Shown piece by piece: positions 1 through 64,000 of a DNA stretch of 64,000 nucleotides. The first letter of the stretch is position 1; the number at the start of each line of letters is the position of its first letter. This DNA comes from Lachnospiraceae bacterium NK4A144. Its GTDB lineage: Bacteria; Bacillota; Clostridia; Lachnospirales; Lachnospiraceae. The notes under the pieces are model-generated. The model made no database searches and was not told the origin of the DNA. It was given only the letters and a program-made list of their open reading frames with translations. The DNA lies in contig AUJT01000001.1 in the NCBI GenBank assembly GCA_000424365.1, positions 124,001 through 188,000 of the forward strand. The letters run 5' to 3'. The translations under genes were made by a program, and so were the position numbers.

Positions 1-267
1 CATGATATAAACGTCCTTACCACGAATAGTCTCATTGAGGATCGCTTTTCCTTCACCTGAACCAAAACGTGGTACATCAAAGTTGATCATGTAGTTATCC
101 ATACGATAGCCTTCGAAAGCCGGACTGTCGTGGTAGGGCTGGTTAACAGCCTTTCTGAACTCTACAAGATAATCATTTACTTTGTTGCCGAATTCACTGA
201 TGCTGGGCAGTACAATAATTTTGAGGGGGGCTGCCGGCATAGTGTTCTCTAGATACTTGTTGATCAT
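1..267 (-). CDS. prs: Ribose-phosphate pyrophosphokinase, N-terminal part (cut by window edge)
   Basis: This is the first 89 codons of a minus-strand gene that runs off the left edge. The product begins MINKYLENTMPAAPLKIIV and continues with PSISEFGNKVNDYLVEFR and later GKDVYIM. This matches the long clostridial form of PRPP synthetase, which makes 5-phosphoribosyl 1-pyrophosphate from ribose 5-phosphate and ATP for nucleotide, His and Trp synthesis. The GKDVYI segment is the usual first conserved block of the family. The start at 267 is preceded by a GTGAGG ribosome site about 5 nt upstream. The catalytic and PRPP-binding parts lie outside the window, so activity cannot be judged. Confidence 0.8.
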   Translation of the reverse strand, partial: MINKYLENTMPAAPLKIIVLPSISEFGNKVNDYLVEFRKAVNQPYHDSPAFEGYRMDNYMINFDVPRFGSGEGKAILNETIRGKDVYIM

Positions 268-348
268 AAAGCCTCACATTCTTCCATATATGAATGAAAT
301 TTTCGGACGACCATTCATCCGATTGACAAACAAAGTTATCGTATCATT

Positions 349-377
349 TTGACAGTTATAAGGCAAGCCTATATAAT
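349..377 (+). promoter_or_regulatory. Consensus sigma-A promoter for the DUF512-der-plsY genes
   Basis: A perfect TTGACA (349-354) and a perfect TATAAT (372-377) are separated by exactly 17 nt. They lie 43 nt upstream of the next plus-strand start. This should be a strong housekeeping promoter. The divergent prs gene starts at 267, so the 150-bp gap also carries its promoter, which I could not place. Confidence 0.85.
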
Positions 378-420
378 GGTTAGGCTCACAAAAATTTTTT
401 ACCCGGAGGAATAAAGAAAT

Positions 421-1752
421 ATGAGTGAAGAAAAGAAAAACAGACATATTGTAAAAAGTGTCCTGCCGGGGAGTATTGCGGAAGAAATGGAAATCACGCC
501 GGGGGATGAACTGATTTCTATAAATGAAAAGCCTATAGAGGATATTTTCGATTACCAGTTTCTAATAGAAGATACATTCATAACCGTGGTTGTAAAAAAG
601 CCTGACGGAGAAGAGTGGGAGCTGGAGATCGATAAAGACGAAGATGAAGATCTCGGGATCGAATTTGAGAACGGACTCATGGATGATTATCGATCCTGCC
701 ACAATAACTGCATTTTCTGCTTTATCGATCAGATGCCTAAGGGAATGAGGGATACTCTTTATTTCAAAGATGATGATTCCAGACTTTCATTCCTTCAGGG
801 AAACTATGTGACACTCACAAACATGTCAGATCATGACATAGAGAGGATCATTCATTATCATCTTGATCCGATAAATGTGTCATTTCAGACGACAAATCCT
901 GAACTCCGCTGCAAGATGCTGCATAACCGTTTTGCGGGCGAAGCTCTTAAAAAGGTAGACAGACTGGCAGAGGCCGGTATCCGTATGAATGGACAGATAG
1001 TTCTTTGTAAGGGTATAAATGACGGTGCAGAGCTTGACCGCTCGATACGTGATCTTACAAAGTATATACCGTATCTGGAAAGCGTATCGGTCGTGCCTGT
1101 AGGACTCAGTAAGTATCGTGATGGACTGTATCCGCTGGAACCTTTTACAAAAGAGGATGCGGTAGAAACACTTAAGCTCATCCACAGCTGGCAGGAGAAA
1201 ATCTACGCAGAACATCATACGCATTTTATCCATGCCGGTGATGAATTCTATATTCTTGCGGAGGAGCCGATCCCTTCAGCAGATAATTATGACGGATATA
1301 TTCAATATGAAAATGGTGTGGGAATGATCCGTTCATTTATGGATGAATTTGACGAGGGACTGGCTGCGCTTACTCCGGATCCGAACTTTAAGAGGGAGAT
1401 CTCCGTTGCGGGCGGAATGCTTATGAACAGAGAAAAAGTCGTGATGATCGAGCGTCTCAGGGAGTTATATCCGGGGCTTACGGTTCATAATTATCCTATT
1501 AGAAATGATTTCTTTGGACCGATGATCACGGTCAGCGGACTTATCACAGGACAGGATATTGTTGCACAGCTTAAGGGAAAGCCTTTAGGTGAAGTACTTT
1601 ATCTCCCGCAGAATGTTTTGCGTGCAAATACAGAAGTTTTACTTGATGACATGACACTCACTGATATTTCGCATGCTTTACAAGTAAAGGTTGATATTAT
1701 AAAATCGGATGGAAATGATTTTATCCGTGCCTTATTAGGGCAGGAAAGGTAA
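421..1752 (+). CDS. DUF512 family protein (PDZ-like domain plus radical-SAM-type cysteine motif)
   Basis: A 443-residue protein of the DUF512 family, which in clostridia commonly sits next to der. Residues about 8-60 resemble a PDZ domain (PGSIAEEMEITPGDEL). A CX3CX2C motif follows at Cys93, Cys97 and Cys100 (CHNNCIFC), which is the iron-sulfur signature of radical-SAM enzymes. The C-terminal half is the DUF512 region. The biochemical role of the family is not established. The start is supported by CCGGAGGA a few nt upstream. It is probably transcribed from the consensus promoter at 349-377 together with der, which begins 15 nt after its stop. Confidence 0.88.
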   Translation: MSEEKKNRHIVKSVLPGSIAEEMEITPGDELISINEKPIEDIFDYQFLIEDTFITVVVKKPDGEEWELEIDKDEDEDLGIEFENGLMDDYRSCHNNCIFCFIDQMPKGMRDTLYFKDDDSRLSFLQGNYVTLTNMSDHDIERIIHYHLDPINVSFQTTNPELRCKMLHNRFAGEALKKVDRLAEAGIRMNGQIVLCKGINDGAELDRSIRDLTKYIPYLESVSVVPVGLSKYRDGLYPLEPFTKEDAVETLKLIHSWQEKIYAEHHTHFIHAGDEFYILAEEPIPSADNYDGYIQYENGVGMIRSFMDEFDEGLAALTPDPNFKREISVAGGMLMNREKVVMIERLRELYPGLTVHNYPIRNDFFGPMITVSGLITGQDIVAQLKGKPLGEVLYLPQNVLRANTEVLLDDMTLTDISHALQVKVDIIKSDGNDFIRALLGQER

Positions 1753-1767
1753 AAAGGTTAGATAAAT

Positions 1768-3105
1768 ATGAGTAGACCGATCGTTGCACTGGTTGGACGA
1801 CCAAATGTTGGAAAATCAACACTTTTCAACGTCCTTGCCGGCGAACGTATTTCTATTGTTCAGGATAAACCGGGTGTTACAAGAGACCGAATTTATGCTG
1901 ATGTAGATTGGAATGGAAGAAATTTTACACTTATTGATACAGGCGGTATCGAGCCGGATTCAAAGGATATCATCCTCTCGCAGATGAGAGAGCAGGCTGA
2001 GATAGCTATCAATACAGCAGACGTTATCATTTTCATCACGGATATACAGATGGGACTTTCTGATGCGGATGATAAGGTTGCTGATATGCTCCGTCGTTCC
2101 GGAAAGCCTGTAGTACTCGCTGTAAATAAAGTAGATAACTATCAGAAGATGCAGCTCGACGTTTATGAGTTTTATAATCTCGGAATGGGTGATCCTGTGG
2201 CGATATCTGCAGGTCAGATGACAGGTATAGGTGATCTTTTGGATGAAGTTGTTAAATTCTTCCCGGACCGTGAGGTAGGGGAGGAAGAAGATGACAGACC
2301 GAAGATCGCGATCGTAGGTAAGCCGAATGTAGGTAAGTCATCTATCATAAATAAGCTTATCGGTAAAAAGAGAGTTATCGTATCGGATATCGCGGGAACG
2401 ACAAGAGATGCGGTAGATACGCCGGTCGTTCATGACGGTAAGGAATATGTATTTATCGATACCGCCGGACTCCGCAGAAAGAATAAGATAAAGGAAGCTC
2501 TTGAGCACTATATGATCGTCAGAACTGTAGGTGCGGTAGAGAGAGCTGATGTCGTTGTTATCGTTATCGATGCTACAGAGGGCGTTACCGAGCAGGATGC
2601 AAAGATCGCGGGTATCGCTCATGACAGAGGTAAGGGCTGTATCATCGCGGTTAATAAATGGGATCTCATCGAAAAGAACGATAAGACCATGAATGAGTTT
2701 AAGCGAAAGATAGCAGATACGCTTTCGTTCATGCCTTATGCAGATATGATCTTTATTTCTGCCGAGACAGGACAGAGACTTCCGAAGCTCTTTGAAGAGA
2801 TCGACCGTGTCATCCAGAGTCACAGCCTCAGGATCCAGACGGGTGTACTTAATGAGATCATGACAGAGGCAGTAGCGCTTCAGCAGCCACCGACGGATAA
2901 AGGCAAGAGACTTCGTCTTTTCTATATTACACAGACAGGTATCAAGCCGCCGACGTTCGTTATTTTCGTAAATGATGTTGAACTGATGCATTTCTCATAT
3001 ACACGATATATTGAGAATAAGATCCGTGAAGCATTTGGATTTATAGGTACGCCGCTTCGATTCATTATCCGCGGACGAAGTGAAAAGGAATCAGGACTTT
3101 CATAA
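1768..3105 (+). CDS. der: Ribosome-biogenesis GTPase Der (EngA)
   Basis: A 445-residue double-GTPase, the normal length for the family, required for late assembly of the 50S ribosomal subunit. Two G domains are visible in tandem. The first has the P-loop GRPNVGKST near residue 8, with DTGG and NKVD motifs. The second has GKPNVGKSS near residue 183, with DTAG and NKWD. A C-terminal KH-like domain follows, ending at IIRGRSEKESG. Both P-loops are intact. It lies directly behind the DUF512 gene in the same transcription unit. Confidence 0.97.
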   Translation: MSRPIVALVGRPNVGKSTLFNVLAGERISIVQDKPGVTRDRIYADVDWNGRNFTLIDTGGIEPDSKDIILSQMREQAEIAINTADVIIFITDIQMGLSDADDKVADMLRRSGKPVVLAVNKVDNYQKMQLDVYEFYNLGMGDPVAISAGQMTGIGDLLDEVVKFFPDREVGEEEDDRPKIAIVGKPNVGKSSIINKLIGKKRVIVSDIAGTTRDAVDTPVVHDGKEYVFIDTAGLRRKNKIKEALEHYMIVRTVGAVERADVVVIVIDATEGVTEQDAKIAGIAHDRGKGCIIAVNKWDLIEKNDKTMNEFKRKIADTLSFMPYADMIFISAETGQRLPKLFEEIDRVIQSHSLRIQTGVLNEIMTEAVALQQPPTDKGKRLRLFYITQTGIKPPTFVIFVNDVELMHFSYTRYIENKIREAFGFIGTPLRFIIRGRSEKESGLS

Positions 3106-3185
3106 GAACAATTTTTTGTCAGATATAAACTGGCATTACAGAGGAGGTAGAGCAGTACAAAAATTTGCGCTGCTTATAATTTACG

Positions 3186-3881
3186 ATGGTGGAGAGAATC
3201 ATCTGTATATTGATTGGTTATTGCTGCGGTCTTGTTCAGACCGGATATTTGTACGGAAAGATCAAAGGAATGGATATCCGTTCAGTTGGAAGCGGTAATG
3301 CCGGTACTACAAATATGCTCAGGACTTTTGGCGTAAAAGCAGGAGTTATCACACTACTTTGTGATGCGCTGAAGACTATAGTTGCTATCCAGATAGCGGT
3401 TTTCCTTTTCGGAAACCGCAATCCTGAGCTGGTTCCGCTTCTCAAGGTTTATGCTGCAGCTGGTGCTATCCTCGGACATGATTTTCCGTTTTTCATGCAT
3501 TTCAAAGGCGGAAAGGGTATCGCAGCTACAGCAGGTCTTGTTATAGGATTTTTTGATCCGCTGCTTTTTATACTTGGATTTGTTACTTTCTTTGGCATTT
3601 TCTTTACTACCCATTACGTTTCCCTTGGTTCACTCCTGGTGTGGATTGGACTTTTTATCGAGTTCGTAGTAATGGGACAGACAGGCTGGAGAGAGTTTGC
3701 AGTGATGGATCAGCCGCATCTTATAGAAATGTATATAATAATGTTCCTTCTCGGGGCATTGGCTTTCTGGCAGCATAGAACAAATATCCAGAGACTGCTT
3801 GCAGGAAAAGAACGTCATACTTATCTGAATCATGAAAAGAATCAGGAAGAGGCAGAGCGTTTTAAGAGGTTGAATTCTTAG
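3186..3881 (+). CDS. plsY: Glycerol-3-phosphate acyltransferase PlsY
   Basis: A 231-residue integral membrane protein that transfers acyl groups from acyl-phosphate to glycerol 3-phosphate, the first step of phospholipid synthesis. Family blocks are clear: GSGNAGTTNMLRTFG near residue 36 and HDFPFFMHFKGGKGIAATAG near residue 97, with several hydrophobic helices. The reading frame is blocked by a stop only three codons upstream, so ATG 3186 or GTG 3189 must be used. Neither has a ribosome site at normal spacing. The nearest GAGGAGG lies about 40 nt upstream, so initiation may be weak. The cytosolic C-terminal tail is Lys/Glu-rich. Confidence 0.94.
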   Translation: MVERIICILIGYCCGLVQTGYLYGKIKGMDIRSVGSGNAGTTNMLRTFGVKAGVITLLCDALKTIVAIQIAVFLFGNRNPELVPLLKVYAAAGAILGHDFPFFMHFKGGKGIAATAGLVIGFFDPLLFILGFVTFFGIFFTTHYVSLGSLLVWIGLFIEFVVMGQTGWREFAVMDQPHLIEMYIIMFLLGALAFWQHRTNIQRLLAGKERHTYLNHEKNQEEAERFKRLNS

Positions 3882-3935
3882 AAACAGTTCAGAACCTAAC
3901 AGGTTTTGGATCGTTTAAATACTTAATAATGTCAT

Positions 3936-3962
3936 GGCTGCGGCTTAATTCCGCAGCCTTTA
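3936..3962 (+). terminator. Hairpin between plsY and gpsA, possible weak terminator
   Basis: GGCTGCGG (3936-3943) pairs perfectly with CCGCAGCC (3951-3958) around a 7-nt loop. Only a short TTTAG follows, so termination may be partial and allow read-through to gpsA. Confidence 0.5.
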
Positions 3963-4022
3963 GCATTTAAATACAGAAAAAATCACTGAGATCCATAGTT
4001 CAAACAGAGGAGGACTTTTGTT

Positions 4023-5018
4023 ATGAAAAAAATCGGAATGATCGGAGCAGGAAGCTGGGGAACTGCCCTTACATGGCTTCTTGGAAATAATGGACATGAA
4101 GTGACCATGTGGTCTGCGATCGAGCAGGAGATAAATCTTCTAAAAGAAAATCATGAGCAGACAGAAAAGCTCCCGGGTGCAAAGCTTGCTGATAGCACAA
4201 CGTATACAACAGACATAAAAGAAGCATGCGAAGATAAGGATATGCTGGTACTTGCGGTTCCTTCTTCTTTTACAAGAAGTACAGCAAAGGCAATGGCTCC
4301 TTTTGTTAAGGAGGGGCAGGTTATCGTAAGCGTAGCTAAGGGGCTTGAAGAGGATACCCTTATGACTCTTACGGATATTATCGAACAGGAAATCCCTCAG
4401 TCAAGGACAGTTGTTCTCTGCGGCCCGACTCATGCTGAGGAAGTTGGAAGCGGTATGCCGACTCTTATCGTTGCCGGAAGTAAGAATATCGAAGATGCTG
4501 ATTATGTAGCAGATGTGTTCATGAGCGAAGTTTTCCGTGTATATACTTCTGATGATCCGTTTGGTATGCAGATCAGTGCAGCGTGCAAGAATGTCATCGC
4601 GCTTGCTGCAGGTATCGCAGACGGTCTGGAGTATGGTGATAATACAAAGGCTGCCCTCATTACAAGAGGTATTGCTGAGATCACTCGTCTCGGAATCGCT
4701 GCCGGCGGAAAAGAGCGTACTTTTTCCGGTCTGACAGGTATCGGTGATCTGATCGTTACCTGCGCATCCATGCATTCCAGAAACAGAAGAGCAGGTATCC
4801 TTATCGGACAGGGAAAAACTGCTGATGAAGCCATGAAAGAAGTGCATCAGGTCGTTGAAGGAGTTTTCTGTGCAAAGGCAGCTATGCAGCTCGCAGAAAA
4901 GTATAATGTTGAGATACCTATCATCCATGAAGTAAATGATGTTCTCTTCCACGGAAAAGATCCAAAAGACGGAATCCGTGATCTCATGCTCCGCGACAGA
5001 AAGCAGGAGTGGGAATAA
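4023..5018 (+). CDS. gpsA: NAD(P)H-dependent glycerol-3-phosphate dehydrogenase
   Basis: A 331-residue enzyme that reduces dihydroxyacetone phosphate to sn-glycerol 3-phosphate, supplying the substrate of PlsY encoded just upstream. The Rossmann motif GAGSWGTA begins at residue 8. The family blocks GPTHAEEV and ACKNVIALAAGIADGL, which carries the catalytic lysine, are intact, as is the RNRRAG segment near the C terminus. Length is typical. The start is preceded by GAGGAGG about 8 nt upstream. Confidence 0.97.
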   Translation: MKKIGMIGAGSWGTALTWLLGNNGHEVTMWSAIEQEINLLKENHEQTEKLPGAKLADSTTYTTDIKEACEDKDMLVLAVPSSFTRSTAKAMAPFVKEGQVIVSVAKGLEEDTLMTLTDIIEQEIPQSRTVVLCGPTHAEEVGSGMPTLIVAGSKNIEDADYVADVFMSEVFRVYTSDDPFGMQISAACKNVIALAAGIADGLEYGDNTKAALITRGIAEITRLGIAAGGKERTFSGLTGIGDLIVTCASMHSRNRRAGILIGQGKTADEAMKEVHQVVEGVFCAKAAMQLAEKYNVEIPIIHEVNDVLFHGKDPKDGIRDLMLRDRKQEWE

Positions 5019-5031
5019 AAATTTTAGAGAA

Positions 5032-5076
5032 AAGACCGACAGCACATCAATAAAAGAAGTGCAGTCGGTCTTTTTT
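5032..5076. terminator. Bidirectional terminator between gpsA and metF
   Basis: GACCGAC-A-GCAC (about 5034-5045) pairs with GTGC-A-GTCGGTC (5059-5070). A T-run follows on the plus strand and an A-rich stretch precedes it. It sits between two convergent genes, so it can stop transcription from both sides. Confidence 0.88.
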
Positions 5077-5099
5077 AGATTATATTAATAAAATTTATC

Positions 5100-5969
5100 T
5101 CAGAAATTCTCACGTACAGCTGTGAAGATCTCTCTGCAAAGCTCAGGCTTATTCATGGCATATACATGGATGCCGTGTACACCTGCTTTTGCAAGGTCGA
5201 GAGCCTGATCTACTGCAAATTCGATGCCGGCTTTTTTCATATCCTCCGGATCATCACCGTATCTTGCGATGATATCAGCAAGCTTCTTTGGAACACTGGT
5301 ACCGGAAAGAGATACAGTATGTCCCAGCTGGGTAGCTGATGTGATGGGCATGATACCTGCATGTATCGGCACATTGATATCGTTTCTTGCCGCAAGCTCT
5401 AAAAATCTGTAGAAGAAAGTGTTATCAAAGAAAAGCTGACTTATAAGAAAATCGCATCCTGCATCAACTTTCTGCTTTAAGTGAAAGATATCGGTAAGTT
5501 TGTCAGGTGCTTCAAAATGCTTTTCAGGATAGCAGGCACCTGCGATACAGAAAGAACGATCAGACGCACGGATGTACTTAACCATATCTGACGCATGTTC
5601 AAATTCACGGGAATTATATCTTTCGTCTGTCATATCCTGCGGACGATCTCCACGGAGGGCAAGGATGTTGAAAATACCTTCTTTCTCCAAAAGATCCAAC
5701 TCATCGTCCAGATCCTTACGATTAAAACCAACACTTGTCACATGAGCAATAGTCTCTATATTTAATTTATTCTGAATATAGGAAGAAATTTCGAGATGCT
5801 TACCGGCATTTGAACCACCGGCTCCGTAGGTGACACTGATAAATGCAGGGTCGCATTCAGCTATAGAATCTAAAACATTAAAGACTTTTGTGAAAGCGTC
5901 TTCTTTCTTTGGCGGAAATACTTCGCATGAAAGCATACATTCACGGCTGTCAAGTTCGTCTCTGATCAT
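5100..5969 (-). CDS. metF: 5,10-methylenetetrahydrofolate reductase
   Basis: A 289-residue flavoprotein of the MetF family that reduces 5,10-methylene-THF to 5-methyl-THF for methionine synthesis or acetogenic one-carbon metabolism. The N-terminal CEVFPPK block, SVTYGAGGS, LALRGD and the CxIAGACYPE segment are typical, as is FLISQLFFDN. Length is normal and no key segment is missing. Translation starts at 5969 behind GAGGAG. No SAM riboswitch was seen in the upstream gap. A 14-bp perfect palindrome there is a candidate operator. Confidence 0.95.
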   Translation of the reverse strand: MIRDELDSRECMLSCEVFPPKKEDAFTKVFNVLDSIAECDPAFISVTYGAGGSNAGKHLEISSYIQNKLNIETIAHVTSVGFNRKDLDDELDLLEKEGIFNILALRGDRPQDMTDERYNSREFEHASDMVKYIRASDRSFCIAGACYPEKHFEAPDKLTDIFHLKQKVDAGCDFLISQLFFDNTFFYRFLELAARNDINVPIHAGIMPITSATQLGHTVSLSGTSVPKKLADIIARYGDDPEDMKKAGIEFAVDQALDLAKAGVHGIHVYAMNKPELCREIFTAVRENF

Positions 5970-6003
5970 TTATTCTTCTCCTCTGTCGGGTGTTTTTTGG
6001 GAA

Positions 6004-6017
6004 TCATGTATACATGA
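6004..6017. promoter_or_regulatory. Perfect palindrome upstream of metF
   Basis: TCATGTATACATGA is a perfect 14-bp palindrome 35 nt upstream of the metF start, in the gap between divergent metF and the receiver gene. It could be a repressor site. The cognate regulator is unknown. Confidence 0.4.
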
Positions 6018-6168
6018 CAATACACAAACACTTGCTTTAATTTGCAAAATATCGTAACATAAAGTAAGGATTTGCGTCAATCTCCAGCGAACGGAGTGAG
6101 GGGGATCCGGAGAGAGTATTTTGAAAAACGGACAGAGGAGCTGTTCGGCAAACGGAGGTATAAATCAA

Positions 6169-6570
6169 ATGAGCAAAACGGGAAAGAGGGTTCTTGTTGT
6201 CGATGATATGCCATCCATCCTGCAGGAAGCTAAGGATGTCATGTCAGATCGGTATGATCTTTTCACTGCTTCATCCGGAGCAGAAGCAATAGAAAAGGTC
6301 AAAAATTTCAATCCGGAGATCGTTCTCATGGATATGCATATGCCAGAGATGAACGGTATCAGCTGTATGGAAGCGATCCATGCTATGGACGGATATGAAA
6401 ATCTGCCAATCATCATTACGATGAATGATGTATCGGTTATTACAAAGGCCAGAGCTTATGATCATGGTGCGGCTGATTCTATTCAGAAGCCGTTTATACC
6501 GATGAATGTTTTCCGTAAGGTTGATATGCATCTGAAACTCGCAGAGATTGGTTGGAAGTTTGATCTTTGA
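6169..6570 (+). CDS. Stand-alone response-regulator receiver protein
   Basis: A 133-residue single-domain receiver. The acidic pair is in VLVVDDMP, the phosphoacceptor Asp in VLMDMHMPEM, and the conserved lysine in IQKPF. A threonine sits at the expected switch position (IIIITMND). There is no output domain, as in CheY-like or phosphorelay intermediates. I place the start at 6169 because CGGAGGT lies 9 nt upstream; a longer frame opens at TTG 6121 without such a site. No sensor kinase gene is adjacent, so its partner is unknown. Homologues in these genera are often described only as response regulators. Confidence 0.88.
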   Translation: MSKTGKRVLVVDDMPSILQEAKDVMSDRYDLFTASSGAEAIEKVKNFNPEIVLMDMHMPEMNGISCMEAIHAMDGYENLPIIITMNDVSVITKARAYDHGAADSIQKPFIPMNVFRKVDMHLKLAEIGWKFDL

Positions 6571-6623
6571 TCCTGGAAAGGTCTCACGTATTTGCTTTTG
6601 ACCCTTACATCTTGTTTATTACA

Positions 6624-6660
6624 GGACCGGCACAGTTACCTGATGCCGGTCCATGTTTAT
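6624..6660 (+). terminator. Hairpin after the receiver gene
   Basis: GGACCGGCA (6624-6632) pairs perfectly with TGCCGGTCC (6644-6652). The following sequence (ATGTTTATT) is only moderately T-rich. It ends 24 nt before the pseudouridine synthase start, so it may act as a terminator or an RNA end-stabilising element. Confidence 0.5.
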
Positions 6661-6676
6661 TAAAAAAGGATTTTTT

Positions 6677-7408
6677 ATGGAAGAACCTATACGAATCAAT
6701 AAATACCTGTCAGCTTCAGGAGTGTGTTCAAGACGCGAGGCGGACAGGTATCTTTCTGCGGGAAGGATAACCGTTAATGGTGAGATTGCGTCTCCCGGGG
6801 ATAAAGTGACCGGATGTGAAAAGATCTGTCTCGATGGAAAAGAGATAAAGGCAACACCGGATAGTGTAGAACAGGTCATCCTGGCTTTTTACAAAGAGGT
6901 TGGAACCGTAACATCTACAGTAGATCAGGGAAAAGCTCATAATAATATCGTCGATGCTGTAGGTTATCCTGAAAGAGTATATCCCATCGGACGTCTGGAT
7001 AAAGATTCGGAGGGGCTTATACTACTCACAAATGATGGCAGTATGGTAAACGGCCTCCTCCGTGCGAGATACGGACATGAAAAAGAATATGAAGTTACGG
7101 TAGACAAAGCAATTCCGGATGAGGTCTTGGAAAAGATGATGAAGGGCGGTCTTCAGCTCCTTCCTGACAGAAAGTCACTACCTTGCAAGATCAGGAGAAC
7201 GGGCAGGAATACCTATAACTGTATCCTTACAGAGGGCATGAATCGTGAAATCCGTCGTATGGCAGAATTCTTTGGCTATACTGTAACAAAACTAAAACGC
7301 ATACGCTTCATGACGGTCACATTAGATGGACTTGAACCCGGGAAGTACAGGCTTTTGTCTGATAAAGAAGTAAACGAGCTGCGTGATCTTGCCGGAATTC
7401 AGGATTGA
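6677..7408 (+). CDS. RsuA/RluB/E/F-family pseudouridine synthase
   Basis: A 243-residue RNA-modifying enzyme that isomerises uridine in rRNA. An N-terminal S4 RNA-binding domain (RINKYLSASGVCSRREADR) is followed by the catalytic domain with the aspartate in GRLDKDSEGL. Further family blocks are TEGMNREIRRM and FFGYTVTKLKRIR. The arrangement is closest to the RluF/RluE type, but the exact target uridine cannot be read from sequence. The start at 6677 has AAGGA 6 nt upstream; an in-frame ATG at 6653 lies inside the hairpin edge and lacks a ribosome site. Confidence 0.9.
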   Translation: MEEPIRINKYLSASGVCSRREADRYLSAGRITVNGEIASPGDKVTGCEKICLDGKEIKATPDSVEQVILAFYKEVGTVTSTVDQGKAHNNIVDAVGYPERVYPIGRLDKDSEGLILLTNDGSMVNGLLRARYGHEKEYEVTVDKAIPDEVLEKMMKGGLQLLPDRKSLPCKIRRTGRNTYNCILTEGMNREIRRMAEFFGYTVTKLKRIRFMTVTLDGLEPGKYRLLSDKEVNELRDLAGIQD

Positions 7409-7443
7409 GAAATAGATAAATACTACATTAAGGATTAAAAGCA

Positions 7444-9456
7444 ATGACTTTTGAAGAATATAACGAATTAAAAAAGAAAATCGATCATCATATGAATCTT
7501 TACTACGATCAGGATTCTCCGGAAATATCTGATTTTGAATACGATCAGCTGATGCAGGAACTTAAGAAAGCGGAAAAAGAAAATCCTGAGTGGGTGACAC
7601 CTGATTCTCCGACTCAAAAAATTGGCGGAACGGCAAAAAGAGAGGCCGGAGTGAAAGTCACACATAACGTTCCTATGCTTTCTATTGAGGATGTATTTGA
7701 CACAGAGGATGTCCGTGCCTGGGTTAAAAAAGTGCAGGACATGCATCCTGATGCAGCATTTTCAGTAGAGCAAAAAATCGATGGACTCAGTATGAGTCTC
7801 CGTTACCGGAGAAAAGCTGACGGAAATGGCATGGAACTGGAGCTTGCCGAGACCCGTGGTGACGGTATCGTTGGTGAAGATGTTACAGTAAATGCACTGG
7901 TGATCCCTGATGTAAAGAAAACTCTGGATATCGATGCGGATTATCTGGAACTTCGTGGCGAAGTCTATATGACACATGAGGATTTTGAGCGTTTTAATGA
8001 AATCCAGATACGTGACGGAAAAAAAGAAGCGGCTAACCCGAGAAACCTCGCAGCAGGTACGCTCAGACAGCTTGACAGCGCGGTTACAAAAGAACGTGGA
8101 CTTAGAATGTTTGTATTTAATGTTCAGGATGGACCGGCATCTATCATGTCCGGTCATGTGAGAGGCATGGAAATCGTTAAAAATGCGGGTGTACCGGTTG
8201 TTTTCCATGAAAGATGCGAGAATGCTGACGAAGTAATAAATGTCATTAATAAAATTGGAGAAATGCGTTCTGAACTGCCCTTTGATATAGATGGGGCAGT
8301 AGTTAAGATCGATCAGGTCGCATACAGAAATGATTTCCCCTCCGGCAGCAAATACTCCAGCGGACATATAGCTTACAAGTATCCGCCGGAAGAACGCGTG
8401 ATCACAATGGATGAGATCCTTGTGGATGTAGGAAGAACGGGAAAGCTCACCTTTACAGGTCTTTTCCACGATAGCGAGACCGGAAAACCGGCACGTCTCT
8501 GTGGTACAAATGTATCCCGGGCGACCCTTCATAATCAGGACTATATTAATGAAATGAAGATAGGTATAGGCGGTCGATACAAACTCTTTAAGAGTGGAGA
8601 GATCATCCCGAAGCTTAATGGATGCGTGGAAGAACCGGAAACAGTTTTCAAAGCACCGGATGTTTGCCCCGTTTGCGGAGAATTACTTGAACGTGAAGAA
8701 GACACAGCAGATATCAGATGTATAAATCCTTCCTGTCCTGCACAGCTTACACGTACCATTGCATATTTCACGAGCCTTAATTGCATGAATATCATGGGTC
8801 TCGGTGATCAGCTGGTAGAAGCACTCATTACCGAAGGTTATCTGAAAAACTATGCAGATATCTATCATCTGAAGGATTACAGAGATGAGTTGATAGAAAA
8901 AGGAACTATCGGAAAGGAAAAGAATACCGATAAGCTCCTTGCAAATATCGAAAACTCGAAAAATAATGAACCTGCACGTCTTTTAACTGCGCTTGGTATC
9001 AGAAATGTAGGTCAAAGAACAGCAAAGACTATCATGCAGCACTTTAAGAGCATTGATGAGCTCATGGCTGCGTCTGAAGAACAGCTGCAGGAAATTCCGG
9101 ATGTAGGCGCCACAACCGCAAACGATATTGTTCACTTTTTTGCAAATGAGGCAAATAAGAAAGTGATCGAGGAGTTCCGTGAAGCAGGACTTACAATGGA
9201 AAATCCTGAACAGGAAGAAAATGGAACTGCACTTAGCGGATTAACGATCGTAGTTACCGGAACACTTCCGACTCTTGGACGAAAAGAAGCTACGGAACTG
9301 ATCGAAAAAAACGGAGGTAAATGCACCGGAAGCATCTCAAAGAAGACCAGCTATCTGGTAGCCGGAGAAGCAGCCGGCAGCAAGCTTGATAAGGCTCAGG
9401 CACTTGGGATCCCTGTCATTACAGAGGAAGAACTTCTGAAAATGATCGGACAATGA
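7444..9456 (+). CDS. ligA: NAD+-dependent DNA ligase
   Basis: A 670-residue ligase of full length that seals nicks during replication and repair. The adenylation motif KIDG has its lysine at residue 111 (VEQKIDGLS). The NTase domain is followed by the OB fold. A four-cysteine zinc finger comes next (CPVCGELL ... CINPSC near residues 407-430). Helix-hairpin-helix repeats follow (ALGIRNVGQRTA), and a C-terminal BRCT domain begins near residue 590 (LSGLTIVVTGTLP). Nothing is missing. The start is preceded by AAGGA. Confidence 0.98.
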   Translation: MTFEEYNELKKKIDHHMNLYYDQDSPEISDFEYDQLMQELKKAEKENPEWVTPDSPTQKIGGTAKREAGVKVTHNVPMLSIEDVFDTEDVRAWVKKVQDMHPDAAFSVEQKIDGLSMSLRYRRKADGNGMELELAETRGDGIVGEDVTVNALVIPDVKKTLDIDADYLELRGEVYMTHEDFERFNEIQIRDGKKEAANPRNLAAGTLRQLDSAVTKERGLRMFVFNVQDGPASIMSGHVRGMEIVKNAGVPVVFHERCENADEVINVINKIGEMRSELPFDIDGAVVKIDQVAYRNDFPSGSKYSSGHIAYKYPPEERVITMDEILVDVGRTGKLTFTGLFHDSETGKPARLCGTNVSRATLHNQDYINEMKIGIGGRYKLFKSGEIIPKLNGCVEEPETVFKAPDVCPVCGELLEREEDTADIRCINPSCPAQLTRTIAYFTSLNCMNIMGLGDQLVEALITEGYLKNYADIYHLKDYRDELIEKGTIGKEKNTDKLLANIENSKNNEPARLLTALGIRNVGQRTAKTIMQHFKSIDELMAASEEQLQEIPDVGATTANDIVHFFANEANKKVIEEFREAGLTMENPEQEENGTALSGLTIVVTGTLPTLGRKEATELIEKNGGKCTGSISKKTSYLVAGEAAGSKLDKAQALGIPVITEEELLKMIGQ

Positions 9457-9501
9457 TCATAAAAAAATAAGGAAACCGACTTTGTCGATTCTTCGAACAA
9501 T

Positions 9502-9553
9502 GCCCTTTTCTAAACCGGTTGATGATCGGTTCGGAAAGGGGCGTTTTCTTTTC
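9502..9553 (+). terminator. Rho-independent terminator after ligA
   Basis: GCCCTTTTCTAAACCG (9502-9517) pairs with CGGTTCGGAAAGGGGC (9527-9542) with G-T wobbles. GTTTTCTTTTC follows. It ends the housekeeping block. Confidence 0.88.
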
Positions 9554-9691
9554 TTTATTCTGTATACGAAATAAATACATTTTTTCTCAATTACGTCCGA
9601 TATATAAGGTGTCAGAGGTTAAAGTCCGGTAATTATGGACTTTGAAAACAAAGCGCATTTTTGTAAAAAATTTACTTTGAGGGGAACCTTT

Positions 9692-11161
9692 ATGAATAAT
9701 ATAAATGTCAGATTTAAGATGATAATCATTGTGGGAATCTCTGCGTTTGGTATGTTGCTCATCATATTTATGGCGCTCTTTTCCTTAATGGAATTGGATA
9801 AAATTTCAACCAACAGACTTAGTGAGGCCATACGAGCGGATTATGACCAGCGGATAAAAGAGCAGGTTGAGAATGCGTCATCGATGGTGGATGGTGTAAT
9901 GTCGATGGCTGAGAATGGGGACGCAACGCAGGATGAAGCGTTGTATTTTGCTGCCAGAGCATTGCGGGGGATCCGCTATGGTGAAGATGGATATTTCTGG
10001 GCGGATAAGATAGATGGAAAAAATGTGGTTTTGCTTGGTACTGAAGCTGAGGGAACCATGAGACTTCATGCCAAGGATGCGGATGGCTTTGAATTTGTAT
10101 CAGCGATCATAAAAGCTGCTCAGAGAGGCGGAGGTTACGTTGATTACAAGTTTGCCAAGGAAGATGGAAAGGTACCGCTTCCAAAGCGTGCTTATAGCAT
10201 GGTAAATGAGAAAACGGGATGGGTTATCGGAACAGGAAACTATGTAGATGATATTGATGCATATATTGAAGAGCAGGTAGCTGCAATGAATAAAAGGATA
10301 AAGTTTGTAGCCACGATCCTTTTATCATCTTCAATATTTATGGTTATATTCACATTCCTGGTTGCACGGTGGATATCGAAATCTATAGTCAAAGCATTGA
10401 GTACCAGTTTCTCGTATATAGAAAAAATGGCAGGAGGAGATTTTACCACAGAAATATCCGAAGAAATGCTTGAACGAAAAGATGACTTCGGAATGCTCGC
10501 GGAAAAACTGGAATTTTCGAAAGCTGCAGTCGGAAAAGTAATACGAGATGTGAAATCGATGGCGACAAAGGTAGAAGAGAATAATGATGTGGTTGATTCC
10601 GGATTTGCAAAAGTCAGAGCTGATCTGGATGAAATATGTGAGAATATTGAAAACCTGTCGGCGGTTTTCACGGAAACAGCTGCATCAATGGATCAGTTCA
10701 CGGAATTTGCCATAACTGTCGGGAAGTGTACGGAAGAACTATCTGAGGAAATGAAGAGAGCTACTGAGAAGATATTGAAGCTTCATAAAAAAGTTGCTGA
10801 TGACCGTACGGCAGTTTTCAAGAATGGCATGGTTGATCTCGTAAATGACAGAAAAGCATCGAGAGACCGGCAGGAATATCTGCATGAGAGTGAAGACTAC
10901 GAAAATTATGTAGATTCTGTTCTTTCAGAGCTTGAGATGATGTCGGCGGAACTTAATGAGGATATGGAATCGCTCATGGCATCTATCGGTCAGATCAGTG
11001 ATGTAAGCGGTCAGGGATCTATAGGTGTAGATAGTATAGAAGACAGTATCCTGGCGATCAGAGCAAAAATAGAAAATCTTGAAAAGGCATTTAAGGATAC
11101 TGAGGAGATGGTTTTTGAACTTGACTATGAGGTTGCCAAATTCGCAGTACGAAATGAATGA
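9692..11161 (+). CDS. Single-Cache/HAMP membrane sensor lacking a chemotaxis signalling tip
   Basis: A 489-residue protein. TM1 covers residues about 9-31, then an extracellular single Cache domain of the sCache_2 type (about 50-185, with GYFWADKIDGKNVVLLG and GWVIGTGNYVDDID). TM2 is about 205-225, then a HAMP segment and a long coiled coil to the end. The coiled coil has no chemoreceptor hairpin tip (the E.A.QTNLL.LNA.IEAARAG block is absent), unlike the receptor at 56351. It therefore should not bind CheA/CheW in the usual way. The start at 9692 is supported by GAGGGG. A small hairpin (AAAGTCC/GGACTTT, 9621-9643) lies in the leader. It sits just upstream of the injection-system locus but is separated by a terminator. 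Confidence 0.85.
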   Translation: MNNINVRFKMIIIVGISAFGMLLIIFMALFSLMELDKISTNRLSEAIRADYDQRIKEQVENASSMVDGVMSMAENGDATQDEALYFAARALRGIRYGEDGYFWADKIDGKNVVLLGTEAEGTMRLHAKDADGFEFVSAIIKAAQRGGGYVDYKFAKEDGKVPLPKRAYSMVNEKTGWVIGTGNYVDDIDAYIEEQVAAMNKRIKFVATILLSSSIFMVIFTFLVARWISKSIVKALSTSFSYIEKMAGGDFTTEISEEMLERKDDFGMLAEKLEFSKAAVGKVIRDVKSMATKVEENNDVVDSGFAKVRADLDEICENIENLSAVFTETAASMDQFTEFAITVGKCTEELSEEMKRATEKILKLHKKVADDRTAVFKNGMVDLVNDRKASRDRQEYLHESEDYENYVDSVLSELEMMSAELNEDMESLMASIGQISDVSGQGSIGVDSIEDSILAIRAKIENLEKAFKDTEEMVFELDYEVAKFAVRNE

Positions 11162-11209
11162 TGTATTGAATAAAGATTTGTTATAGTTTTATAGGTTCGA
11201 TCTATACAG

Positions 11210-11251
11210 GCAGCGGAGTGTATTTAATAGACACTTCGCTGCAATTTTTTG
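11210..11251 (+). terminator. Terminator after the Cache/HAMP gene
   Basis: GCAGCGGAGTGT (11210-11221) pairs with ACACTTCGCTGC (11231-11242), followed by AATTTTTTG. It isolates the injection-system locus from upstream transcription. Confidence 0.88.
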
Positions 11252-11271
11252 TACCTGATAAAATGCTGTAT

Positions 11272-11346
11272 ACTTTAAACGAGTTTATTGAAAAGGGCTA
11301 TAAAATCGTTTAAAGTTTTATGTGGTTATACAAATAGCTATAAAAT
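11272..11346. promoter_or_regulatory. Candidate control region of the injection-system operon
   Basis: A perfect 11-bp inverted repeat, ACTTTAAACGA (11272-11282) and TCGTTTAAAGT (11306-11316), flanks a 23-bp spacer. A 10-bp direct repeat GCTATAAAAT occurs at 11297-11306 and 11337-11346, exactly 40 bp apart. The region is AT-rich, as expected of a promoter. I could not settle on one -35/-10 pair with normal spacing. It is the only sizeable gap upstream of the 36-kb locus, so its main promoter is likely here. Confidence 0.45.
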
Positions 11347-11416
11347 ACGCATTAAAATTGTATTAAAAATTGTACAAATTGATCAAATAACAGTCGTAAT
11401 ATAGTTACAGTTCACA

Positions 11417-11549
11417 CGTAAACGGAGCATTTACTGCGGAGTTTACGACCAAAAAAGTTGAATAGTCATTGGATTTTGCCCATCGCCACAGGCGATTTAA
11501 TTGGCAAAATCCGTTACGTGAGTGAGCTGAAAGCGAGTGAACAGTAACG
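11417..11549 (+). promoter_or_regulatory. Structured 5' leader with successive stem-loops
   Basis: Three dyads follow one another. CGTAAAC/GTTTACG spans 11417-11447. GGATTTTGCC/GGCAAAATCC spans 11471-11512 and contains a perfect inner hairpin ATCGCC-ACA-GGCGAT. CGTTAC/GTAACG spans 11512-11549. None has a T-run, so they look like leader RNA structure rather than terminators. I do not recognise a known riboswitch. Confidence 0.45.
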
Positions 11550-11615
11550 TATGAGAATCAAGGGTAGGATAACAATTAAACCGAATAAAGTTGGTTGGGT
11601 TAGAGGTGATTCAAG

Positions 11616-12662
11616 ATAAAAAGCAGACTGTTAAAAGAAAAAAGAGACAACACTGCCAGAGGTGAGCCGCGAAATGCGGATGACATAAAGCAGCAGATCG
11701 CGCGTGTGACGGAGATTGGGGAGTTTTCGGATCGCGATCCTGTGTGGAGACTTAATGAAAGTTTCAGACAGAGCTTTGAACTTTCGGGACGAGAAAGAAC
11801 CGAAGACTTAGCAAAGGGAAAAGCGCAGGATAAAACGCAGGGTAAGGAAGACACTTATAAGGGGGAATCAGATCTTAGGACCGATTCCGGTAATTCAAAT
11901 CAGCAAAAAACAGATTTTTCAAATGAATATGTGCCCCGTAAGGGCGGAGAAGAAGAAACGCATCTGAAAAAGTTTTCAGATATGGCTTTTCAAAGAGGTG
12001 GATTATCGTCTGCGATCATGAACGGGACGAGTAAAGCCATGTTTTTTTCGTGTCTAAACAGGTCAGTGGAGACTCCGGATGTAAAGATGAACAGAGAGCG
12101 TAAACTCTTTCAGCAAAGCTCAAAGCATCGGAATATACCCGGCACGACCAGAGCAAAAGTCATCACTAATCCCGGCTTCGAACAGAGTGCGGTAGGTGTT
12201 GTGGTGGACAGCATACGTGATGCTCGCTATACCATGAAGCACATGGAAGATATCGCAAAGGGAAAGATGGGACCTGATGGTATGGAAACCATGCGGAAAC
12301 AGTATCCGTTCCTTACTGATGACAGAGAAAAGGATCTTCTTCAAAAATACAAGAACCAGTTAGGATCAACTACTTCCGATGAGCAAAAAAATGCGATCAA
12401 CGCAGGCATACTTAAACTAGAACATGTGATTGAAAAGAAAGCCCAGATGAAAAAACAGTTTCTGGAGCATCTGCGTAATCTTCAGGATAATGCGAGAAAA
12501 GCAGAAAAGATGTTTATGTCAGAGGATTTTCAGTCAGAACTGCAAAACGAAAGCGAAAAAATGTCCACAGAGGACATACCGCCGGACAACAATGATGCGA
12601 CGGATGAGAACTCTGAGAATAGCATAGAGAATAATGACTTCGGAGATGAAACAGAAGAATGA
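11616..12662 (+). CDS. Unknown protein, first gene of the injection-system locus
   Basis: I do not recognise this family. The frame is open from 11610 and the codons up to the first conventional start (GTG 11706) read as plausible protein (KSRLLKEKRDN). A good ribosome site AGAGGTGA lies 6 nt before an ATA codon at 11616, so I tentatively place the start there; GTG 11706 lacks a ribosome site. The product is about 348 residues, soluble, without TM segments or signal peptide. A hydrophilic N-terminal third is followed by a helical region with DSIRDARYTMKHMEDIAKGK and a Gln/Lys-rich coiled coil. The tail is very acidic (Asp/Glu/Asn). Its stop overlaps the next start (ATGA). It could be a regulator, scaffold or loaded cargo. 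Confidence 0.6.
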   Translation: MKSRLLKEKRDNTARGEPRNADDIKQQIARVTEIGEFSDRDPVWRLNESFRQSFELSGRERTEDLAKGKAQDKTQGKEDTYKGESDLRTDSGNSNQQKTDFSNEYVPRKGGEEETHLKKFSDMAFQRGGLSSAIMNGTSKAMFFSCLNRSVETPDVKMNRERKLFQQSSKHRNIPGTTRAKVITNPGFEQSAVGVVVDSIRDARYTMKHMEDIAKGKMGPDGMETMRKQYPFLTDDREKDLLQKYKNQLGSTTSDEQKNAINAGILKLEHVIEKKAQMKKQFLEHLRNLQDNARKAEKMFMSEDFQSELQNESEKMSTEDIPPDNNDATDENSENSIENNDFGDETEE

Positions 12663-13000
12663 AGACTGATTCCGAAAGCAGCAGTAAAGTCGAAAAGAGC
12701 CGTTCAGATGCGGATAAAGGCAAGATACAAAAACAGCAAATTCAAGAACAACGTGCTTCACAGTTCAATTTGCAGGAACTGCTTTCAGAATTAAGAGCTT
12801 CGCCGTGGCTCATAAGATATCTGCCTGCCGACACGTTGGAGATCCTTTCTGAATCCATTGGAAATCAAAGGCTTCAGGAAATACTTGGCGGTGGAGGAAA
12901 TACAGAGCTTATATCCTGGAATTTTTCTATAGAACATGAGGAGAATACTGTAAATGATATTTCAACTGAAGCACCCGAACTCGTCGAACTGGCAGAGTAG
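12659..13000 (+). CDS. Small unknown protein of the injection-system locus
   Basis: A 113-residue protein overlapping its neighbours by 4 nt upstream and 47 nt downstream, which indicates translational coupling. The first 35 residues are Ser/Lys/Gln-rich and probably disordered. A compact helical segment follows (LQELLSELRASPWLIRYLPADTLEIL), then a glycine stretch (LGGGG) and an acidic tail. No family is recognised. Its position directly before the chaperone-like gene and the sheath suggests a regulatory or assembly role, but this is inference. Confidence 0.65.
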   Translation: MKTDSESSSKVEKSRSDADKGKIQKQQIQEQRASQFNLQELLSELRASPWLIRYLPADTLEILSESIGNQRLQEILGGGGNTELISWNFSIEHEENTVNDISTEAPELVELAE

Positions 13001-13388
13001 TGATGCAGATAAGGAACTGAAATATCTATTTGAATACAATTCATACACTTATATGGGGGAAAACGGGCACTACAGCCTGCAGTTCCGTGACAGAGGACAT
13101 GTATGGACTACGGAATTTGAAGTGATAAATGACAGGGTTATGATATGGGGTATTTATCCATTCAGGTGTATGGATCAGAATTACGGAAATGAATTTTGTA
13201 ATTCCGTAAATTTACAATCGGTCATGGGGGCTTTTGTGTTGTATAAAGCTCATTTGACATATCGCACTTCTGCAGATCTTTTTGATGCTTTTAGTTCTAT
13301 GGAGAGCCTGGCGCGCGCAATCGAGTATAACGCGAGTGTGATGGTTCATTTTTGGAACAGGGCGTCGGAAGCCTCAAAATGCAGATAA
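12954..13388 (+). CDS. YbjN / type III secretion chaperone-like protein
   Basis: A 144-residue protein whose pattern resembles the YbjN/secretion-chaperone fold. A beta-rich first half (HYSLQFRDRGHVWTTEFEV) is followed by a helix, a hydrophobic strand pair (MGAFVLYKAHLTYRTSADL) and a C-terminal helix (MESLARAIEYNASVMVHFW). The resemblance rests on pattern, not on catalytic motifs. Such folds bind secreted substrates or partner proteins. It starts inside the preceding gene (47-nt overlap) and ends 60 nt before the sheath gene, so it is probably translated with the locus. It could be a chaperone for cargo or for one of the regulatory proteins. Confidence 0.6.
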   Translation: MIFQLKHPNSSNWQSSDADKELKYLFEYNSYTYMGENGHYSLQFRDRGHVWTTEFEVINDRVMIWGIYPFRCMDQNYGNEFCNSVNLQSVMGAFVLYKAHLTYRTSADLFDAFSSMESLARAIEYNASVMVHFWNRASEASKCR

Positions 13389-13402
13389 ACATGTTACCCA
13401 TT

Positions 13403-13436
13403 GGGAAGGAGGATTGTTCCCTTAAACGCTAAGGGA
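13403..13436 (+). promoter_or_regulatory. Mutually exclusive hairpins before the sheath gene
   Basis: TTCCC (13417-13421) can pair with GGGAA (13403-13407), placing an AAGGAGG ribosome-site-like sequence in the stem and loop. Alternatively TCCCTTA (13418-13424) pairs with TAAGGGA (13430-13436). The sheath start is at 13448. The overlap of the two stems is what an RNA switch would show, but this is only inferred. Confidence 0.4.
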
Positions 13437-13447
13437 GCAGAAAGAGA

Positions 13448-15241
13448 ATGGCAGAGTATTTACATCCGGGCGTATATACGGAAGAATACGACTCCGGCGC
13501 AGTGCCGATGCAAGGCGTCAGCACAAGCACAGCAGGGTTTATCGGACTTGCAGAACGCGGTACAGTGGTTGGAGCTCCGCAGTTTGTGACCAGCTTTGCT
13601 GATTACAAGAGAATTTATGGAGGATATTTAAGTGATGCCAGATATGGCGATGCAAGATTCCTTCCATACGCTGTAGAGCAGTTTTTCCTGAATGGTGGTT
13701 CCAGAGCATACATCATGAGAGTAGCTCCTGATGATGCAAAGGCATCAGCCGGAGATCTCGGCGTGCTTCATGCTGAGGCAGCTAACCCCGGTGAGTGGGG
13801 TAACCGCATCAAGATCACTGCTGTTCCGTCGTCAAAGGCAAAGACACAGGTTTTCTCTGCTACAGGTGCAGACCTCACCGTAAAGAATCCTGACGGATTC
13901 AATGCAGGTGATGTAGTAGAGCTCTTTGACGGAAGCAAGAAAGCTTATGCAACAGTTAAGTCAGTTATGGACAAGACTGTTACTTTGGAAGCAGCTCCGA
14001 CTGTTGATGTAGCAGATAAATCGATCGTCACACAGAAGTACATCCGTACCTGTGAAATAACGGTTACTGTTAAGATCGATGACACAGAAGAAACATTTGC
14101 TGATGTTTCCCTGAATCCTTTCGCTGCGAACTATATCGGAATCCGCGCTGAGAAGTCCGAGATCGTAAGCTTTAGCGTAAAGGCAGCAGGAGCTGCATCT
14201 GCTCCGGCACCTTCACCTTCACCTGATAAGGGCAAAGACGGTAAGGACGGCAAGGACAGCAAGCCTGCACCGGCTCCGGCTTCCGGAGGAGCTAATCCTT
14301 CACCTATCGCACAGCTTGGCGGAAATGACGCAGCTGTTTCTGTTACTCTGTCAGGCGGATCTGACGGTTCAACAGGAAAGATCACTCCTGATGTATATGT
14401 AGGTGCTGATAATGGTCCGGGCAAACGTACAGGGTTGCAGGCATTTATCGAGAATAACAATGTATCCATTATGGCAATCCCGGGTGTCACAGATCCTACA
14501 GTTCAGTCAACACTGATCGCTTTCTGTGAGAATAAGACCAGCTGCTTTGCTATCCTGGATATTCCTATCGACAAGAAGAAGGTTGATGAGATCTCAGCTT
14601 TCCGTGATATGTACGACAGCACCTATGCTGCTATTTATCATCCTTGGCTTGAGATGCTCGATCCGCTGCTTAAGCGCACAGCTTATTTCCCTCCGTCCGG
14701 CGCTATGGCAGGTATTTATGCAAGAGTTGACACCGACAGAGGTGTTCACAAGGCTCCTGCAAATGAAACTGTATCCGGATGCACAGGTCTTTCCTGCAAC
14801 TATAATGATGCTGAACAGGATATCCTGAACCCTATCGGTGTAAACCTTATCCGTGCATTCACAGGACGCGGAATCCGTGTATGGGGCGCAAGGACATTGA
14901 GTTCCAATGGACTTTGGAAGTACATAAACGTAAGACGTCTCTTCATTTATGTAGAGCAGTCCATCAAGAACAATACAAACTGGGTTGTATTTGAGCCTAA
15001 TTCCGAGGTGCTCTGGTCCAGAGTTACAAGGACGATCCAGTCCTTCCTGGCAACGTGCTGGAGAGACGGCGCACTTGCCGGAACAGCGCCTGAGCAGGCT
15101 TATTTCGTAGAGTGCGGACCTACGACAATGACACAGGATGATATTGATAACGGCAGACTTATCTGCAACATCGGAATCGCACCTGTTAAACCTGCTGAAT
15201 TTGTAATCTTCCGCATTACGCAGAAGACCGCTTCAGAATAA
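13448..15241 (+). CDS. Contractile injection system sheath protein (Pvc2-4/Afp2-4 type)
   Basis: A 597-residue sheath protein that polymerises around the inner tube and contracts to drive it outward. The N terminus has the sheath signature LHPGVYTEE and VSTSTAGFIGLAERG. The C-terminal third carries the strongly conserved sheath core (VRRLFIYVEQSIKNNTNWVVFEPN, PEQAYFVECG), which supplies the interlocking arms. Residues about 246-285 form an inserted Pro/Ala/Gly segment with GKDGKDGKD repeats, probably a flexible surface loop. Only one sheath gene is present, whereas Afp/PVC loci have three. It is the first structural gene, followed 52 nt later by a tube gene. Confidence 0.96.
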   Translation: MAEYLHPGVYTEEYDSGAVPMQGVSTSTAGFIGLAERGTVVGAPQFVTSFADYKRIYGGYLSDARYGDARFLPYAVEQFFLNGGSRAYIMRVAPDDAKASAGDLGVLHAEAANPGEWGNRIKITAVPSSKAKTQVFSATGADLTVKNPDGFNAGDVVELFDGSKKAYATVKSVMDKTVTLEAAPTVDVADKSIVTQKYIRTCEITVTVKIDDTEETFADVSLNPFAANYIGIRAEKSEIVSFSVKAAGAASAPAPSPSPDKGKDGKDGKDSKPAPAPASGGANPSPIAQLGGNDAAVSVTLSGGSDGSTGKITPDVYVGADNGPGKRTGLQAFIENNNVSIMAIPGVTDPTVQSTLIAFCENKTSCFAILDIPIDKKKVDEISAFRDMYDSTYAAIYHPWLEMLDPLLKRTAYFPPSGAMAGIYARVDTDRGVHKAPANETVSGCTGLSCNYNDAEQDILNPIGVNLIRAFTGRGIRVWGARTLSSNGLWKYINVRRLFIYVEQSIKNNTNWVVFEPNSEVLWSRVTRTIQSFLATCWRDGALAGTAPEQAYFVECGPTTMTQDDIDNGRLICNIGIAPVKPAEFVIFRITQKTASE

Positions 15242-15293
15242 TCCGTACATGACATCATAGTAAAAAATAGGAAAGGAAATGAGGGATTAAACG

Positions 15294-15779
15294 ATGGCTA
15301 TTAATTATCCGTATAGAGTCTTTCGGTACCAGGTAGAAATCGATGGAATTGCTCGTGCAAGTTTCTCCGAGGTATCCGGAATGAATCTCGCAACCGCAGT
15401 CGTTGAATACCGTGAAGGCGACGACTTAAGGAATACACCACGTAAACTGCCGGGACTTACAACTTTCGGCAACATTACACTCCGTTGGGGGACTACTACT
15501 GATGTAGACTTCCTGGACTGGGTTCATTCGGTAGCTCCGAATAATGAAGCAGGACCGGTAGGTCTGGTTCGTCATGATATTGTCATCACACTGTTTGATG
15601 ATGCCGGCGGCGCTAATGGTCCGGTTTGGACTCTTATCAATGCATGGCCGGTAGGCTACAACATTCCGGATCTTTCCGGTCTTGGTAATGAAGTGGCTAT
15701 CGAGTCGCTTGAAATCTGCCATGAGGGTATCTGGAAAACAACCGCAGGCGCTGCTGCCGGAACACCTTCACCGATCTGA
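15294..15779 (+). CDS. Inner tube protein 1 (gp19-like, Afp1/Pvc1 type)
   Basis: A 161-residue T4-gp19-like tube protein forming the hollow inner tube through which cargo or the spike is expelled. Typical features are YRFxVEIDG near the N terminus (here YRVFRYQVEIDG), FSEVSGMN, a central beta strand block (LTTFGNITLRWG) and a C-terminal strand (EVAIESLEICHEGI). Of the three tube-like genes in the locus this has the canonical length and follows the sheath directly. It is therefore the best candidate for the major tube subunit. Confidence 0.94.
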   Translation: MAINYPYRVFRYQVEIDGIARASFSEVSGMNLATAVVEYREGDDLRNTPRKLPGLTTFGNITLRWGTTTDVDFLDWVHSVAPNNEAGPVGLVRHDIVITLFDDAGGANGPVWTLINAWPVGYNIPDLSGLGNEVAIESLEICHEGIWKTTAGAAAGTPSPI

Positions 15780-15859
15780 CGATAGTGCGCTGAATAATCA
15801 CAATGGGGCGCAGTACACCTGCGCCCTGTTCTGACATTTATTATGACAGAGGTTGCACA

Positions 15860-16243
15860 ATGGGGAGAGTACAAATGCAGACTGAATTTGAATTTGAGCT
15901 TCCGAAAGGATATGTCGATCCGTCGGGAGAGGTACATAAAACAGGAAAAATGAGACTTGCAACGGCAGCAGACGAGATTCTGCCGCTAAGAGATCCGAGA
16001 GTACAGGCAAATTCTTCATATTTAACGATCATATTACTTTCAAGAGTGATCACACAGCTCGGAACACTTCCGAAGGTGTCAAATCAGATAATCGAGAATC
16101 TGTTTACGATGGATCTTGCATATCTGCAGGATTTTTATCAGAGGATAAACATGAAGGAGATGCCTTCATATAAAGTAACCTGTCCGGAGTGCGGAAAAGA
16201 GTTTGAGGTTCCGCTGGATTTTTTATTGAATCAGGGCTTGTAA
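15860..16243 (+). CDS. Small tail-assembly/baseplate-like protein; zero-frame product of a likely -1 frameshift gene
   Basis: A 127-residue protein of the type found after the tube gene in injection-system loci (MQTEFEFELPKGYVD, LATAADEILPLRDPRVQ, YLQDFYQRIN). It resembles T4-baseplate-like or phage tail-assembly small proteins. A CPEC pair near residue 110 may bind metal. I take ATG 15860, with AGAGG upstream; ATG 15875 with GGGGAG is also possible. Seven codons before its stop lies the slippery heptamer T TTT TTA (16219-16225) in the correct phase. A -1 shift there would extend the protein by 64 residues into the DUF6760 frame. The short form would then be the abundant product and the long form the minor one. 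Confidence 0.88.
   Translation: MGRVQMQTEFEFELPKGYVDPSGEVHKTGKMRLATAADEILPLRDPRVQANSSYLTIILLSRVITQLGTLPKVSNQIIENLFTMDLAYLQDFYQRINMKEMPSYKVTCPECGKEFEVPLDFLLNQGL
16219..16225 (+). promoter_or_regulatory. -1 ribosomal frameshift site (T TTT TTA)
   Basis: The heptamer is in the zero frame as GAT TTT TTA, exactly the X XXY YYZ arrangement. Five nucleotides later a possible nested stem begins: TCAGG (16231-16235), an inner GCT-TGTA-AGC and CCTGA (16252-16256). The zero-frame stop is at 16241-16243. Confidence 0.7.
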
Positions 16244-16419
16244 GCTATCCACCTGACAGGCTCTATGAAGAGATGGCATTTCTCGCATATTATCTGCATT
16301 GGAATCAGGATGATCTCATGAATATGGATCATAGGGAAAGGCGCAGATGGTGCAGAGAGATATCGCTCATTAACAGAAAACTTAGTGGAGAAGATAAAAA
16401 CAGGATTGAATTTAAGTAA
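16225..16419 (+). CDS. DUF6760-type small protein, read as the -1 frame extension
   Basis: This 64-codon frame encodes the DUF6760 pattern found in extracellular contractile injection loci: YPPDRLYEEMAFLAYYLHW, then MDHRERRRWCREISLINRKL. The frame is open from 16207 but has no ATG, GTG or TTG before the conserved YPPDRLYEE start and no ribosome site. The first ATG would remove the conserved N terminus. The -1 slip at 16219-16225 joins it in phase to the preceding gene, giving a fusion of about 186 residues. Its job is probably in tail assembly, by analogy with lambda GT, which bridges chaperone and tape measure. Independent initiation at an ATT codon (16225) is the alternative. Confidence 0.8.
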   Translation: MESGLVSYPPDRLYEEMAFLAYYLHWNQDDLMNMDHRERRRWCREISLINRKLSGEDKNRIEFK

Positions 16420-16429
16420 GGGTTAAAAT

Positions 16430-16960
16430 ATGCCAGATGCAGAACTTTTGCGTTCCTTTAGATTTAGAGTGACGCTTAGCGGAGAAGGATATACAAAGGA
16501 TGGAGAGAGCGAGCCGGAGGACGCTGCTTTTTCCGAATGTTCCGGTATAAGGGTTGTGAATCATGTTCTCCGTATGCGAAGCGGAGCTGATGAACGCGGA
16601 GCGCAGGGAGTAGTTCCGGCTACGGTTGAGTACAGCAATCTGACGTTGACTCGCGGAGTTACATTCGGCAACCGGTTCCTTGACTGGGTATTTAGCTGTT
16701 TTCCTACATTTGAGGGAGGCGCAAATGAAAAAAAGGCAGTCAGGAAGACAATACATATAGTTGTCCTTACGGAAGAAGGTAAGGAAGGCGTTGCCTGGGA
16801 TCTTTACGGCGCTTATCCGGTTTCTTATTCCTTGGGAAATATGAGTTCATTAAATAGCGGAGTACTTATGGAATCGATCGAATTTGCTTATTCGGGGTTT
16901 GAAAGACGTGCTCCGGGTGAAGAGGAATTAAAAAAGAAATTGGCTAGTAATAATACTTGA
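16430..16960 (+). CDS. Inner tube paralogue 2 (gp19-like, Afp5/Pvc5 type)
   Basis: A 176-residue gp19-like protein. It has FRFRVTLSGEG at the N terminus, FSECSGIRV, the strand block VEYSNLTLTRGVTFGNRFLDW and the C-terminal MESIEFAYSGF. It differs from tube protein 1 by a longer N-terminal loop and a Lys/Glu-rich tail (EEELKKKLAS). In Afp/PVC the second and third tube paralogues form the tube end and the tube-to-baseplate adaptor, and the same role is inferred here. It starts 11 nt after the DUF6760 stop. Confidence 0.9.
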   Translation: MPDAELLRSFRFRVTLSGEGYTKDGESEPEDAAFSECSGIRVVNHVLRMRSGADERGAQGVVPATVEYSNLTLTRGVTFGNRFLDWVFSCFPTFEGGANEKKAVRKTIHIVVLTEEGKEGVAWDLYGAYPVSYSLGNMSSLNSGVLMESIEFAYSGFERRAPGEEELKKKLASNNT

Positions 16961-16964
16961 TCCT

Positions 16965-17005
16965 AGTACCGTCCAAGAATGCGAAGCATGATTGGTAACG
17001 GTACT
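16965..17005 (+). promoter_or_regulatory. Strong intergenic hairpin between tube paralogues
   Basis: AGTACCGT-CCAA-ga-ATGC (16965-16982), loop GAA, GCAT-ga-TTGG-ta-ACGGTACT (16986-17005). Outer and inner stems pair perfectly. No T-run follows on the plus strand, so mRNA processing or stabilisation is more likely than termination. Confidence 0.55.
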
Positions 17006-17062
17006 GGAAACAGATCGGTATCAGTCAAATAAGAATTTGTGTTTGACGATGAGGGATAGGAT

Positions 17063-17521
17063 ATGCAGGAACAGAAAGTAACTGAAAAATATGTTTCCGG
17101 TGCCTATTTTGAAGTTTCGTTTGGAGTTATTGGAGGTATTGTCGGAGCTTTATCGGGGCTAAGCGGCAGATTTACTTCAGTAAGCGGTTTGGGAATGGAA
17201 GTCAGCTATCAGACCTATTACGAGGGTGGATCAATGGCACCGAATTTTCTGCTGGATAAAGGTGTACCACAGAGACTGGTACTGGAACAGGGAACGGTGA
17301 CAGACACAGACTCATTTGCCATGTGGATGAAGCTCGTAAATTCCGGAATGAGCATCTCGATGGACGGAGAAATAACCTTGAAGGATGCAGCAGGCAGAAA
17401 AGTCAGGTCCTGGAGCATAAACAGTGCGGTCCTTGTAAGTTACAGCGGACCTGTACTAAACAGTAATTCGCCATCGTTGGCAGTTAGTAGAATAGAATTC
17501 ATGTATGGAGGCTGCACTTGA
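17063..17521 (+). CDS. Inner tube paralogue 3 (gp19-like initiator/adaptor)
   Basis: A 152-residue third gp19-like protein. It has the N-terminal strand GAYFEVSFGVIGG, the FTSVSGLGMEVSYQTYYEGG block and the closing strand SLAVSRIEFMYGGC. The segment between strands is hydrophobic and glycine-rich (VIGGIVGALSGLSG), unusual for a tube subunit. It probably sits at the baseplate end of the tube, as Afp5-type proteins do. Its stop overlaps the TTG start of the giant repetitive protein by 4 nt. Confidence 0.85.
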   Translation: MQEQKVTEKYVSGAYFEVSFGVIGGIVGALSGLSGRFTSVSGLGMEVSYQTYYEGGSMAPNFLLDKGVPQRLVLEQGTVTDTDSFAMWMKLVNSGMSISMDGEITLKDAAGRKVRSWSINSAVLVSYSGPVLNSNSPSLAVSRIEFMYGGCT

Positions 17522-20500
17522 GAGAAGACGGTTCTATCGCAATGACAAAATTAAATATGTCAGTGGTCGACAGGAATCGTCTTATTAGTCCTGAGGCACT
17601 GCTCGTGGAGAGCTTTACACAGCAGATACTGGACAGAGTAAGGGGAAATCAGAATTTTTTTCCGTATGAGGAACTTGAGTTTCTGGATGAGTCTCAGGAT
17701 GAAGAAAATAAAAGTGAAGCCGTGACCGAGATCAATCTGAGCTACGATCTGACTTTTGAGATGGTCGAAGCTCATCTACATGCGCTTGAAAATGAAGCAG
17801 GAAAGCTCACTCACGAAGCGCAGGAAATCCTTAGCAGAGCGGATATGGTTATCCGCGAAAGTGAAAAGAACAGTAAGAGCGGAATAAGTAGTAAAGATAG
17901 CATAGATAAGACTGCTTATATAGAGCGACTTAATGAAGTTTCAAAAGAACGGCTTCGTCTGATCCATGAAAGACAGAAAGTCATAGCTTCAGAAAAGCGC
18001 ATACTGGAGCGAAGCCGGACAAATCTTGAAAATAATTCGAGGTATAGTGTTTCGCCTTCGGTAAAAAGAATACTGGAATATAAAAAAGCGGAGGAGAAAA
18101 GAACCGGAGGAAGAAATAATGAGAGTAATACTGGAAATAACAGAACTTTAGATAATTCCAAGAGTTCAGTAAAAAATATAACTAACGATGATACATATAA
18201 TAATGTATCAGTAAGTGATAGAAAAATTGATAATACCTCTGCAATTCACAGAGATGAAGTACAGAGGATCAACCTAAATTCGTCAGGTGATGAGCAAAAA
18301 AATGTAACGGTTCCATTAGAGAATATTCATGAGCTGAATAGCGGAATAACTTCGACAGACATCTCGTTTGAAACAAAGAAGGAATCGTTTCCGACTGAAT
18401 TTTCGCATGAAGTGCAGACGGTAACTAATCCGTTGGAAATCACGCATGAAATGCAGACAGTAACTAACCCGTTAGAAATCACGCATGAAATGCAGACGGT
18501 GATCGATGCGTCATCAGAACTGTCTCCTGAAATGCTGGCGGCATACTCACCGGAAGAACTGATAAATCTTGAGATGCAAAATTTTTCTCAGGATGATGGA
18601 TTAAGTGTAAAACGTGGCGAAAGTAGAAATACTGAAATAGATAGAAAAAGTCACGGAAATGCTTTGAGAGGCTCGATTAAAGGAAAAGAGTTCGTTAGCT
18701 CAAAAAATACCGTAGACTCAGATTATATAAGGAATGATAAATCCGTTGGAAATAATATAAATTCGGATATTTCAAGGAGTAAAGCAGATAATAGATCCAA
18801 AGAAAATCAAAATGCAAGTATTCAGAAGCAGAAGGAATCTGAACACTTACATACAAACTTTAACGCATCAGTAAGTGGTGGAAGTATTGATAGAACTTCA
18901 ACAACTGATATACCTTCCGAGAAAATTCGCAGTACATCACACGAAAGAGAGAATTTATCAACTAATAAAAACTCATCTGAGAATGAACAAAAAAATGCAG
19001 ATGATATAAGAACCAAAGATGTAAGAAGCACTTCGTCAGAGCATTACGATGAGTCGAAAAAAGTAAATATTTCGTCAAAATATTCAGATGAGACGAAAAA
19101 CGTAACTGCTCCGTCAGGATATTCAAATGAGATGAAAAGCGTAACTGCTCCGTCAGAGTATCCTTATGAGACGAAAAGCGTAAATGTTCCGCCAGAGTAT
19201 TTCAATGAGACTAAAAACGGAATAGCTACGAAAGATATCTCTAATGAAATAAAGAAGGGGATGTCTACGATAACTAATCCCTTGGAACTTTCTCATGAGA
19301 TGAAGACAATGACGGATCCGCTGGAACTTTCTCATGAAATGAAGACGGTGACAGCTTCGTCAGAATTATCTCATGAAATGAAGACGATGAACGCTCCGTC
19401 AGAATTGTCTCCTGAGATGTTGGCAGCATACTCGCCTGAAGAACTGGTTAATCTTGAGATGCCGGAGTTTTCTCAGAATGATGCCGGCTTGAGTGTGAGA
19501 CGTGGAATAGATAGAAATATTGGCACAGATCGATATATGCGTGAAAACACTCAAGGATATTCACTTCATGGAAATGCGTCAGATAGTTCAAAGAGTTCCG
19601 TAAATTCGGAATTTATAAAGAATAATAAATTCACCGGAAATAATAGATCCGAGGATATTTCAAAAGATAAAGCAAATAATACACCTAAAGAAAATGCAAA
19701 TGTAACTATTCAGAAACAGAAGGGGTCTGAACGGTTACATAGGAACTCTAATTTATCAATAAGTAGTGAAAGTACTGATAAAACTATAACAACTCATACG
19801 CCTTACGAGAAAATACGCAGTACATCTCACAGAAGTGAAAGTGATAGAAAGAAATTATCAGATGATAAAAAATCATCTGATAATGATCAAAAAAATGCAG
19901 ATGACAGAAGAACAAAAGATGTAAGAAATAGCATTTCGTCAGAGCATTCTCATGAGATGAATAATGGAATAACTTCGTCGGATATCTCACATGAAACAAA
20001 GAAGAAAGCTTTCCCGACAGAGTTTTCACATGAAATGACAACGATAACTAACCCGTCAGAACTTTCTCATGAAATGAAGATGATGACAGATCCATCAGAG
20101 CTTTCCCCGGAAATGCTGGCAGCATACTCACCGGAAGAACTGATAAATCTGGAGATTTCGGATAGGGTTCAGGATGAAGATGGATCAAATGCGAGTGGTC
20201 GATCAAATGCGAGTGGTCGGTCATATGCAAACGTTCGGTTAGATGCAAACGTTCGATCAGATGTAAAGGGTAACAGAAACACATCTGGAATTCGTTCAAA
20301 TTTTTCAAATATCACAGAACTTCTGAAGGGGCTTGAAAAGGAAAACGCAGAAGTAAAGAGCGATGATAAAGCGGATACGGGAAATAAAAATAAGAAAATA
20401 GAATCATCAGTCCGTGATATCACCATCCGTGAAGCCCAAAAGCAATATGAACTGCTTAAAGAGAAGTTACCGGAAAAGTTTTTATCTGAGATTGGTGACT

Positions 20501-21483
20501 ATGGACCGACAGAGTTAAGTAATCTTGTCATAGAGCATGAAGAAAAAAACGATCCTTCATTGACAAGAAATCATAGTAAAAAGAGTTCGGATATTTCGTC
20601 TAGAGATAGCATCAATAGCAATAATAGAGAATACAGTACAAATAGCGTTACGGATAGAGATACGTTAGTGAGGGGGTCAAACAATAACAAATCATCAGAG
20701 CGTATGGAAAGTTCAAAAAGACCAGATAACATACAAAATATACGCGACCAACATTCATCTATCGATACTGAAATCTTAAAGAAGCTATCCTCTTCAAAAG
20801 ATATATCCGGAGTAATTCTTCTAAAAAAGGGAAGCATTGGACACAATGTTCAAAAAAATGCAGGAAGGATCGGAATGTCAGGTGGCATGACGGTAAAGCT
20901 TCTACAACCAATGGAAGCACAGGCAATACAGCAAAAGATCAATGGAGATACACAGGTGCAGTACGTACCCATTGCGATGGACTACGGTACTTCATATCCG
21001 GATCTCTTAAAAAGCATGATAGACAAAGAGATAGAGACCGGAGCACATAGACCCATGAGAGATATCGTACAGAACAGAAACTCAAGTACCTCTGCTGACA
21101 AGTTCATAAGGGGTGAGGTTGAGGAAGTAACCGTGGATGATACGCCTGCGATGACAACCTGGAATAATCCTATGACAAACAGAGCCGGAGGAAGCATGCA
21201 GACTCTCGCAAATCGCAGCATGAATACTCTTCATGCGGATGAAGCTGTGAGACAGGCAATGGAAAATCCGGTGAATTGGGTGAATCCGGCATTTGCAGGA
21301 TACGGTGCGCCGGAGAGTCTGACATTTAAGAATAACGGAAATATCGGAGACGATCAGTCAAAGCCGCAGCAAAGAAGAGAAGCAAGGATCAGTGAAGCAG
21401 AGATCAGGCGCACAGCCGATCGGGTATTCAAGATGGTCGAAGAACGTATCCGTAAGGAACGACGCAGGATCGGACGTATTTAA
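17518..21483 (+). CDS. Giant repetitive low-complexity protein of the injection system
   Basis: A 1321-residue protein beginning at TTG 17518, chosen because GGAGG lies 6 nt upstream. The N terminus (about 1-190) is ordered and helical. Residues about 190-960 are Ser/Asn/Lys/Asp-rich and contain long internal duplications. The C-terminal 250 residues are conserved-looking and end in a strongly basic helix (EIRRTADRVFKMVEERIRKE). Proteins with a variable middle and such a terminal helix occur in other eCIS loci between the tube and LysM genes; their role is not settled. It has no TM segment. It could be a length ruler, a tether or a scaffold. Base composition is AT-richer than the neighbours. 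Confidence 0.75.
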   Translation: MREDGSIAMTKLNMSVVDRNRLISPEALLVESFTQQILDRVRGNQNFFPYEELEFLDESQDEENKSEAVTEINLSYDLTFEMVEAHLHALENEAGKLTHEAQEILSRADMVIRESEKNSKSGISSKDSIDKTAYIERLNEVSKERLRLIHERQKVIASEKRILERSRTNLENNSRYSVSPSVKRILEYKKAEEKRTGGRNNESNTGNNRTLDNSKSSVKNITNDDTYNNVSVSDRKIDNTSAIHRDEVQRINLNSSGDEQKNVTVPLENIHELNSGITSTDISFETKKESFPTEFSHEVQTVTNPLEITHEMQTVTNPLEITHEMQTVIDASSELSPEMLAAYSPEELINLEMQNFSQDDGLSVKRGESRNTEIDRKSHGNALRGSIKGKEFVSSKNTVDSDYIRNDKSVGNNINSDISRSKADNRSKENQNASIQKQKESEHLHTNFNASVSGGSIDRTSTTDIPSEKIRSTSHERENLSTNKNSSENEQKNADDIRTKDVRSTSSEHYDESKKVNISSKYSDETKNVTAPSGYSNEMKSVTAPSEYPYETKSVNVPPEYFNETKNGIATKDISNEIKKGMSTITNPLELSHEMKTMTDPLELSHEMKTVTASSELSHEMKTMNAPSELSPEMLAAYSPEELVNLEMPEFSQNDAGLSVRRGIDRNIGTDRYMRENTQGYSLHGNASDSSKSSVNSEFIKNNKFTGNNRSEDISKDKANNTPKENANVTIQKQKGSERLHRNSNLSISSESTDKTITTHTPYEKIRSTSHRSESDRKKLSDDKKSSDNDQKNADDRRTKDVRNSISSEHSHEMNNGITSSDISHETKKKAFPTEFSHEMTTITNPSELSHEMKMMTDPSELSPEMLAAYSPEELINLEISDRVQDEDGSNASGRSNASGRSYANVRLDANVRSDVKGNRNTSGIRSNFSNITELLKGLEKENAEVKSDDKADTGNKNKKIESSVRDITIREAQKQYELLKEKLPEKFLSEIGDYGPTELSNLVIEHEEKNDPSLTRNHSKKSSDISSRDSINSNNREYSTNSVTDRDTLVRGSNNNKSSERMESSKRPDNIQNIRDQHSSIDTEILKKLSSSKDISGVILLKKGSIGHNVQKNAGRIGMSGGMTVKLLQPMEAQAIQQKINGDTQVQYVPIAMDYGTSYPDLLKSMIDKEIETGAHRPMRDIVQNRNSSTSADKFIRGEVEEVTVDDTPAMTTWNNPMTNRAGGSMQTLANRSMNTLHADEAVRQAMENPVNWVNPAFAGYGAPESLTFKNNGNIGDDQSKPQQRREARISEAEIRRTADRVFKMVEERIRKERRRIGRI
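18397..20157 (+). repeat. Internal tandem duplications in the giant protein gene
   Basis: The block SELSPEMLAAYSPEEL ends three repeat arrays, at about 18510-18575, 19399-19464 and 20092-20157. Each is preceded by short SHEMKT(M/V)T-type units. The long segments between blocks 1-2 and 2-3 are diverged copies of each other (shared GLSVxRG, ENxNxxIQKQK, EKIRSTSH and QKNADD-R-TKDVR), implying an old duplication of roughly 0.7-0.9 kb. Confidence 0.85.
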
Positions 21484-21513
21484 CACCGGTCTGATGATAA
21501 GGAGGGATTGCCT

Positions 21514-22242
21514 TTGTATGCAGGATCCGGAAATTTGAATATGGATACGCCGGTCAGGAAAATGAAGATCACAAACATGATCACGAAGAAAAAATTCTAC
21601 GTGGAATACAATCCTACGACATATCAGTTATCAAAAAATGCAGAGTTCGGTATGGATCCGGCGTTTGATTCTGATACTCCGGCGGTTCAGTTTACTTATG
21701 GTACAGTTGAGACCTTGTCGATGCAGCTGTTCTTTGACAGCTTTTCAACAGGTGTAAAAAATGCCCCATCGGTAGCGGATGGATTGAAACTCAAGGGATC
21801 ACAGGTAGTAAATAGTTTGGCAAAGTTTTTTGATGTGCGGGAGCTGACAGATAAGGTCTACGGCCTCATGCAGATAGAGCCAAGCGCACATATCCCTCCG
21901 CTTGTAAAGGTTGAATGGTCGAGTTTGCAGTTTGAAGGGTTCTTAAAAAGCTGCAACGTGAACCTCATAAAGTTTTCAGATATGGGCATACCGGTTAGAG
22001 CGACCATGGATTGTGTATTTTTCAGATTCACAAAAATGGGTGCAAAGGTAAAGATGAATCCCTTTGGCTCACCAGATACTGCTAAGTTCAGAACTATTGA
22101 ACAGGGACAGTCACTATGGTCATACGCATCCTCCGAGTACGGTGATCCCGGACAGTGGAGAGCTATCGCAGAAGCAAATAACATCAGCAATCCAAGGATA
22201 CTTAGAAGCGGAAAGATGATCAGAGTGCCTGCGATCGAATAG
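21514..22242 (+). CDS. LysM-domain baseplate protein (Afp7/Pvc7, gp53-like)
   Basis: A 242-residue protein joining tube hub and baseplate wedges. The N-terminal two thirds carry the family pattern (EYNPTTYQLSKNAEFG, LSMQLFFDSF, VKVEWSSLQFEGFL). A C-terminal LysM domain (TIEQGQSLWSYASSEYGDPGQ ... SGKMIRVP) covers residues about 192-242. In phage and eCIS this domain mediates protein contact within the baseplate, though peptidoglycan binding is possible. TTG 21514 has GGAGG at 8-nt spacing, while TTG 21508 is too close to that site; ATG 21541 is a further option. Confidence 0.92.
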   Translation: MYAGSGNLNMDTPVRKMKITNMITKKKFYVEYNPTTYQLSKNAEFGMDPAFDSDTPAVQFTYGTVETLSMQLFFDSFSTGVKNAPSVADGLKLKGSQVVNSLAKFFDVRELTDKVYGLMQIEPSAHIPPLVKVEWSSLQFEGFLKSCNVNLIKFSDMGIPVRATMDCVFFRFTKMGAKVKMNPFGSPDTAKFRTIEQGQSLWSYASSEYGDPGQWRAIAEANNISNPRILRSGKMIRVPAIE

Positions 22243-22250
22243 GAAAGCAT

Positions 22251-23372
22251 ATGGGCGGATTTGATAAAAGCGGGAACTATGACGTTGAAAGTCTCGAAAA
22301 AAAATATGATTCTTTCATGTCTCCCACAGCAGAGATAAAGGTCGGGTCTACAAATATCGACGGGATGAAGATTCCCATAACATATCTAAAAGTCCAGCAG
22401 ACAGTGAGAAACAGAGCCGGAACGGCAGAATTTCAGGTCTCAGGTATGTATGACTATGAGAAGGGAAAGTGGCTTGAAAGCCTTCTCGATGACATAGATG
22501 TAGGTGCAAAGGTCACTATAAAAATGGGATACATGAAATCCAAGAAGCAGGTGTTTTTCGGATATGTGGATTCCTTTGAAGTGACTTACAGCGGCGAACA
22601 TCAGCCCAGTATCACCGTGACTGCAATGGACGGCATGGGGCTCTTAATGAGCGGCGGTGAAAGAAAAGATTTTGGAAAGAAGACCACAAATGAAGTAGTT
22701 ACAGAACTTACAAATGATTGTAAAAGTGCAGGACTTGTAAATTCTGTGACGATAGATACGCTTCCGAAATTTACGACGCAGATACGAAAAGATACCAATT
22801 GCAGCAATTATGATTTCTTAAGTCAGATGGCTGAGATGTGTTTCGTAAACTTTTGCGTGATAAATGGGGAAATGCTTTTTTCCAATCTTATGAAAAACAC
22901 GTCTGCTCTCATAGAACTTACGCTTGGGCAGTGTCTTCTCGAATTTACAAGATCATCTGCGATGAACAGAAATTCCGTAGGTAAAGTAGTAGTCATAAGT
23001 AATGGAACAAAGGACAAAAAGGAAGTTCGGGGCGAAGCAAATGCTCCCGGAAAATTCGGCGGAAAGGGTGAAACCGCAGCAGAAAAAGTAAAGGGACTCG
23101 ATAAAACTACGAGAGTTCTCCGAATGAACTTCCTTCAGTCGGAAAAAGAATGTAAGGATATGGCACAAAATGTGCTTGATTATATGAATTTCGGTTTCGC
23201 CGGAGGCGGAGGCAGATGTATGGGGCTTCCGGACCTGATCCCGGGCAGATTCATAAAGATCAAGGGCGTAGATAAGAAATCAAACGGAAGTTATTTCATA
23301 AGCGAAGTTACACAGTCTTTGACAGAAGATGGTTATTATACAGAGTTTGAGGTGTGCGGATTAAGGGGATAA
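22251..23372 (+). CDS. Baseplate hub protein (gp27/gpD/VgrG N-terminal type)
   Basis: A 373-residue phage late-control D family protein that forms the trimeric hub above the spike. Typical segments are KIPITYLKVQQTVRNRAGTA, MGYMKSKKQVFFGYVDSFEV, ITVTAMDGMGLLM and the C-terminal RFIKIKGVDKKSNGSYFISEV. In Afp8/Pvc8 and T6SS VgrG, hub and spike are one polypeptide; here they are separate genes, 4 nt apart. Start at 22251 behind AGGAAAG. Confidence 0.92.
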   Translation: MGGFDKSGNYDVESLEKKYDSFMSPTAEIKVGSTNIDGMKIPITYLKVQQTVRNRAGTAEFQVSGMYDYEKGKWLESLLDDIDVGAKVTIKMGYMKSKKQVFFGYVDSFEVTYSGEHQPSITVTAMDGMGLLMSGGERKDFGKKTTNEVVTELTNDCKSAGLVNSVTIDTLPKFTTQIRKDTNCSNYDFLSQMAEMCFVNFCVINGEMLFSNLMKNTSALIELTLGQCLLEFTRSSAMNRNSVGKVVVISNGTKDKKEVRGEANAPGKFGGKGETAAEKVKGLDKTTRVLRMNFLQSEKECKDMAQNVLDYMNFGFAGGGGRCMGLPDLIPGRFIKIKGVDKKSNGSYFISEVTQSLTEDGYYTEFEVCGLRG

Positions 23373-23376
23373 AGAC

Positions 23377-24165
23377 GTGGCATTTGATTTTTACGACGGT
23401 GAATTAAGTCAGTTTGACGACATACAGAGGCGGTCGCTGAAAACAGGACTGACTCTCGCTCATGTGACAAATATTAAAGATCCGGAGAATAAAAACAGAG
23501 TTCTTTGCAAACCGGTCACAAATGATAACGAAAAGGCTGTGCTGGAAACCGAGTGGTGTGATGTGATACAGCCGCTTTCCGGTAAAAATGCGGGAACGTT
23601 TATATTTCCCTGTGTGGATGATCTGGTCCTCATAGGTTATCTCGACGGAGATCCGCATTGTCCGTATGTGATCGGCGGTGTCTGGGATCAGACAAGTACT
23701 GCTCCCTATACTATTCAGGATGGAAAAAATACTGAGTACAGTTTTAAGACACCCACCGGAACCGAGATACATATCCATGAGGAAAAAGACAAGCAAAAGA
23801 TCGAAGTAAAAACGCCAAAGGGCACACAGCTCGTTCTTGATGACGAAAAAGAAACAGTCACTGTTGAAGACAAAAATAAGAAAAATACCATAACACTAAA
23901 GTTAAAAGACGGTGAAATAGAAATAAAAGCCGACAAAAAACTGACCATGGCAGCAGGAAATACAAAACTTGAATTGACCTCCGACGGTAAGGCAACACTG
24001 GATGCCAAAGGAGATGTAACCCTGAAAGGTGCCAGCATAAAAGGCACCGCAACAGGTGCCATGGAACTAAAAGGTTCTTCGGCCACGGTCAACGCCACCG
24101 GTAAGCTCACTCTGAAAGGTGCGAGTGCTGATCTTAAGGGACCTACTGGAGTTAATATCAATTAA
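23377..24165 (+). CDS. Spike protein (gp5/VgrG C-terminal type) with beta-helix tail
   Basis: A 262-residue spike starting at GTG 23377. Residues about 20-120 form the gp5-like OB domain (VTNIKDPENKNRVLCKP, GTFIFPCVDDLVLIGYLDGDP, YVIGGVWD). Residues about 125-262 are short alternating strands (TPTGTEIHIHEEKDKQKIEV, DAKGDVTLKGASIKGTATG), as expected of a trimeric beta-helix needle. No lysozyme or effector domain is fused. The tip is probably capped by the DUF4280 PAAR-like protein encoded at 40326. It follows the hub gene by 4 nt. Confidence 0.94.
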   Translation: MAFDFYDGELSQFDDIQRRSLKTGLTLAHVTNIKDPENKNRVLCKPVTNDNEKAVLETEWCDVIQPLSGKNAGTFIFPCVDDLVLIGYLDGDPHCPYVIGGVWDQTSTAPYTIQDGKNTEYSFKTPTGTEIHIHEEKDKQKIEVKTPKGTQLVLDDEKETVTVEDKNKKNTITLKLKDGEIEIKADKKLTMAAGNTKLELTSDGKATLDAKGDVTLKGASIKGTATGAMELKGSSATVNATGKLTLKGASADLKGPTGVNIN

Positions 24166-24192
24166 ACTCGTCTTTTTTCCTGATAGCACATA

Positions 24193-24234
24193 TTCAAAAG
24201 CCTCGACGCAGCCCGCTGCGCCTTCGTTTTTGAA
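24193..24234 (+). promoter_or_regulatory. Stem-loop between spike and gp25 genes
   Basis: TTCAAAA (24193-24199) pairs with TTTTGAA (24228-24234), with an inner GCAG/CTGC stem around CCCG. It is the centre of a 138-nt gap within the operon. It may be an RNA processing site or a partial terminator that sets the ratio of spike to baseplate proteins. Confidence 0.45.
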
Positions 24235-24303
24235 CATGCACTCTCAGAAAAAAATACTTCGTTTAATCTGATATTAACTAATGATCATAGAGGAGAGAAG
24301 TAT

Positions 24304-24705
24304 ATGGGCGCACGGGATTTTTTAGGAAGCGGATGGAAATTTCCGTTACAGATAGACCCGAGAACGGGAAAGATGGCAGTATCGGATATGGAAGACAATA
24401 TAAGAGAATCGATCGGCATCATCCTTTCCACGTACAGGGGAGAACGTGTGATGCGCCCGGAATTTGGCGCAAATACAGCGGATTTTGCGTTTGCACCAAC
24501 AAGCTATACAGAAAAAGAAACTATCTCATATGAACTGTCACGTCAGCTGATACTGGACGAACCGCGTATTACAGATGTGACCGTGAACTGTGAAGAAACC
24601 GGTATAGAAGGTGCTCTGAAGATAATCGTGGACTATACCATAAGGAGCACAAATAACAGATACAATCAGGTCTACCCGTTTTATCTCGATGAGGAAATGA
24701 CATGA
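24304..24705 (+). CDS. gp25-like baseplate wedge protein (Afp9/Pvc9)
   Basis: A 133-residue GPW/gp25 family protein. It nucleates sheath assembly at the baseplate. Family blocks: ENIRESIGIILSTYRGERV-type sequence (here DNIRESIGIILSTYRGERV), MRPEFGANTADFAF and the C-terminal strand KIIVDYTIRSTNN. Start ATG 24304 behind GAGGAGAG. Its stop overlaps the next start by 4 nt, which couples it to the first J protein. Confidence 0.95.
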   Translation: MGARDFLGSGWKFPLQIDPRTGKMAVSDMEDNIRESIGIILSTYRGERVMRPEFGANTADFAFAPTSYTEKETISYELSRQLILDEPRITDVTVNCEETGIEGALKIIVDYTIRSTNNRYNQVYPFYLDEEMT

Positions 24706-27626
24706 AGCATGTACTTGTGGATGATAGAAAAAAAGAAGATGTCCTGAAGCAGGTCAAGGATCTCGCGGCTTCATACGTACCTGAGTGGAGATATGAGGAA
24801 GGTGACCCGGACGATCCGGCAGCGGTACTTACCGAGATATTTGCGGAAATGTACGCAGGTATCATCGACCGCTTAAATGAAACACCGGAGCGATTTTACG
24901 ACGAGTTCTTAAATATCCTCGGAGTAGAGGAAGCAGAACCCGCTGCTGCAGAAGGACTGGTGAGATTTACAGTGGACAGCTCGATCACAGATCCTGTACG
25001 AGTCCCGGAAAACTCACTTTTATATATTTCCAGAAATGAGCAGAATATCGTATATGAGACAGAACAGCCGATAGATGCGACTTCTAACGAAATACAGGAT
25101 GTATTTCTGATAGATCCGGAACAGAAATGTATCGAAAAGTTTGACTTTGAAAATCCGGAGAGCTTTTTTTCATGTGGTAATCATGAAAACCTGCAAAAGC
25201 ATATTTTCAGAATCTCGGAAAACAGCATCCTGCATCTAAGAGGAAAAGCTGATATAGAGATAGATCCTCTGGCAGAATCGGAGTTCCTTAGAAACGATAT
25301 ACTGACACGTTTAAGCAATAAAGAAAATGTACATTGGAGCTGGATTTCCGAGAATGGAAAGCAGGAATTTAAGAATATATCTATCGAAGCCGGAAAGCTC
25401 GTTCTTCATAAGGATAAGGGAGAACTGATGCCGGATGAGGACGGAAACAGATATGTGCAGTGTGAATTTTTTGAACATGACACAGAATTAAGGATCCGGG
25501 GCTTGAATGTCAGCGGCAGATCTTCGGAAAAGATCCGTTCAGATGGATTATATTTCGGAGAATTCCGTCTCTCGGATAAGGAAGGCGGGTACTGTTTCGG
25601 ACGTATTCCGGCACCGTATGAAGAGTTTTTCATCCGTTCTGATGATGTGCTTACAAAGCGCGGAGCGCAGGTAGCAGTGAGCTTTGATATGTCGATCATC
25701 ACCTACGAAGCCTTTGACCACAGCGGACCGCAATATAATTACGGTGAGCTGGTCATCGATAAAAAAGCGGCTGTAGTGCGGGAACCAGATGACGTATATG
25801 TGAATGAAGTGATCTGGGAGTACTACAACGGACTCGGATGGCATGTATTAAATGTATCCGGATCGGTTAATCCTTTCTCCGGTCAGTCAGATGAATCACT
25901 GGTACTGACATTTACTGTTCCGGAGGATATTCAGGAAACAGAAGTAAATGCGGTTAATGGTTATTTTATAAGAGCCCGTGTAGTAAGTGTAGAAAATGCT
26001 TACAGCATCAGACCCAGATGGCTGCTTCCGTTTGTAAAGCGCGTCGATCTGGAATGGGCATATGCAACAGAAAGACCTGCAGAAAGACTTGAGGCTCTGA
26101 ATAATGTAGAGCAGGAAGAATCAAAGGAATGGGACGGCGTAAGCCAGCTTGCTTTTACGGTCTATAAAGACATGCAGGATGAAATTCCGGCAATCTATAT
26201 GAGGTTTGACAGACCTTTATCCGGGATGCCTCTATCCATGATGTTTGTTATAAGCAATCACTCAGGCATAAGTGGAAAATTAAAGTTTGAACTGTGGACA
26301 GGAAAAAGATTTGATCCGGTTCACATAGTGGATGATACAGGAAACCTGGTACACTCAGGACCGGTATTTCTCTATTTTAACCGGACGTCCGAAATAGGCA
26401 GATTTTTTGGCAGGGACGGCTATTGGCTGCGTATAACGGCGGGATACAATCCGATCCGGGAAAATATTTCAGCACCGCTTGTTTCATTCATCGACTTTAA
26501 TGTGACAAAGGCAGTTCAGAGGCAGCATGCGGAGGATGAACTGTTTTCAGCAGACTCGTATGAGGAAAACAGACGTATACAGCTCTTAAATGTGCCTGTG
26601 ATAAAGACAGAGGTATGGGTAAATGAGACCCGGGGAATAAAATCCGAAACCATAAATATGCTTGAAAGGGATTACCCGGAAGACATCCGTAAGACGGAAA
26701 ACGAGGATGGCGAGGTTAACTACTGGATACGCTGGAAGAGAATCAGAGAGTGTGATACGGCGGAAAGCGAAGACAGGATATACCGACTGGATCCGTACAC
26801 GGGAGTCATCACATTTGGTGATGGCAGATACGGAAAAATAGTTCCGGAAGGATTTGAAAATATACGTGTTTCCTATACTTACGGCGGAGGGGCAGAAGGA
26901 AATGCAGAGGCAGGCGAGCTTCAGGATTTTCTGATACCTGTTCCACGTATCTCGGGAGTCAGAAATGTAGTTGCCATGAATGGCGGTACAGGAAAGATCG
27001 GAAGAGAACGGATAGAGAAATACGGAAAATTCAGGATACGTCATCAGGATCGCGCGATAGGAATAACGGACTTCGATCAGCTGATATATGAGAATTTTGG
27101 AAATGTAGCTCATGTAAAGAGCTTTGACGGTATCGATGAATTTGGAAAAAAAGCGCCGGGGCATATCACTGTAGTTATCACCGGTATGTCAGGCGGAAAT
27201 GAGCGGACCAATCAGGAACTATGTGCACATGTTAAATCCTTCCTGGAAGAGAGATGTGACTGTACACTTATTTCTTCCGGATTTTTATCGGTTCTGACTT
27301 CTACAGAGATGGAAGTTACGGCAGATATCGAGGTGGTCATCACATCACCGGATAATGCGGCAGCCGTACAGCAGGAAATCCAGAATGCGCTGGAAAACCT
27401 CATAAATGTGCGATGGGCAGAAAGAGACATAGGTGATCAGATAAGGATAGGCGAAGTCTACACGGTGCTCAAAAACATCCATGAGATCCGTTCAGTCCGG
27501 AAAGTTATCCTCGAAGGTGTTATGTACGAAAATGGAAAGAAGATACTGGTACCTATAGAATCCGATTCGAATCTCCCGTTTGTCACGGTAAGGAGCGGAG
27601 AACACAGGATCGTCATTGATCTGTAA
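24702..27626 (+). CDS. Baseplate wedge protein 1 (J-like, Afp11/Pvc11 type)
   Basis: A 974-residue baseplate J/gp6-like protein, a main arm of the wedge. The N terminus (SYVPEWRYEEGDPDDPAAVL, EMYAGIIDRLNETPERFYDEFL) is characteristic of the larger eCIS J protein. The C-terminal core contains VITFGDGRYGKIVPEG and VSYTYGGGAEGNAEAGEL. It is followed by the strand-helix region TDFDQLIYENFGNVAHVKSF typical of J proteins. The middle 300 residues hold eCIS-specific inserted beta domains. Length fits the Afp11 class. Confidence 0.93.
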   Translation: MKHVLVDDRKKEDVLKQVKDLAASYVPEWRYEEGDPDDPAAVLTEIFAEMYAGIIDRLNETPERFYDEFLNILGVEEAEPAAAEGLVRFTVDSSITDPVRVPENSLLYISRNEQNIVYETEQPIDATSNEIQDVFLIDPEQKCIEKFDFENPESFFSCGNHENLQKHIFRISENSILHLRGKADIEIDPLAESEFLRNDILTRLSNKENVHWSWISENGKQEFKNISIEAGKLVLHKDKGELMPDEDGNRYVQCEFFEHDTELRIRGLNVSGRSSEKIRSDGLYFGEFRLSDKEGGYCFGRIPAPYEEFFIRSDDVLTKRGAQVAVSFDMSIITYEAFDHSGPQYNYGELVIDKKAAVVREPDDVYVNEVIWEYYNGLGWHVLNVSGSVNPFSGQSDESLVLTFTVPEDIQETEVNAVNGYFIRARVVSVENAYSIRPRWLLPFVKRVDLEWAYATERPAERLEALNNVEQEESKEWDGVSQLAFTVYKDMQDEIPAIYMRFDRPLSGMPLSMMFVISNHSGISGKLKFELWTGKRFDPVHIVDDTGNLVHSGPVFLYFNRTSEIGRFFGRDGYWLRITAGYNPIRENISAPLVSFIDFNVTKAVQRQHAEDELFSADSYEENRRIQLLNVPVIKTEVWVNETRGIKSETINMLERDYPEDIRKTENEDGEVNYWIRWKRIRECDTAESEDRIYRLDPYTGVITFGDGRYGKIVPEGFENIRVSYTYGGGAEGNAEAGELQDFLIPVPRISGVRNVVAMNGGTGKIGRERIEKYGKFRIRHQDRAIGITDFDQLIYENFGNVAHVKSFDGIDEFGKKAPGHITVVITGMSGGNERTNQELCAHVKSFLEERCDCTLISSGFLSVLTSTEMEVTADIEVVITSPDNAAAVQQEIQNALENLINVRWAERDIGDQIRIGEVYTVLKNIHEIRSVRKVILEGVMYENGKKILVPIESDSNLPFVTVRSGEHRIVIDL

Positions 27627-27650
27627 GGATCTTTAATGTAAGGAAAAGTC

Positions 27651-29681
27651 ATGATTCAGTCAAAAAACCTGGACAATCAGACATTTGAAGAGATTACGGC
27701 TCATTCCGTATCACGAATCCCCGGTCTTTCCGGAAACTGGACAAATTTCAATTTGTCCGATCCCGGAATAACGCTCGTGGATCTATTTGCATGGTACAAA
27801 GAAATGCAGCAGTACCAGCTGAACTTTTTTAGTGACGAGATCGCGGAAAGGCTTCTGGCTCTTACAGGAACACATCTTTTGCATGAAAAAGCAGCAGAAT
27901 GTATGTTGAAGATATATGAAGATCCTGAGCGGGACTATCCTGTTCTCACAAGACTCGAAACAAAAGAAGGCATCGTCTTTGAACTTGCGGAAAAGATACC
28001 GGATACACTGCCGCAGCTCACAGGAGTTCATATAATCGATGGACGAAGAGCCGTCGATGTGAGACCTCTTTTGAGGGAAGGTGCAGGATTCAGCCCCTTT
28101 AACTTTGAGGGAGAGAGGCAGACAGAGATAGTTCTGGAATTTGATACAGAGGATACGGAAATATCTGTGTGGTTTGAAATATCCGAGCACAGCAGGACAA
28201 AACGAAACCCTGTTGAAGAGGGAACAGAAGCTCCGAGGATCATCGAATGGTTTTCTGAGACACTGTCAGATGACCCGGTAGTAGTAGACGAAACCAATTC
28301 TCTTTCTCATAGCGGACGGATCACTTTTAAGCCGAATGGCAAACACATAATAGGAACACTTGTCGATCCGGGATGTGAAGAGGAAGTGATCATAAAGAAT
28401 ATTGAAGTTGGTCATTTTAGAGCTATTCAAAAGCAGACTATTTCAGACATCAGAAAATTTACAGCGGAGAGTGCACCGGAATATAAGCTGTCCTTTGACG
28501 ATGCACTCGGACTTGTCGGAGAGCCTACAGCCTTTGTTCGAAAAGATACAGGCTGGACACAGGCAGACGTAAAGAAAGAGGATGAAGGTGAGAACGTCAG
28601 AACGCTTTCTGTCAACACTGAGGAAGCACTGCAGGACGGACAGGAAAACCTGAAGGTCTGCATGACGGATCCTATTCATTTTTATGATATGTTTTTTGAT
28701 TCGACCGGCATGCCGGGGCAGGAACTACAGCTGGAACTAAACGGAAAAATTCCGGTTCATGACTATTTCACTCTTATCTGCGATACAAGGGAACCGGACG
28801 GAACGATAGCGCAGGAAGAATGGCATGAAGTAAATGATTTTTATTCCTGTGACAGCCGTTCGAGAGTTTTTATGTATGACAGTGAGAGGGAATGTATCAT
28901 TTTCGGAGATGGAAAAAAAGGAGCGATAGTTCCTGCCGGAAAGAATGCGATATTTGTAGCAGAAATGGCACTGTCAGAGTGTGCTGGAGGAAATATTCCT
29001 CAAAATGCAGGGCTGTATTTCAGTGAAAATCTGCAGCAGATAGAAAATGATGAAGCATCAGGCGGAAGAAACCGTGAAACGGTGAGTGATGCGATGATGC
29101 GGTTTAGATATCGCCTGACACATACGAGGAAATGCGTGACGCAGGCTGATTTTGAGCGGGCGGCAGCAGAAACACCGGGATTTAGAGTGAGAGAAGCACG
29201 GGCGATAGCCGGTTTTGACCGCAAAGAACCTACACGGAAAGCCCGTTGTCCTGTGGTAACAGTAGTGGTTGTCCCGGATTCTGATGAGATCAATCCTGTT
29301 CCTGATGAAAGATTCATAAGGGCGGTATCAAAGAACATTGAGTCTCGCAGAACAGTTGGAACAATGGTCAGAGTGACCGGTCCGGTTTATATCCCGGTGG
29401 ATGTGAGCCTGGAGATCATGACAGATGAAGAAATTTCATCCGAGGAGATCAGAAAGCGTATAGCAGAAAGCTTCCAGACAGGGAGGCGCCGAAAGATCGG
29501 AGATGCGATAGCGCTTATGGATATTGAAACGGCGGTTGCCGGGATACGGGGAGTATTAAGCGTAAGCCGTATAAATATCTCTACATCATCACCGGAATGT
29601 GCAAGAAATGCATACGGAGATCTTGTGATACCAAAGGATGCAATAGCATATCTAAGGAAATTGAGAGTATCAGGGAGATAA
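27651..29681 (+). CDS. Baseplate wedge protein 2 (J-like, Afp12/Pvc12 type)
   Basis: A 676-residue second J-like protein. The N terminus has the paired SRIPGLSGNWTNFNLSDPGITLVDLFAWYKE block seen in the smaller eCIS wedge protein. Further on are IIFGDGKKGAIVPAGKN, a SGGRNRETVSDAMMRFRYRL segment and TQADFERAAAETPGF, which are the J-domain hallmarks. With the 974-residue protein it would form the heterodimeric wedge. It starts 25 nt downstream of its partner. Confidence 0.93.
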   Translation: MIQSKNLDNQTFEEITAHSVSRIPGLSGNWTNFNLSDPGITLVDLFAWYKEMQQYQLNFFSDEIAERLLALTGTHLLHEKAAECMLKIYEDPERDYPVLTRLETKEGIVFELAEKIPDTLPQLTGVHIIDGRRAVDVRPLLREGAGFSPFNFEGERQTEIVLEFDTEDTEISVWFEISEHSRTKRNPVEEGTEAPRIIEWFSETLSDDPVVVDETNSLSHSGRITFKPNGKHIIGTLVDPGCEEEVIIKNIEVGHFRAIQKQTISDIRKFTAESAPEYKLSFDDALGLVGEPTAFVRKDTGWTQADVKKEDEGENVRTLSVNTEEALQDGQENLKVCMTDPIHFYDMFFDSTGMPGQELQLELNGKIPVHDYFTLICDTREPDGTIAQEEWHEVNDFYSCDSRSRVFMYDSERECIIFGDGKKGAIVPAGKNAIFVAEMALSECAGGNIPQNAGLYFSENLQQIENDEASGGRNRETVSDAMMRFRYRLTHTRKCVTQADFERAAAETPGFRVREARAIAGFDRKEPTRKARCPVVTVVVVPDSDEINPVPDERFIRAVSKNIESRRTVGTMVRVTGPVYIPVDVSLEIMTDEEISSEEIRKRIAESFQTGRRRKIGDAIALMDIETAVAGIRGVLSVSRINISTSSPECARNAYGDLVIPKDAIAYLRKLRVSGR

Positions 29682-29688
29682 ATGGTAA

Positions 29689-30789
29689 ATGGGCGGACAA
29701 CAGAAACAATTGCATTTCTGCAGATCGGAAGACTGGAAATGCTGTGATCAGAAAGGGTTTCTTACAGAAGGGGACTCTTTGAGGCTGGATATCCGTAATA
29801 CACGATCGGCATTTCTGATCCTTCCTGTTATAGATAGCGGTGAAACAGGATTTGAATGGGATCGTATGACCATAAAAGGGTCATTTACGGACAATACTGC
29901 AGTGAGTGCTTATGCGTATGCCTGGGACGGTACAGGTGAAGCAACGGAATTTGACATGAATGCGACAGATGAGCAGATAAGGCGAAAGCTCTATGTAATG
30001 GCAGGTTTACCGGTGCCGCGCGCAAATGATTGTCTGCTGCACCGGAGAGGAAGGTATATAAGACTCGGTCTGGAGTTTTCTGCAGGTGGAACGGATGCAC
30101 CGGTTCTTGACGAGATCGCGATCAGTACCGATGGTGATCACATGGTGGATTATTTGCCGGCAATCTATCAGAAAGATGAATTTACCCGTCGTTTTCTATC
30201 GGTGTATAACAGCATGTTCCTTGATCTGGAGAAAAAGATTAGTTCGCTGCCTTCACTTTTTGATATAGATACGGAAGGCATGGATAACCTCATGATGTTA
30301 GCCGAGTGGCTATCGATCGTGGGAAACAGATATGCTGATGATCGGATCAGAGAATGGATAAGAAATGCTTTTGTAAATTATGAAACGATGTTTACCCGTG
30401 AGGGAATACTCAGATCCGTAAAGCGTCTCACAGGAAAGGATGCCCTGATAATAGAGTATTTTGAAGTGGATCCGCAGAATCCGGATTGTCCGGATTCTAA
30501 AGTATATGAATCACTTTACGGAAATGATCCTTACACATTTTTTATACTGCTCCCGGAGAATACCTTTAATAGCCGGGACGATAAGGAGTTTTTCATCAGG
30601 AATATGAAAAGTCTCACTCCTGCAGGCAGAAAGATGGAACTCATAATTCTGAAAAAGGGTCTGCAGCTTGGATGGCATTCATATCTCGGTGTAAATTCCA
30701 TAGTCGGTGATTACACTATGGTTAAAATTGATGAAAGTACGGCACTTCAGCTTGATACGGTGATCGGAGGAGACGGCAGCGATGGCTAA
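29689..30789 (+). CDS. Phage tail protein I-like baseplate protein
   Basis: A 366-residue protein with a gpI-like core: YLPAIYQKDEFTRRFLSVYNSMF, a ISSLPSLFDIDTEGMDNLMMLAEWL helix pair, and EGILRSVKRLTGK. Such proteins attach fibres to the wedge or close the baseplate ring. The first 130 residues are an eCIS-specific beta-rich domain. The start ATG 29689 lies 11 nt after AGGGAG; an out-of-frame ATG at 29682 leads only to a short frame. Its end overlaps the next gene by 8 nt. Confidence 0.88.
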   Translation: MGGQQKQLHFCRSEDWKCCDQKGFLTEGDSLRLDIRNTRSAFLILPVIDSGETGFEWDRMTIKGSFTDNTAVSAYAYAWDGTGEATEFDMNATDEQIRRKLYVMAGLPVPRANDCLLHRRGRYIRLGLEFSAGGTDAPVLDEIAISTDGDHMVDYLPAIYQKDEFTRRFLSVYNSMFLDLEKKISSLPSLFDIDTEGMDNLMMLAEWLSIVGNRYADDRIREWIRNAFVNYETMFTREGILRSVKRLTGKDALIIEYFEVDPQNPDCPDSKVYESLYGNDPYTFFILLPENTFNSRDDKEFFIRNMKSLTPAGRKMELIILKKGLQLGWHSYLGVNSIVGDYTMVKIDESTALQLDTVIGGDGSDG

Positions 30790-32545
30790 TGATTTTTTTC
30801 CAATTGAGAGAAACAGATATTTTTACGGCAAGCTTCTGACGGTCCGTGATTTTGAAGCGGAACAGGATTATTCGAGAAACAAACATCGTCTGATGAATCT
30901 GGCAATGAACGGATCCGGAATCGTATTTGGACTGGGGGTCAGTGCCAGCGACGATTCTACACTTCTTATAGAGAGTGGTCTGGCGCTTGACGGCAGCGGC
31001 CGGGAGATCGTGGTTGAAAATTCTATTATCAGAAAGCTGACGATGATAGAAGGATCGGCTGATCTAAAGGAGTCAGATGATGCCTGGTTGTGCCTGGCAT
31101 ATGCAGAGAAAGAGACACAACCTGTCAATGCGGTTAATTCCGGAAATCAGGAAAATAGTCAGTACAATATGACCAGGGAAACCTACAAGCTCTACCTTAC
31201 AGCTAAGGCACCTGACTATGAAGAGATACTTAAGTCTGAGGGATATCGAAATGTTAAGACTATCTACAATGAAAAGCATCTGACGATCGTTTTTGCGGCA
31301 GATGATCTGGCAGTTGCAGGAGATGAGATATCAGCGCACTTTCTGATCATAAAGGATTACAATACTCCTCCTGTTCACTTTACGCTTTCGGGTGAAAGTG
31401 AATTTACGGAAGATGGAAAGATCACGCTCGAATACTCGCAGGACTCTTCTGAAAAGAGACAGTGCATAATGACATCACTGCCTATATCCGTACGAGGAGT
31501 AACGACACTTTCAGATAATCTTTTCGGTGGAAATGTAGAGCTAAATCTTGAGATAGGAACAAGGCATTACAAAAATTACATAGAAATACCGGCTCTGCTC
31601 ATGGTCACAAATACAGCCCGTGAGCTGGAAGAAATAAGGCGGCACAGAGACAACCTCTCGGAACATATCCGTGAGAAGGATATTCCTATCTATCTCTCAA
31701 AGATAGAGCTTATTCATTCGACCGGAAATATCTTTATTAACACACTGACGGATCTTCCTTTTGATCAGAAGATCAAAAAGGAAACGATAAAAAGAGGTAC
31801 GTCAGGTCAGCAGATAGAAGTTAAGACCAATGTGCGTCAGCTGGATTACTGGCAGAAACCGGATGTAAGGGCTTCATTTAATCCGGGAAGCGGAAGACTT
31901 AATCTGGATTTCGGAATCCCGTCACCTGAGCAGTATGATTATGCGATAAGTCATGGTGTGGTAGATATGGAGATGCCGGGAGGTATCAAGGTAAATGCCA
32001 GATTTTTCTCAGAGGAGATACCACATGGACTCGGGCCGGGTGCAGTGGATGTCAGACTTTCCGTTGAGTTTGATGATAACGGAGACAAGGCACTTCTGAT
32101 AGGAAACCGTGAAGTGTTTAAGTCCAAAAACTCAGGAGTAGAGCCGCCGTGGGTAGAAACCAGCGTGATCGTATATCCGGAACGCGGAACCATGAAGATA
32201 GGTGTATGGCTTCATGATACGGTTAACGGCAACAGGATAAAGATCCACTACTTCGCACAGAAACCGGAACGTGATACAGACAGGATAATTGACCGCTCAA
32301 GACCAGAAATCAGGATATTGCCGGAAGTAACAAGGATTTCTGCCGGAGACAGACTTCACTTCAGGGCAATTGTTGAGGGAACGGATGATAAGACAGTTGA
32401 ATTCTCGGTTGTTGATGAAAACGGCGGCGTGATCGATCAGAACGGTGTTTACAAGGCTCCTGAGAAACCGGGAACATATGAAGTTATGGCAACGTCTATT
32501 GCAGATCCGGAGGTAAGAGCGTCTGCGTTCGTAATTATTGAGTGA
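30782..32545 (+). CDS. eCIS-associated large protein with C-terminal Ig-like domain
   Basis: A 587-residue protein of a family that recurs in eCIS loci next to baseplate genes. Its opening (FFPIERNRYFYGKLLTVRDF, then MNGSGIVFGLGV and LIESGLALDGSGREIVV) is typical. Its function is not established; attachment of fibres or surface decoration is possible. The middle is beta-rich. The C-terminal 85 residues look like an Ig-like/bacterial surface domain (RILPEVTRISAGDRLHFRAI, YKAPEKPGTYEVMATS). It overlaps the gpI-like gene upstream by 8 nt and the next frame by 8 nt. Confidence 0.8.
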   Translation: MANDFFPIERNRYFYGKLLTVRDFEAEQDYSRNKHRLMNLAMNGSGIVFGLGVSASDDSTLLIESGLALDGSGREIVVENSIIRKLTMIEGSADLKESDDAWLCLAYAEKETQPVNAVNSGNQENSQYNMTRETYKLYLTAKAPDYEEILKSEGYRNVKTIYNEKHLTIVFAADDLAVAGDEISAHFLIIKDYNTPPVHFTLSGESEFTEDGKITLEYSQDSSEKRQCIMTSLPISVRGVTTLSDNLFGGNVELNLEIGTRHYKNYIEIPALLMVTNTARELEEIRRHRDNLSEHIREKDIPIYLSKIELIHSTGNIFINTLTDLPFDQKIKKETIKRGTSGQQIEVKTNVRQLDYWQKPDVRASFNPGSGRLNLDFGIPSPEQYDYAISHGVVDMEMPGGIKVNARFFSEEIPHGLGPGAVDVRLSVEFDDNGDKALLIGNREVFKSKNSGVEPPWVETSVIVYPERGTMKIGVWLHDTVNGNRIKIHYFAQKPERDTDRIIDRSRPEIRILPEVTRISAGDRLHFRAIVEGTDDKTVEFSVVDENGGVIDQNGVYKAPEKPGTYEVMATSIADPEVRASAFVIIE

Positions 32546-32594
32546 TAAAAAAGGGGTAAACCTGTTTTCAGGGAAGAGACAGGGGATAGAGGAT

Positions 32595-33338
32595 ATGAGT
32601 GGAGCAGAGCTTATTCAGGGCAGGTACAAAATTGAATGTACACTTAGGGAGTCTGAGGATTATGTGGCTTACCGGGCAGTAGATATCGAGGACAGAGAAA
32701 AAAAATCCGTGATCCTTAATGTTTACAGCGGACAGTATGTAAAGGAATTTGTAAGAGTCTTTCATGATCTGGGGAATTGCAGGGATTACAAGGGAATGTT
32801 CCTTTACGATGGTAAGATTGCGTCAATTTTTACGTGGAATACGGGAGAAAATTTTTCTCAGATCTTTAAGAAAAAGGCTGATCTAAGCATAGAATACCGG
32901 ATGAAGTCCGGGGATCAGCTCTTTCATATAGGTCTGCTTGTTGACTCATATCCGGAAGAAATACGCCGGAGTGTGCTTTACAACGATAATTTCAGGGTGA
33001 AACAGGCATCAGAGGAGATCATGCTGAACTTCCTTATCAGTCCGGAAAAAAAGCATGAATCAGTGGCAAAAGTCATAGAAAACAAGGTCAGGACTGTATT
33101 TCCAAGAGGGCTCACCGTGCCTATAGTTCAGAGAGAATTCTTTTTGAGTCTCGAAGAAAATCCTCCGGAAGACGGAAAAGAATTATTTGAGCGATGGAGA
33201 GAGTATAAAGAACCGATAGCTGAAGCATGGAAAAAGTCTATGAAACGCGGAAGCATAGAGCGGTTTTTTGAAATCATATTTATGAACATCAAATGGTTCT
33301 TTAAGTACTCTTTCAGGAAATGGAGGAGAAATAGATGA
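32595..33338 (+). CDS. Kinase-like (probably inactive) membrane-proximal protein
   Basis: A 247-residue protein. The N terminus resembles a protein-kinase N-lobe (LIQGRYKIECTLRESEDYVAYRAVD, then KKSVILNVYSGQ). It has no glycine loop, no clear VAIK lysine, HRD or DFG motif, so activity is unlikely. The C terminus is aromatic and basic (ERFFEIIFMNIKWFFKYSFRKWRRNR in pattern), suggesting membrane contact. I prefer ATG 32595, preceded by GATAGAGG; TTG 32538 overlaps the previous gene but has no ribosome site. It overlaps the cyclase-like gene by 4 nt. The kinase relation is weak and based on pattern only. Confidence 0.55.
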   Translation: MSGAELIQGRYKIECTLRESEDYVAYRAVDIEDREKKSVILNVYSGQYVKEFVRVFHDLGNCRDYKGMFLYDGKIASIFTWNTGENFSQIFKKKADLSIEYRMKSGDQLFHIGLLVDSYPEEIRRSVLYNDNFRVKQASEEIMLNFLISPEKKHESVAKVIENKVRTVFPRGLTVPIVQREFFLSLEENPPEDGKELFERWREYKEPIAEAWKKSMKRGSIERFFEIIFMNIKWFFKYSFRKWRRNR

Positions 33339-35869
33339 AAAGACTTACGAAATTGGGTCTGTATTTGATAATCCTTTTGATCCTGAATGTTTTGGGAAGT
33401 CAAGTTTATTACGGTTTTATTGATAATACGCTGGAAAGTCTGATATTTAAAGAAGCACCGGATCCGGTGGTCATCACCCATGGCGGAAACTACACGTATC
33501 TCATTGAATCGAAAATAGAGGAATATAAAAAAGATGTATATCTGCTTGTCAGGATCAATAATACAGGCAAGTATAAAAGCTCAACAAATTTCGAGCAGCT
33601 TGGAATTAATAGGATCAGAAATTTTGATGAGGTATATACAGCCGGTGATGGAGATCTGTATATTACCATAGAAAATCTGGATGGAATACGTCAGCTTTAT
33701 TTTCTGGGGGCAAAGTCAAACAGGGCAGTATGCTGTTACTCTACTGCAGAGGGTGAAGATGCAGAGATCTATGGATTGATAGAGGATAAAAAGAAAACTA
33801 CTTTTTTAGTTAAAGAGGATAAAAGTGTAAGTGTTTATGCCTATGATGAAGAAAAGAACAGTGCAGAAAAGATAGAAGTAATAGATATTTCCAACTACGC
33901 TCCGGATGATCGGTTATTTTACGTTCTTTATGACGGCAGGAGAATTTATGTCAAAGGAAATATACTCTGTTACGGAAATCAAAAAATCCGTTTAAAGAAA
34001 AATGTAATAGCCGGAGATGTATGGAGAGTCGGAGAAAATGCAGATCTCTATGATTACGGCAGCGGAATTATATATAGCGTGAACTTTGAATCAAAGAGCC
34101 TGACTAATATTTTTGAGGTCGATAAATGGACGTCAGGACTGACGGATCTATACATAGATATAGATGGCGAGCTCTGGATGATCGATGATGCAGATAAGGT
34201 TCAGTATCTCAGAAACGGATCGATCCATGATATTAGTGACGCTAAGAGCAGACCGGTTTATTTTTCAGTAATAATCCTTGTTGTCTTTGAACTTTTAATG
34301 ATGTTTATAGCGCTGCTCATATGGTACTTCCCGGCGCAGTTATTTAAGATGCACATCTCTTTTATGATCAGATGGGCTGTTCTGCTGGCAATTTATCTCT
34401 ATCTGATATGTTCTTTGTTGGATGATTTTTTCTATATTGATGTTTTTACTCAGCTGAATGAACAGATGGACACTCTTGTAAATGCGATAAATGTCGGCAG
34501 TGAAAAAATAGAAGATTATGAAAAAATGAAGCTTATCAGGGAAGATGCCACCCGTCTCATAGTGACAAAGAAAACGGATGGAAAACTATATTACGAAAAA
34601 AACGGGCGGAGCAGGATCATTGATAGCCTGTATTATAGTTCAAACTATAAAGAAGCTGCTGAAGAGGCGCTTCAATGTGATGAAATTGGAGACATACACT
34701 CAACTTACTATGCGGTATGCGGAAAATATTATTATGTTTCGGCGATCAAAGTTGATGAATCGAGTGTCCGTGTATTAAGTGTACACAAAAGCGAAGATGA
34801 GTCTGAAGTATATGTACATCTTTTATTTCAGCTGATCACGGTCAGAGTAATGTTCGTGATATTATGGTTCATCATAATGATCATTCTTTTCTCGTTTAGA
34901 TCAAGAATCAACAAAATTTCACGCAGGATCCGCAAGCTAATGAATGAGACACAGCCGGTCCGGGACAGCGTAGGGGATGAAATAAGTGCAATAAATGATG
35001 CATTGGATACGTCAGCTCTTGAGCTTCGGGCAAAGATCAGAGAAGTGGATGAGCATAATGCTGCGTATGAGCGCTTTCTGCCTAATAATATGCTGAAGCT
35101 GTTAAGGGTTCAGTCAGTATACGAGATATCTCGTGAAACCTGTGCAGAAGAGCGGCTCATTATGATGACGGTGTCCTTTAAGTTTGCATCCTTTAGCTAT
35201 GATGAGTCTCAAAAGGTTATCTATGACCGTTTGAATCACGTCATAGAAAGAACAGGAGAAATACTGAATACGTATAATGGTATGGTGCTGGATTACCGAC
35301 ATGACGGTTTTACCGCGCTTTTCCGGAGTAAAAATTCCGATGCCATAAGAGCTGCGATAGAGATCAGCCAGGAATTCCAGAAGGAAAAGGAGATAAAGGT
35401 TCATATCACCATAGATACGAGTCTCGTTATGACAGGAATCGTTGGTACGGTTGAGAAATATCAGCCTATATCGATCTCTCCGAGTTTCTCGATCACCGGA
35501 GGTATGCTGAATCTTTTTGAACGTTTCGAAGCCGGGATCCTCTGTACGGAAAATGCGGCAGAATTAGTAAGGAATTATGATTCCAGATATATAGGCAAAC
35601 TCAAGATCCATGATGAAGCGATCAGGATCTATGAGATCTATGAGGGAGATATGCCTGATATCAGCAGAAAGAAAAAAGAATTTGAGAAAACTTTTGCGGA
35701 AGGTATTTATTCTTTCTACATCGGAGATTACAGGACTGCAAGAGCAGATTTTCTCGAGGTTGTACGTGAAGATGCTTATGACGGTCCGGCAAAATTCTAT
35801 CTGTATATGGCAGATAAATATGCAGAGATGAAAAATCCGCCAAAAGATTTTTATCTGAACTTGCTTTAA
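33335..35869 (+). CDS. Four-TM sensor with degenerate class III nucleotide cyclase domain
   Basis: An 844-residue membrane protein. TM1 is at about 7-28, followed by an outside domain of about 280 residues with repeated strand pattern. TM2 and TM3 (about 307-366), a second outside domain and TM4 (about 493-522) come next. A HAMP-like linker follows (INKISRRIRKLMNE), then the cyclase-homology domain (about 590-770). It keeps the RFLP linker, HDGFTALF and MTGIVG blocks. The first metal-binding aspartate (normally FxDIxxFT) is replaced in TVSFKFASFSY. A TPR-like tail ends the protein. Catalysis is therefore doubtful. It lies between baseplate genes and the cap genes of the injection system. Confidence 0.78.
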   Translation: MKRLTKLGLYLIILLILNVLGSQVYYGFIDNTLESLIFKEAPDPVVITHGGNYTYLIESKIEEYKKDVYLLVRINNTGKYKSSTNFEQLGINRIRNFDEVYTAGDGDLYITIENLDGIRQLYFLGAKSNRAVCCYSTAEGEDAEIYGLIEDKKKTTFLVKEDKSVSVYAYDEEKNSAEKIEVIDISNYAPDDRLFYVLYDGRRIYVKGNILCYGNQKIRLKKNVIAGDVWRVGENADLYDYGSGIIYSVNFESKSLTNIFEVDKWTSGLTDLYIDIDGELWMIDDADKVQYLRNGSIHDISDAKSRPVYFSVIILVVFELLMMFIALLIWYFPAQLFKMHISFMIRWAVLLAIYLYLICSLLDDFFYIDVFTQLNEQMDTLVNAINVGSEKIEDYEKMKLIREDATRLIVTKKTDGKLYYEKNGRSRIIDSLYYSSNYKEAAEEALQCDEIGDIHSTYYAVCGKYYYVSAIKVDESSVRVLSVHKSEDESEVYVHLLFQLITVRVMFVILWFIIMIILFSFRSRINKISRRIRKLMNETQPVRDSVGDEISAINDALDTSALELRAKIREVDEHNAAYERFLPNNMLKLLRVQSVYEISRETCAEERLIMMTVSFKFASFSYDESQKVIYDRLNHVIERTGEILNTYNGMVLDYRHDGFTALFRSKNSDAIRAAIEISQEFQKEKEIKVHITIDTSLVMTGIVGTVEKYQPISISPSFSITGGMLNLFERFEAGILCTENAAELVRNYDSRYIGKLKIHDEAIRIYEIYEGDMPDISRKKKEFEKTFAEGIYSFYIGDYRTARADFLEVVREDAYDGPAKFYLYMADKYAEMKNPPKDFYLNLL

Positions 35870-35925
35870 GGTCAAAGAGTTGATCCTGTCTGGGAGAAAA
35901 AAAGGATCGGTGGGGGAATGACTTT

Positions 35926-38900
35926 ATGTTTGAGAGTATTTTCAGACAATTGATACAGAGTTTCGGCGTAGTATTCCGTACGATGCGCGCATTCTTCATG
36001 AGATTTCTGACGAGTATCGGAGCCAGGATCAGAAGTATGACCAGTGTTACGAGGTATGCTTCACAGATAGGCCCCAAGGTACTGGATGCGGCGGCATCTA
36101 CGGGAAAGAAACCTGCGAAAAAAGAAGACTATATCGAAACCGGCAGCCTTCTTATATCAAAGTCTTTGATCATAACGGTATTATTAGTAATAATCGTTGG
36201 AACTATTTTTATGATCACTATAGGATGGCCTTTTATCGTCAGCACTTTTCTGACAAAGCATATGTGGAATGAGGATCCGAAAGTAAAAGGCTATTCCGGT
36301 AAGGTCATTATTTACTATGATGAAAAAAAGAAAATGCCGGAGTTTAAAGGACGCCTTAAAGACGGAAAAAAGATCAAAGAGGGAACCGAATACGATATGA
36401 ATAACCGTGTAACCTTTCAGGGACACTATGAAGACGATGTTTACAGTGGTTATGGAGAAGAATCGGTTGGCGGGATCGTGGTCTACAAGGGAAACTTTGC
36501 AAATGGTAAATATGAAGGTGAAGGAATTCAGAGAGATGAAAACGGGTTTCTAAAGTATGAGGGAACTTTTTCAAATGGAGAATATGAGGGCACAGGTAAG
36601 GTCTATGAAATGGACGAGCTGGTCTATGAAGGGGAATTGTCCAAGGGTCTTTATGAGGGAAAAGGAAAGCTCTACAAAGATAAGATACTTGTCTATTCCG
36701 GATCATTCACCGCAGGTGAGTATGACGGATTTGGAAAACTCTATGAGGATGGAGAAGTGGTATATGACGGATCTTTCTCGTCAGGGGTAAAGTCAGGAAG
36801 AGGTGTTGCGTACAAAAAAAAGCACATGATCTATAAGGGAGACTTTGAGGAAGATACCTATAACGGAACAGGTGTTGCGTACAATGATAATGGAATACTC
36901 GTCTATAAAGGAGGATTTGTGGACGGTCTGTATTCCGGATCAGGTTCTCTGACGTTAAAAAACGGTGAAGTCATAAAGGGAGAATTTGAAGCCGGAAATA
37001 TCATTGGAGATGCAAAGTGCTTTAAGGATGACAAGCTTTTTTATGAGGGCAGTCTCGATGGTAATCTTCCTGATGGCAGTGGAAAACTATACAGCAACGG
37101 AAACCTCGTATATGAGGGACCGATAAACGGAGGTACGGTTGACGGAGCAGCACTCCTCGGAATGAGCTATGAGGATGTGCAGAGTGCATTTCAAAATGGC
37201 GGCAGGAGATACCTTTATGAAGATTCATTTGCACTGCAGCTGCCAAAACTTGGTACAACGGTAGTATTTTCGCTCGCGACGGATGATGAGGATCCCATGG
37301 TTACGGATGTATATATATATGATCCGCAGTCAGCTACAGATCTGGATCTCATGGAATGGAAAACTCCGGAGGACTACGCGAAAGCTGTAAGCGATGAGAT
37401 CGCAGAGGGGATAACGGTCCGCAAGGTAAAAGTCAAGCAGGATGCACTTTCTATAAAAGAGATCCCTGCAAAATACAGTTCGGCTGATTACTATGTGCCT
37501 TTTGTGTCAGATCACAGCATTCTCCGATTCTGGTATGAAGACACTACAGACGAAGTAGTTTTTTATCAGTGGACTGCAAACAGTGGAGATTCTTTGCTGG
37601 ATAATGAAGAAGAGGAAGTTAATGGCGCGGAAGAACGTGTCGAAGCGGTTCTCGCAAAGATCGGTATAGATATTAATGATGATGAATCAGGCAGCGGAGA
37701 TGCAGCCGGCGGAGCAGATTCCGGTGGAGCGGGAGCCGCAGCAGGTGGAGCAGGAGCAGACGCAGGCGGAGCAGACGCCGGAGGATCGGCAGCCGCAGCA
37801 GCGGCAGGAGCAGACGCAGGTGGAGCTGTTGCCGCAGCAGCCGCAGCGAGCGTAGTAGACGCAAGTGGCACCGGAGCTGCAGCAGGTGGAGCAAAGGCAA
37901 GTGTTCCCCAGAATCCATATTATGGTACAGCAAAAGTTGATGACCTTATAAGCAAGGCAACTCCTAAAGACCGTCATAAGGTCTTAAAAAAACTCATTAC
38001 ATACTACAAAGCAGCAGAACATGCTTCTGCAAATGCAGAGCAGACAGAAGCGGTACAGGAATCACTGGAAAAAGCCATATCTGATAATTCTATGGGTGAC
38101 GATAGCTACGACCGCATAAGAGAACTAAAAAAGACCGAGCGTAAGCTGAAACTCAACACAGTCAAAGAAGAAACTGATATGTCACAGATTTTTAATGAGA
38201 TTAACGGTCTGACTTATGGCGGAAACGCATCCGGAGCAGACCTGAGCTCTCTTGCGGTTTATTTTGACGCATCTAATATCGATAAGGAAGCACTGGCGAA
38301 AGCAGGTCTGGATGCAGCACTTAAAAAGACAGCGGAACAGCATGCCGCAGACATGGAACGTTATCAAAAAAATTCACAGGAAACAATAGAAAATTTCAAG
38401 AAACTCGCAGAGGAAAAGGGTTATCACGTCTTTGATGATATAAGTGATGGATACGACGACGATGATGATGATGACGATATAGAAGTCTCAGATGGCGAAG
38501 ATGACACACAATGGGCATATAGCGACGACGCACTGGGATTTGCCGAGGAACAGTCAGACCGATTGCTGTATATGCTCATCCAGTCGATGAAGACAATGCA
38601 GGAACAGGGACAGCCCCAGCCCGGCGAGATAGATGAACATGGACTATACCGGCTTCTTCAAGATGAACTCATACAGCTGCAACTTGCCGGATTAAATATT
38701 CAGGATGCTATCGATGACTACAAGGATGCAAAAAAGCATGCAGAGCGTGTAGAGAAGAAGCATTCACTCGGTGATGCAGATGAAAAAGATGTAACGGATG
38801 CAAAGGTAGATGTGGTAAACACAGTTACTGCACTAAATAACAACATTATTTCCTTTGCGGAAGTTGCGGCAGATCTAAATGAGATGACAGACGGTTATAT

Positions 38901-38988
38901 CGCACGAACCTATAACTGGCATGCGGATTGTTTCCCGGATGAAGAGACACTGGCAGCTGCAGCAGCGGAAACTGCCGTGGCTCAATAG
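35926..38988 (+). CDS. Membrane-anchored MORN-repeat protein with Ala/Gly linker and TolC-like helical tail
   Basis: A 1020-residue protein. An amphipathic, Arg-rich N terminus precedes one TM helix at about 80-105. Residues about 163-410 hold ten or eleven MORN repeats (YEGTFSNGEYEGTGKV type), which bind lipids or proteins. A beta domain follows to about 570, then an Ala/Gly/Asp-rich linker (588-660) and a helical region. An Asp run lies at about 841-850. The final 110 residues resemble the helical pattern of TolC-family proteins (AIDDYKDAKKHAERVEKKHS, then LNEMTDGYIART). No such protein is part of known Afp/PVC particles. It may anchor or frame the machine at the membrane. Confidence 0.7.
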   Translation: MFESIFRQLIQSFGVVFRTMRAFFMRFLTSIGARIRSMTSVTRYASQIGPKVLDAAASTGKKPAKKEDYIETGSLLISKSLIITVLLVIIVGTIFMITIGWPFIVSTFLTKHMWNEDPKVKGYSGKVIIYYDEKKKMPEFKGRLKDGKKIKEGTEYDMNNRVTFQGHYEDDVYSGYGEESVGGIVVYKGNFANGKYEGEGIQRDENGFLKYEGTFSNGEYEGTGKVYEMDELVYEGELSKGLYEGKGKLYKDKILVYSGSFTAGEYDGFGKLYEDGEVVYDGSFSSGVKSGRGVAYKKKHMIYKGDFEEDTYNGTGVAYNDNGILVYKGGFVDGLYSGSGSLTLKNGEVIKGEFEAGNIIGDAKCFKDDKLFYEGSLDGNLPDGSGKLYSNGNLVYEGPINGGTVDGAALLGMSYEDVQSAFQNGGRRYLYEDSFALQLPKLGTTVVFSLATDDEDPMVTDVYIYDPQSATDLDLMEWKTPEDYAKAVSDEIAEGITVRKVKVKQDALSIKEIPAKYSSADYYVPFVSDHSILRFWYEDTTDEVVFYQWTANSGDSLLDNEEEEVNGAEERVEAVLAKIGIDINDDESGSGDAAGGADSGGAGAAAGGAGADAGGADAGGSAAAAAAGADAGGAVAAAAAASVVDASGTGAAAGGAKASVPQNPYYGTAKVDDLISKATPKDRHKVLKKLITYYKAAEHASANAEQTEAVQESLEKAISDNSMGDDSYDRIRELKKTERKLKLNTVKEETDMSQIFNEINGLTYGGNASGADLSSLAVYFDASNIDKEALAKAGLDAALKKTAEQHAADMERYQKNSQETIENFKKLAEEKGYHVFDDISDGYDDDDDDDDIEVSDGEDDTQWAYSDDALGFAEEQSDRLLYMLIQSMKTMQEQGQPQPGEIDEHGLYRLLQDELIQLQLAGLNIQDAIDDYKDAKKHAERVEKKHSLGDADEKDVTDAKVDVVNTVTALNNNIISFAEVAADLNEMTDGYIARTYNWHADCFPDEETLAAAAAETAVAQ

Positions 38989-39021
38989 GCATTTAAGGAA
39001 TAGAAATACTTAGGAGAAAGT

Positions 39022-39609
39022 ATGGCAGATTACACGGCAATTTATGAAACAGGAAATGCGATAGTGGAAATGCTGCGTGATGCTCTTACACCGGAACCGG
39101 TGAGTAAGAGAGAAATGATCGCTATGTGTTCACCTTATGAACCGGATAACAACCAGCTCACAGTTCACCTCTATCATGTAGAAAAAGATACACAGTTTGA
39201 ATCTCCGTCATTCCGTCCGGCAGGTCCGAATAAGATGGAGATGTCACCGACTATCATAAATGCTTATTATCTCGTGACTGCTCATTCACAGGCACCGCTG
39301 CAGATAAGAGAAGCAGATATGTACAGGATACTCGGTGCGGCTGTGCAGGCAATATCTGATATGCCGACTATAGGAAAGCAGTATCTAAACGGCTCTCTGG
39401 CGTCAGAGCAGGCAAATATACATCTCGAAATAGAAAATAATGATTTTGAAAAGATGATGAAGATCTGGAACAATACACAGACACCGTATAAAGCATCTAT
39501 AGTCGTGAAGGCTACGGGAATAGAGATAAGCTCTAAACGTTCAAAGAAGATCAGCCGCGTAATGGATGCAGAAATTACGGTGGAGCAGAAAGCGCAGGGG
39601 ATCAGATGA
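39022..39609 (+). CDS. Tail terminator/cap protein (DUF4255, Pvc16/Afp16 type)
   Basis: A 195-residue DUF4255 protein, the cap that ends tube and sheath growth. Family blocks: MADYTAIYETGNAIVEMLR, LTVHLYHVEKD, YYLVTAHSQ and LEIENNDFEKMMKIWN. Length matches Afp16-like caps. The start has AGGAGAAAG upstream. Its stop overlaps the next gene by 4 nt. Confidence 0.93.
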   Translation: MADYTAIYETGNAIVEMLRDALTPEPVSKREMIAMCSPYEPDNNQLTVHLYHVEKDTQFESPSFRPAGPNKMEMSPTIINAYYLVTAHSQAPLQIREADMYRILGAAVQAISDMPTIGKQYLNGSLASEQANIHLEIENNDFEKMMKIWNNTQTPYKASIVVKATGIEISSKRSKKISRVMDAEITVEQKAQGIR

Positions 39610-40298
39610 TTAGTTTCAAGGTAGGAGCAGTACTGAGGATAACAGACGGCTTTACGGGAAATCCGGTACCTATGGGGACTTTCCGATCAGACATCGATGA
39701 TCGTCCTGTAATTCCTCTGTCAAAAGGTGAAGGATACTTTGTTTTTCTGAATCTGGAAGGCGGAGAGCATAAGATACGGATAAGTAGTGCAGTGTATCAG
39801 GACGAAGAAGTGACTGTAGATGTAACGGGAAAAACTGCCGTGCAGGTAGTGACTCTTAAACCCGGTAAGTATTACCGGTATGGCACGGATGCAAGGCATT
39901 ATGAGATACAAGCTTATACTGACAGTGTCTGGGCAGCGGGTGATACAGACGGAATGGAGTTAAAAGTCGCAGAGGATAAGGCAGAAAAAGGAAAAACTGA
40001 AGCCACGATCTTTGCATCTGCAGCGTTTTCAAAGCACAGTTATCCTGATAATTTTCTGATATATGACGGAAAAAACTCGGAAATAATCTGCGTAGAAACC
40101 GTTGATGACGGGGTGGCGACTTTTACATCACCATTAAAGAATAATCATAAAAGAGGAGTTCGTTTATTACCGGCTCAAAATTTCCACGTGTCAGACGGAA
40201 GTGTATGTGCAGTTCTCCGTGATGTGGATAAGATACAGGTTTTTAGTAAAGATGGGGAGAAGCCTGTAGAGTATACAAGCAGTAACGATCCAGAATAG
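39606..40298 (+). CDS. Unknown beta-rich eCIS protein beside the cap
   Basis: A 230-residue protein without TM segments. The N-terminal part resembles a carboxypeptidase-regulatory/Ig-like fold (RITDGFTGNPVPMGTFRSDID, FLNLEGGEHKIRISS, then VTGKTAVQVVTLKPG). The rest is short strands. Proteins of this kind follow DUF4255 in several eCIS loci, but no role is proven. It could be a cap partner or surface fibre base. It is translationally coupled to the cap gene (4-nt overlap). Confidence 0.7.
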   Translation: MISFKVGAVLRITDGFTGNPVPMGTFRSDIDDRPVIPLSKGEGYFVFLNLEGGEHKIRISSAVYQDEEVTVDVTGKTAVQVVTLKPGKYYRYGTDARHYEIQAYTDSVWAAGDTDGMELKVAEDKAEKGKTEATIFASAAFSKHSYPDNFLIYDGKNSEIICVETVDDGVATFTSPLKNNHKRGVRLLPAQNFHVSDGSVCAVLRDVDKIQVFSKDGEKPVEYTSSNDPE

Positions 40299-40325
40299 TT
40301 ACATTAATTGATGGGAGGGTATCAC

Positions 40326-40688
40326 ATGGGGTCTAATCCGTTAACACAAGGATGTGTATGTCAATGTTCTTTTGGTTCAGTTCCGTTTCCGATAGCAACG
40401 ACATCGGTTCCGAACGTAAAGTTTTGTTTTATGCAGGCGGCGGTACTTACTGATAATAAGCCTTTTATGTTTGGCACGTGTATAAGTCCTATGCAGCCAT
40501 CCATGGCTACGGGAGTACCGGGACCGTGTCTCGCTGCGGCTCAGATAAGTGCGCCCTGGACACCGGCATCACTCACAGTAAAGATAGGCGGAAAACCGGC
40601 GGTAAATAAAGACGCAAAGCTCATGTGCAATATGGGCGGAGTGATCTCAGTAAACATGGCACCGGCGATGAACGTAAAGATAGGGTGA
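40326..40688 (+). CDS. DUF4280 PAAR-like spike tip protein
   Basis: A 120-residue DUF4280 protein, cysteine-rich and glycine-rich (GCVCQCSFG, FGTCISPMQPSMATG, GVPGPC). The SLTVKIGGKPAV and AKLMCNMGGVISV strands resemble PAAR repeats. It probably sharpens the spike tip, replacing Afp10/Pvc10. ATG 40326 has GGAGG at 7-nt spacing and is preferred over upstream TTG 40308 or ATG 40311. It lies 3 nt before the ATPase gene. Confidence 0.88.
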   Translation: MGSNPLTQGCVCQCSFGSVPFPIATTSVPNVKFCFMQAAVLTDNKPFMFGTCISPMQPSMATGVPGPCLAAAQISAPWTPASLTVKIGGKPAVNKDAKLMCNMGGVISVNMAPAMNVKIG

Positions 40689-40691
40689 GTT

Positions 40692-42845
40692 ATGGATCTC
40701 CTTGAACTGGAAATAGAAGATGAAGATATCCGTATGGATCTCATAAACGAACCATACGAAACACAGGATGATTTTTTGCATGATGCAGCAGCCATGCTTG
40801 ATCACAGGCTCTATCTGTACTACAAGTATCACCAGTGGGTAGGACCTGAAAATGACATGAAAAATATGCTGGGACTCGTGGTTACGCGTCATGAGTTTGA
40901 GCACAATCTGTCAAAGGCTGCGGAAGTTCGTCTCCTGGATAAATGTGATGAATCGGAAAAGGCAGAGCTCAGGGCAGACAGGGAATTACTTGAGTGCCGC
41001 CTGAAAAAGACGAATGTAGAGGCTTTTCCATTTGTACGTCTTTTTCACAGGTTCGATCTGTCATATGCAGAAAAATGTACAGTGCTTTTAAGCTTTTTTT
41101 CGATAAATGCCGATAAATATAGAAAGATAGATGCTTATCTGCAGGATGATGTTGCAAGAAAGCACCCTGAGATCTCTTTTGTGTCCGATCTTTTCGGTGA
41201 TGAAGTACCGATTCCCGATATGAAGCGGAAATTTATCGAGCCGTCTCCTTTTCTTTCTCTTTTTGACACAGGAGAACTAAAAAAGAGCCTTTTATCTCTG
41301 CGAAGCGAAGTACTGGCATTTTTATACGGAAGTGAAGTTCTTCCGAACGGATTTCATCTGTACAGAGTGGGTGAAGAAATGCCCCTGCTCATCCGTAAAG
41401 ACGTGGGTAAACGTCTGGATGCGGTTTTTAGCATTGAGCGTAGTGCGGTAATGATCTCCGGACGAAAAGGTATCGGCAGAGAATATCAGGCTGTCAGTGC
41501 GGCATCGAGAAACGGACATCACTCGCTTGTGGCTGATCTCGAATTTGCAGATAAAAAAACAGAAGCGCTTAAAGAAGCCGATATGCTTAGCAGGCTCTTT
41601 GACGCTGTTCTCATAGTAAAAGGGATGGAAGAAGATGACGATGGACTGCCTGTTTTATCAGACAATGAATTAAAAGCAGAACTGGAAAAACTACAGCCTG
41701 CCGTATCACCTTTATTCTTATTGTCGGAAAGAATGCTGCATCTTCATCTAAAGCTGTCTGCCATCAGTATCGAACTCGAGGATACGACCGTAGATGAAAG
41801 AATCGAGCTTTTTAAGGATGGTTTTAAGAATGTGGAGCTTGCAGAAAATGTTGCTATAGATGAAGTTGCCGTGAAATTTCACTTTACGCCCATGCAGATA
41901 AGGGATGCAAGCAGACGGGCAGAGGGTATCTACAATGTAGACAGGAGACCTCTTTCTGAAGATACCGTAAGTGAATGCTGTTACGGTGAGGTTGTGACGA
42001 AGCTTGACCAGCTCGCACGTCGGGTCAAGGGGAAATATACGTGGGATGATATCGTTATCCCTCATGAGATAAAGAGACTCGTAAAACAGGCGATCGCGCA
42101 TGTGAAGTATCATCACAAGATCTACAGTGAGTGGGGCTTTGGAAAGAAACTCACTTACGGTACGGGAGTGTCCATCCTCTTTGCAGGAGTTCCCGGTACC
42201 GGTAAGACCATGTGTGCCCAGATAATCGCCCGTGAGCTCAGTATGGAGATGTACAAGGTGAATCTGTCTCAGATCGTCAGTAAGTACATTGGAGAGACAG
42301 AGAAAAACCTGCAGGCTGTTTTTACCGAAGCGAGAAATTCCAATTGTATCCTGTTTTTTGATGAGTGTGACTCTCTTTTTGGAAAGAGAAGCTCAGAGGT
42401 GAAGGATTCTAATGACAGGAATGCAAATGTAGAGACAGCATATCTTTTACAGCAGATAGAAGAATATGATGGGGTCTGTATCCTCGCAACGAACCTTTTG
42501 CAGAATATAGATGAGGCGTTCCTTAGGAGAATTACTTTTGTCGTTCACTTCCCGTTTCCGGATGCCGGATCAAGAGAAGAAATTTTCAAAAGGACATTTC
42601 CAAAGAATATGCCGCTTTCTGATGATATTGACTGGAAGTTTATCTCCGGTAAGTTTGAGCTTTCCGGTGGATATATCAAAAATATCGTTCTTTCCGCATC
42701 ATTCCTCGCAGCAGAGGAAGACACCATCGTGTCCATGCGTCACATGGTAAATGCAGCCGTTGACGAGATGCGAAAGAACGGGATCGTCGTGGTACGTGAG
42801 ACCCTCGCGGAATACGCGGATCTCCTGGATGAGCAGAGACGATAG
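40692..42845 (+). CDS. AAA+ ATPase of the injection system (Afp15/Pvc15 type)
   Basis: A 717-residue AAA+ ATPase, the conserved hexameric motor of eCIS, probably needed for assembly. The active domain is C-terminal. Walker A is FAGVPGTGKTM near residue 496, Walker B ILFFDECDSLFG, sensor 1 ILATN and an arginine-finger region FLRRI. A second, degenerate ATPase-like domain precedes it near residue 255 (MISGRKGIGREYQ, with no Walker lysine). The N terminus is helical. Length and two-part layout are those of Pvc15. Confidence 0.95.
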   Translation: MDLLELEIEDEDIRMDLINEPYETQDDFLHDAAAMLDHRLYLYYKYHQWVGPENDMKNMLGLVVTRHEFEHNLSKAAEVRLLDKCDESEKAELRADRELLECRLKKTNVEAFPFVRLFHRFDLSYAEKCTVLLSFFSINADKYRKIDAYLQDDVARKHPEISFVSDLFGDEVPIPDMKRKFIEPSPFLSLFDTGELKKSLLSLRSEVLAFLYGSEVLPNGFHLYRVGEEMPLLIRKDVGKRLDAVFSIERSAVMISGRKGIGREYQAVSAASRNGHHSLVADLEFADKKTEALKEADMLSRLFDAVLIVKGMEEDDDGLPVLSDNELKAELEKLQPAVSPLFLLSERMLHLHLKLSAISIELEDTTVDERIELFKDGFKNVELAENVAIDEVAVKFHFTPMQIRDASRRAEGIYNVDRRPLSEDTVSECCYGEVVTKLDQLARRVKGKYTWDDIVIPHEIKRLVKQAIAHVKYHHKIYSEWGFGKKLTYGTGVSILFAGVPGTGKTMCAQIIARELSMEMYKVNLSQIVSKYIGETEKNLQAVFTEARNSNCILFFDECDSLFGKRSSEVKDSNDRNANVETAYLLQQIEEYDGVCILATNLLQNIDEAFLRRITFVVHFPFPDAGSREEIFKRTFPKNMPLSDDIDWKFISGKFELSGGYIKNIVLSASFLAAEEDTIVSMRHMVNAAVDEMRKNGIVVVRETLAEYADLLDEQRR

Positions 42846-42891
42846 GGCGATATGAGCCGGTGACTATTTTGAAACATAGGGGAGAAGATGA

Positions 42892-43731
42892 ATGGGAGAT
42901 GCACTACATCTGGTGAGGGTGCGGGAAGGACTGGTAAATTACTATTCCTACATCCCGGAAAATTTAATATATCTCCTGCATGACAGAAGTACGGTGGCAG
43001 TATCCGCAGTATGGAGACAGACAATCTGCGGTACAGCAATAGCAGAGAGGATCGGAGACGCGGTAGAGCTTCGGAGCATCTATGTGGATTCGGCTTATCG
43101 GAATATAGGTTTGGCGGTCTATATACTAAAGGGGCTCATAGCAACTGCCCGTGAAGAAGGTGTGACGGAAGTCTACGCGCATTACACCAGGAAAACTCTT
43201 AGTAAGCATGAAAGCATACTTACAAGATCAGGGTTTGCAGAACCTAAAGCCTCGGCTGATGGCTTTACCATTGCAGTAGGTGAGATACCGGCAATCCCGG
43301 ATCCGGATATCCCATACAAGGATTACACCCTTGAAAATGCTCCGGAGGAACTATTGGATACGTACAGAAATATGTGCAGGAGAAATGAACTTCCGGGCTA
43401 TGTAAATGTATTAAATGTCAGAAATCCGCTTAAAGATATATCATTTCTCATTGCGGATGGTAAAAAGATCGCAGGTGTACTAATCGGTGAAGAAAATGCA
43501 TCGGGGCTCAGACTGGCAGGTCTCTATTCGCCGCCGGAATACCGTGGAAAAGGATCGTCGATCAAATTATTGAGTCTGGCTCTTACGGAAGCACAGAAGC
43601 AGTACCCGAAAGAAACACTGCTAACGATCGATGCGATCTCTAAAGGAGCCATCAGGCTATGTGAGAAATTACTTCCGAGGAATTCACTGATTTCAAAAGA
43701 AACGGAAATGTGTGCCGTATGTAAAATATGA
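42892..43731 (+). CDS. Tandem GNAT-type acetyltransferase protein
   Basis: A 279-residue protein with two GNAT-like halves. The first has IYVDSAYRNIGLAVYILKGL near residues 62-82 with a degraded acetyl-CoA loop. The second has the intact-looking loop YSPPEYRGKGSSIKLLSLAL near residues 205-225. An acetyl-CoA-dependent activity is plausible for the second half. It stands alone with its own GGGGAG ribosome site between the ATPase and the Lys/Glu-rich gene. It could modify an injection-system protein or protect against a cargo, but neither is shown. Confidence 0.82.
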   Translation: MGDALHLVRVREGLVNYYSYIPENLIYLLHDRSTVAVSAVWRQTICGTAIAERIGDAVELRSIYVDSAYRNIGLAVYILKGLIATAREEGVTEVYAHYTRKTLSKHESILTRSGFAEPKASADGFTIAVGEIPAIPDPDIPYKDYTLENAPEELLDTYRNMCRRNELPGYVNVLNVRNPLKDISFLIADGKKIAGVLIGEENASGLRLAGLYSPPEYRGKGSSIKLLSLALTEAQKQYPKETLLTIDAISKGAIRLCEKLLPRNSLISKETEMCAVCKI

Positions 43732-43764
43732 TATCGTGAAGGATTTTTTTAGAGGAGCATAAAT

Positions 43765-45465
43765 ATGTTTGACGAACTGCTAAAGAGAGCGCAAGAACAA
43801 AAAAAAGAGGGCGAAAGTGATCAAGGGGGGCAAAACGCCTCTACAGAAAAAGGTAAAGAGCAGCTGGAAGATATTTTAGAGGTTGCGGATGACCAAAAAA
43901 AAGAGTTGGATGCGCCTAATTCTTCTTTGGCTGAGTCTGGAGAACAGAAAGGTGAGACAGCTAAGCCGGATGAAGTAGCTACAGGTGGAAAGGTTGATGC
44001 AGGCACGCAGACGGAAACACCCACTACAACAGAAGCTACAGGTACAAAGACCGAAGAGACGACAGAGGAGGCTGAGAAAGCGAAGCCGCCTGAAGATGTA
44101 ATGAAAGCATCGGAGGTTCTTGAGAAAGAGATAAAGGAATCAAAGGAAGAAGGCGCAAAAGAAGCATCCGGTGAAGATAAAGAGGCAAAGCCTAAGAGCG
44201 AAGAGAAAGCAAAGCCTCTGATTCAGGTTTTCTCTAATAAGTTCAGCTTCGAAGGACTGGCATCACTCTTTAATGGCGGAGGTAATAAAAAGAGTGATGA
44301 AGATAAGGAAAAGGAAGAAGAGGCTGCGGATCAGACAGAAGAGAAGACAGAAGAGAAAAAGGATGAAAAGAAGAGCTTCTGGGGTAAGATCGGTGATGCA
44401 ATAACCGGAGGTTTGTCTAAGGTCGGACCGAAAATCATGGATATGGCATCGAAGAAAGTAGATGAATACATGAAGGATCCGGACAAGCTCAAAGCGGATG
44501 CTAAAAAGGTTGGCGGTGCAGTAAAGACAGCCGGACAATATGCATGGAAGGGTATAAAAGCTGTAGGAAGCGGCATCAAAAAGGGTGCAATGGCAATAGG
44601 AAGCGGCATCAAGAAAGGCGCAAGTGCAGTTTATAACAAGATCGGTGAGAAGATCTACGGTGAAGATAAATGGGATGAAATGCAGGAAGCAAAGGAAATA
44701 AAAGCAGAAGAAGAGGAAGAGAAAGAGGCTGAGAAGAAAGAAAGGAAGGCCGAGAGAGAAGCTGAAAGAGAACGGAAACGAGCCGAAAGAGCAAAGGGAA
44801 GAGAAGAAAGGAGAGCTGCAAGGAAGGCCGCAAGAGAGGCAAAGAAAAATGGAAAACCTGTCGATGCCAACGCTGAAGGAGAACAAAAGCAGTCGGAAGA
44901 TGCAGGAAAAGGAAATAATGGTGAAGTAGATCCTAAGACATTTAAGAATTTATTCGGAATAAGTCCGGAAGAGGCTAAAGCGCGTAAAAAGGGAGCTGGA
45001 GCAAACGGAAAATCTAAGGGTAAAGAAGACATCGAAAAGGAACTCAGAGAAATAGATAAAAATATTACTGTAACGGATGAAGAGATCGAAGAATTCTTTG
45101 CTGAAGGAGGAGATGAAGAAAAAGCGAATAAACCTGAGGAAGAATCTGAAGGAATTGAATTGGATGATCTTGATGAAGACGGCAAAAAGAAAAAGCCGGA
45201 AGATCAAGAACCTGTAGACGGAGCAGTTGATCTCCATAAGAATATGCCTATTGTTAAGAAAAATAAGCCAAGTAAAAAAGAACCTAAATTAGATGATGAC
45301 CAGGAACCTATAGTTGAAGCTCCTAAAGATCCTAAGCCTGAAGAGCAGAAACCGGAGGAAAATCCAAAACCACAGGAAAAAGCAGAGGATGAAGAGTTTG
45401 AATGGGATCCGCTGGGAATTCAAAAGTTCCCAAAGAAACCGAAGCAAAAGAATGCACAGAAATAG
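43765..45465 (+). CDS. Lys/Glu-rich unknown protein with glycine-rich amphipathic repeats
   Basis: A 566-residue, extremely charged protein. Residues 1-155 and about 300-566 are Lys/Glu/Pro-rich and likely disordered, including a KERKAEREAERERKRAE-type helix. A central segment (about 155-300) looks folded or membrane-active. It has VFSNKFSFEGLASLFNGGG, then SFWGKIGDAITGGLSKVG, and tandem GSGIKKGAMAI / GSGIKKGASAV repeats ending in YNKIGEKIYG. No known domain is recognised. It is encoded after the ATPase inside the locus, where eCIS cargo often lies, so it is a candidate payload or payload carrier. It could also be a scaffold. Confidence 0.6.
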   Translation: MFDELLKRAQEQKKEGESDQGGQNASTEKGKEQLEDILEVADDQKKELDAPNSSLAESGEQKGETAKPDEVATGGKVDAGTQTETPTTTEATGTKTEETTEEAEKAKPPEDVMKASEVLEKEIKESKEEGAKEASGEDKEAKPKSEEKAKPLIQVFSNKFSFEGLASLFNGGGNKKSDEDKEKEEEAADQTEEKTEEKKDEKKSFWGKIGDAITGGLSKVGPKIMDMASKKVDEYMKDPDKLKADAKKVGGAVKTAGQYAWKGIKAVGSGIKKGAMAIGSGIKKGASAVYNKIGEKIYGEDKWDEMQEAKEIKAEEEEEKEAEKKERKAEREAERERKRAERAKGREERRAARKAAREAKKNGKPVDANAEGEQKQSEDAGKGNNGEVDPKTFKNLFGISPEEAKARKKGAGANGKSKGKEDIEKELREIDKNITVTDEEIEEFFAEGGDEEKANKPEEESEGIELDDLDEDGKKKKPEDQEPVDGAVDLHKNMPIVKKNKPSKKEPKLDDDQEPIVEAPKDPKPEEQKPEENPKPQEKAEDEEFEWDPLGIQKFPKKPKQKNAQK

Positions 45466-45478
45466 GATGTGAAGCAAT

Positions 45479-47509
45479 ATGCAGAAGAAAACAAAAAAGC
45501 GAATAGGTAGGCTTAGTTTTAAACTTTTTGCACTGTTTTTCTTATTTTCAATCGGGCTTCTATTTCTGTCAATTGACTCGGGTTTTAGGATCTTTCGCGC
45601 ATCAGCTATCTATCAGAGCCTCGGATTTGAGCAGGGAATATCGTCGTATATAGCAGGGCTTATGGAAGAAAAATATCCTGACTATATGAAATCCGATGAG
45701 ATACTGGACAGTGATGAGTATGATGATCTTCAGGAAGATATTATAGCGATAACACGTTCTGTCAAAATGAAACAGGTTTGTGTTGTAAAGTATGTAATGA
45801 ATGGAGATGCGATTGAAGCTTATTACATTGCCGGCGCCGGTGACATGATAGATGGGGCAGAGTTTTTAGAACTCCTGGATATGGATGAAGTAGATTATGG
45901 GGTTGCACAAGATATACTACAATATGGTGAGCCTCTGCAATATCAGGAAACCAGTAAAAAACAGGAGAATGATCAATGGCTTTCTGTGGTATCCCCTATA
46001 AAAATTGATGAAAAAGTATGCGGTATTGCATACGTTTCGTCTCCGGTTGAAAGAGACGCTCTGATAAGTGAAGATGTTAAAGAGTCTATAACTTTCGCAC
46101 TCATAGAGATGCTGGCATGGATCATTGGACTCGTAATAGTACTCATAGTTATCTCGAGTCTGATGATCGTGAGACCTGTCGTTACGATGACAAGACAGGT
46201 AATGAATTATTCTGTAGATTATTCGGATGAGGCGTTTAAAAAAGATATCAAGACACACGATGAACTGCAGACTCTTTACGAGACATTCAGAACTCTATCA
46301 GACAATATAAAACGGCATACCATAGAGCAGGCAGAGAAAGCAGCAGAAGAAGAAAGACGTGCAACAGAGTACAGGATGGCTACCGAGATGAGGGAGTCAA
46401 TCCTTCCGGAACAATTTAACAAACAGGAAGATCTGTTCCTTGATATTGGAGGAAAGATAATTAAGTCAGGTACTCCTTCCGGTGATTTTTATGACTGGTT
46501 TGAAGGAACTGACGGCAGGATCTTCTTTATAACTGCATCTATTGATGAGACAAGCATGGTCGCTGCGACATATCTAACGATCACTCATGCAATCCTCCGG
46601 AGTTACCTCATGTCGGAGAATAACTTAAAAGAGAGTATGTCAAAGATAAATGAGCAGATATTTAGAAATGTTGGCAGAGATCATCCGGTAAGACTTTTCC
46701 TCGGAGTTATCGATACTAATGAAGGTATACTCTATTACGTGAACTGCGGAAGTACGCCGCCTTTTATCATAAGAAAAGGTGCACGTGCGGAAGCACTGTC
46801 GGGAAGAGTCTATGAGTCTCTTGGTTTAAGCGAAAACGTAAGTTACATGCCGGAAAAGATAGAACTGCACTATAATGACAGGATCTATCTCCTTGATAAG
46901 TATCTGGATAAAGGAATCGTGGGAAGCGACGGGGAAACATACACTACCGGAAATATCCTACGGATATTGGAGCAGTTTGAGAGCCGTAATGAAAGTGCTT
47001 CTGAAAATCTGCTCAGGATAGAAAGTGATATCACAAACTTCCTGGGTGGAAACGAGATCGCACACGATGTACTACTGGTTGCTGCAAAGTTTACGAGACC
47101 TAATAAGGAACTTGCGGAGATGATCCTTCCTCCTGTGATGAACAATTATTCGCAGCTGCAGAATTTCCTTAAGCTGCAGATGAAACAAAATCACGTCGAA
47201 GGCAAGGATTATGCAAAGATACTGGTAGTATCGGAAGAACTTTTCTCGCTTCTATGCAGGTACTCCAAAGGCGGCAGGATCCGGACAGTATGTAAGTGTA
47301 AGGAAGAGGAAAAAGAATTTGCTTTTGAAATGGTAGTGACTTTCAAGGGCGGAGACGAAGAAGTTGACTTCACGTCTCAGGAGAACAATGCTATCGAGTT
47401 CATACGAAACAATATGGACAGTTTTGAACTCACTACTGCTGAAAATCGTATAACGGCAGTGGCAGTAAAGAAATACACGATAATAAGTAAAGATAAAAAG
47501 GAATCGTAA
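45479..47509 (+). CDS. Membrane SpoIIE/PP2C-like protein with missing catalytic residues
   Basis: A 676-residue protein. TM1 is at about 14-32, an outside sensor domain follows, then TM2 at about 206-234, HAMP and coiled coil. A SpoIIE/RsbU-type PP2C domain covers about 300-545. It keeps SGDFYDWF and the final aspartate in HDVLLVAAKF, plus YVNCGSTPPFII. The GD(x)SG(x)G motif is altered to TASIDETSMVAA and the TDG motif to LLDKYLDKG. The last 120 residues resemble an anti-sigma-type GHKL domain, but the N-box asparagine is not evident (EELFSLLCRYSKGG). It is the last gene before the locus terminator. A phosphatase or partner-switch role is inferred, and activity is uncertain. Confidence 0.8.
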   Translation: MQKKTKKRIGRLSFKLFALFFLFSIGLLFLSIDSGFRIFRASAIYQSLGFEQGISSYIAGLMEEKYPDYMKSDEILDSDEYDDLQEDIIAITRSVKMKQVCVVKYVMNGDAIEAYYIAGAGDMIDGAEFLELLDMDEVDYGVAQDILQYGEPLQYQETSKKQENDQWLSVVSPIKIDEKVCGIAYVSSPVERDALISEDVKESITFALIEMLAWIIGLVIVLIVISSLMIVRPVVTMTRQVMNYSVDYSDEAFKKDIKTHDELQTLYETFRTLSDNIKRHTIEQAEKAAEEERRATEYRMATEMRESILPEQFNKQEDLFLDIGGKIIKSGTPSGDFYDWFEGTDGRIFFITASIDETSMVAATYLTITHAILRSYLMSENNLKESMSKINEQIFRNVGRDHPVRLFLGVIDTNEGILYYVNCGSTPPFIIRKGARAEALSGRVYESLGLSENVSYMPEKIELHYNDRIYLLDKYLDKGIVGSDGETYTTGNILRILEQFESRNESASENLLRIESDITNFLGGNEIAHDVLLVAAKFTRPNKELAEMILPPVMNNYSQLQNFLKLQMKQNHVEGKDYAKILVVSEELFSLLCRYSKGGRIRTVCKCKEEEKEFAFEMVVTFKGGDEEVDFTSQENNAIEFIRNNMDSFELTTAENRITAVAVKKYTIISKDKKES

Positions 47510-47510
47510 A

Positions 47511-47557
47511 AAAGGAACCGTAAAGTCTGAAACAAAAAGGCTTTGCGGTTCTTTTTT
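47511..47557 (+). terminator. Terminator ending the injection-system locus
   Basis: AAAGGAACCGTAAAG (47511-47525) pairs with CTTTGCGGTTCTTTT (47541-47555), followed by more T residues. It lies directly after the SpoIIE-like gene. Confidence 0.9.
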
Positions 47558-47665
47558 GTTCAGCATCTACACTCTTAACAAATCTTTAGCTTGCGTAAAG
47601 CCTATATAAAGTCATATGCATTAAACTCATCTAAGTTTTTGAAATAAATGTTTTAGGAGTTCGAT

Positions 47666-49489
47666 ATGCATCTAAAGAAGTTTAAGATCAAAATTAATCG
47701 AAAAAAGGCAGTGCCGGTGATCGTGATAGCGGCAGTGGTCTTGTCTGTAGGTATCGTGGTAAGTGTTAAAAGCGCCAGTGCAAAGACAGATGATACACCT
47801 ACAGTTCAAACAGAGACTGTTACGGTTCAGGATCTCACAAAGAGCATTACTTTATCGGGAAAGATAGTCAGTGCGGCGACCTATCCGGTGTCAGCTCCGC
47901 TTTCTGATGTGGTAGTAAAAAATGTAAATGTAAAGGTTGGAGACCGTGTAAATAAGGGGGATGTGATCGCAGTCCTTGACGGATCATCCATAGAAGCATC
48001 ATTAAAAGGTGCGGAAGAGTCACTTTCAGTCGAAAAGGAAAAGCAGCAGCTGGAGCTGAAACAGGCACAAAGAGCCTTAAATGAAGCACAGGAGACAGCA
48101 GCGCTTCAGGCAGCGAGAGCAGCAGCGGATACAGCAAATGCCATGAAGCAGTATAACGATGCTGTTAATGAAAACGGTTCTTGGCAGAGTTCACTTGCTG
48201 GATCAAATTCAGCAGTGAGCAGCGAAAACGATGCCTATAACAGTGCAAAGGCTGATGTCGACGAAGCAACAAAAAAGTCACGTAAGACAGAGAAAGCACT
48301 TACTGATGCACAAAATTATGCAGACCAGGCAAAAACAAGTCTGTCAGAAAAGGAATCTGCATTAAGTATTGCAAAAGATGCAGAAAAGGCAGCAGAAGAA
48401 GCAGTGAATGAGGCAAAGACCGAAGAAGAAAAGAAGAAAGCTGAAGCTGACCTCGCATCAAAAAAATCTGCAAGAGAACAGGCTGAGAGAGAATATAACA
48501 GTGCGAAAGCCGAGGCATCGACTGCTGAATCGGCGCTTGAAGAAGCAACTGAAAAAAACAATAAAGCAAAGTATAAACTCGAAGATAAGCAGTCAGACCT
48601 TTCAAATGAAGAATCAAAACTCTCGGAAGCAAAGTCAAAGCAGTCTGAAGCGGAAAGCAGTGTAAAGAGTACAAAGGATAGTGTCGAGAGCACAAAGGAA
48701 AGCGCGATAAAGGCTGCTCAGACGGAACAGGATACGAACCGAACAAATGAAAAAGCTGTTCTTGATTCAAAGGATGGACTTAGGAATGCAGAATTAAACA
48801 GTAAGACTTCTCTTATTTCTGCGGAGACCGAAGTTGAAAAGTATAAGAAGCAGATGACCTATCTCACTGTCTCAGCACCATCGGCAGGAATAGTTACTTC
48901 TGTGAGTGTAAAGGCAGGTGATAACTATACCGGCGGCGAGATCGCAGTTGTACAGGATGACAGCGGTTTTAAGGTAAGCGCTTCAGTAGATCAGTATGAT
49001 ATCAGCGACATTGCTCCCGGCATGAAAGCGATCATAAAGACAAACACTACCGGTGACGAGGAAATGGAAGGTGAACTGACTTTTGTATCTCCCGTAACTG
49101 CTGCTGATACGGTAAAGGCTGATAATAATTCATCCACTCAGTCGTCATCGACTTCATCCGGTGGAGATTATCCGATAGAGATAACTATCAAAAAACCAAG
49201 TGAACGTCTCAGAATGGGAATGACAGCAAAGATCACTCTTATCGAAAATGAATCAAAAGGAGCTTTGTCAGTACCCGGTACCTGTATACAGGCGGATGAG
49301 AATGGAAATGATTATGTGACGGTGCAGAATGGAGATGCAACAGAGAATGTGCCTGTGACAAAAGGACTTGTAACTGACTATTACACTGAGATCAGCGGAA
49401 ACGGGATTTCAGAAGGAACACAGATCGTCATGCCTGATACGTATGGTGACGTGGCTGCAGACGGAGGTGTGACAGATGAGTTTTATTGA
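47666..49489 (+). CDS. MacA-like periplasmic-adaptor family protein of an ABC exporter
   Basis: A 607-residue membrane-fusion (HlyD/MacA) protein. An N-terminal TM (about 15-34) precedes the split barrel and lipoyl halves (VGDRVNKGDVIAVLDG near residue 92 and VSAPSAGIVTSVSVKAGD near residue 408). Between them is an unusually long coiled coil of about 270 residues rich in Ala/Glu/Lys. The beta-barrel follows (GMKAIIKTNTTGDEE). It stabilises the MacB-type transporter encoded by the next two genes. The stop overlaps the ATPase start by 14 nt. Confidence 0.92.
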   Translation: MHLKKFKIKINRKKAVPVIVIAAVVLSVGIVVSVKSASAKTDDTPTVQTETVTVQDLTKSITLSGKIVSAATYPVSAPLSDVVVKNVNVKVGDRVNKGDVIAVLDGSSIEASLKGAEESLSVEKEKQQLELKQAQRALNEAQETAALQAARAAADTANAMKQYNDAVNENGSWQSSLAGSNSAVSSENDAYNSAKADVDEATKKSRKTEKALTDAQNYADQAKTSLSEKESALSIAKDAEKAAEEAVNEAKTEEEKKKAEADLASKKSAREQAEREYNSAKAEASTAESALEEATEKNNKAKYKLEDKQSDLSNEESKLSEAKSKQSEAESSVKSTKDSVESTKESAIKAAQTEQDTNRTNEKAVLDSKDGLRNAELNSKTSLISAETEVEKYKKQMTYLTVSAPSAGIVTSVSVKAGDNYTGGEIAVVQDDSGFKVSASVDQYDISDIAPGMKAIIKTNTTGDEEMEGELTFVSPVTAADTVKADNNSSTQSSSTSSGGDYPIEITIKKPSERLRMGMTAKITLIENESKGALSVPGTCIQADENGNDYVTVQNGDATENVPVTKGLVTDYYTEISGNGISEGTQIVMPDTYGDVAADGGVTDEFY

Positions 49490-50195
49490 TGCACCAAAGA
49501 TCATAGATGCTCATGGGATAGTAAAGCGATACAACGAAGGCTCAGAAAATGAATTGGAGATCCTGCATGGAATAGATTTGACTGTCAGAAAAGGTGAGTT
49601 TGTGTCTATAGTCGGTCAGTCGGGTTCCGGAAAATCAACTCTTATGAATATCATAGGCCTTTTGGATCATGCTACAGCAGGGGATTATTTTTTAGATGGT
49701 AAGGATGTCAGCGGACTGAAAGATGATGAGCTTTCACGTATCAGAAATAAAAAGATTGGTTTTGTATTTCAGACCTATAATCTTATACCGCGAACATCGG
49801 CGAGATCAAATGTAGAGCTACCTATGATGTATGCGCGTGTTCCCGAAAGGGAACGGAGAGAGCGTGCTGAGATGCTCCTCGAAATGGTCGGTATGAAAGA
49901 AAGAATGCTCCATACACCGGACGAACTGTCCGGAGGACAGAAGCAGAGGGTGGCAATTGCGAGATCTCTCGTAAACCATCCGTCGATCCTCCTTGCAGAT
50001 GAGCCGACGGGAGCGCTTGACAGCAATACAGGCAGAGTCATCATGAATCTATTTCATGAGTTAAATGAAAAGCATGGTATAACGATAGTCCTCATTACTC
50101 ATTCAAATGAGCTTGCGGAAGAAACACCCCGTATCGTTACGATCTCTGACGGAATGATCATAGGAGAGAGGAAGGGAAGTATCTATGCTGCATGA
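49476..50195 (+). CDS. MacB-type ABC transporter ATP-binding protein
   Basis: A 239-residue ATPase. Walker A is GQSGSGKST near residue 48, Q-loop FQTYNLIPR, signature LSGGQKQRVAIARSL and Walker B ILLADEPTGALD, with H-loop THSNE. This is the LolD/MacB class that powers export or mechanotransmission. The start has GGAGGTGACAG. It overlaps the upstream adaptor by 14 nt and the permease by 11 nt, so the three are one translational unit. Confidence 0.96.
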   Translation: MSFIDAPKIIDAHGIVKRYNEGSENELEILHGIDLTVRKGEFVSIVGQSGSGKSTLMNIIGLLDHATAGDYFLDGKDVSGLKDDELSRIRNKKIGFVFQTYNLIPRTSARSNVELPMMYARVPERERRERAEMLLEMVGMKERMLHTPDELSGGQKQRVAIARSLVNHPSILLADEPTGALDSNTGRVIMNLFHELNEKHGITIVLITHSNELAEETPRIVTISDGMIIGERKGSIYAA

Positions 50196-51456
50196 AAATA
50201 TAAAACTTGCCCTGTCAGGCCTCGCAGCTAATAAGTTACGATCTTTTCTGACTATGCTGGGAATAATCATTGGTATAGCGTCCATCATAGCCATAATGAC
50301 AGTGAGTGATGCCATGAATAATTCGCTGAAAAGTTCCATGGGAGACATGGGAGCAAATAATATTGAGTATTACCTTACAGCAAAGATGAATCCTGATACC
50401 GGAGAGTATCCTGATGAACCTCGCAAGATGAAAAACGATGATTACATCACCGATGAAAAAATGACTGAGATTTTGAAGCAGTTTAAGGGAAAAATCGAAG
50501 GTATCTCACTTACCGAGGAGATCGGCAGTGTGAAGGTCATGGATCAAAAGAAGTATGCCAATATTTCTCTTATCGGGATGAACAGCACGGCGATAACAAA
50601 GAAGCATCTGAAAATGCTTGCCGGAAGGACTTTTGAAAAATCTGAATTTTTGAACTCGGGAAAAACAGCTATCGTATCGGACAGATATATAAACAATCTG
50701 TTTGACGGTGATATGGAAGCAGCACTTGGAAAAACCATGGAAGTGCAGCTTGATAATAAATACTATAAGTACACGATAGTCGGTGTATATGAATATCAGC
50801 AGGCAGGCGGAAGCAGCCAGAATATGGGTAATCCAAACGATATCACTACAGATGCCTATATCCCGCTCCGTACTGCATCTGCACAGAATAAAAGCCTTGG
50901 TGAGTACACATCATTTTCGGTCCTGGCAGCAAAGAATGAAGATCCGGAAATGCTGTCGTATACTATAAAAGAATATATCAACGACCGATATTATAAAAAT
51001 AATGACACCTATGAGATAGACGGCTACAGCATGAAAGCAGAGCTTGAAAGCATGAATTCCATGATGAATACGCAAAAACTTGCATTTGTCGGAATCGGTG
51101 CGCTTTCACTCCTCGTAGGCGGTATCGGTGTCATGAACATAATGATCGTATCCATAACAGAAAGAACCCGTGAGATCGGTACGAGAAAAGCCCTCGGCGC
51201 AACAAATGGTGATATAAGGTTTCAGTTTATCACGGAATCTATTATAGTATGTATGATCGGCGGTATCGCTGGCATAATATCGGGACTGATCCTTGGAATG
51301 GTCATATCCAATATCATGAATTACAAGGGAGTTCCATCTGTGCCGGGAATTATCGCCTGTGTACTGTTTTCTGTTGCGTTCGGTGTATTTTTCGGGTTCT
51401 ATCCGGCGGACAGGGCGGCAAAGATGAACCCGATAGAGGCTTTGAGATATGAGTGA
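50185..51456 (+). CDS. MacB-type ABC transporter permease
   Basis: A 423-residue FtsX/MacB permease. TM1 is in MLGIIIGIASIIAIMTV (about 28-46). A large outside domain of about 250 residues follows, then three C-terminal TMs with the FtsX signature VGGIGVMNIMIVSITERTREIG. It ends FYPADRAAKMNPIEALRYE, typical of MacB. The substrate is unknown; peptides or antibiotics are typical. Confidence 0.95.
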   Translation: MLHENIKLALSGLAANKLRSFLTMLGIIIGIASIIAIMTVSDAMNNSLKSSMGDMGANNIEYYLTAKMNPDTGEYPDEPRKMKNDDYITDEKMTEILKQFKGKIEGISLTEEIGSVKVMDQKKYANISLIGMNSTAITKKHLKMLAGRTFEKSEFLNSGKTAIVSDRYINNLFDGDMEAALGKTMEVQLDNKYYKYTIVGVYEYQQAGGSSQNMGNPNDITTDAYIPLRTASAQNKSLGEYTSFSVLAAKNEDPEMLSYTIKEYINDRYYKNNDTYEIDGYSMKAELESMNSMMNTQKLAFVGIGALSLLVGGIGVMNIMIVSITERTREIGTRKALGATNGDIRFQFITESIIVCMIGGIAGIISGLILGMVISNIMNYKGVPSVPGIIACVLFSVAFGVFFGFYPADRAAKMNPIEALRYE

Positions 51457-52156
51457 TAAAATGTACAAAATATTGATCGCAGAAGATGAATCGGACATTA
51501 TCGAGCTTTTACGTCTGTATCTCGAAAATGCAGGATTTATAGTGATAGGCGCTGCTGATGGAATAGAAGCGTTAAATATAATAGAGTCGGAGCATATCGA
51601 CCTCGCGATCTTTGACATAATGATGCCGAGACTTGACGGATATCAGCTGATAAGAAAAGTCAGAGAGAAGCACAATTTCCCTATAATGGTTCTGTCTGCT
51701 AAAAATCAGGATTCGGATAAGATACTGGGTCTTGATCTGGGGGCGGATGATTACCTTACAAAACCTTTTAATCCGCTGGAGATCGTAGCGCGTGTAAAGT
51801 CAGCTTTGCGGAGATTTTATCAATTAAATGACAATACGCAGGAACAGAACAGCGGCGTGATCAGGGTCGGTGAGATAACGTTAAATACGATCTCCATGTC
51901 AGCGGATAAAAACGGAGAAGAGATACCGCTTACACCTACTGAATTCAAAATCTTGTCTCTTCTCATGCAGAATCCCGGACGTGTATTTACCAGAACACAG
52001 ATATATGAGAGTGTCATGGGCGAATATTATGAAAGTGATGACAACACCATCATGGTACACATCTCGAAGATCCGTGAAAAGATAGAAAAAGACAGCAAAA
52101 AACCGGAGTACTTACTTACGGTAAGGGGGCTTGGCTATAAAATTGCAAAAATGTGA
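51449..52156 (+). CDS. OmpR/PhoB-family response regulator
   Basis: A 235-residue regulator. The receiver has DD pair EDES, phosphoacceptor in FDIMMPRLDG and KPF lysine in LTKPFNPLEI. A C-terminal winged helix (PLTPTEFKILSLLMQNPGRVFTRTQIYE) follows. It overlaps the permease by 8 nt and the kinase by up to 26 nt, so it probably controls the exporter operon in response to the exported compound. Confidence 0.95.
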   Translation: MSDKMYKILIAEDESDIIELLRLYLENAGFIVIGAADGIEALNIIESEHIDLAIFDIMMPRLDGYQLIRKVREKHNFPIMVLSAKNQDSDKILGLDLGADDYLTKPFNPLEIVARVKSALRRFYQLNDNTQEQNSGVIRVGEITLNTISMSADKNGEEIPLTPTEFKILSLLMQNPGRVFTRTQIYESVMGEYYESDDNTIMVHISKIREKIEKDSKKPEYLLTVRGLGYKIAKM

Positions 52157-53741
52157 AAAAAAGAAGCAAAACGGTAGTCTTTCATTTCTGATACTCAGGA
52201 CATATTCGATATTTTTTGCATTGGTCTTATTAATGGCGATAATACTGGTGATGTTTTACAGGTATCTTACCTACAATGTCCTGTGGGATAATCCAATAAA
52301 CATCACGAAACACACGGAGATACTTAGAAATGAGCAGTATGAAAAACTGCCGGTAAAGAGAGAACTTGGAAACGGCGGATATATCGAAGTTCTGGATGAA
52401 AATGCTCATATAGTTTATTCGGGAAAAAGCGGACCTGTTTCAGCATATTCAAAAAGTGTTCTTGAATTCATACCGGATATCGATTCCGGGACGTTTTATA
52501 TGGTCAATAACTTAAAAAATAGTGACGAATCGAGTTATACGGTTATTGAAAGAGCAAATTCTGATACTGACGAGTTTTATCTGGATGAAGTAATGATCGT
52601 TAATGCCGATGGAGAAGTGTTGTATACGACTAATCCTAAAAGCAGGGAGGTTGTGACAGATCAGGAGATCGGTTACATCTCCGGTCAGGCGGGAGACCGT
52701 ACCTATATACAAAAATTTGGATTTAGAACAAAGGAAGGACAGATGCGGTATCTGCTGATACATACTGTCGATCACACGATCGAGTACTCAAGGCGTCAGG
52801 ACAGGACAGCATTGCTCTTTGTGTTGATGTTCCTTGCGGGTCTCCTGATACTTATCCTCTTTGCAGTGGCGCGTATCAGCCATACCGTACTGCGTCCGCT
52901 AAATCTCCTGAAAAATGCAATGGAGAATCTGTCACAGGAGAGGGAAAAATACGGAGGCATCGAAAAGATCACATATAACGGGCCGAGAGAGCTCACGGCT
53001 ATCTGCGATTCCTTTAATGACATGGCAGATGATCTTAGGGAAAGCGAAGAGAGACGTGAGAAGCTCGAAAAAGATCGTCAAAAGATGCTTGCGGATATTT
53101 CCCATGATATAAAGACACCGGTTACGGTCATCGACGGCTATGCACAGGCCCTCGAGTCCGGACTGGTGCCGGAAAAAGATGTAACTAAATATCTCAGGGA
53201 GATAAAGAAGAAGTCTGAGATTCTTTCGGAACTCGTAAATTCTTTCTATGAGTACAGCAGGCTTGATCATCCCGGATTTAAGCTCGAAAAAAAACAGGCC
53301 GATCTCGCAGAGTACTTTAGAGCGTATCTTGCAGAAAAGTATGAAGAACTTGAACTAAACGGTTTTGATGTAGATATAGATATCCCGGAGGAGATCATAA
53401 AAGCGGAGTTTGATGCGTTTCAGTTAAAACGTGTTTTTGAGAATATCATAAATAACGCGATGAAGCATAATAGCAGCGGATGCACGATCTTTGGAACCAT
53501 GGAGGTGAAAGATAAGAATTTCGTGATCCGTCTCGGAGACAATGGCAGCGGCATACCTGAGGCACTAAGAGATAAGATATTTGATCCTTTTGTGGTAGGA
53601 GAAGAAGCCAGAGTAAGCGGACGCGGCACAGGGCTCGGTCTTTCCATTGCACAAAAAATTGTAGAAGCCCACGGATGGAAAATAAGGCTACTGACGGAAG
53701 TGGATGGAACAATGTTTGCTATTTATGGCAAAATCTCATAA
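52131..53741 (+). CDS. Sensor histidine kinase partner of the exporter operon
   Basis: A 536-residue membrane kinase. TM1 is about 26-46, an outside PAS-like domain follows, then TM2 about 224-245 and HAMP. The HisKA histidine is in LADISHDIKTPVTVIDGY. The HATPase domain has N-box VFENIINNAMKHN, G1 GDNGSGIP and G2 GRGTGLGLSIAQKIV. All catalytic boxes are intact. The start is TTG 52131 or TTG 52143, both within the end of the regulator gene; AAGGGGG at 52123 is 1 or 13 nt away, so the choice is uncertain. Confidence 0.93.
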   Translation: MAIKLQKCEKKKQNGSLSFLILRTYSIFFALVLLMAIILVMFYRYLTYNVLWDNPINITKHTEILRNEQYEKLPVKRELGNGGYIEVLDENAHIVYSGKSGPVSAYSKSVLEFIPDIDSGTFYMVNNLKNSDESSYTVIERANSDTDEFYLDEVMIVNADGEVLYTTNPKSREVVTDQEIGYISGQAGDRTYIQKFGFRTKEGQMRYLLIHTVDHTIEYSRRQDRTALLFVLMFLAGLLILILFAVARISHTVLRPLNLLKNAMENLSQEREKYGGIEKITYNGPRELTAICDSFNDMADDLRESEERREKLEKDRQKMLADISHDIKTPVTVIDGYAQALESGLVPEKDVTKYLREIKKKSEILSELVNSFYEYSRLDHPGFKLEKKQADLAEYFRAYLAEKYEELELNGFDVDIDIPEEIIKAEFDAFQLKRVFENIINNAMKHNSSGCTIFGTMEVKDKNFVIRLGDNGSGIPEALRDKIFDPFVVGEEARVSGRGTGLGLSIAQKIVEAHGWKIRLLTEVDGTMFAIYGKIS

Positions 53742-53966
53742 TTGTCAGAAAAATACTCCTTTTGTTTTATATGTTATACACAAATGTGCGTGCGGCGTAT
53801 GTTATACTGATTGTGAATGATGATCAGCCGTCCGATATATATGATAGAATTGCGTGATGCTGCGAACACTTAGTGAGAGTGTATGCAGAGCTGCTTCGTA
53901 TGAAGCGAAGCAATTCGTGTCATCAGTAAGGTGTGAAGGCAAAAATTAAACAGGAGGAAACCCAGA

Positions 53967-54611
53967 ATGCTGGAATACAAGAAGATTTATTCAAAGAGGT
54001 ACCCGGACATTCCGCTGAAAGTGGTCGAAGGACACTTCGTAACTCCAAATTCCCATATCAACAGGTACATTGATATGGCAACCATGAAAACACGTCAGAG
54101 CGAAGCACGGGAAGTAGCACAGGCTCTGGCACAGGCATACGCATCTACGACAGTAGTAGATACTATAATCTGCATGGACGGAACAGAAGTAATAGGTGCG
54201 TTTCTCGCGGATGAACTCACCAAATCCGGCGTAATCTCAATGAACCAGCATAAGACTATGTACATCGTAACTCCGGAATACGACCAGTTGGGTCAGATGA
54301 TCTTCCGTGACAATATGATGATGATGGTAAAAAACAAAAAGGTTCTGATCCTTCTGGCATCTCTGACGACAGGTAAAACTGTATCCAGAGCGGTAGAAGG
54401 ACTCAAATACTATGGTGCGGAAGTGACAGGAGTATCTGCGATCTTCTCCGCAGGAACAAAGGTGGCAGGACTTCCGATACACAGTCTTTTTACAACATCA
54501 GACATTCCGGAATATGTATCCTATAACCATGACAGCTGCAAACTTTGTCAGGCAGGGATAAAAGTAGATGCGATCTGCAACGGCTTTGGTTATTCGGAGA
54601 TTCAGAAGTAA
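53967..54611 (+). CDS. Orotate phosphoribosyltransferase-like protein
   Basis: A 214-residue type I phosphoribosyltransferase-like protein. The PRPP loop region reads VLILLASLTTGKTVSRAVEGLKYYG, where the usual acidic DD pair before TTG(K/G)T is replaced by AS. Further blocks are VDTIICMDGTEVIGAFLADEL and a C-terminal cysteine pair CKLCQ. It is annotated-like as orotate PRTase in related genera, but loss of the acidic pair makes a different substrate or low activity possible. Start ATG 53967 behind AGGAGGAAA. The 225-nt gap upstream holds a small GCTTC/GAAGC hairpin and a repeat element. Confidence 0.72.
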   Translation: MLEYKKIYSKRYPDIPLKVVEGHFVTPNSHINRYIDMATMKTRQSEAREVAQALAQAYASTTVVDTIICMDGTEVIGAFLADELTKSGVISMNQHKTMYIVTPEYDQLGQMIFRDNMMMMVKNKKVLILLASLTTGKTVSRAVEGLKYYGAEVTGVSAIFSAGTKVAGLPIHSLFTTSDIPEYVSYNHDSCKLCQAGIKVDAICNGFGYSEIQK

Positions 54612-54635
54612 TAGTATTTATGAGGAGGTTAATAC

Positions 54636-54887
54636 ATGAGGGTACTTTTTAGAAGCGGAGTAGTTAAGGAAGTTATTTCAGCAGAAGTAAAGCCGATGGA
54701 TCTCGGTAATGGAACTATAGCCGGTACACAGATCGATTTCATCCTGGCAAACGGAGATAAGAACACCTATGTTTACAGCGAAAGAGTGGGTATAGAAGTA
54801 GCCGGGATGCTTGCCGTTGAATTCGTAAAAAATCTCTACCAGAACGGCTTCGCAGATTTCTCGGACGAAGACGCGGAGCTGATGTGA
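54636..54887 (+). CDS. Small unknown protein
   Basis: An 83-residue soluble protein behind a good GAGGAGG site, 24 nt after the phosphoribosyltransferase-like gene and probably co-transcribed with it. It has a beta-rich first half (VLFRSGVVKEVISAEVK, AGTQIDFILANGD) and a helical acidic tail. No family is recognised. Confidence 0.7.
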   Translation: MRVLFRSGVVKEVISAEVKPMDLGNGTIAGTQIDFILANGDKNTYVYSERVGIEVAGMLAVEFVKNLYQNGFADFSDEDAELM

Positions 54888-54888
54888 T

Positions 54889-55086
54889 GATGACAGGGTC
54901 AAAAGCTAAAAATCCGATTGTGCTTGCACAAAGAGGATTTTTAGTTTGGGACCCGTAAAACACGAGCATGTAGCGTGTTAACGCGGAATGCGAGTGTTTT
55001 AGAAGCGCGAGAGCTGCAAAGCAGCGAAGCGATTCGTGTCATCATCAAAAATAGTAAGATGACAGGGGCAAAAGCAAAAAATCCGC
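54889..55086. repeat. Cluster of palindromic and direct repeats (REP/MITE-like)
   Basis: This 340-bp gap holds no gene. A long hairpin lies at 54896-54954 (GGGTC..CTAAAAATCC against GGATTTTTAG..GACCC, with an inner TTGTGC/GCACAA stem). A second imperfect palindrome is at 54957-55000 (AAAACAC/GTGTTTT). The sequence GATGACAGGG-CAAAAGC-AAAAATCCG occurs at 54889 and again at 55058. A 21-nt element GCGAAGCGATTCGTGTCATCA at 55024-55044 has a one-mismatch copy at 53905-53925 and a partial copy at 60635-60649. Confidence 0.7.
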
Positions 55087-55129
55087 GATCCATGTCATCA
55101 TCAAAGAACAATGTATAATACTGTAGAAT

Positions 55130-55167
55130 GCAGCAGAAAAGAAACAATTTTCTGCTGCATTTTTTTA
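55130..55167 (+). terminator. Terminator before the PAS-GAF gene
   Basis: GCAGCAGAAAA (55130-55140) pairs perfectly with TTTTCTGCTGC (55148-55158), followed by ATTTTTTTT. Confidence 0.92.
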
Positions 55168-55227
55168 CCCCAAAAGGGTGTCTATACTTAATGAATTGCC
55201 GATAAATACTACAAATGGGGGGTAAGT

Positions 55228-56205
55228 ATGAGTGCGTTTGAATTTACAAAGCCCGATTACGGCAGAGAATACATACTGAATGGTCTATCATCAATGCCGG
55301 GAGGATTCTTCATATACAGGGCAGACTGGAAAAAAGAAGAACTCCTGTATGCAAATCAGTCGCTGCTTGATATGTTTGAGTGCAGTGACACTAAAGAATT
55401 TATGGAGGTTACAGGAGGAACCTTTCGGGGAATAGTTCATCCTGATGATTATGATCGCATCGAATCGGAGATAAGATATCAGATCAGTTCATCAGATGAT
55501 CATTTTGACAAGGTACACTACCGGATCCTCACGAAAAACGGACGGGTAGTTGAAATAGAGGATTACGGAAGATACATAGAAGATCCGTGGGAAGGCCCGC
55601 TTTTTTATGTATTTGTATCTGTAGCACAAAACAAAAAAACAAAAGAAAGCGCGGATAATACTGAATTAAAAGAGTTTGCAGCAGATAATGAACATACAAA
55701 TGACGCGCTCGATAGAGCCATACGGATAGCCAGTATCTTGAATAGAGAAAGAAACTATGATCTGGCAATGAATAATGTGTTAAAAGAATTAAAATCGTAT
55801 ATTCACGGTGATTTCATCTATGTTTTGACGGTAGATCCGGAAACGAATAAATTTAGGCCAGCCTTTGAAATTGGATCATCAAAGATCAGAAACAAGGTCA
55901 GGGTCGAAAAAGATGATGACCTGAATATGGTGTATCGGGGCAACCAACACTTTAGAAGAGAAAATGACTATATTTTTGAAAATGTTGATGAAGTAAAGGA
56001 TCAAAGCCATTACCTGTATAATTTTCTTCAAAGGGTAGGAGCGAGAAATATCCTGCAGGTACCGATATACAATGTGGATCAAACAATAGGATTCTTAGGC
56101 GTATTTAATATTGACAAGAGAGAGGTGCAGATGTGCCGGAGACTTCTTATAGATGTTTCGTACAGTATCGCGTTTAGGATGATAATGGAAAAAATGAAAG
56201 AATAA
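55228..56205 (+). CDS. PAS-GAF protein without an output domain
   Basis: A 325-residue cytosolic protein. A PAS_3-like domain (about 20-135) has ELLYANQSLLDMFECSD and a YRILTKNGRVVEIEDYGRYI segment. A GAF-like domain (about 175-325) contains YDLAMNNVLKELKSYIHGDF and NILQVPIYNVDQTIGFLGVFN. Similar proteins in these genera usually continue into GGDEF or kinase domains, but this one stops after GAF. It may act through a partner, possibly the adjacent chemoreceptor. Start behind GGGGGG. Confidence 0.82.
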   Translation: MSAFEFTKPDYGREYILNGLSSMPGGFFIYRADWKKEELLYANQSLLDMFECSDTKEFMEVTGGTFRGIVHPDDYDRIESEIRYQISSSDDHFDKVHYRILTKNGRVVEIEDYGRYIEDPWEGPLFYVFVSVAQNKKTKESADNTELKEFAADNEHTNDALDRAIRIASILNRERNYDLAMNNVLKELKSYIHGDFIYVLTVDPETNKFRPAFEIGSSKIRNKVRVEKDDDLNMVYRGNQHFRRENDYIFENVDEVKDQSHYLYNFLQRVGARNILQVPIYNVDQTIGFLGVFNIDKREVQMCRRLLIDVSYSIAFRMIMEKMKE

Positions 56206-56350
56206 AAAATTTGAACATAACAGTACAAAAAAACGTGGAGAGGGCGATGGTTTAATCGTATATCTTCACAGAAATCAGACAACATCATATTAACTGGGGT
56301 ACGACAGTTAGAAACTGATATATTTGCAAAGAACAAGGGGTAACTTGCTT

Positions 56351-58156
56351 ATGAAGCGAAAAGGATTTAAATCAATAAGTATGATGCTTATATGTGTGAT
56401 CTTATTGATCGTGCTGATTACCGGAGTTGGCGTTAGTGGATTTGCGATCTTTAGTACGGTAAAAAATAATGAATCAAGCGCAAAGCTTTACAGAAATCAG
56501 CTTGAGGAAGACGTACTTAGGGAGCTGAAAAATGAGACACAGCTGGCGGTATCTATAATAGATAAATATCATCAGCTGCAGGAAAGCGGTGTAATGACAG
56601 AAGAGGAAGCCATGAAAGCCGCGGCTGACGCTGTCAGGGATATGAAATATGATGACGGCAATGGCTACTTCTGGATAGATACCGAAGATGGTGTAAATGT
56701 AGTCCTTCTGGGACGTGATACAGAGGGAAAGTCCAGATGGGATGCAGTTGATAATTATGGAAATCATTATATTCAGGATATGATCAAGAATGGTCTGCAG
56801 GATGGCGGCGGATATACTTATCTGCAGTTCGCAAAACCCGGCGAGACTGTTGAATTACCGAAAGTAAATTATACTGTTTCCTACAAACCTTATAAATGGG
56901 TTCTAGGAACCGGTGTATGGATCGACCAGATCGATGAGATGGAAGCTGATTATAGAAAATCGGCGAGAAGATCTATCACGTTCAGTATCTTAAATGAGAT
57001 CGTAGCGGTTATTTTGTTATTTATAATCATGACGTTTGTTGCGATCAATATCAGTAAGAGAATTGCTAAGCCTATCATCAATGTAACAGAGAAGATGCGT
57101 AAGATCGCAGGTGGTGACCTTAGCGAATTTGAAGACGCTGAATTCTTTGAAAATACTCTCATGACCAGAAATGATGAGATCGGTACATTGTCCTGCGGTA
57201 TGAGAGAACTTCATGATAGCTTGCGCGAACTCATGAGGACTATTACAGATACGACATCATATGTAGCAGCTGCAGCACAAGAGCTTAATGCAAATGCATC
57301 ACAGTGTGCAGAGGCATCTGAGCTCGTTGCTGAATCAATTACAAATGTTGCAGCTTCCTGCACGGATCAGAATGGAGCAGTAGAAAATGCAGACGGATCC
57401 ACAGTTGTATTTGTCGAAAAGATGGATATCTTCTCACATAAGATCAACGATACTGCTGAAAAGGTTGATAACGCAAATACTGCAGCACTTAACGGTAAGC
57501 AGGAGATCGGTACTGCAGTTCACCAGATGCAGAAGATCGAAGAGGCTGTAAGCGGAACATCACGAGAAGTTGAAAGCCTTGGTGCAAAGGTTAATCAGAT
57601 CGGCTCTATCGTAGATACGATCTCCGAGATCGCAAGTCAGACAAATCTGCTTTCACTTAATGCTTCTATCGAGGCAGCTAGAGCAGGAGCAGCAGGACGA
57701 GGATTCGCGGTTGTTGCTGATGAGATTTCCAAGCTTGCAAGTCAGTCAAATGACTCTGCTAAGGAAATCGGCGATCTGATCGCTGATATCCAGAAACAGT
57801 CAGCAGATGCGGTTGAATCTATGAAGACCGGACTTGAAAACGTTAAGAGCGGTACAGGCGTTGTTGAAAAATCCGGAGAACTATTTGGTGAGATCGCAGG
57901 AATGGTTCAGATCATTGCAGATGCATCATCGGAGATGGGTGGTATTCTTGGTGAGTTGAATAATGAGACTGATACGATCAAGAGTGCATTTGCATCTATC
58001 AGAACTCAGAGTGAATCAATTTCTGAGGAAACCCAGAATGTATCGGCTGCATCGGAAGAACAGTCGGCATCCATGTCTGAGATCGCCACAGCAAGTAATA
58101 AGCTCGCTCAGACAGCAGAACACCTGCAGGAAGAGGTTACAAAGTTCACCCTTTGA
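56351..58156 (+). CDS. Methyl-accepting chemotaxis protein, single Cache
   Basis: A 601-residue receptor. TM1 is about 10-32, an sCache_2 domain ([32 protein letters not shown]) about 60-195, TM2 about 210-232 and HAMP. The signalling hairpin is complete, with the tip [22 protein letters not shown] and [13 protein letters not shown]. It should bind CheA/CheW. The Cache domain resembles the one at 9692. ATG 56351 has AGGGG upstream and is preferred over TTG 56324. Confidence 0.95.
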
Positions 58157-58194
58157 TCGCAGCAGCACTTCTGTATCAACTTTATAAGTGCTTT

Positions 58195-58236
58195 AAAAAC
58201 ACCGGAGACCGGAATATCGGTCTCCGGTGTTTTTTT
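58195..58236 (+). terminator. Terminator after the chemoreceptor gene
   Basis: AAAAACACCGGAGACCG pairs with CGGTCTCCGGTGTTTTT around GAATAT, with a T7 run. A very strong hairpin. Confidence 0.95.
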
Positions 58237-58304
58237 GACCTCCGATTTGCATACTAGTATAATTGTGATGACTGCGTTAAAAGCAACAATCGATGGAGGA
58301 AAAA

Positions 58305-58901
58305 ATGAAAAAGGTAATTATTGCGGGACTTTTAGTATTTATCTTGATAGTTGCGGTAGTTGTATCTTTTGTTTTTTATAGAAGCCGCGGTTCGGTGAGA
58401 CTGATCCCGGAAAAAGACTATACGGTAAATGATTCAGTCACAGCCTATTATCAGCGGGATCCGGAATGGAAAGAGGATAAACTCGGTAATTCTTCATATA
58501 CTATAGGTTCATCCGGCTGCCTGTTATCGTGCATTACATCTGCGATATCTGAGACAGAATCAAAAACTACTCCGGGGGAATTAAATAAGCTCTTTAGTGA
58601 AAAAGGTGTTTATGATGCTAACGGAAATCTTCAATGGGGGATCCTTGATGAGATAGATGGATTTCACAGTGAAGTGTACAGCGAAGTATCCGGAGAAATT
58701 GTAGATAAATGTCTGGAAAATGGTCGTTATCCTATCGTAAAGGTACGGACATTTCAGGGTGTCGGCGCAAATCATTATGTGCTGATAGTTGGTGCGGAAA
58801 ACGGAGAATACGTATGCATGGATCCGTTAAAAGGTTACTTCACCACACTCGAAGAATACGGCAGAAAGATATATGCAGTGAGATGCGTGTGGTATGAATG
58901 A
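58305..58901 (+). CDS. Membrane-anchored C39-like cysteine peptidase
   Basis: A 198-residue protein. One TM near the N terminus (about 6-26) is followed by an outside papain-like domain. The cysteine is in GSSGCLLSCITSAIS, the histidine in GANHYVLIVGA and a supporting Asp in YVCMDPLKG. This is the C39_2 pattern. ATG 58305 has GGAGG upstream and is preferred over ATG 58293. The stop overlaps the next start (ATGA). The target is unknown. Confidence 0.8.
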   Translation: MKKVIIAGLLVFILIVAVVVSFVFYRSRGSVRLIPEKDYTVNDSVTAYYQRDPEWKEDKLGNSSYTIGSSGCLLSCITSAISETESKTTPGELNKLFSEKGVYDANGNLQWGILDEIDGFHSEVYSEVSGEIVDKCLENGRYPIVKVRTFQGVGANHYVLIVGAENGEYVCMDPLKGYFTTLEEYGRKIYAVRCVWYE

Positions 58902-60361
58902 ACAGGAAAGAACAAGAGTGGGAAGATAGAGACGTGAGTAGTTATATTAAAGAAATATATGCGAGATACACGGAAAATCCGGATAAAACAGCACTTATCA
59001 CAGTTGAGAAAGAATTAACATATCGTGAGCTTGTTTCCGGAGCGGTATCATTTTCGGAAAAACTAAAAAAGTTAAAGATTAAAAAGAAAAGCCGTATATT
59101 GCTTGAAACATCGGACATAGCTGGATATTTTACGGCATTTTTAGGCAGTATGCTCTTTGGCGCTGTGGTCGTACCTGTCGAAGCAGGAATGTCTATTTAC
59201 AGGCTGAATGAAATAATAAATACGACAAAGCCTGCCCTTATTTTTTTACATAACAATGGAGAAAAATACAGCGACTACTTAACAGGAACGACTGACGCAG
59301 AATTAAACAGCAGATCGTTTCCTGATGAAAAAAACGATGCAGCAATTATTTCTACTACGGGAACTACAGGTAGACCGTCGCTTATATTACATACCAATGC
59401 AAGTCTGCTTGCAGCTGCGGAAAATCTCGTTGCAGGAACAAATATAAACAGCGATACAGTTATGCTGACCAATATGCCGGTATATCTGTCCACAGGTTTT
59501 TTGCGAGTAATGGCTGTACTGATCTCCGGAGGAACAGTTATCTTTACAAATAAAGCTTATAACGGAGCCATGATCACGAAATGTGCTGATCTGTATAAAG
59601 TTAACCGTCTTTCCATGGTATCTACTTCATTATCGGCGCTTGTAGATGAGTACATGGATAAAAGGGATAGTTTTCCTGCGTCGATAAGACAGGCAGAATC
59701 GGTAGCTTCGGTTTTGCCCGGAAATATTTCGCTTGCTTTCCACAGATTGTTTCCGGAAGTGACACTTTATAACGTATACGGGACAACAGAGGCCGGATGT
59801 ATACTGATACATGATACTGCTGAAAACTATGAGGCAGACTGTATAGGAAAACCTGCCATAAATGCGGAAGTCATGTTGCTGGATGAAAACGGAAAAAAGA
59901 TCACTGAACCCGGAAGCTATGGACATGTGGCTGTTAGCGGATCCATGAATATGAAATCCTATTATAAAAAGAAATCCCTGACTGAGAAGGTGATGAAAGG
60001 TGATCTGATCATAATAAATGACATAGCATACTTTGATCAAAATGGCTACTATCATTTCGTGAGCCGGGTTGGAGACATAATAAATGTAGCCGGGCAGAAG
60101 ATCACACCTCTTGAGGTTGAGGAAGCTGCATTGAAATATGCAGGGATAGATGACTGCGCCTGCACAAAGGCTAAGGATGCAAACGTAGGAGAAGTACCTG
60201 TTCTCTATGTAGTAAAGAATGAAAAGTATGAACTCAGTGAGCTGCAGAAGACACTTACCGAAAACCTGGAAACCTACAGAGTGCCCAGGGAAATATACGA
60301 GATCGGAAAGATCCCTAGAACAGCAACCGGAAAAGTCATGAGACATATACTGGGAATATAA
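58898..60361 (+). CDS. AMP-dependent acyl-CoA synthetase/ligase family enzyme
   Basis: A 487-residue adenylate-forming enzyme. It has the ATP loop STTGTTGRPSLI, the YNVYGTTEAG motif, the hinge region and the C-terminal lysine in RTATGKVMRHIL. It is a compact form. It activates a carboxylic acid as an acyl-AMP and may load CoA or a carrier; the substrate cannot be read. No carrier-protein gene is adjacent. It overlaps the peptidase gene by 4 nt and is followed by an XRE regulator. Confidence 0.9.
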   Translation: MNRKEQEWEDRDVSSYIKEIYARYTENPDKTALITVEKELTYRELVSGAVSFSEKLKKLKIKKKSRILLETSDIAGYFTAFLGSMLFGAVVVPVEAGMSIYRLNEIINTTKPALIFLHNNGEKYSDYLTGTTDAELNSRSFPDEKNDAAIISTTGTTGRPSLILHTNASLLAAAENLVAGTNINSDTVMLTNMPVYLSTGFLRVMAVLISGGTVIFTNKAYNGAMITKCADLYKVNRLSMVSTSLSALVDEYMDKRDSFPASIRQAESVASVLPGNISLAFHRLFPEVTLYNVYGTTEAGCILIHDTAENYEADCIGKPAINAEVMLLDENGKKITEPGSYGHVAVSGSMNMKSYYKKKSLTEKVMKGDLIIINDIAYFDQNGYYHFVSRVGDIINVAGQKITPLEVEEAALKYAGIDDCACTKAKDANVGEVPVLYVVKNEKYELSELQKTLTENLETYRVPREIYEIGKIPRTATGKVMRHILGI

Positions 60362-60398
60362 GATGAAACCAAGATCAGCTCCTTTAGGAGATAAAAAT

Positions 60399-60608
60399 AT
60401 GATCGGAGCGAGAGTAACTAAGCTCCGAAAGTTAAATTACATGAGTCAGAAAGATCTGGCGATGAATATGCAGCTGATGGGTGTTGATATGAATCTGTCA
60501 TCACTCTCAAAACTCGAAGGTCAGACAAGGATAGCAACAGACCGTGAAGTCTATGCCATCGCCAGAATACTGAATGTACCCATAGATGAGCTATTCAAAA
60601 AGATATAA
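60399..60608 (+). CDS. XRE-family DNA-binding regulator
   Basis: A 69-residue helix-turn-helix protein (GARVTKLRKLNYMSQKDLAMN ... SSLSKLEGQTRIATDREVYAIA). ATG 60399 has AGGAG at 8-nt spacing, better than ATG 60363, which has no clear site. It may control the upstream operon or the divergently placed dyads ahead of the next transporter. Confidence 0.85.
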   Translation: MIGARVTKLRKLNYMSQKDLAMNMQLMGVDMNLSSLSKLEGQTRIATDREVYAIARILNVPIDELFKKI

Positions 60609-60658
60609 GATTGCATGAGCGAGCGAACAGTAACCAATTTGTGTCATCATAAGCAGTT

Positions 60659-60779
60659 TTAATTCAGTTACGGAATTAAGACTGCACAAAATGCATCAAT
60701 TTCACATTTTAATTCCGTAGTGGAATTAAGAAAGCAATTCACGATGTTAATCTATCAAAGGAAACGCGGTAACTATAAT
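60659..60779 (+). promoter_or_regulatory. Operator-like dyads and -10 box upstream of the sulfonate-type transporter
   Basis: Two near-identical 21-bp dyads of TTAATTC-N5-(C)GGAATTAA lie at 60659-60679 and 60709-60729, centres 50 bp apart. A TATAAT (60774-60779) stands 29 nt before the permease start, with no good -35. A further half-site GAATTCCGTA follows at 60781. The layout fits an activator-dependent promoter. GGAATTA resembles half-sites reported for cysteine/sulfur regulators of the CymR type, but this is unconfirmed. Confidence 0.6.
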
Positions 60780-60807
60780 TGAATTCCGTATTTTATTTGA
60801 GGTAGAG

Positions 60808-61566
60808 ATGAGACATCTGACAAAGAAAACAGGCTATTTTGTTGAATATGTTGCGTTAGTTATAATGATACTTGCTGTATGGATGATGCTTGAAAAGCAG
60901 GGAACACTTAATCCTGTCATCCTTCCGGCACCGGATAAGGTGTTTGAGACTTTTGTCTCACTGCTTGCAAAGCAGACACTTATCCAGCATATGTCCGTAA
61001 GTCTTGCACGTGTCCTTAAGGGATACATCCTTGCATCTGTTGCAGGCATAATACTTGGGATCGTAATAGGTCTCTTTGAGCATGCAAGGAGATTTACAGA
61101 TCTTCTCATCCAGATCATAAAGCCCATCCCGCCGATCGCATGGATTCCTCTTGTGATCCTCTGGTTCGGTATCGGTGAGACAGGAAAGGTATTCCTGATC
61201 TTTCTTGGAGGCTTCTTCACAATCCTTATAAATGTATATGATGGTATCAGACAGGCAGATGTTAAGCTCCTTGAAGTATCAAAGGTTGCAGAAACACCGT
61301 TTTTTACCCATGTTTTTAAGGTTATAATCCCAGGAGCTGCTCCTAATATCTTTACAGGATTAAGAGTCGGTCTTTCATCCTGCTGGATGTGCGTGGTCGC
61401 AGCCGAACTCGTATCATCAAACACAGGTCTCGGATTTATGATCATGAATGCGAGACAGTTCGGTCAGACAGACACGGTTATAGTAGGAATGATCACTATC
61501 GGTGTGATCGGCAAGGTGATGGATTCGATCATCAGAGCAGTTGAGAAAAAGGTGATTTACTGGTAA
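60808..61566 (+). CDS. Sulfonate/taurine/nitrate-type ABC permease
   Basis: A 252-residue SsuC/TauC-like permease with about six TM helices and the EAA loop (KVAETPFFTHVFKVIIPGAAPNIFTGLRVG). Typical of transporters for alkanesulfonates, taurine, nitrate or thiamine precursors. It is the first gene of a three-gene unit with its own dyad-bearing promoter. Confidence 0.92.
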   Translation: MRHLTKKTGYFVEYVALVIMILAVWMMLEKQGTLNPVILPAPDKVFETFVSLLAKQTLIQHMSVSLARVLKGYILASVAGIILGIVIGLFEHARRFTDLLIQIIKPIPPIAWIPLVILWFGIGETGKVFLIFLGGFFTILINVYDGIRQADVKLLEVSKVAETPFFTHVFKVIIPGAAPNIFTGLRVGLSSCWMCVVAAELVSSNTGLGFMIMNARQFGQTDTVIVGMITIGVIGKVMDSIIRAVEKKVIYW

Positions 61567-62309
61567 TGGCATATATAGAGCTTAAGAATGTAAATAAATA
61601 TTTTGATAATAACGGTGAAGAATTTCAGGTTCTTAAAAATATCGATCTTGATATAAATAAGGGCGAATTCATTTGTTTTGTAGGTGCCAGCGGATGCGGA
61701 AAGAGTACTCTTTTAAGATCCATCGCCGGACTTGAAGTAAAGTATGAAGGAACGATCACCGTTGACGGTAAAGAGATAAAAAAGCCGGAAAAGCAGCGTG
61801 GAATGGTATTTCAGGAACCGCGTCTTTTCCCCTGGATGAATGTCAGCCAGAATATTGGTTATGTCCTTGATACAAAAGATAAGGAAGAAAAGAAACGAAA
61901 GGTTTCTGAGTTTATAAATATGGTCGGACTCCGAGGATTTGAGACAGCGCTTCCTAAGGAATTGTCCGGAGGAATGGCTCAGAGAGCAGGCATAGCCCGT
62001 GCACTTGCAAATGAGCCGGAAGTCCTGCTTATGGATGAACCCTTTGGAGCACTTGATGCGCTTACAAAGATACAGCTCCAGCAGACAGTCAGACGGATCC
62101 ATAATGAAAGTCATCAGACGACCATCATGGTCACTCATGATATAGAAGAAGCAGTGTACCTTGCTGACAAGATCGTTATTTTTACAAACAGACCGGGTTC
62201 CATCCGAAAGATCATCAATGTAGATCTGCCGGAGGACAGAGACAGAAACAGTCTGGAATTTGTAAATGTCAGAAAGAAAGTATTTGATGCGATCACGATC
62301 AGCGCATGA
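61566..62309 (+). CDS. Sulfonate/taurine/nitrate-type ABC ATPase
   Basis: A 247-residue ATPase of the SsuB/TauB class. Walker A GASGCGKST, Q-loop VFQEPRLFPWM, signature LSGGMAQRAGIARAL, Walker B LLMDEPFGALD and H-loop THDIEEA are all intact. Stop and start overlap with the permease (TAATG). Confidence 0.95.
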   Translation: MAYIELKNVNKYFDNNGEEFQVLKNIDLDINKGEFICFVGASGCGKSTLLRSIAGLEVKYEGTITVDGKEIKKPEKQRGMVFQEPRLFPWMNVSQNIGYVLDTKDKEEKKRKVSEFINMVGLRGFETALPKELSGGMAQRAGIARALANEPEVLLMDEPFGALDALTKIQLQQTVRRIHNESHQTTIMVTHDIEEAVYLADKIVIFTNRPGSIRKIINVDLPEDRDRNSLEFVNVRKKVFDAITISA

Positions 62310-62363
62310 TCAGGAAAAAACGGCAATATCCGGTAAGATAAATAGTTTCATGTGGAGGAGATT

Positions 62364-63416
62364 ATGAAAAAGAAAGTAGTATCAGTGATGCTTGCAGGCA
62401 TCATGGCAATGACTATGCTTTCAGCATGTGGAAGCAAGAGCTCATCAGCAGGAAGTGAAGCAAACACCGAAGCAAAGACAACAACTGAGGAAAGCGCAGA
62501 AACAGCTGCCGCATCCGCAGCATCCGGTACAGAGGGTGTCACAGATACCGAAGTAAATATCGCTATGCAGCCCTCAGGTGCTTTTATCCCGTTTATGATC
62601 GCCAGAGAAGAGGGATGGCTTGAGGAATCTCTTTCGGAGTATGGTGTCACAGTAAACTGGAATGATTTTGAATCAGGCCCGCCGATGAATGAGTCAATGG
62701 CAGCAGGAAGCTCTGATATTGGTTTCCTCGGAGATGTTCCGGCTGTATCCGCTATCGCAGCAGGTCAGGACAATGTAGCTATCGCTATCGCAGCTGAGGG
62801 AACAAATGCGTATGCGCTCCTTGTTCCGGCTGATTCAGATGTGGAGTCTGTAGCTGATCTCAAGGGTCAGACAGTATCCACTGTTATCGGTTCAACAGGC
62901 CACAACCTTATGGAAAAGCTCCTTTCAGATGCAGGTCTTGATATCAATACAGATGTTAACTTTGTAAATATCAATGCAGGTGACGCAGGAACAGTTCTTT
63001 CAACAGGTCAGGCTGCAGCAGTTACCATCTGGGAGCCGAATGTAACACGTCTCATCGAGAACGGTACAGCTAAGCCTCTTGCATATGCCCATGATACAGA
63101 TCTCCTCGGAGTTAACCCTATCATGGCAAACAGAGAGTTTGCTGAGTCAAATCCGGTTATCATCAATGCTATCGTAGATGCATATAAGAGAGGTGTTGAG
63201 GAATTACCGAACCTTAGCGGTGATACTCTCAAGTCTATCGCAGAGTATCTCTCACTTGATGAAGCTCAGGTAGCTACTGTTGCAGGAAACTGGGATTACA
63301 CAGTTGATATTACAGATAAGGACGTTGCCGGTCTTAATGACACTATTGATTTCCTTGTAAAGATCGGTAATCTGACAGACAGCTACGATTTTGCAGAGCA
63401 CGTTTATGGAAAATAA
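62364..63416 (+). CDS. Sulfonate/taurine-type substrate-binding lipoprotein
   Basis: A 350-residue NMT1/SsuA-like lipoprotein. The signal peptide ends in the lipobox LSAC. A Ser/Thr/Ala/Glu linker follows, then the binding fold (VNIAMQPSGAFIPFMIAREEGW, GSSDIGFLGDVPAVSAIAAG, TVIGSTGHNLMEKLL). GAFIPF and DIGFLGDVPA are typical of sulfonate/taurine binders. ATG 62364 has GGAGGAG upstream. The stop lies within the start of the activase gene, an 11-nt overlap. Confidence 0.93.
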   Translation: MKKKVVSVMLAGIMAMTMLSACGSKSSSAGSEANTEAKTTTEESAETAAASAASGTEGVTDTEVNIAMQPSGAFIPFMIAREEGWLEESLSEYGVTVNWNDFESGPPMNESMAAGSSDIGFLGDVPAVSAIAAGQDNVAIAIAAEGTNAYALLVPADSDVESVADLKGQTVSTVIGSTGHNLMEKLLSDAGLDINTDVNFVNINAGDAGTVLSTGQAAAVTIWEPNVTRLIENGTAKPLAYAHDTDLLGVNPIMANREFAESNPVIINAIVDAYKRGVEELPNLSGDTLKSIAEYLSLDEAQVATVAGNWDYTVDITDKDVAGLNDTIDFLVKIGNLTDSYDFAEHVYGK

Positions 63417-64000
63417 GGCATCAGGCCTTGTCTTTAACATACAGAGGTTCACCATCAGTGACGGTCCGGGACTTAGAACAGAGCTTTTTCTTAAGGGATG
63501 TCCCTTAAGATGCCGTTGGTGTTCTAATCCCGAGAGCTGGATGGATCATCCTGAACCCGGTATATATCCGACAAAATGCATAGGAACCGATAAGTGTGGC
63601 AGATGTCGTTTATCAGATGGTCACGAAGCCTTGAGATTTAATGAAAATGTGATCAGCGGCTATGACAGGCAGCATAGTGCTGACGCACTGAAATGTGCAG
63701 AAAAATGTCCTGCTGATGCAATTAAAGTTTGGGGCATAAAAAGATCTGTTTCCGAATGCATGGATATTATACGTAAGGATAAAGGATATTATGAACGATC
63801 AGGGGGCGGCGTTACCATTTCAGGTGGCGAGCCCCTTTTGCAAACTAATTTTGTGAAAGAAATCCTTTCTGCATGTAAAGATGAGGATATTAATACATGT
63901 GTGGAATCATGTCTTCATGTGGAGTATGAAGCGGTTGAAAAGGTGCTTCCGGTCACGGATATTTTTATCTCTGATATAAAACACATGAATGACGAAATTC
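63406..64000 (+). CDS. Glycyl-radical-enzyme activating protein, N-terminal part (cut by window edge)
   Basis: The first 198 codons of a radical-SAM activase of the PFL-activase class. The cluster motif is GCPLRCRWCSNPES (CX3CX2C). A ferredoxin-like insert follows with two cysteine groups (CIGTDKCGRC and CAEKCPADAI), as in activases of glycerol, choline and sulfonate lyases. GGGVTISGGEPLLQ is intact. The gene runs off the right edge. Its coupling to a sulfonate-type transporter makes an isethionate or related C-S lyase partner plausible. Confidence 0.92.
   Translation, partial: MENKASGLVFNIQRFTISDGPGLRTELFLKGCPLRCRWCSNPESWMDHPEPGIYPTKCIGTDKCGRCRLSDGHEALRFNENVISGYDRQHSADALKCAEKCPADAIKVWGIKRSVSECMDIIRKDKGYYERSGGGVTISGGEPLLQTNFVKEILSACKDEDINTCVESCLHVEYEAVEKVLPVTDIFISDIKHMNDEI

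Follow-up and report, generated by a model that had tools for sequence, protein, structure and literature searches.

A programmed -1 frameshift very probably joins a tail assembly chaperone (TAC) to DUF6760 in an extracellular contractile injection system (eCIS) of Lachnospiraceae bacterium NK4A144, which would thereby make the chaperone and a TAC-DUF6760 fusion as the counterpart of the phage proteins gpG and gpGT. The slippage and its efficiency are inferred. The window, which is the whole stretch of 64,000 nucleotides that was analysed, is part of a 466-kb contig from a 4.1-Mb genome, and the junction elements and the sheath, tube and CIS tube/LysM genes given below lie on its forward (+) strand. 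According to the proposed mechanism, some of the ribosomes on the chaperone gene would slip back by one base at the heptamer T TTT TTA (from TTT TTA to TTT TTT) and read on in the -1 frame into DUF6760, so that a single message would give rise to the TAC of 122 amino acids and to a smaller amount of the fusion of 181 amino acids. Tandem slippage in the window would result in the junction peptide ...PLDFLIESGLVSYPPDR..., and the ratio of the two products presumably matters for assembly. A -1 frameshift between a tail-assembly protein and DUF6760 was already proposed in the preliminary description of this DNA, and the proposal is supported by conserved in-phase heptamers, by the scarcity of starts and by the chaperone profile.

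The junction and its eCIS locus

The slippery heptamer T TTT TTA is found at 16219..16225 in the phase of the 0-frame, where the codons GAT (16217), TTT (16220) and TTA (16223) form the exact X XXY YYZ pattern. Direct reading confirms this phase, which had been claimed before, and places the TTT seven codons upstream of the chaperone stop TAA (16241..16243). The -1 frame is open from a TGA at 16204-16206 to a TAA at 16417-16419 (16207..16419), and the 64 codons that are gained by the shift (16225..16416) contain DUF6760 (PF20546) with three predicted helices (mean pLDDT 84.9). With 52.4 bits (cut-off 27) and E 5.6e-14 for this domain, the frame indeed reads straight into DUF6760, as was stated from the start. 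The window DUF6760 query has a 100% match in a record of Lachnospiraceae bacterium MC2017. The further statement that DUF6760 lacks any ATG, GTG or TTG is correct for the region before the conserved YPPDRLYEE, but not for the inside of the domain, where in-frame ATGs occur, the first of them at 16273; as these lie past YPPDRLYEE, they are unable to start the whole domain. The frame beyond the chaperone stop is clearly coding and under selection. In an alignment of 50 rows, its third positions are the most variable (1.22 vs 0.62 and 0.34 bits); the rows of this alignment were picked for AAATTTT, and the invariance of the heptamer therein exists by construction.

The upstream protein is identified as a tail assembly chaperone by its profile and more weakly by its predicted fold. 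The tail assembly chaperone family phrog_508 is matched by 57 of 59 family members, with E 9.6e-9 for the window protein, and the predicted fold has a middling structural match to YqbN (3klu) and to the HK97 tail assembly chaperone (2ob9). A plain Foldseek search with the chaperone model returned zero matches at E 0.001, and a search of PDB sequences with the chaperone profile gave no match. The gene (15875..16243) probably starts with the ATG at 15875, which follows an SD-like GGGGAG (15862-15867) and has an ATG at the matching place in relatives, although the start assigned to each relative was by design the ATG that made the product closest to 122 residues long. With this start, the chaperone has 122 residues and the predicted fusion 181; the previously given length of about 186 residues fits the ATG at 15860, which is the less likely of the two starts. 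The C-terminus of the window TAC (16181-16195) contains a half zinc-ribbon CPxCG motif that is common to many Bacillota relatives, and several proteobacterial relatives have no CPxCG and possess a C-terminal LGEA instead.

Profile matches reveal that eCIS genes are present together in this region. They comprise the sheath protein (13448..15241; PF04984, PF17482), three gp19-like tube proteins (15294..15779, 16430..16960 and 17063..17521; PF06841 with E 1.1e-37, 1.9e-25 and 4.3e-16, respectively), the CIS tube/LysM protein (21508..22242; PF19266, E 8.9e-24), base V, gp25, two baseplate J proteins, Pvc16 and an AAA ATPase. The TAC gene is located directly after a gp19-like tube gene, with the two other tube genes downstream. 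A low-complexity ORF of 1321 amino acids (17518-21483) separates the third tube gene from the LysM tube gene; it has a TTG start and SHEMKTVT-like repeat units and gave no Pfam or NCBIfam match. The Nostoc and Streptomyces records contain a long unnamed protein in a similar place. A further ORF within the eCIS cluster (35926-38988; 1020 amino acids) carries MORN repeats.

Heptamers, starts and G runs in other loci

Carriers of DUF6760 were collected from overlapping sets of genomes of the same family (39 of 397), class (16 of 391) and phylum (13 of 398), and together with 63 named loci and 17 plasmid records they resulted in 146 loci. TAC and DUF6760 are both present in 145 of these, and in 140 of the 145 DUF6760 lies in the -1 frame of TAC. 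This relation alone is not diagnostic, since a coupling of the ATGA type leads to the same relation. A locus without match (L054), five loci outside the -1 relation (L053, L066, L069, L126 and L143) and others that were repeats or failed the distance check were dropped, which left 132 distinct junctions, 100 from Bacillota and 32 from non-Bacillota. Two candidates for a natural in-frame fusion of TAC and DUF6760 were rejected, as the DUF6760 frame of L053 follows a TAG and is very short, and the two ORFs paired in L143 are distant from each other.

It had been suggested to compare the junction in other eCIS loci for a conserved slippery site, and such a site is indeed present: 87 of the 100 distinct Bacillota junctions carry an in-phase heptamer 3-8 codons upstream of the chaperone stop, although these are not independent events because the loci are related to one another. 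The heptamer is A AAT TTT in 71 junctions, T TTT TTA in 10 and T TTT TTG in six, and as a control the same three heptamers were found at 8 of 15,438 in-frame positions further upstream in the homologous chaperone ORFs. All three are absent from the other 13 Bacillota junctions and from all 32 non-Bacillota junctions. In a later sample, 392 genomes were drawn from the order; 30 of them have DUF6760. They provided 22 junctions, and 21 were used because L153 is a repeat. Thirteen of these have A AAT TTT, three T TTT TTG, one T TTT TTC and four a G run, so that one of the three heptamer forms is found in 16 of the 21, with the T TTT TTC junction in addition. A tree of the 132 rows gives eight changes among the A, T and G junction classes, which is a rough figure as the tree has long and weakly placed rows. 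L056, L060 and L063 each have AAATTTTTTG, which contains both heptamers.

As alternative to the frameshift, a coupled termination and reinitiation has to be considered, in which the ribosome would restart on a weak -1 codon overlapping the chaperone stop and DUF6760 would be made as a separate protein. We think that this is unlikely. From the point where the DUF6760 frame opens up to the YP motif, 60 of the 87 heptamer loci do not have any ATG, GTG or TTG; such a codon follows the heptamer in 11, and in five it overlaps the stop or comes one codon later. At the chaperone stop, the overlapping codon is NTA and not NTG in 80 of the 87 loci, which argues against a restart at this place. Of these 80 loci, 63 have TAA as their stop, where a single A-to-G change would give NTG while a stop is kept. 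A restart would also leave the synonymous conservation of the heptamer unexplained. The coupling is nevertheless favored by several individual loci. An ATG at the overlap accompanies A AAT TTT in L161 and L164 (2 of the 16 heptamer junctions in the later sample), L149 has a GTG at the overlap, and L010 has one immediately upstream of YP that is preceded by a G run. In L010, the -1 frame stays open for about 50 codons from T TTT TTG to YP, compared to seven in the window; the excess is about 43 codons, and L040 shows the same feature. Because of the GTG just before YP, these extra codons of L010 are not proof of a shift.

Coupled reinitiation gains further support from the 45 junctions without one of the three heptamers. 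A GGGGG is found within 30 nucleotides before the chaperone stop in 42 of them (13 Bacillota and 29 of the 32 non-Bacillota), and in all such junctions except L139 the run lies 7-11 nucleotides upstream of the stop. An ATG, GTG or TTG overlaps the stop or comes one codon later in 18 of the 45, which derive from 17 non-Bacillota bacteria and the archaeon Haloferax. A coupled initiation suffices for these 18 junctions, and the slippery device therefore appears to be lineage-specific and not a property of DUF6760 as a whole. The preliminary description had set against the frameshift the case of a DUF6760 with its own start and no slippery site, and this case is realized in these 18 junctions, whereas 87 of the 100 Bacillota junctions have the heptamer. 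No start is seen at either of these two places in the other 27, Nostoc among them, and the annotation of the Nostoc record, in which the DUF6760 CDS begins at an ATA codon, is in line with a restart on a weak codon. An ATA or CTA at the overlap behind GGGGG is observed for the DUF6760 ORF in L067 (8004-8174), L068, L072 and other non-Bacillota loci.

The G run might be a ribosome-binding sequence or a slip sequence. In release factor 2, GGGGG represents an SD-like element that is at times GGAGG instead (PMC5009743), and GGAGG near the stop occurs in one of the 45 junctions. An in-phase G GGG GGA is found in three of them (L068 from Rhodococcus, L081 from a worm-associated bacterium and L139 from Embleya), and T TTG GGG in two (L044 and L059). 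It can be imagined that recoding at the junction is near-general in DUF6760 eCIS across phyla and that the G run itself slips, be it at G GGG GGA, at T TTG GGG or with a single tRNA at NNG GGG GAN, in which case Clostridium-like bacteria, cyanobacteria, actinobacteria and others would make the fusion as well. We regard this extension as tentative and rather doubtful; if it were true, the slip motifs would include one that departs from the standard tandem-heptamer type. Among junctions whose DUF6760 tails are alike, TTTTTTGGGGG is present in L152 and L156, and L163, L165 and L166 have no start and retain nothing but the G run. In the Bacillota junction L149, the T run is interrupted (TTC TTG) and the GTG stands at the overlap. 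To judge from their sequences, these junctions could be a natural series that leads from a slip site to a separate start.

With regard to stimulators of the proposed shift, a stem was said to begin five nucleotides downstream of the heptamer, and this has to be revised. The best predicted stem (16233..16264; 16233-16241 paired with 16256-16264) starts after seven unpaired nucleotides, and its z of -0.37 is not better than chance, as judged against shuffled sequence. No pair with a two-sided change was detected downstream in 26 aligned A AAT TTT relatives. Downstream of the A-class heptamers there is a mild excess of stability over the control windows, with a mean z of -0.96 vs -0.23 in each of two control windows. 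Upstream of the window heptamer, a GAGG (16205..16208) is a weak SD-like element and a possible stimulator. In the 87 heptamer loci, the mean anti-SD pairing upstream of the heptamers is -5.2 kcal/mol vs -2.9 kcal/mol in control windows, and this stronger pairing may be explained by Glu-Val-Pro codons.

Identity of DUF6760 and codon choice at the proposed slip site

A second alternative accepts the fusion and concerns the domain that is added by it. DUF6760 could represent the eCIS spike plug (Alg6/Afp6/Cis6), and what the fusion delivers would then be a structural plug rather than a chaperone domain. DUF6760 is small and is encoded within the tube-gene neighborhood, and the assembly of AlgoCIS needs the plug (PMC8894135), which would all be compatible with this role. 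However, a search of PDB sequences with the DUF6760 profile gave no relevant chain at E up to 1, its sole hit being an antibody chain (0.47), and the three helices of the DUF6760 model do not resemble the strand and helix by which Alg6 is described (PMC8894135), a comparison that is made at the level of descriptions. We therefore consider a plug to be very unlikely, and the preferred view is that of an added chaperone domain. The predicted fold of DUF6760 had no convincing structural match, no PHROG family was matched, and searches gave no match for DUF6760 in the phages collection and none for its close relatives in viral_contigs.

The codon choice at the putative slip site was evaluated for the last ten chaperone residues of 159 distinct junctions that were taken without selection on the heptamer. 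Where Asn-Phe occurs in this stretch, it is encoded as A AAT TTT 85 times out of 87 vs 48 of 422 elsewhere in the same loci, and a run of six T encodes Phe-Leu 22 times out of 27 vs 64 of 814 elsewhere, with stop-to-stop ORFs of at least 120 codons as the control, some of which may not be genes. The two exceptions for Asn-Phe are a T TTT TTG junction (L045) and a G-run junction (L165). Four of the five exceptions for Phe-Leu carry A AAT TTT, and the fifth is L149 with its GTG start at the overlap. A synonymous-codon expectation of 9.5 of 85, which covered only loci preselected for the heptamer, is superseded by this unconditioned test. The residues themselves can swap, from Lys-Phe to Phe-Phe and from Asn-Phe to Phe-Leu, and the slipperiness is retained. 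That the heptamer is a mere by-product of overlapping coding constraint (Asn-Phe / Lys-Phe) without any recoding is hardly credible: both frames are constrained and Lys-Phe is common in the -1 frame, but the Asn-Phe codon choice is far off the background, the swaps keep the slipperiness, and DUF6760 would be left without a canonical start in most heptamer loci.

Relation to phage tail chaperones

We judge the probable eCIS frameshift to be a variant of the known phage G/GT device that is new in eCIS. That frameshifting had not been described for contractile injection systems agrees with a search of the open-access literature, in which no such description was found for eCIS. In the phage system, the partner of the G part is the tape measure and that of the T part is the tube protein (PMC5009743). 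By analogy, the TAC might coat a length-measuring or hub protein and DUF6760 might recruit tube subunits. Lambda gpG/gpGT and the wider frameshift device of phage tail assembly chaperones (reviewed in PMC5009743) share with the proposed eCIS device the slip site near the 3' end of the chaperone gene, the -1 shift, the added C-terminal domain and the location beside tube genes. The two systems differ in that one belongs to a phage and the other to an eCIS host, in that DUF6760 is without PHROG or phage match, and in that no tape-measure gene was found adjoining the TAC/DUF6760 junction of the window.

If the frameshift is true, a domesticated phage-tail machine would have retained or re-evolved a set of two chaperones whose ratio is set through ribosomal slippage, and DUF6760, so far an unexplained family, would gain a function that can be tested, namely that of the domain added to the chaperone. 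This may account for the observation that the DUF6760 ORF is unannotated or has odd starts in some records. The carriers are gut bacteria with a phage-tail-like injection machine, in which one message apparently yields a short chaperone and a longer one, and this points to a control step in eCIS assembly. The natural junction types, i.e. A/T heptamers, G runs and ATGA overlaps, would constitute a series between a recoding site and a separate gene.

Similar to what is proposed for the eCIS proteins, P2 E/E' and Mu 41/42 (Pfam Phage_TAC_7) are chaperones of contractile tails with recoding. The slip site of phage P2 E/E' is T TTT TTG, which is also among the eCIS forms. The Mu 41/42 chaperone uses a -2 shift (PMC5009743). 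PF10109 is matched only by a Pseudanabaena relative (E 5.6e-5, 23.5 bits, cut-off 25) and by one of the 59 family members (E 0.0063), and the window TAC has no match to it at E 0.01. The middling fold matches noted above place the TAC beside the HK97 chaperone and YqbN, and with T4-like tail assembly chaperones it shares the contractile tail and a weak similarity to PF12322 T4_baseplate (E 0.079). These T4-like chaperones reportedly use a mechanism other than frameshifting, to go by the title of Vladimirov et al. 2022. As far as this title tells, the non-Bacillota eCIS junctions may be closer to the T4-like mechanism than the window junction is.
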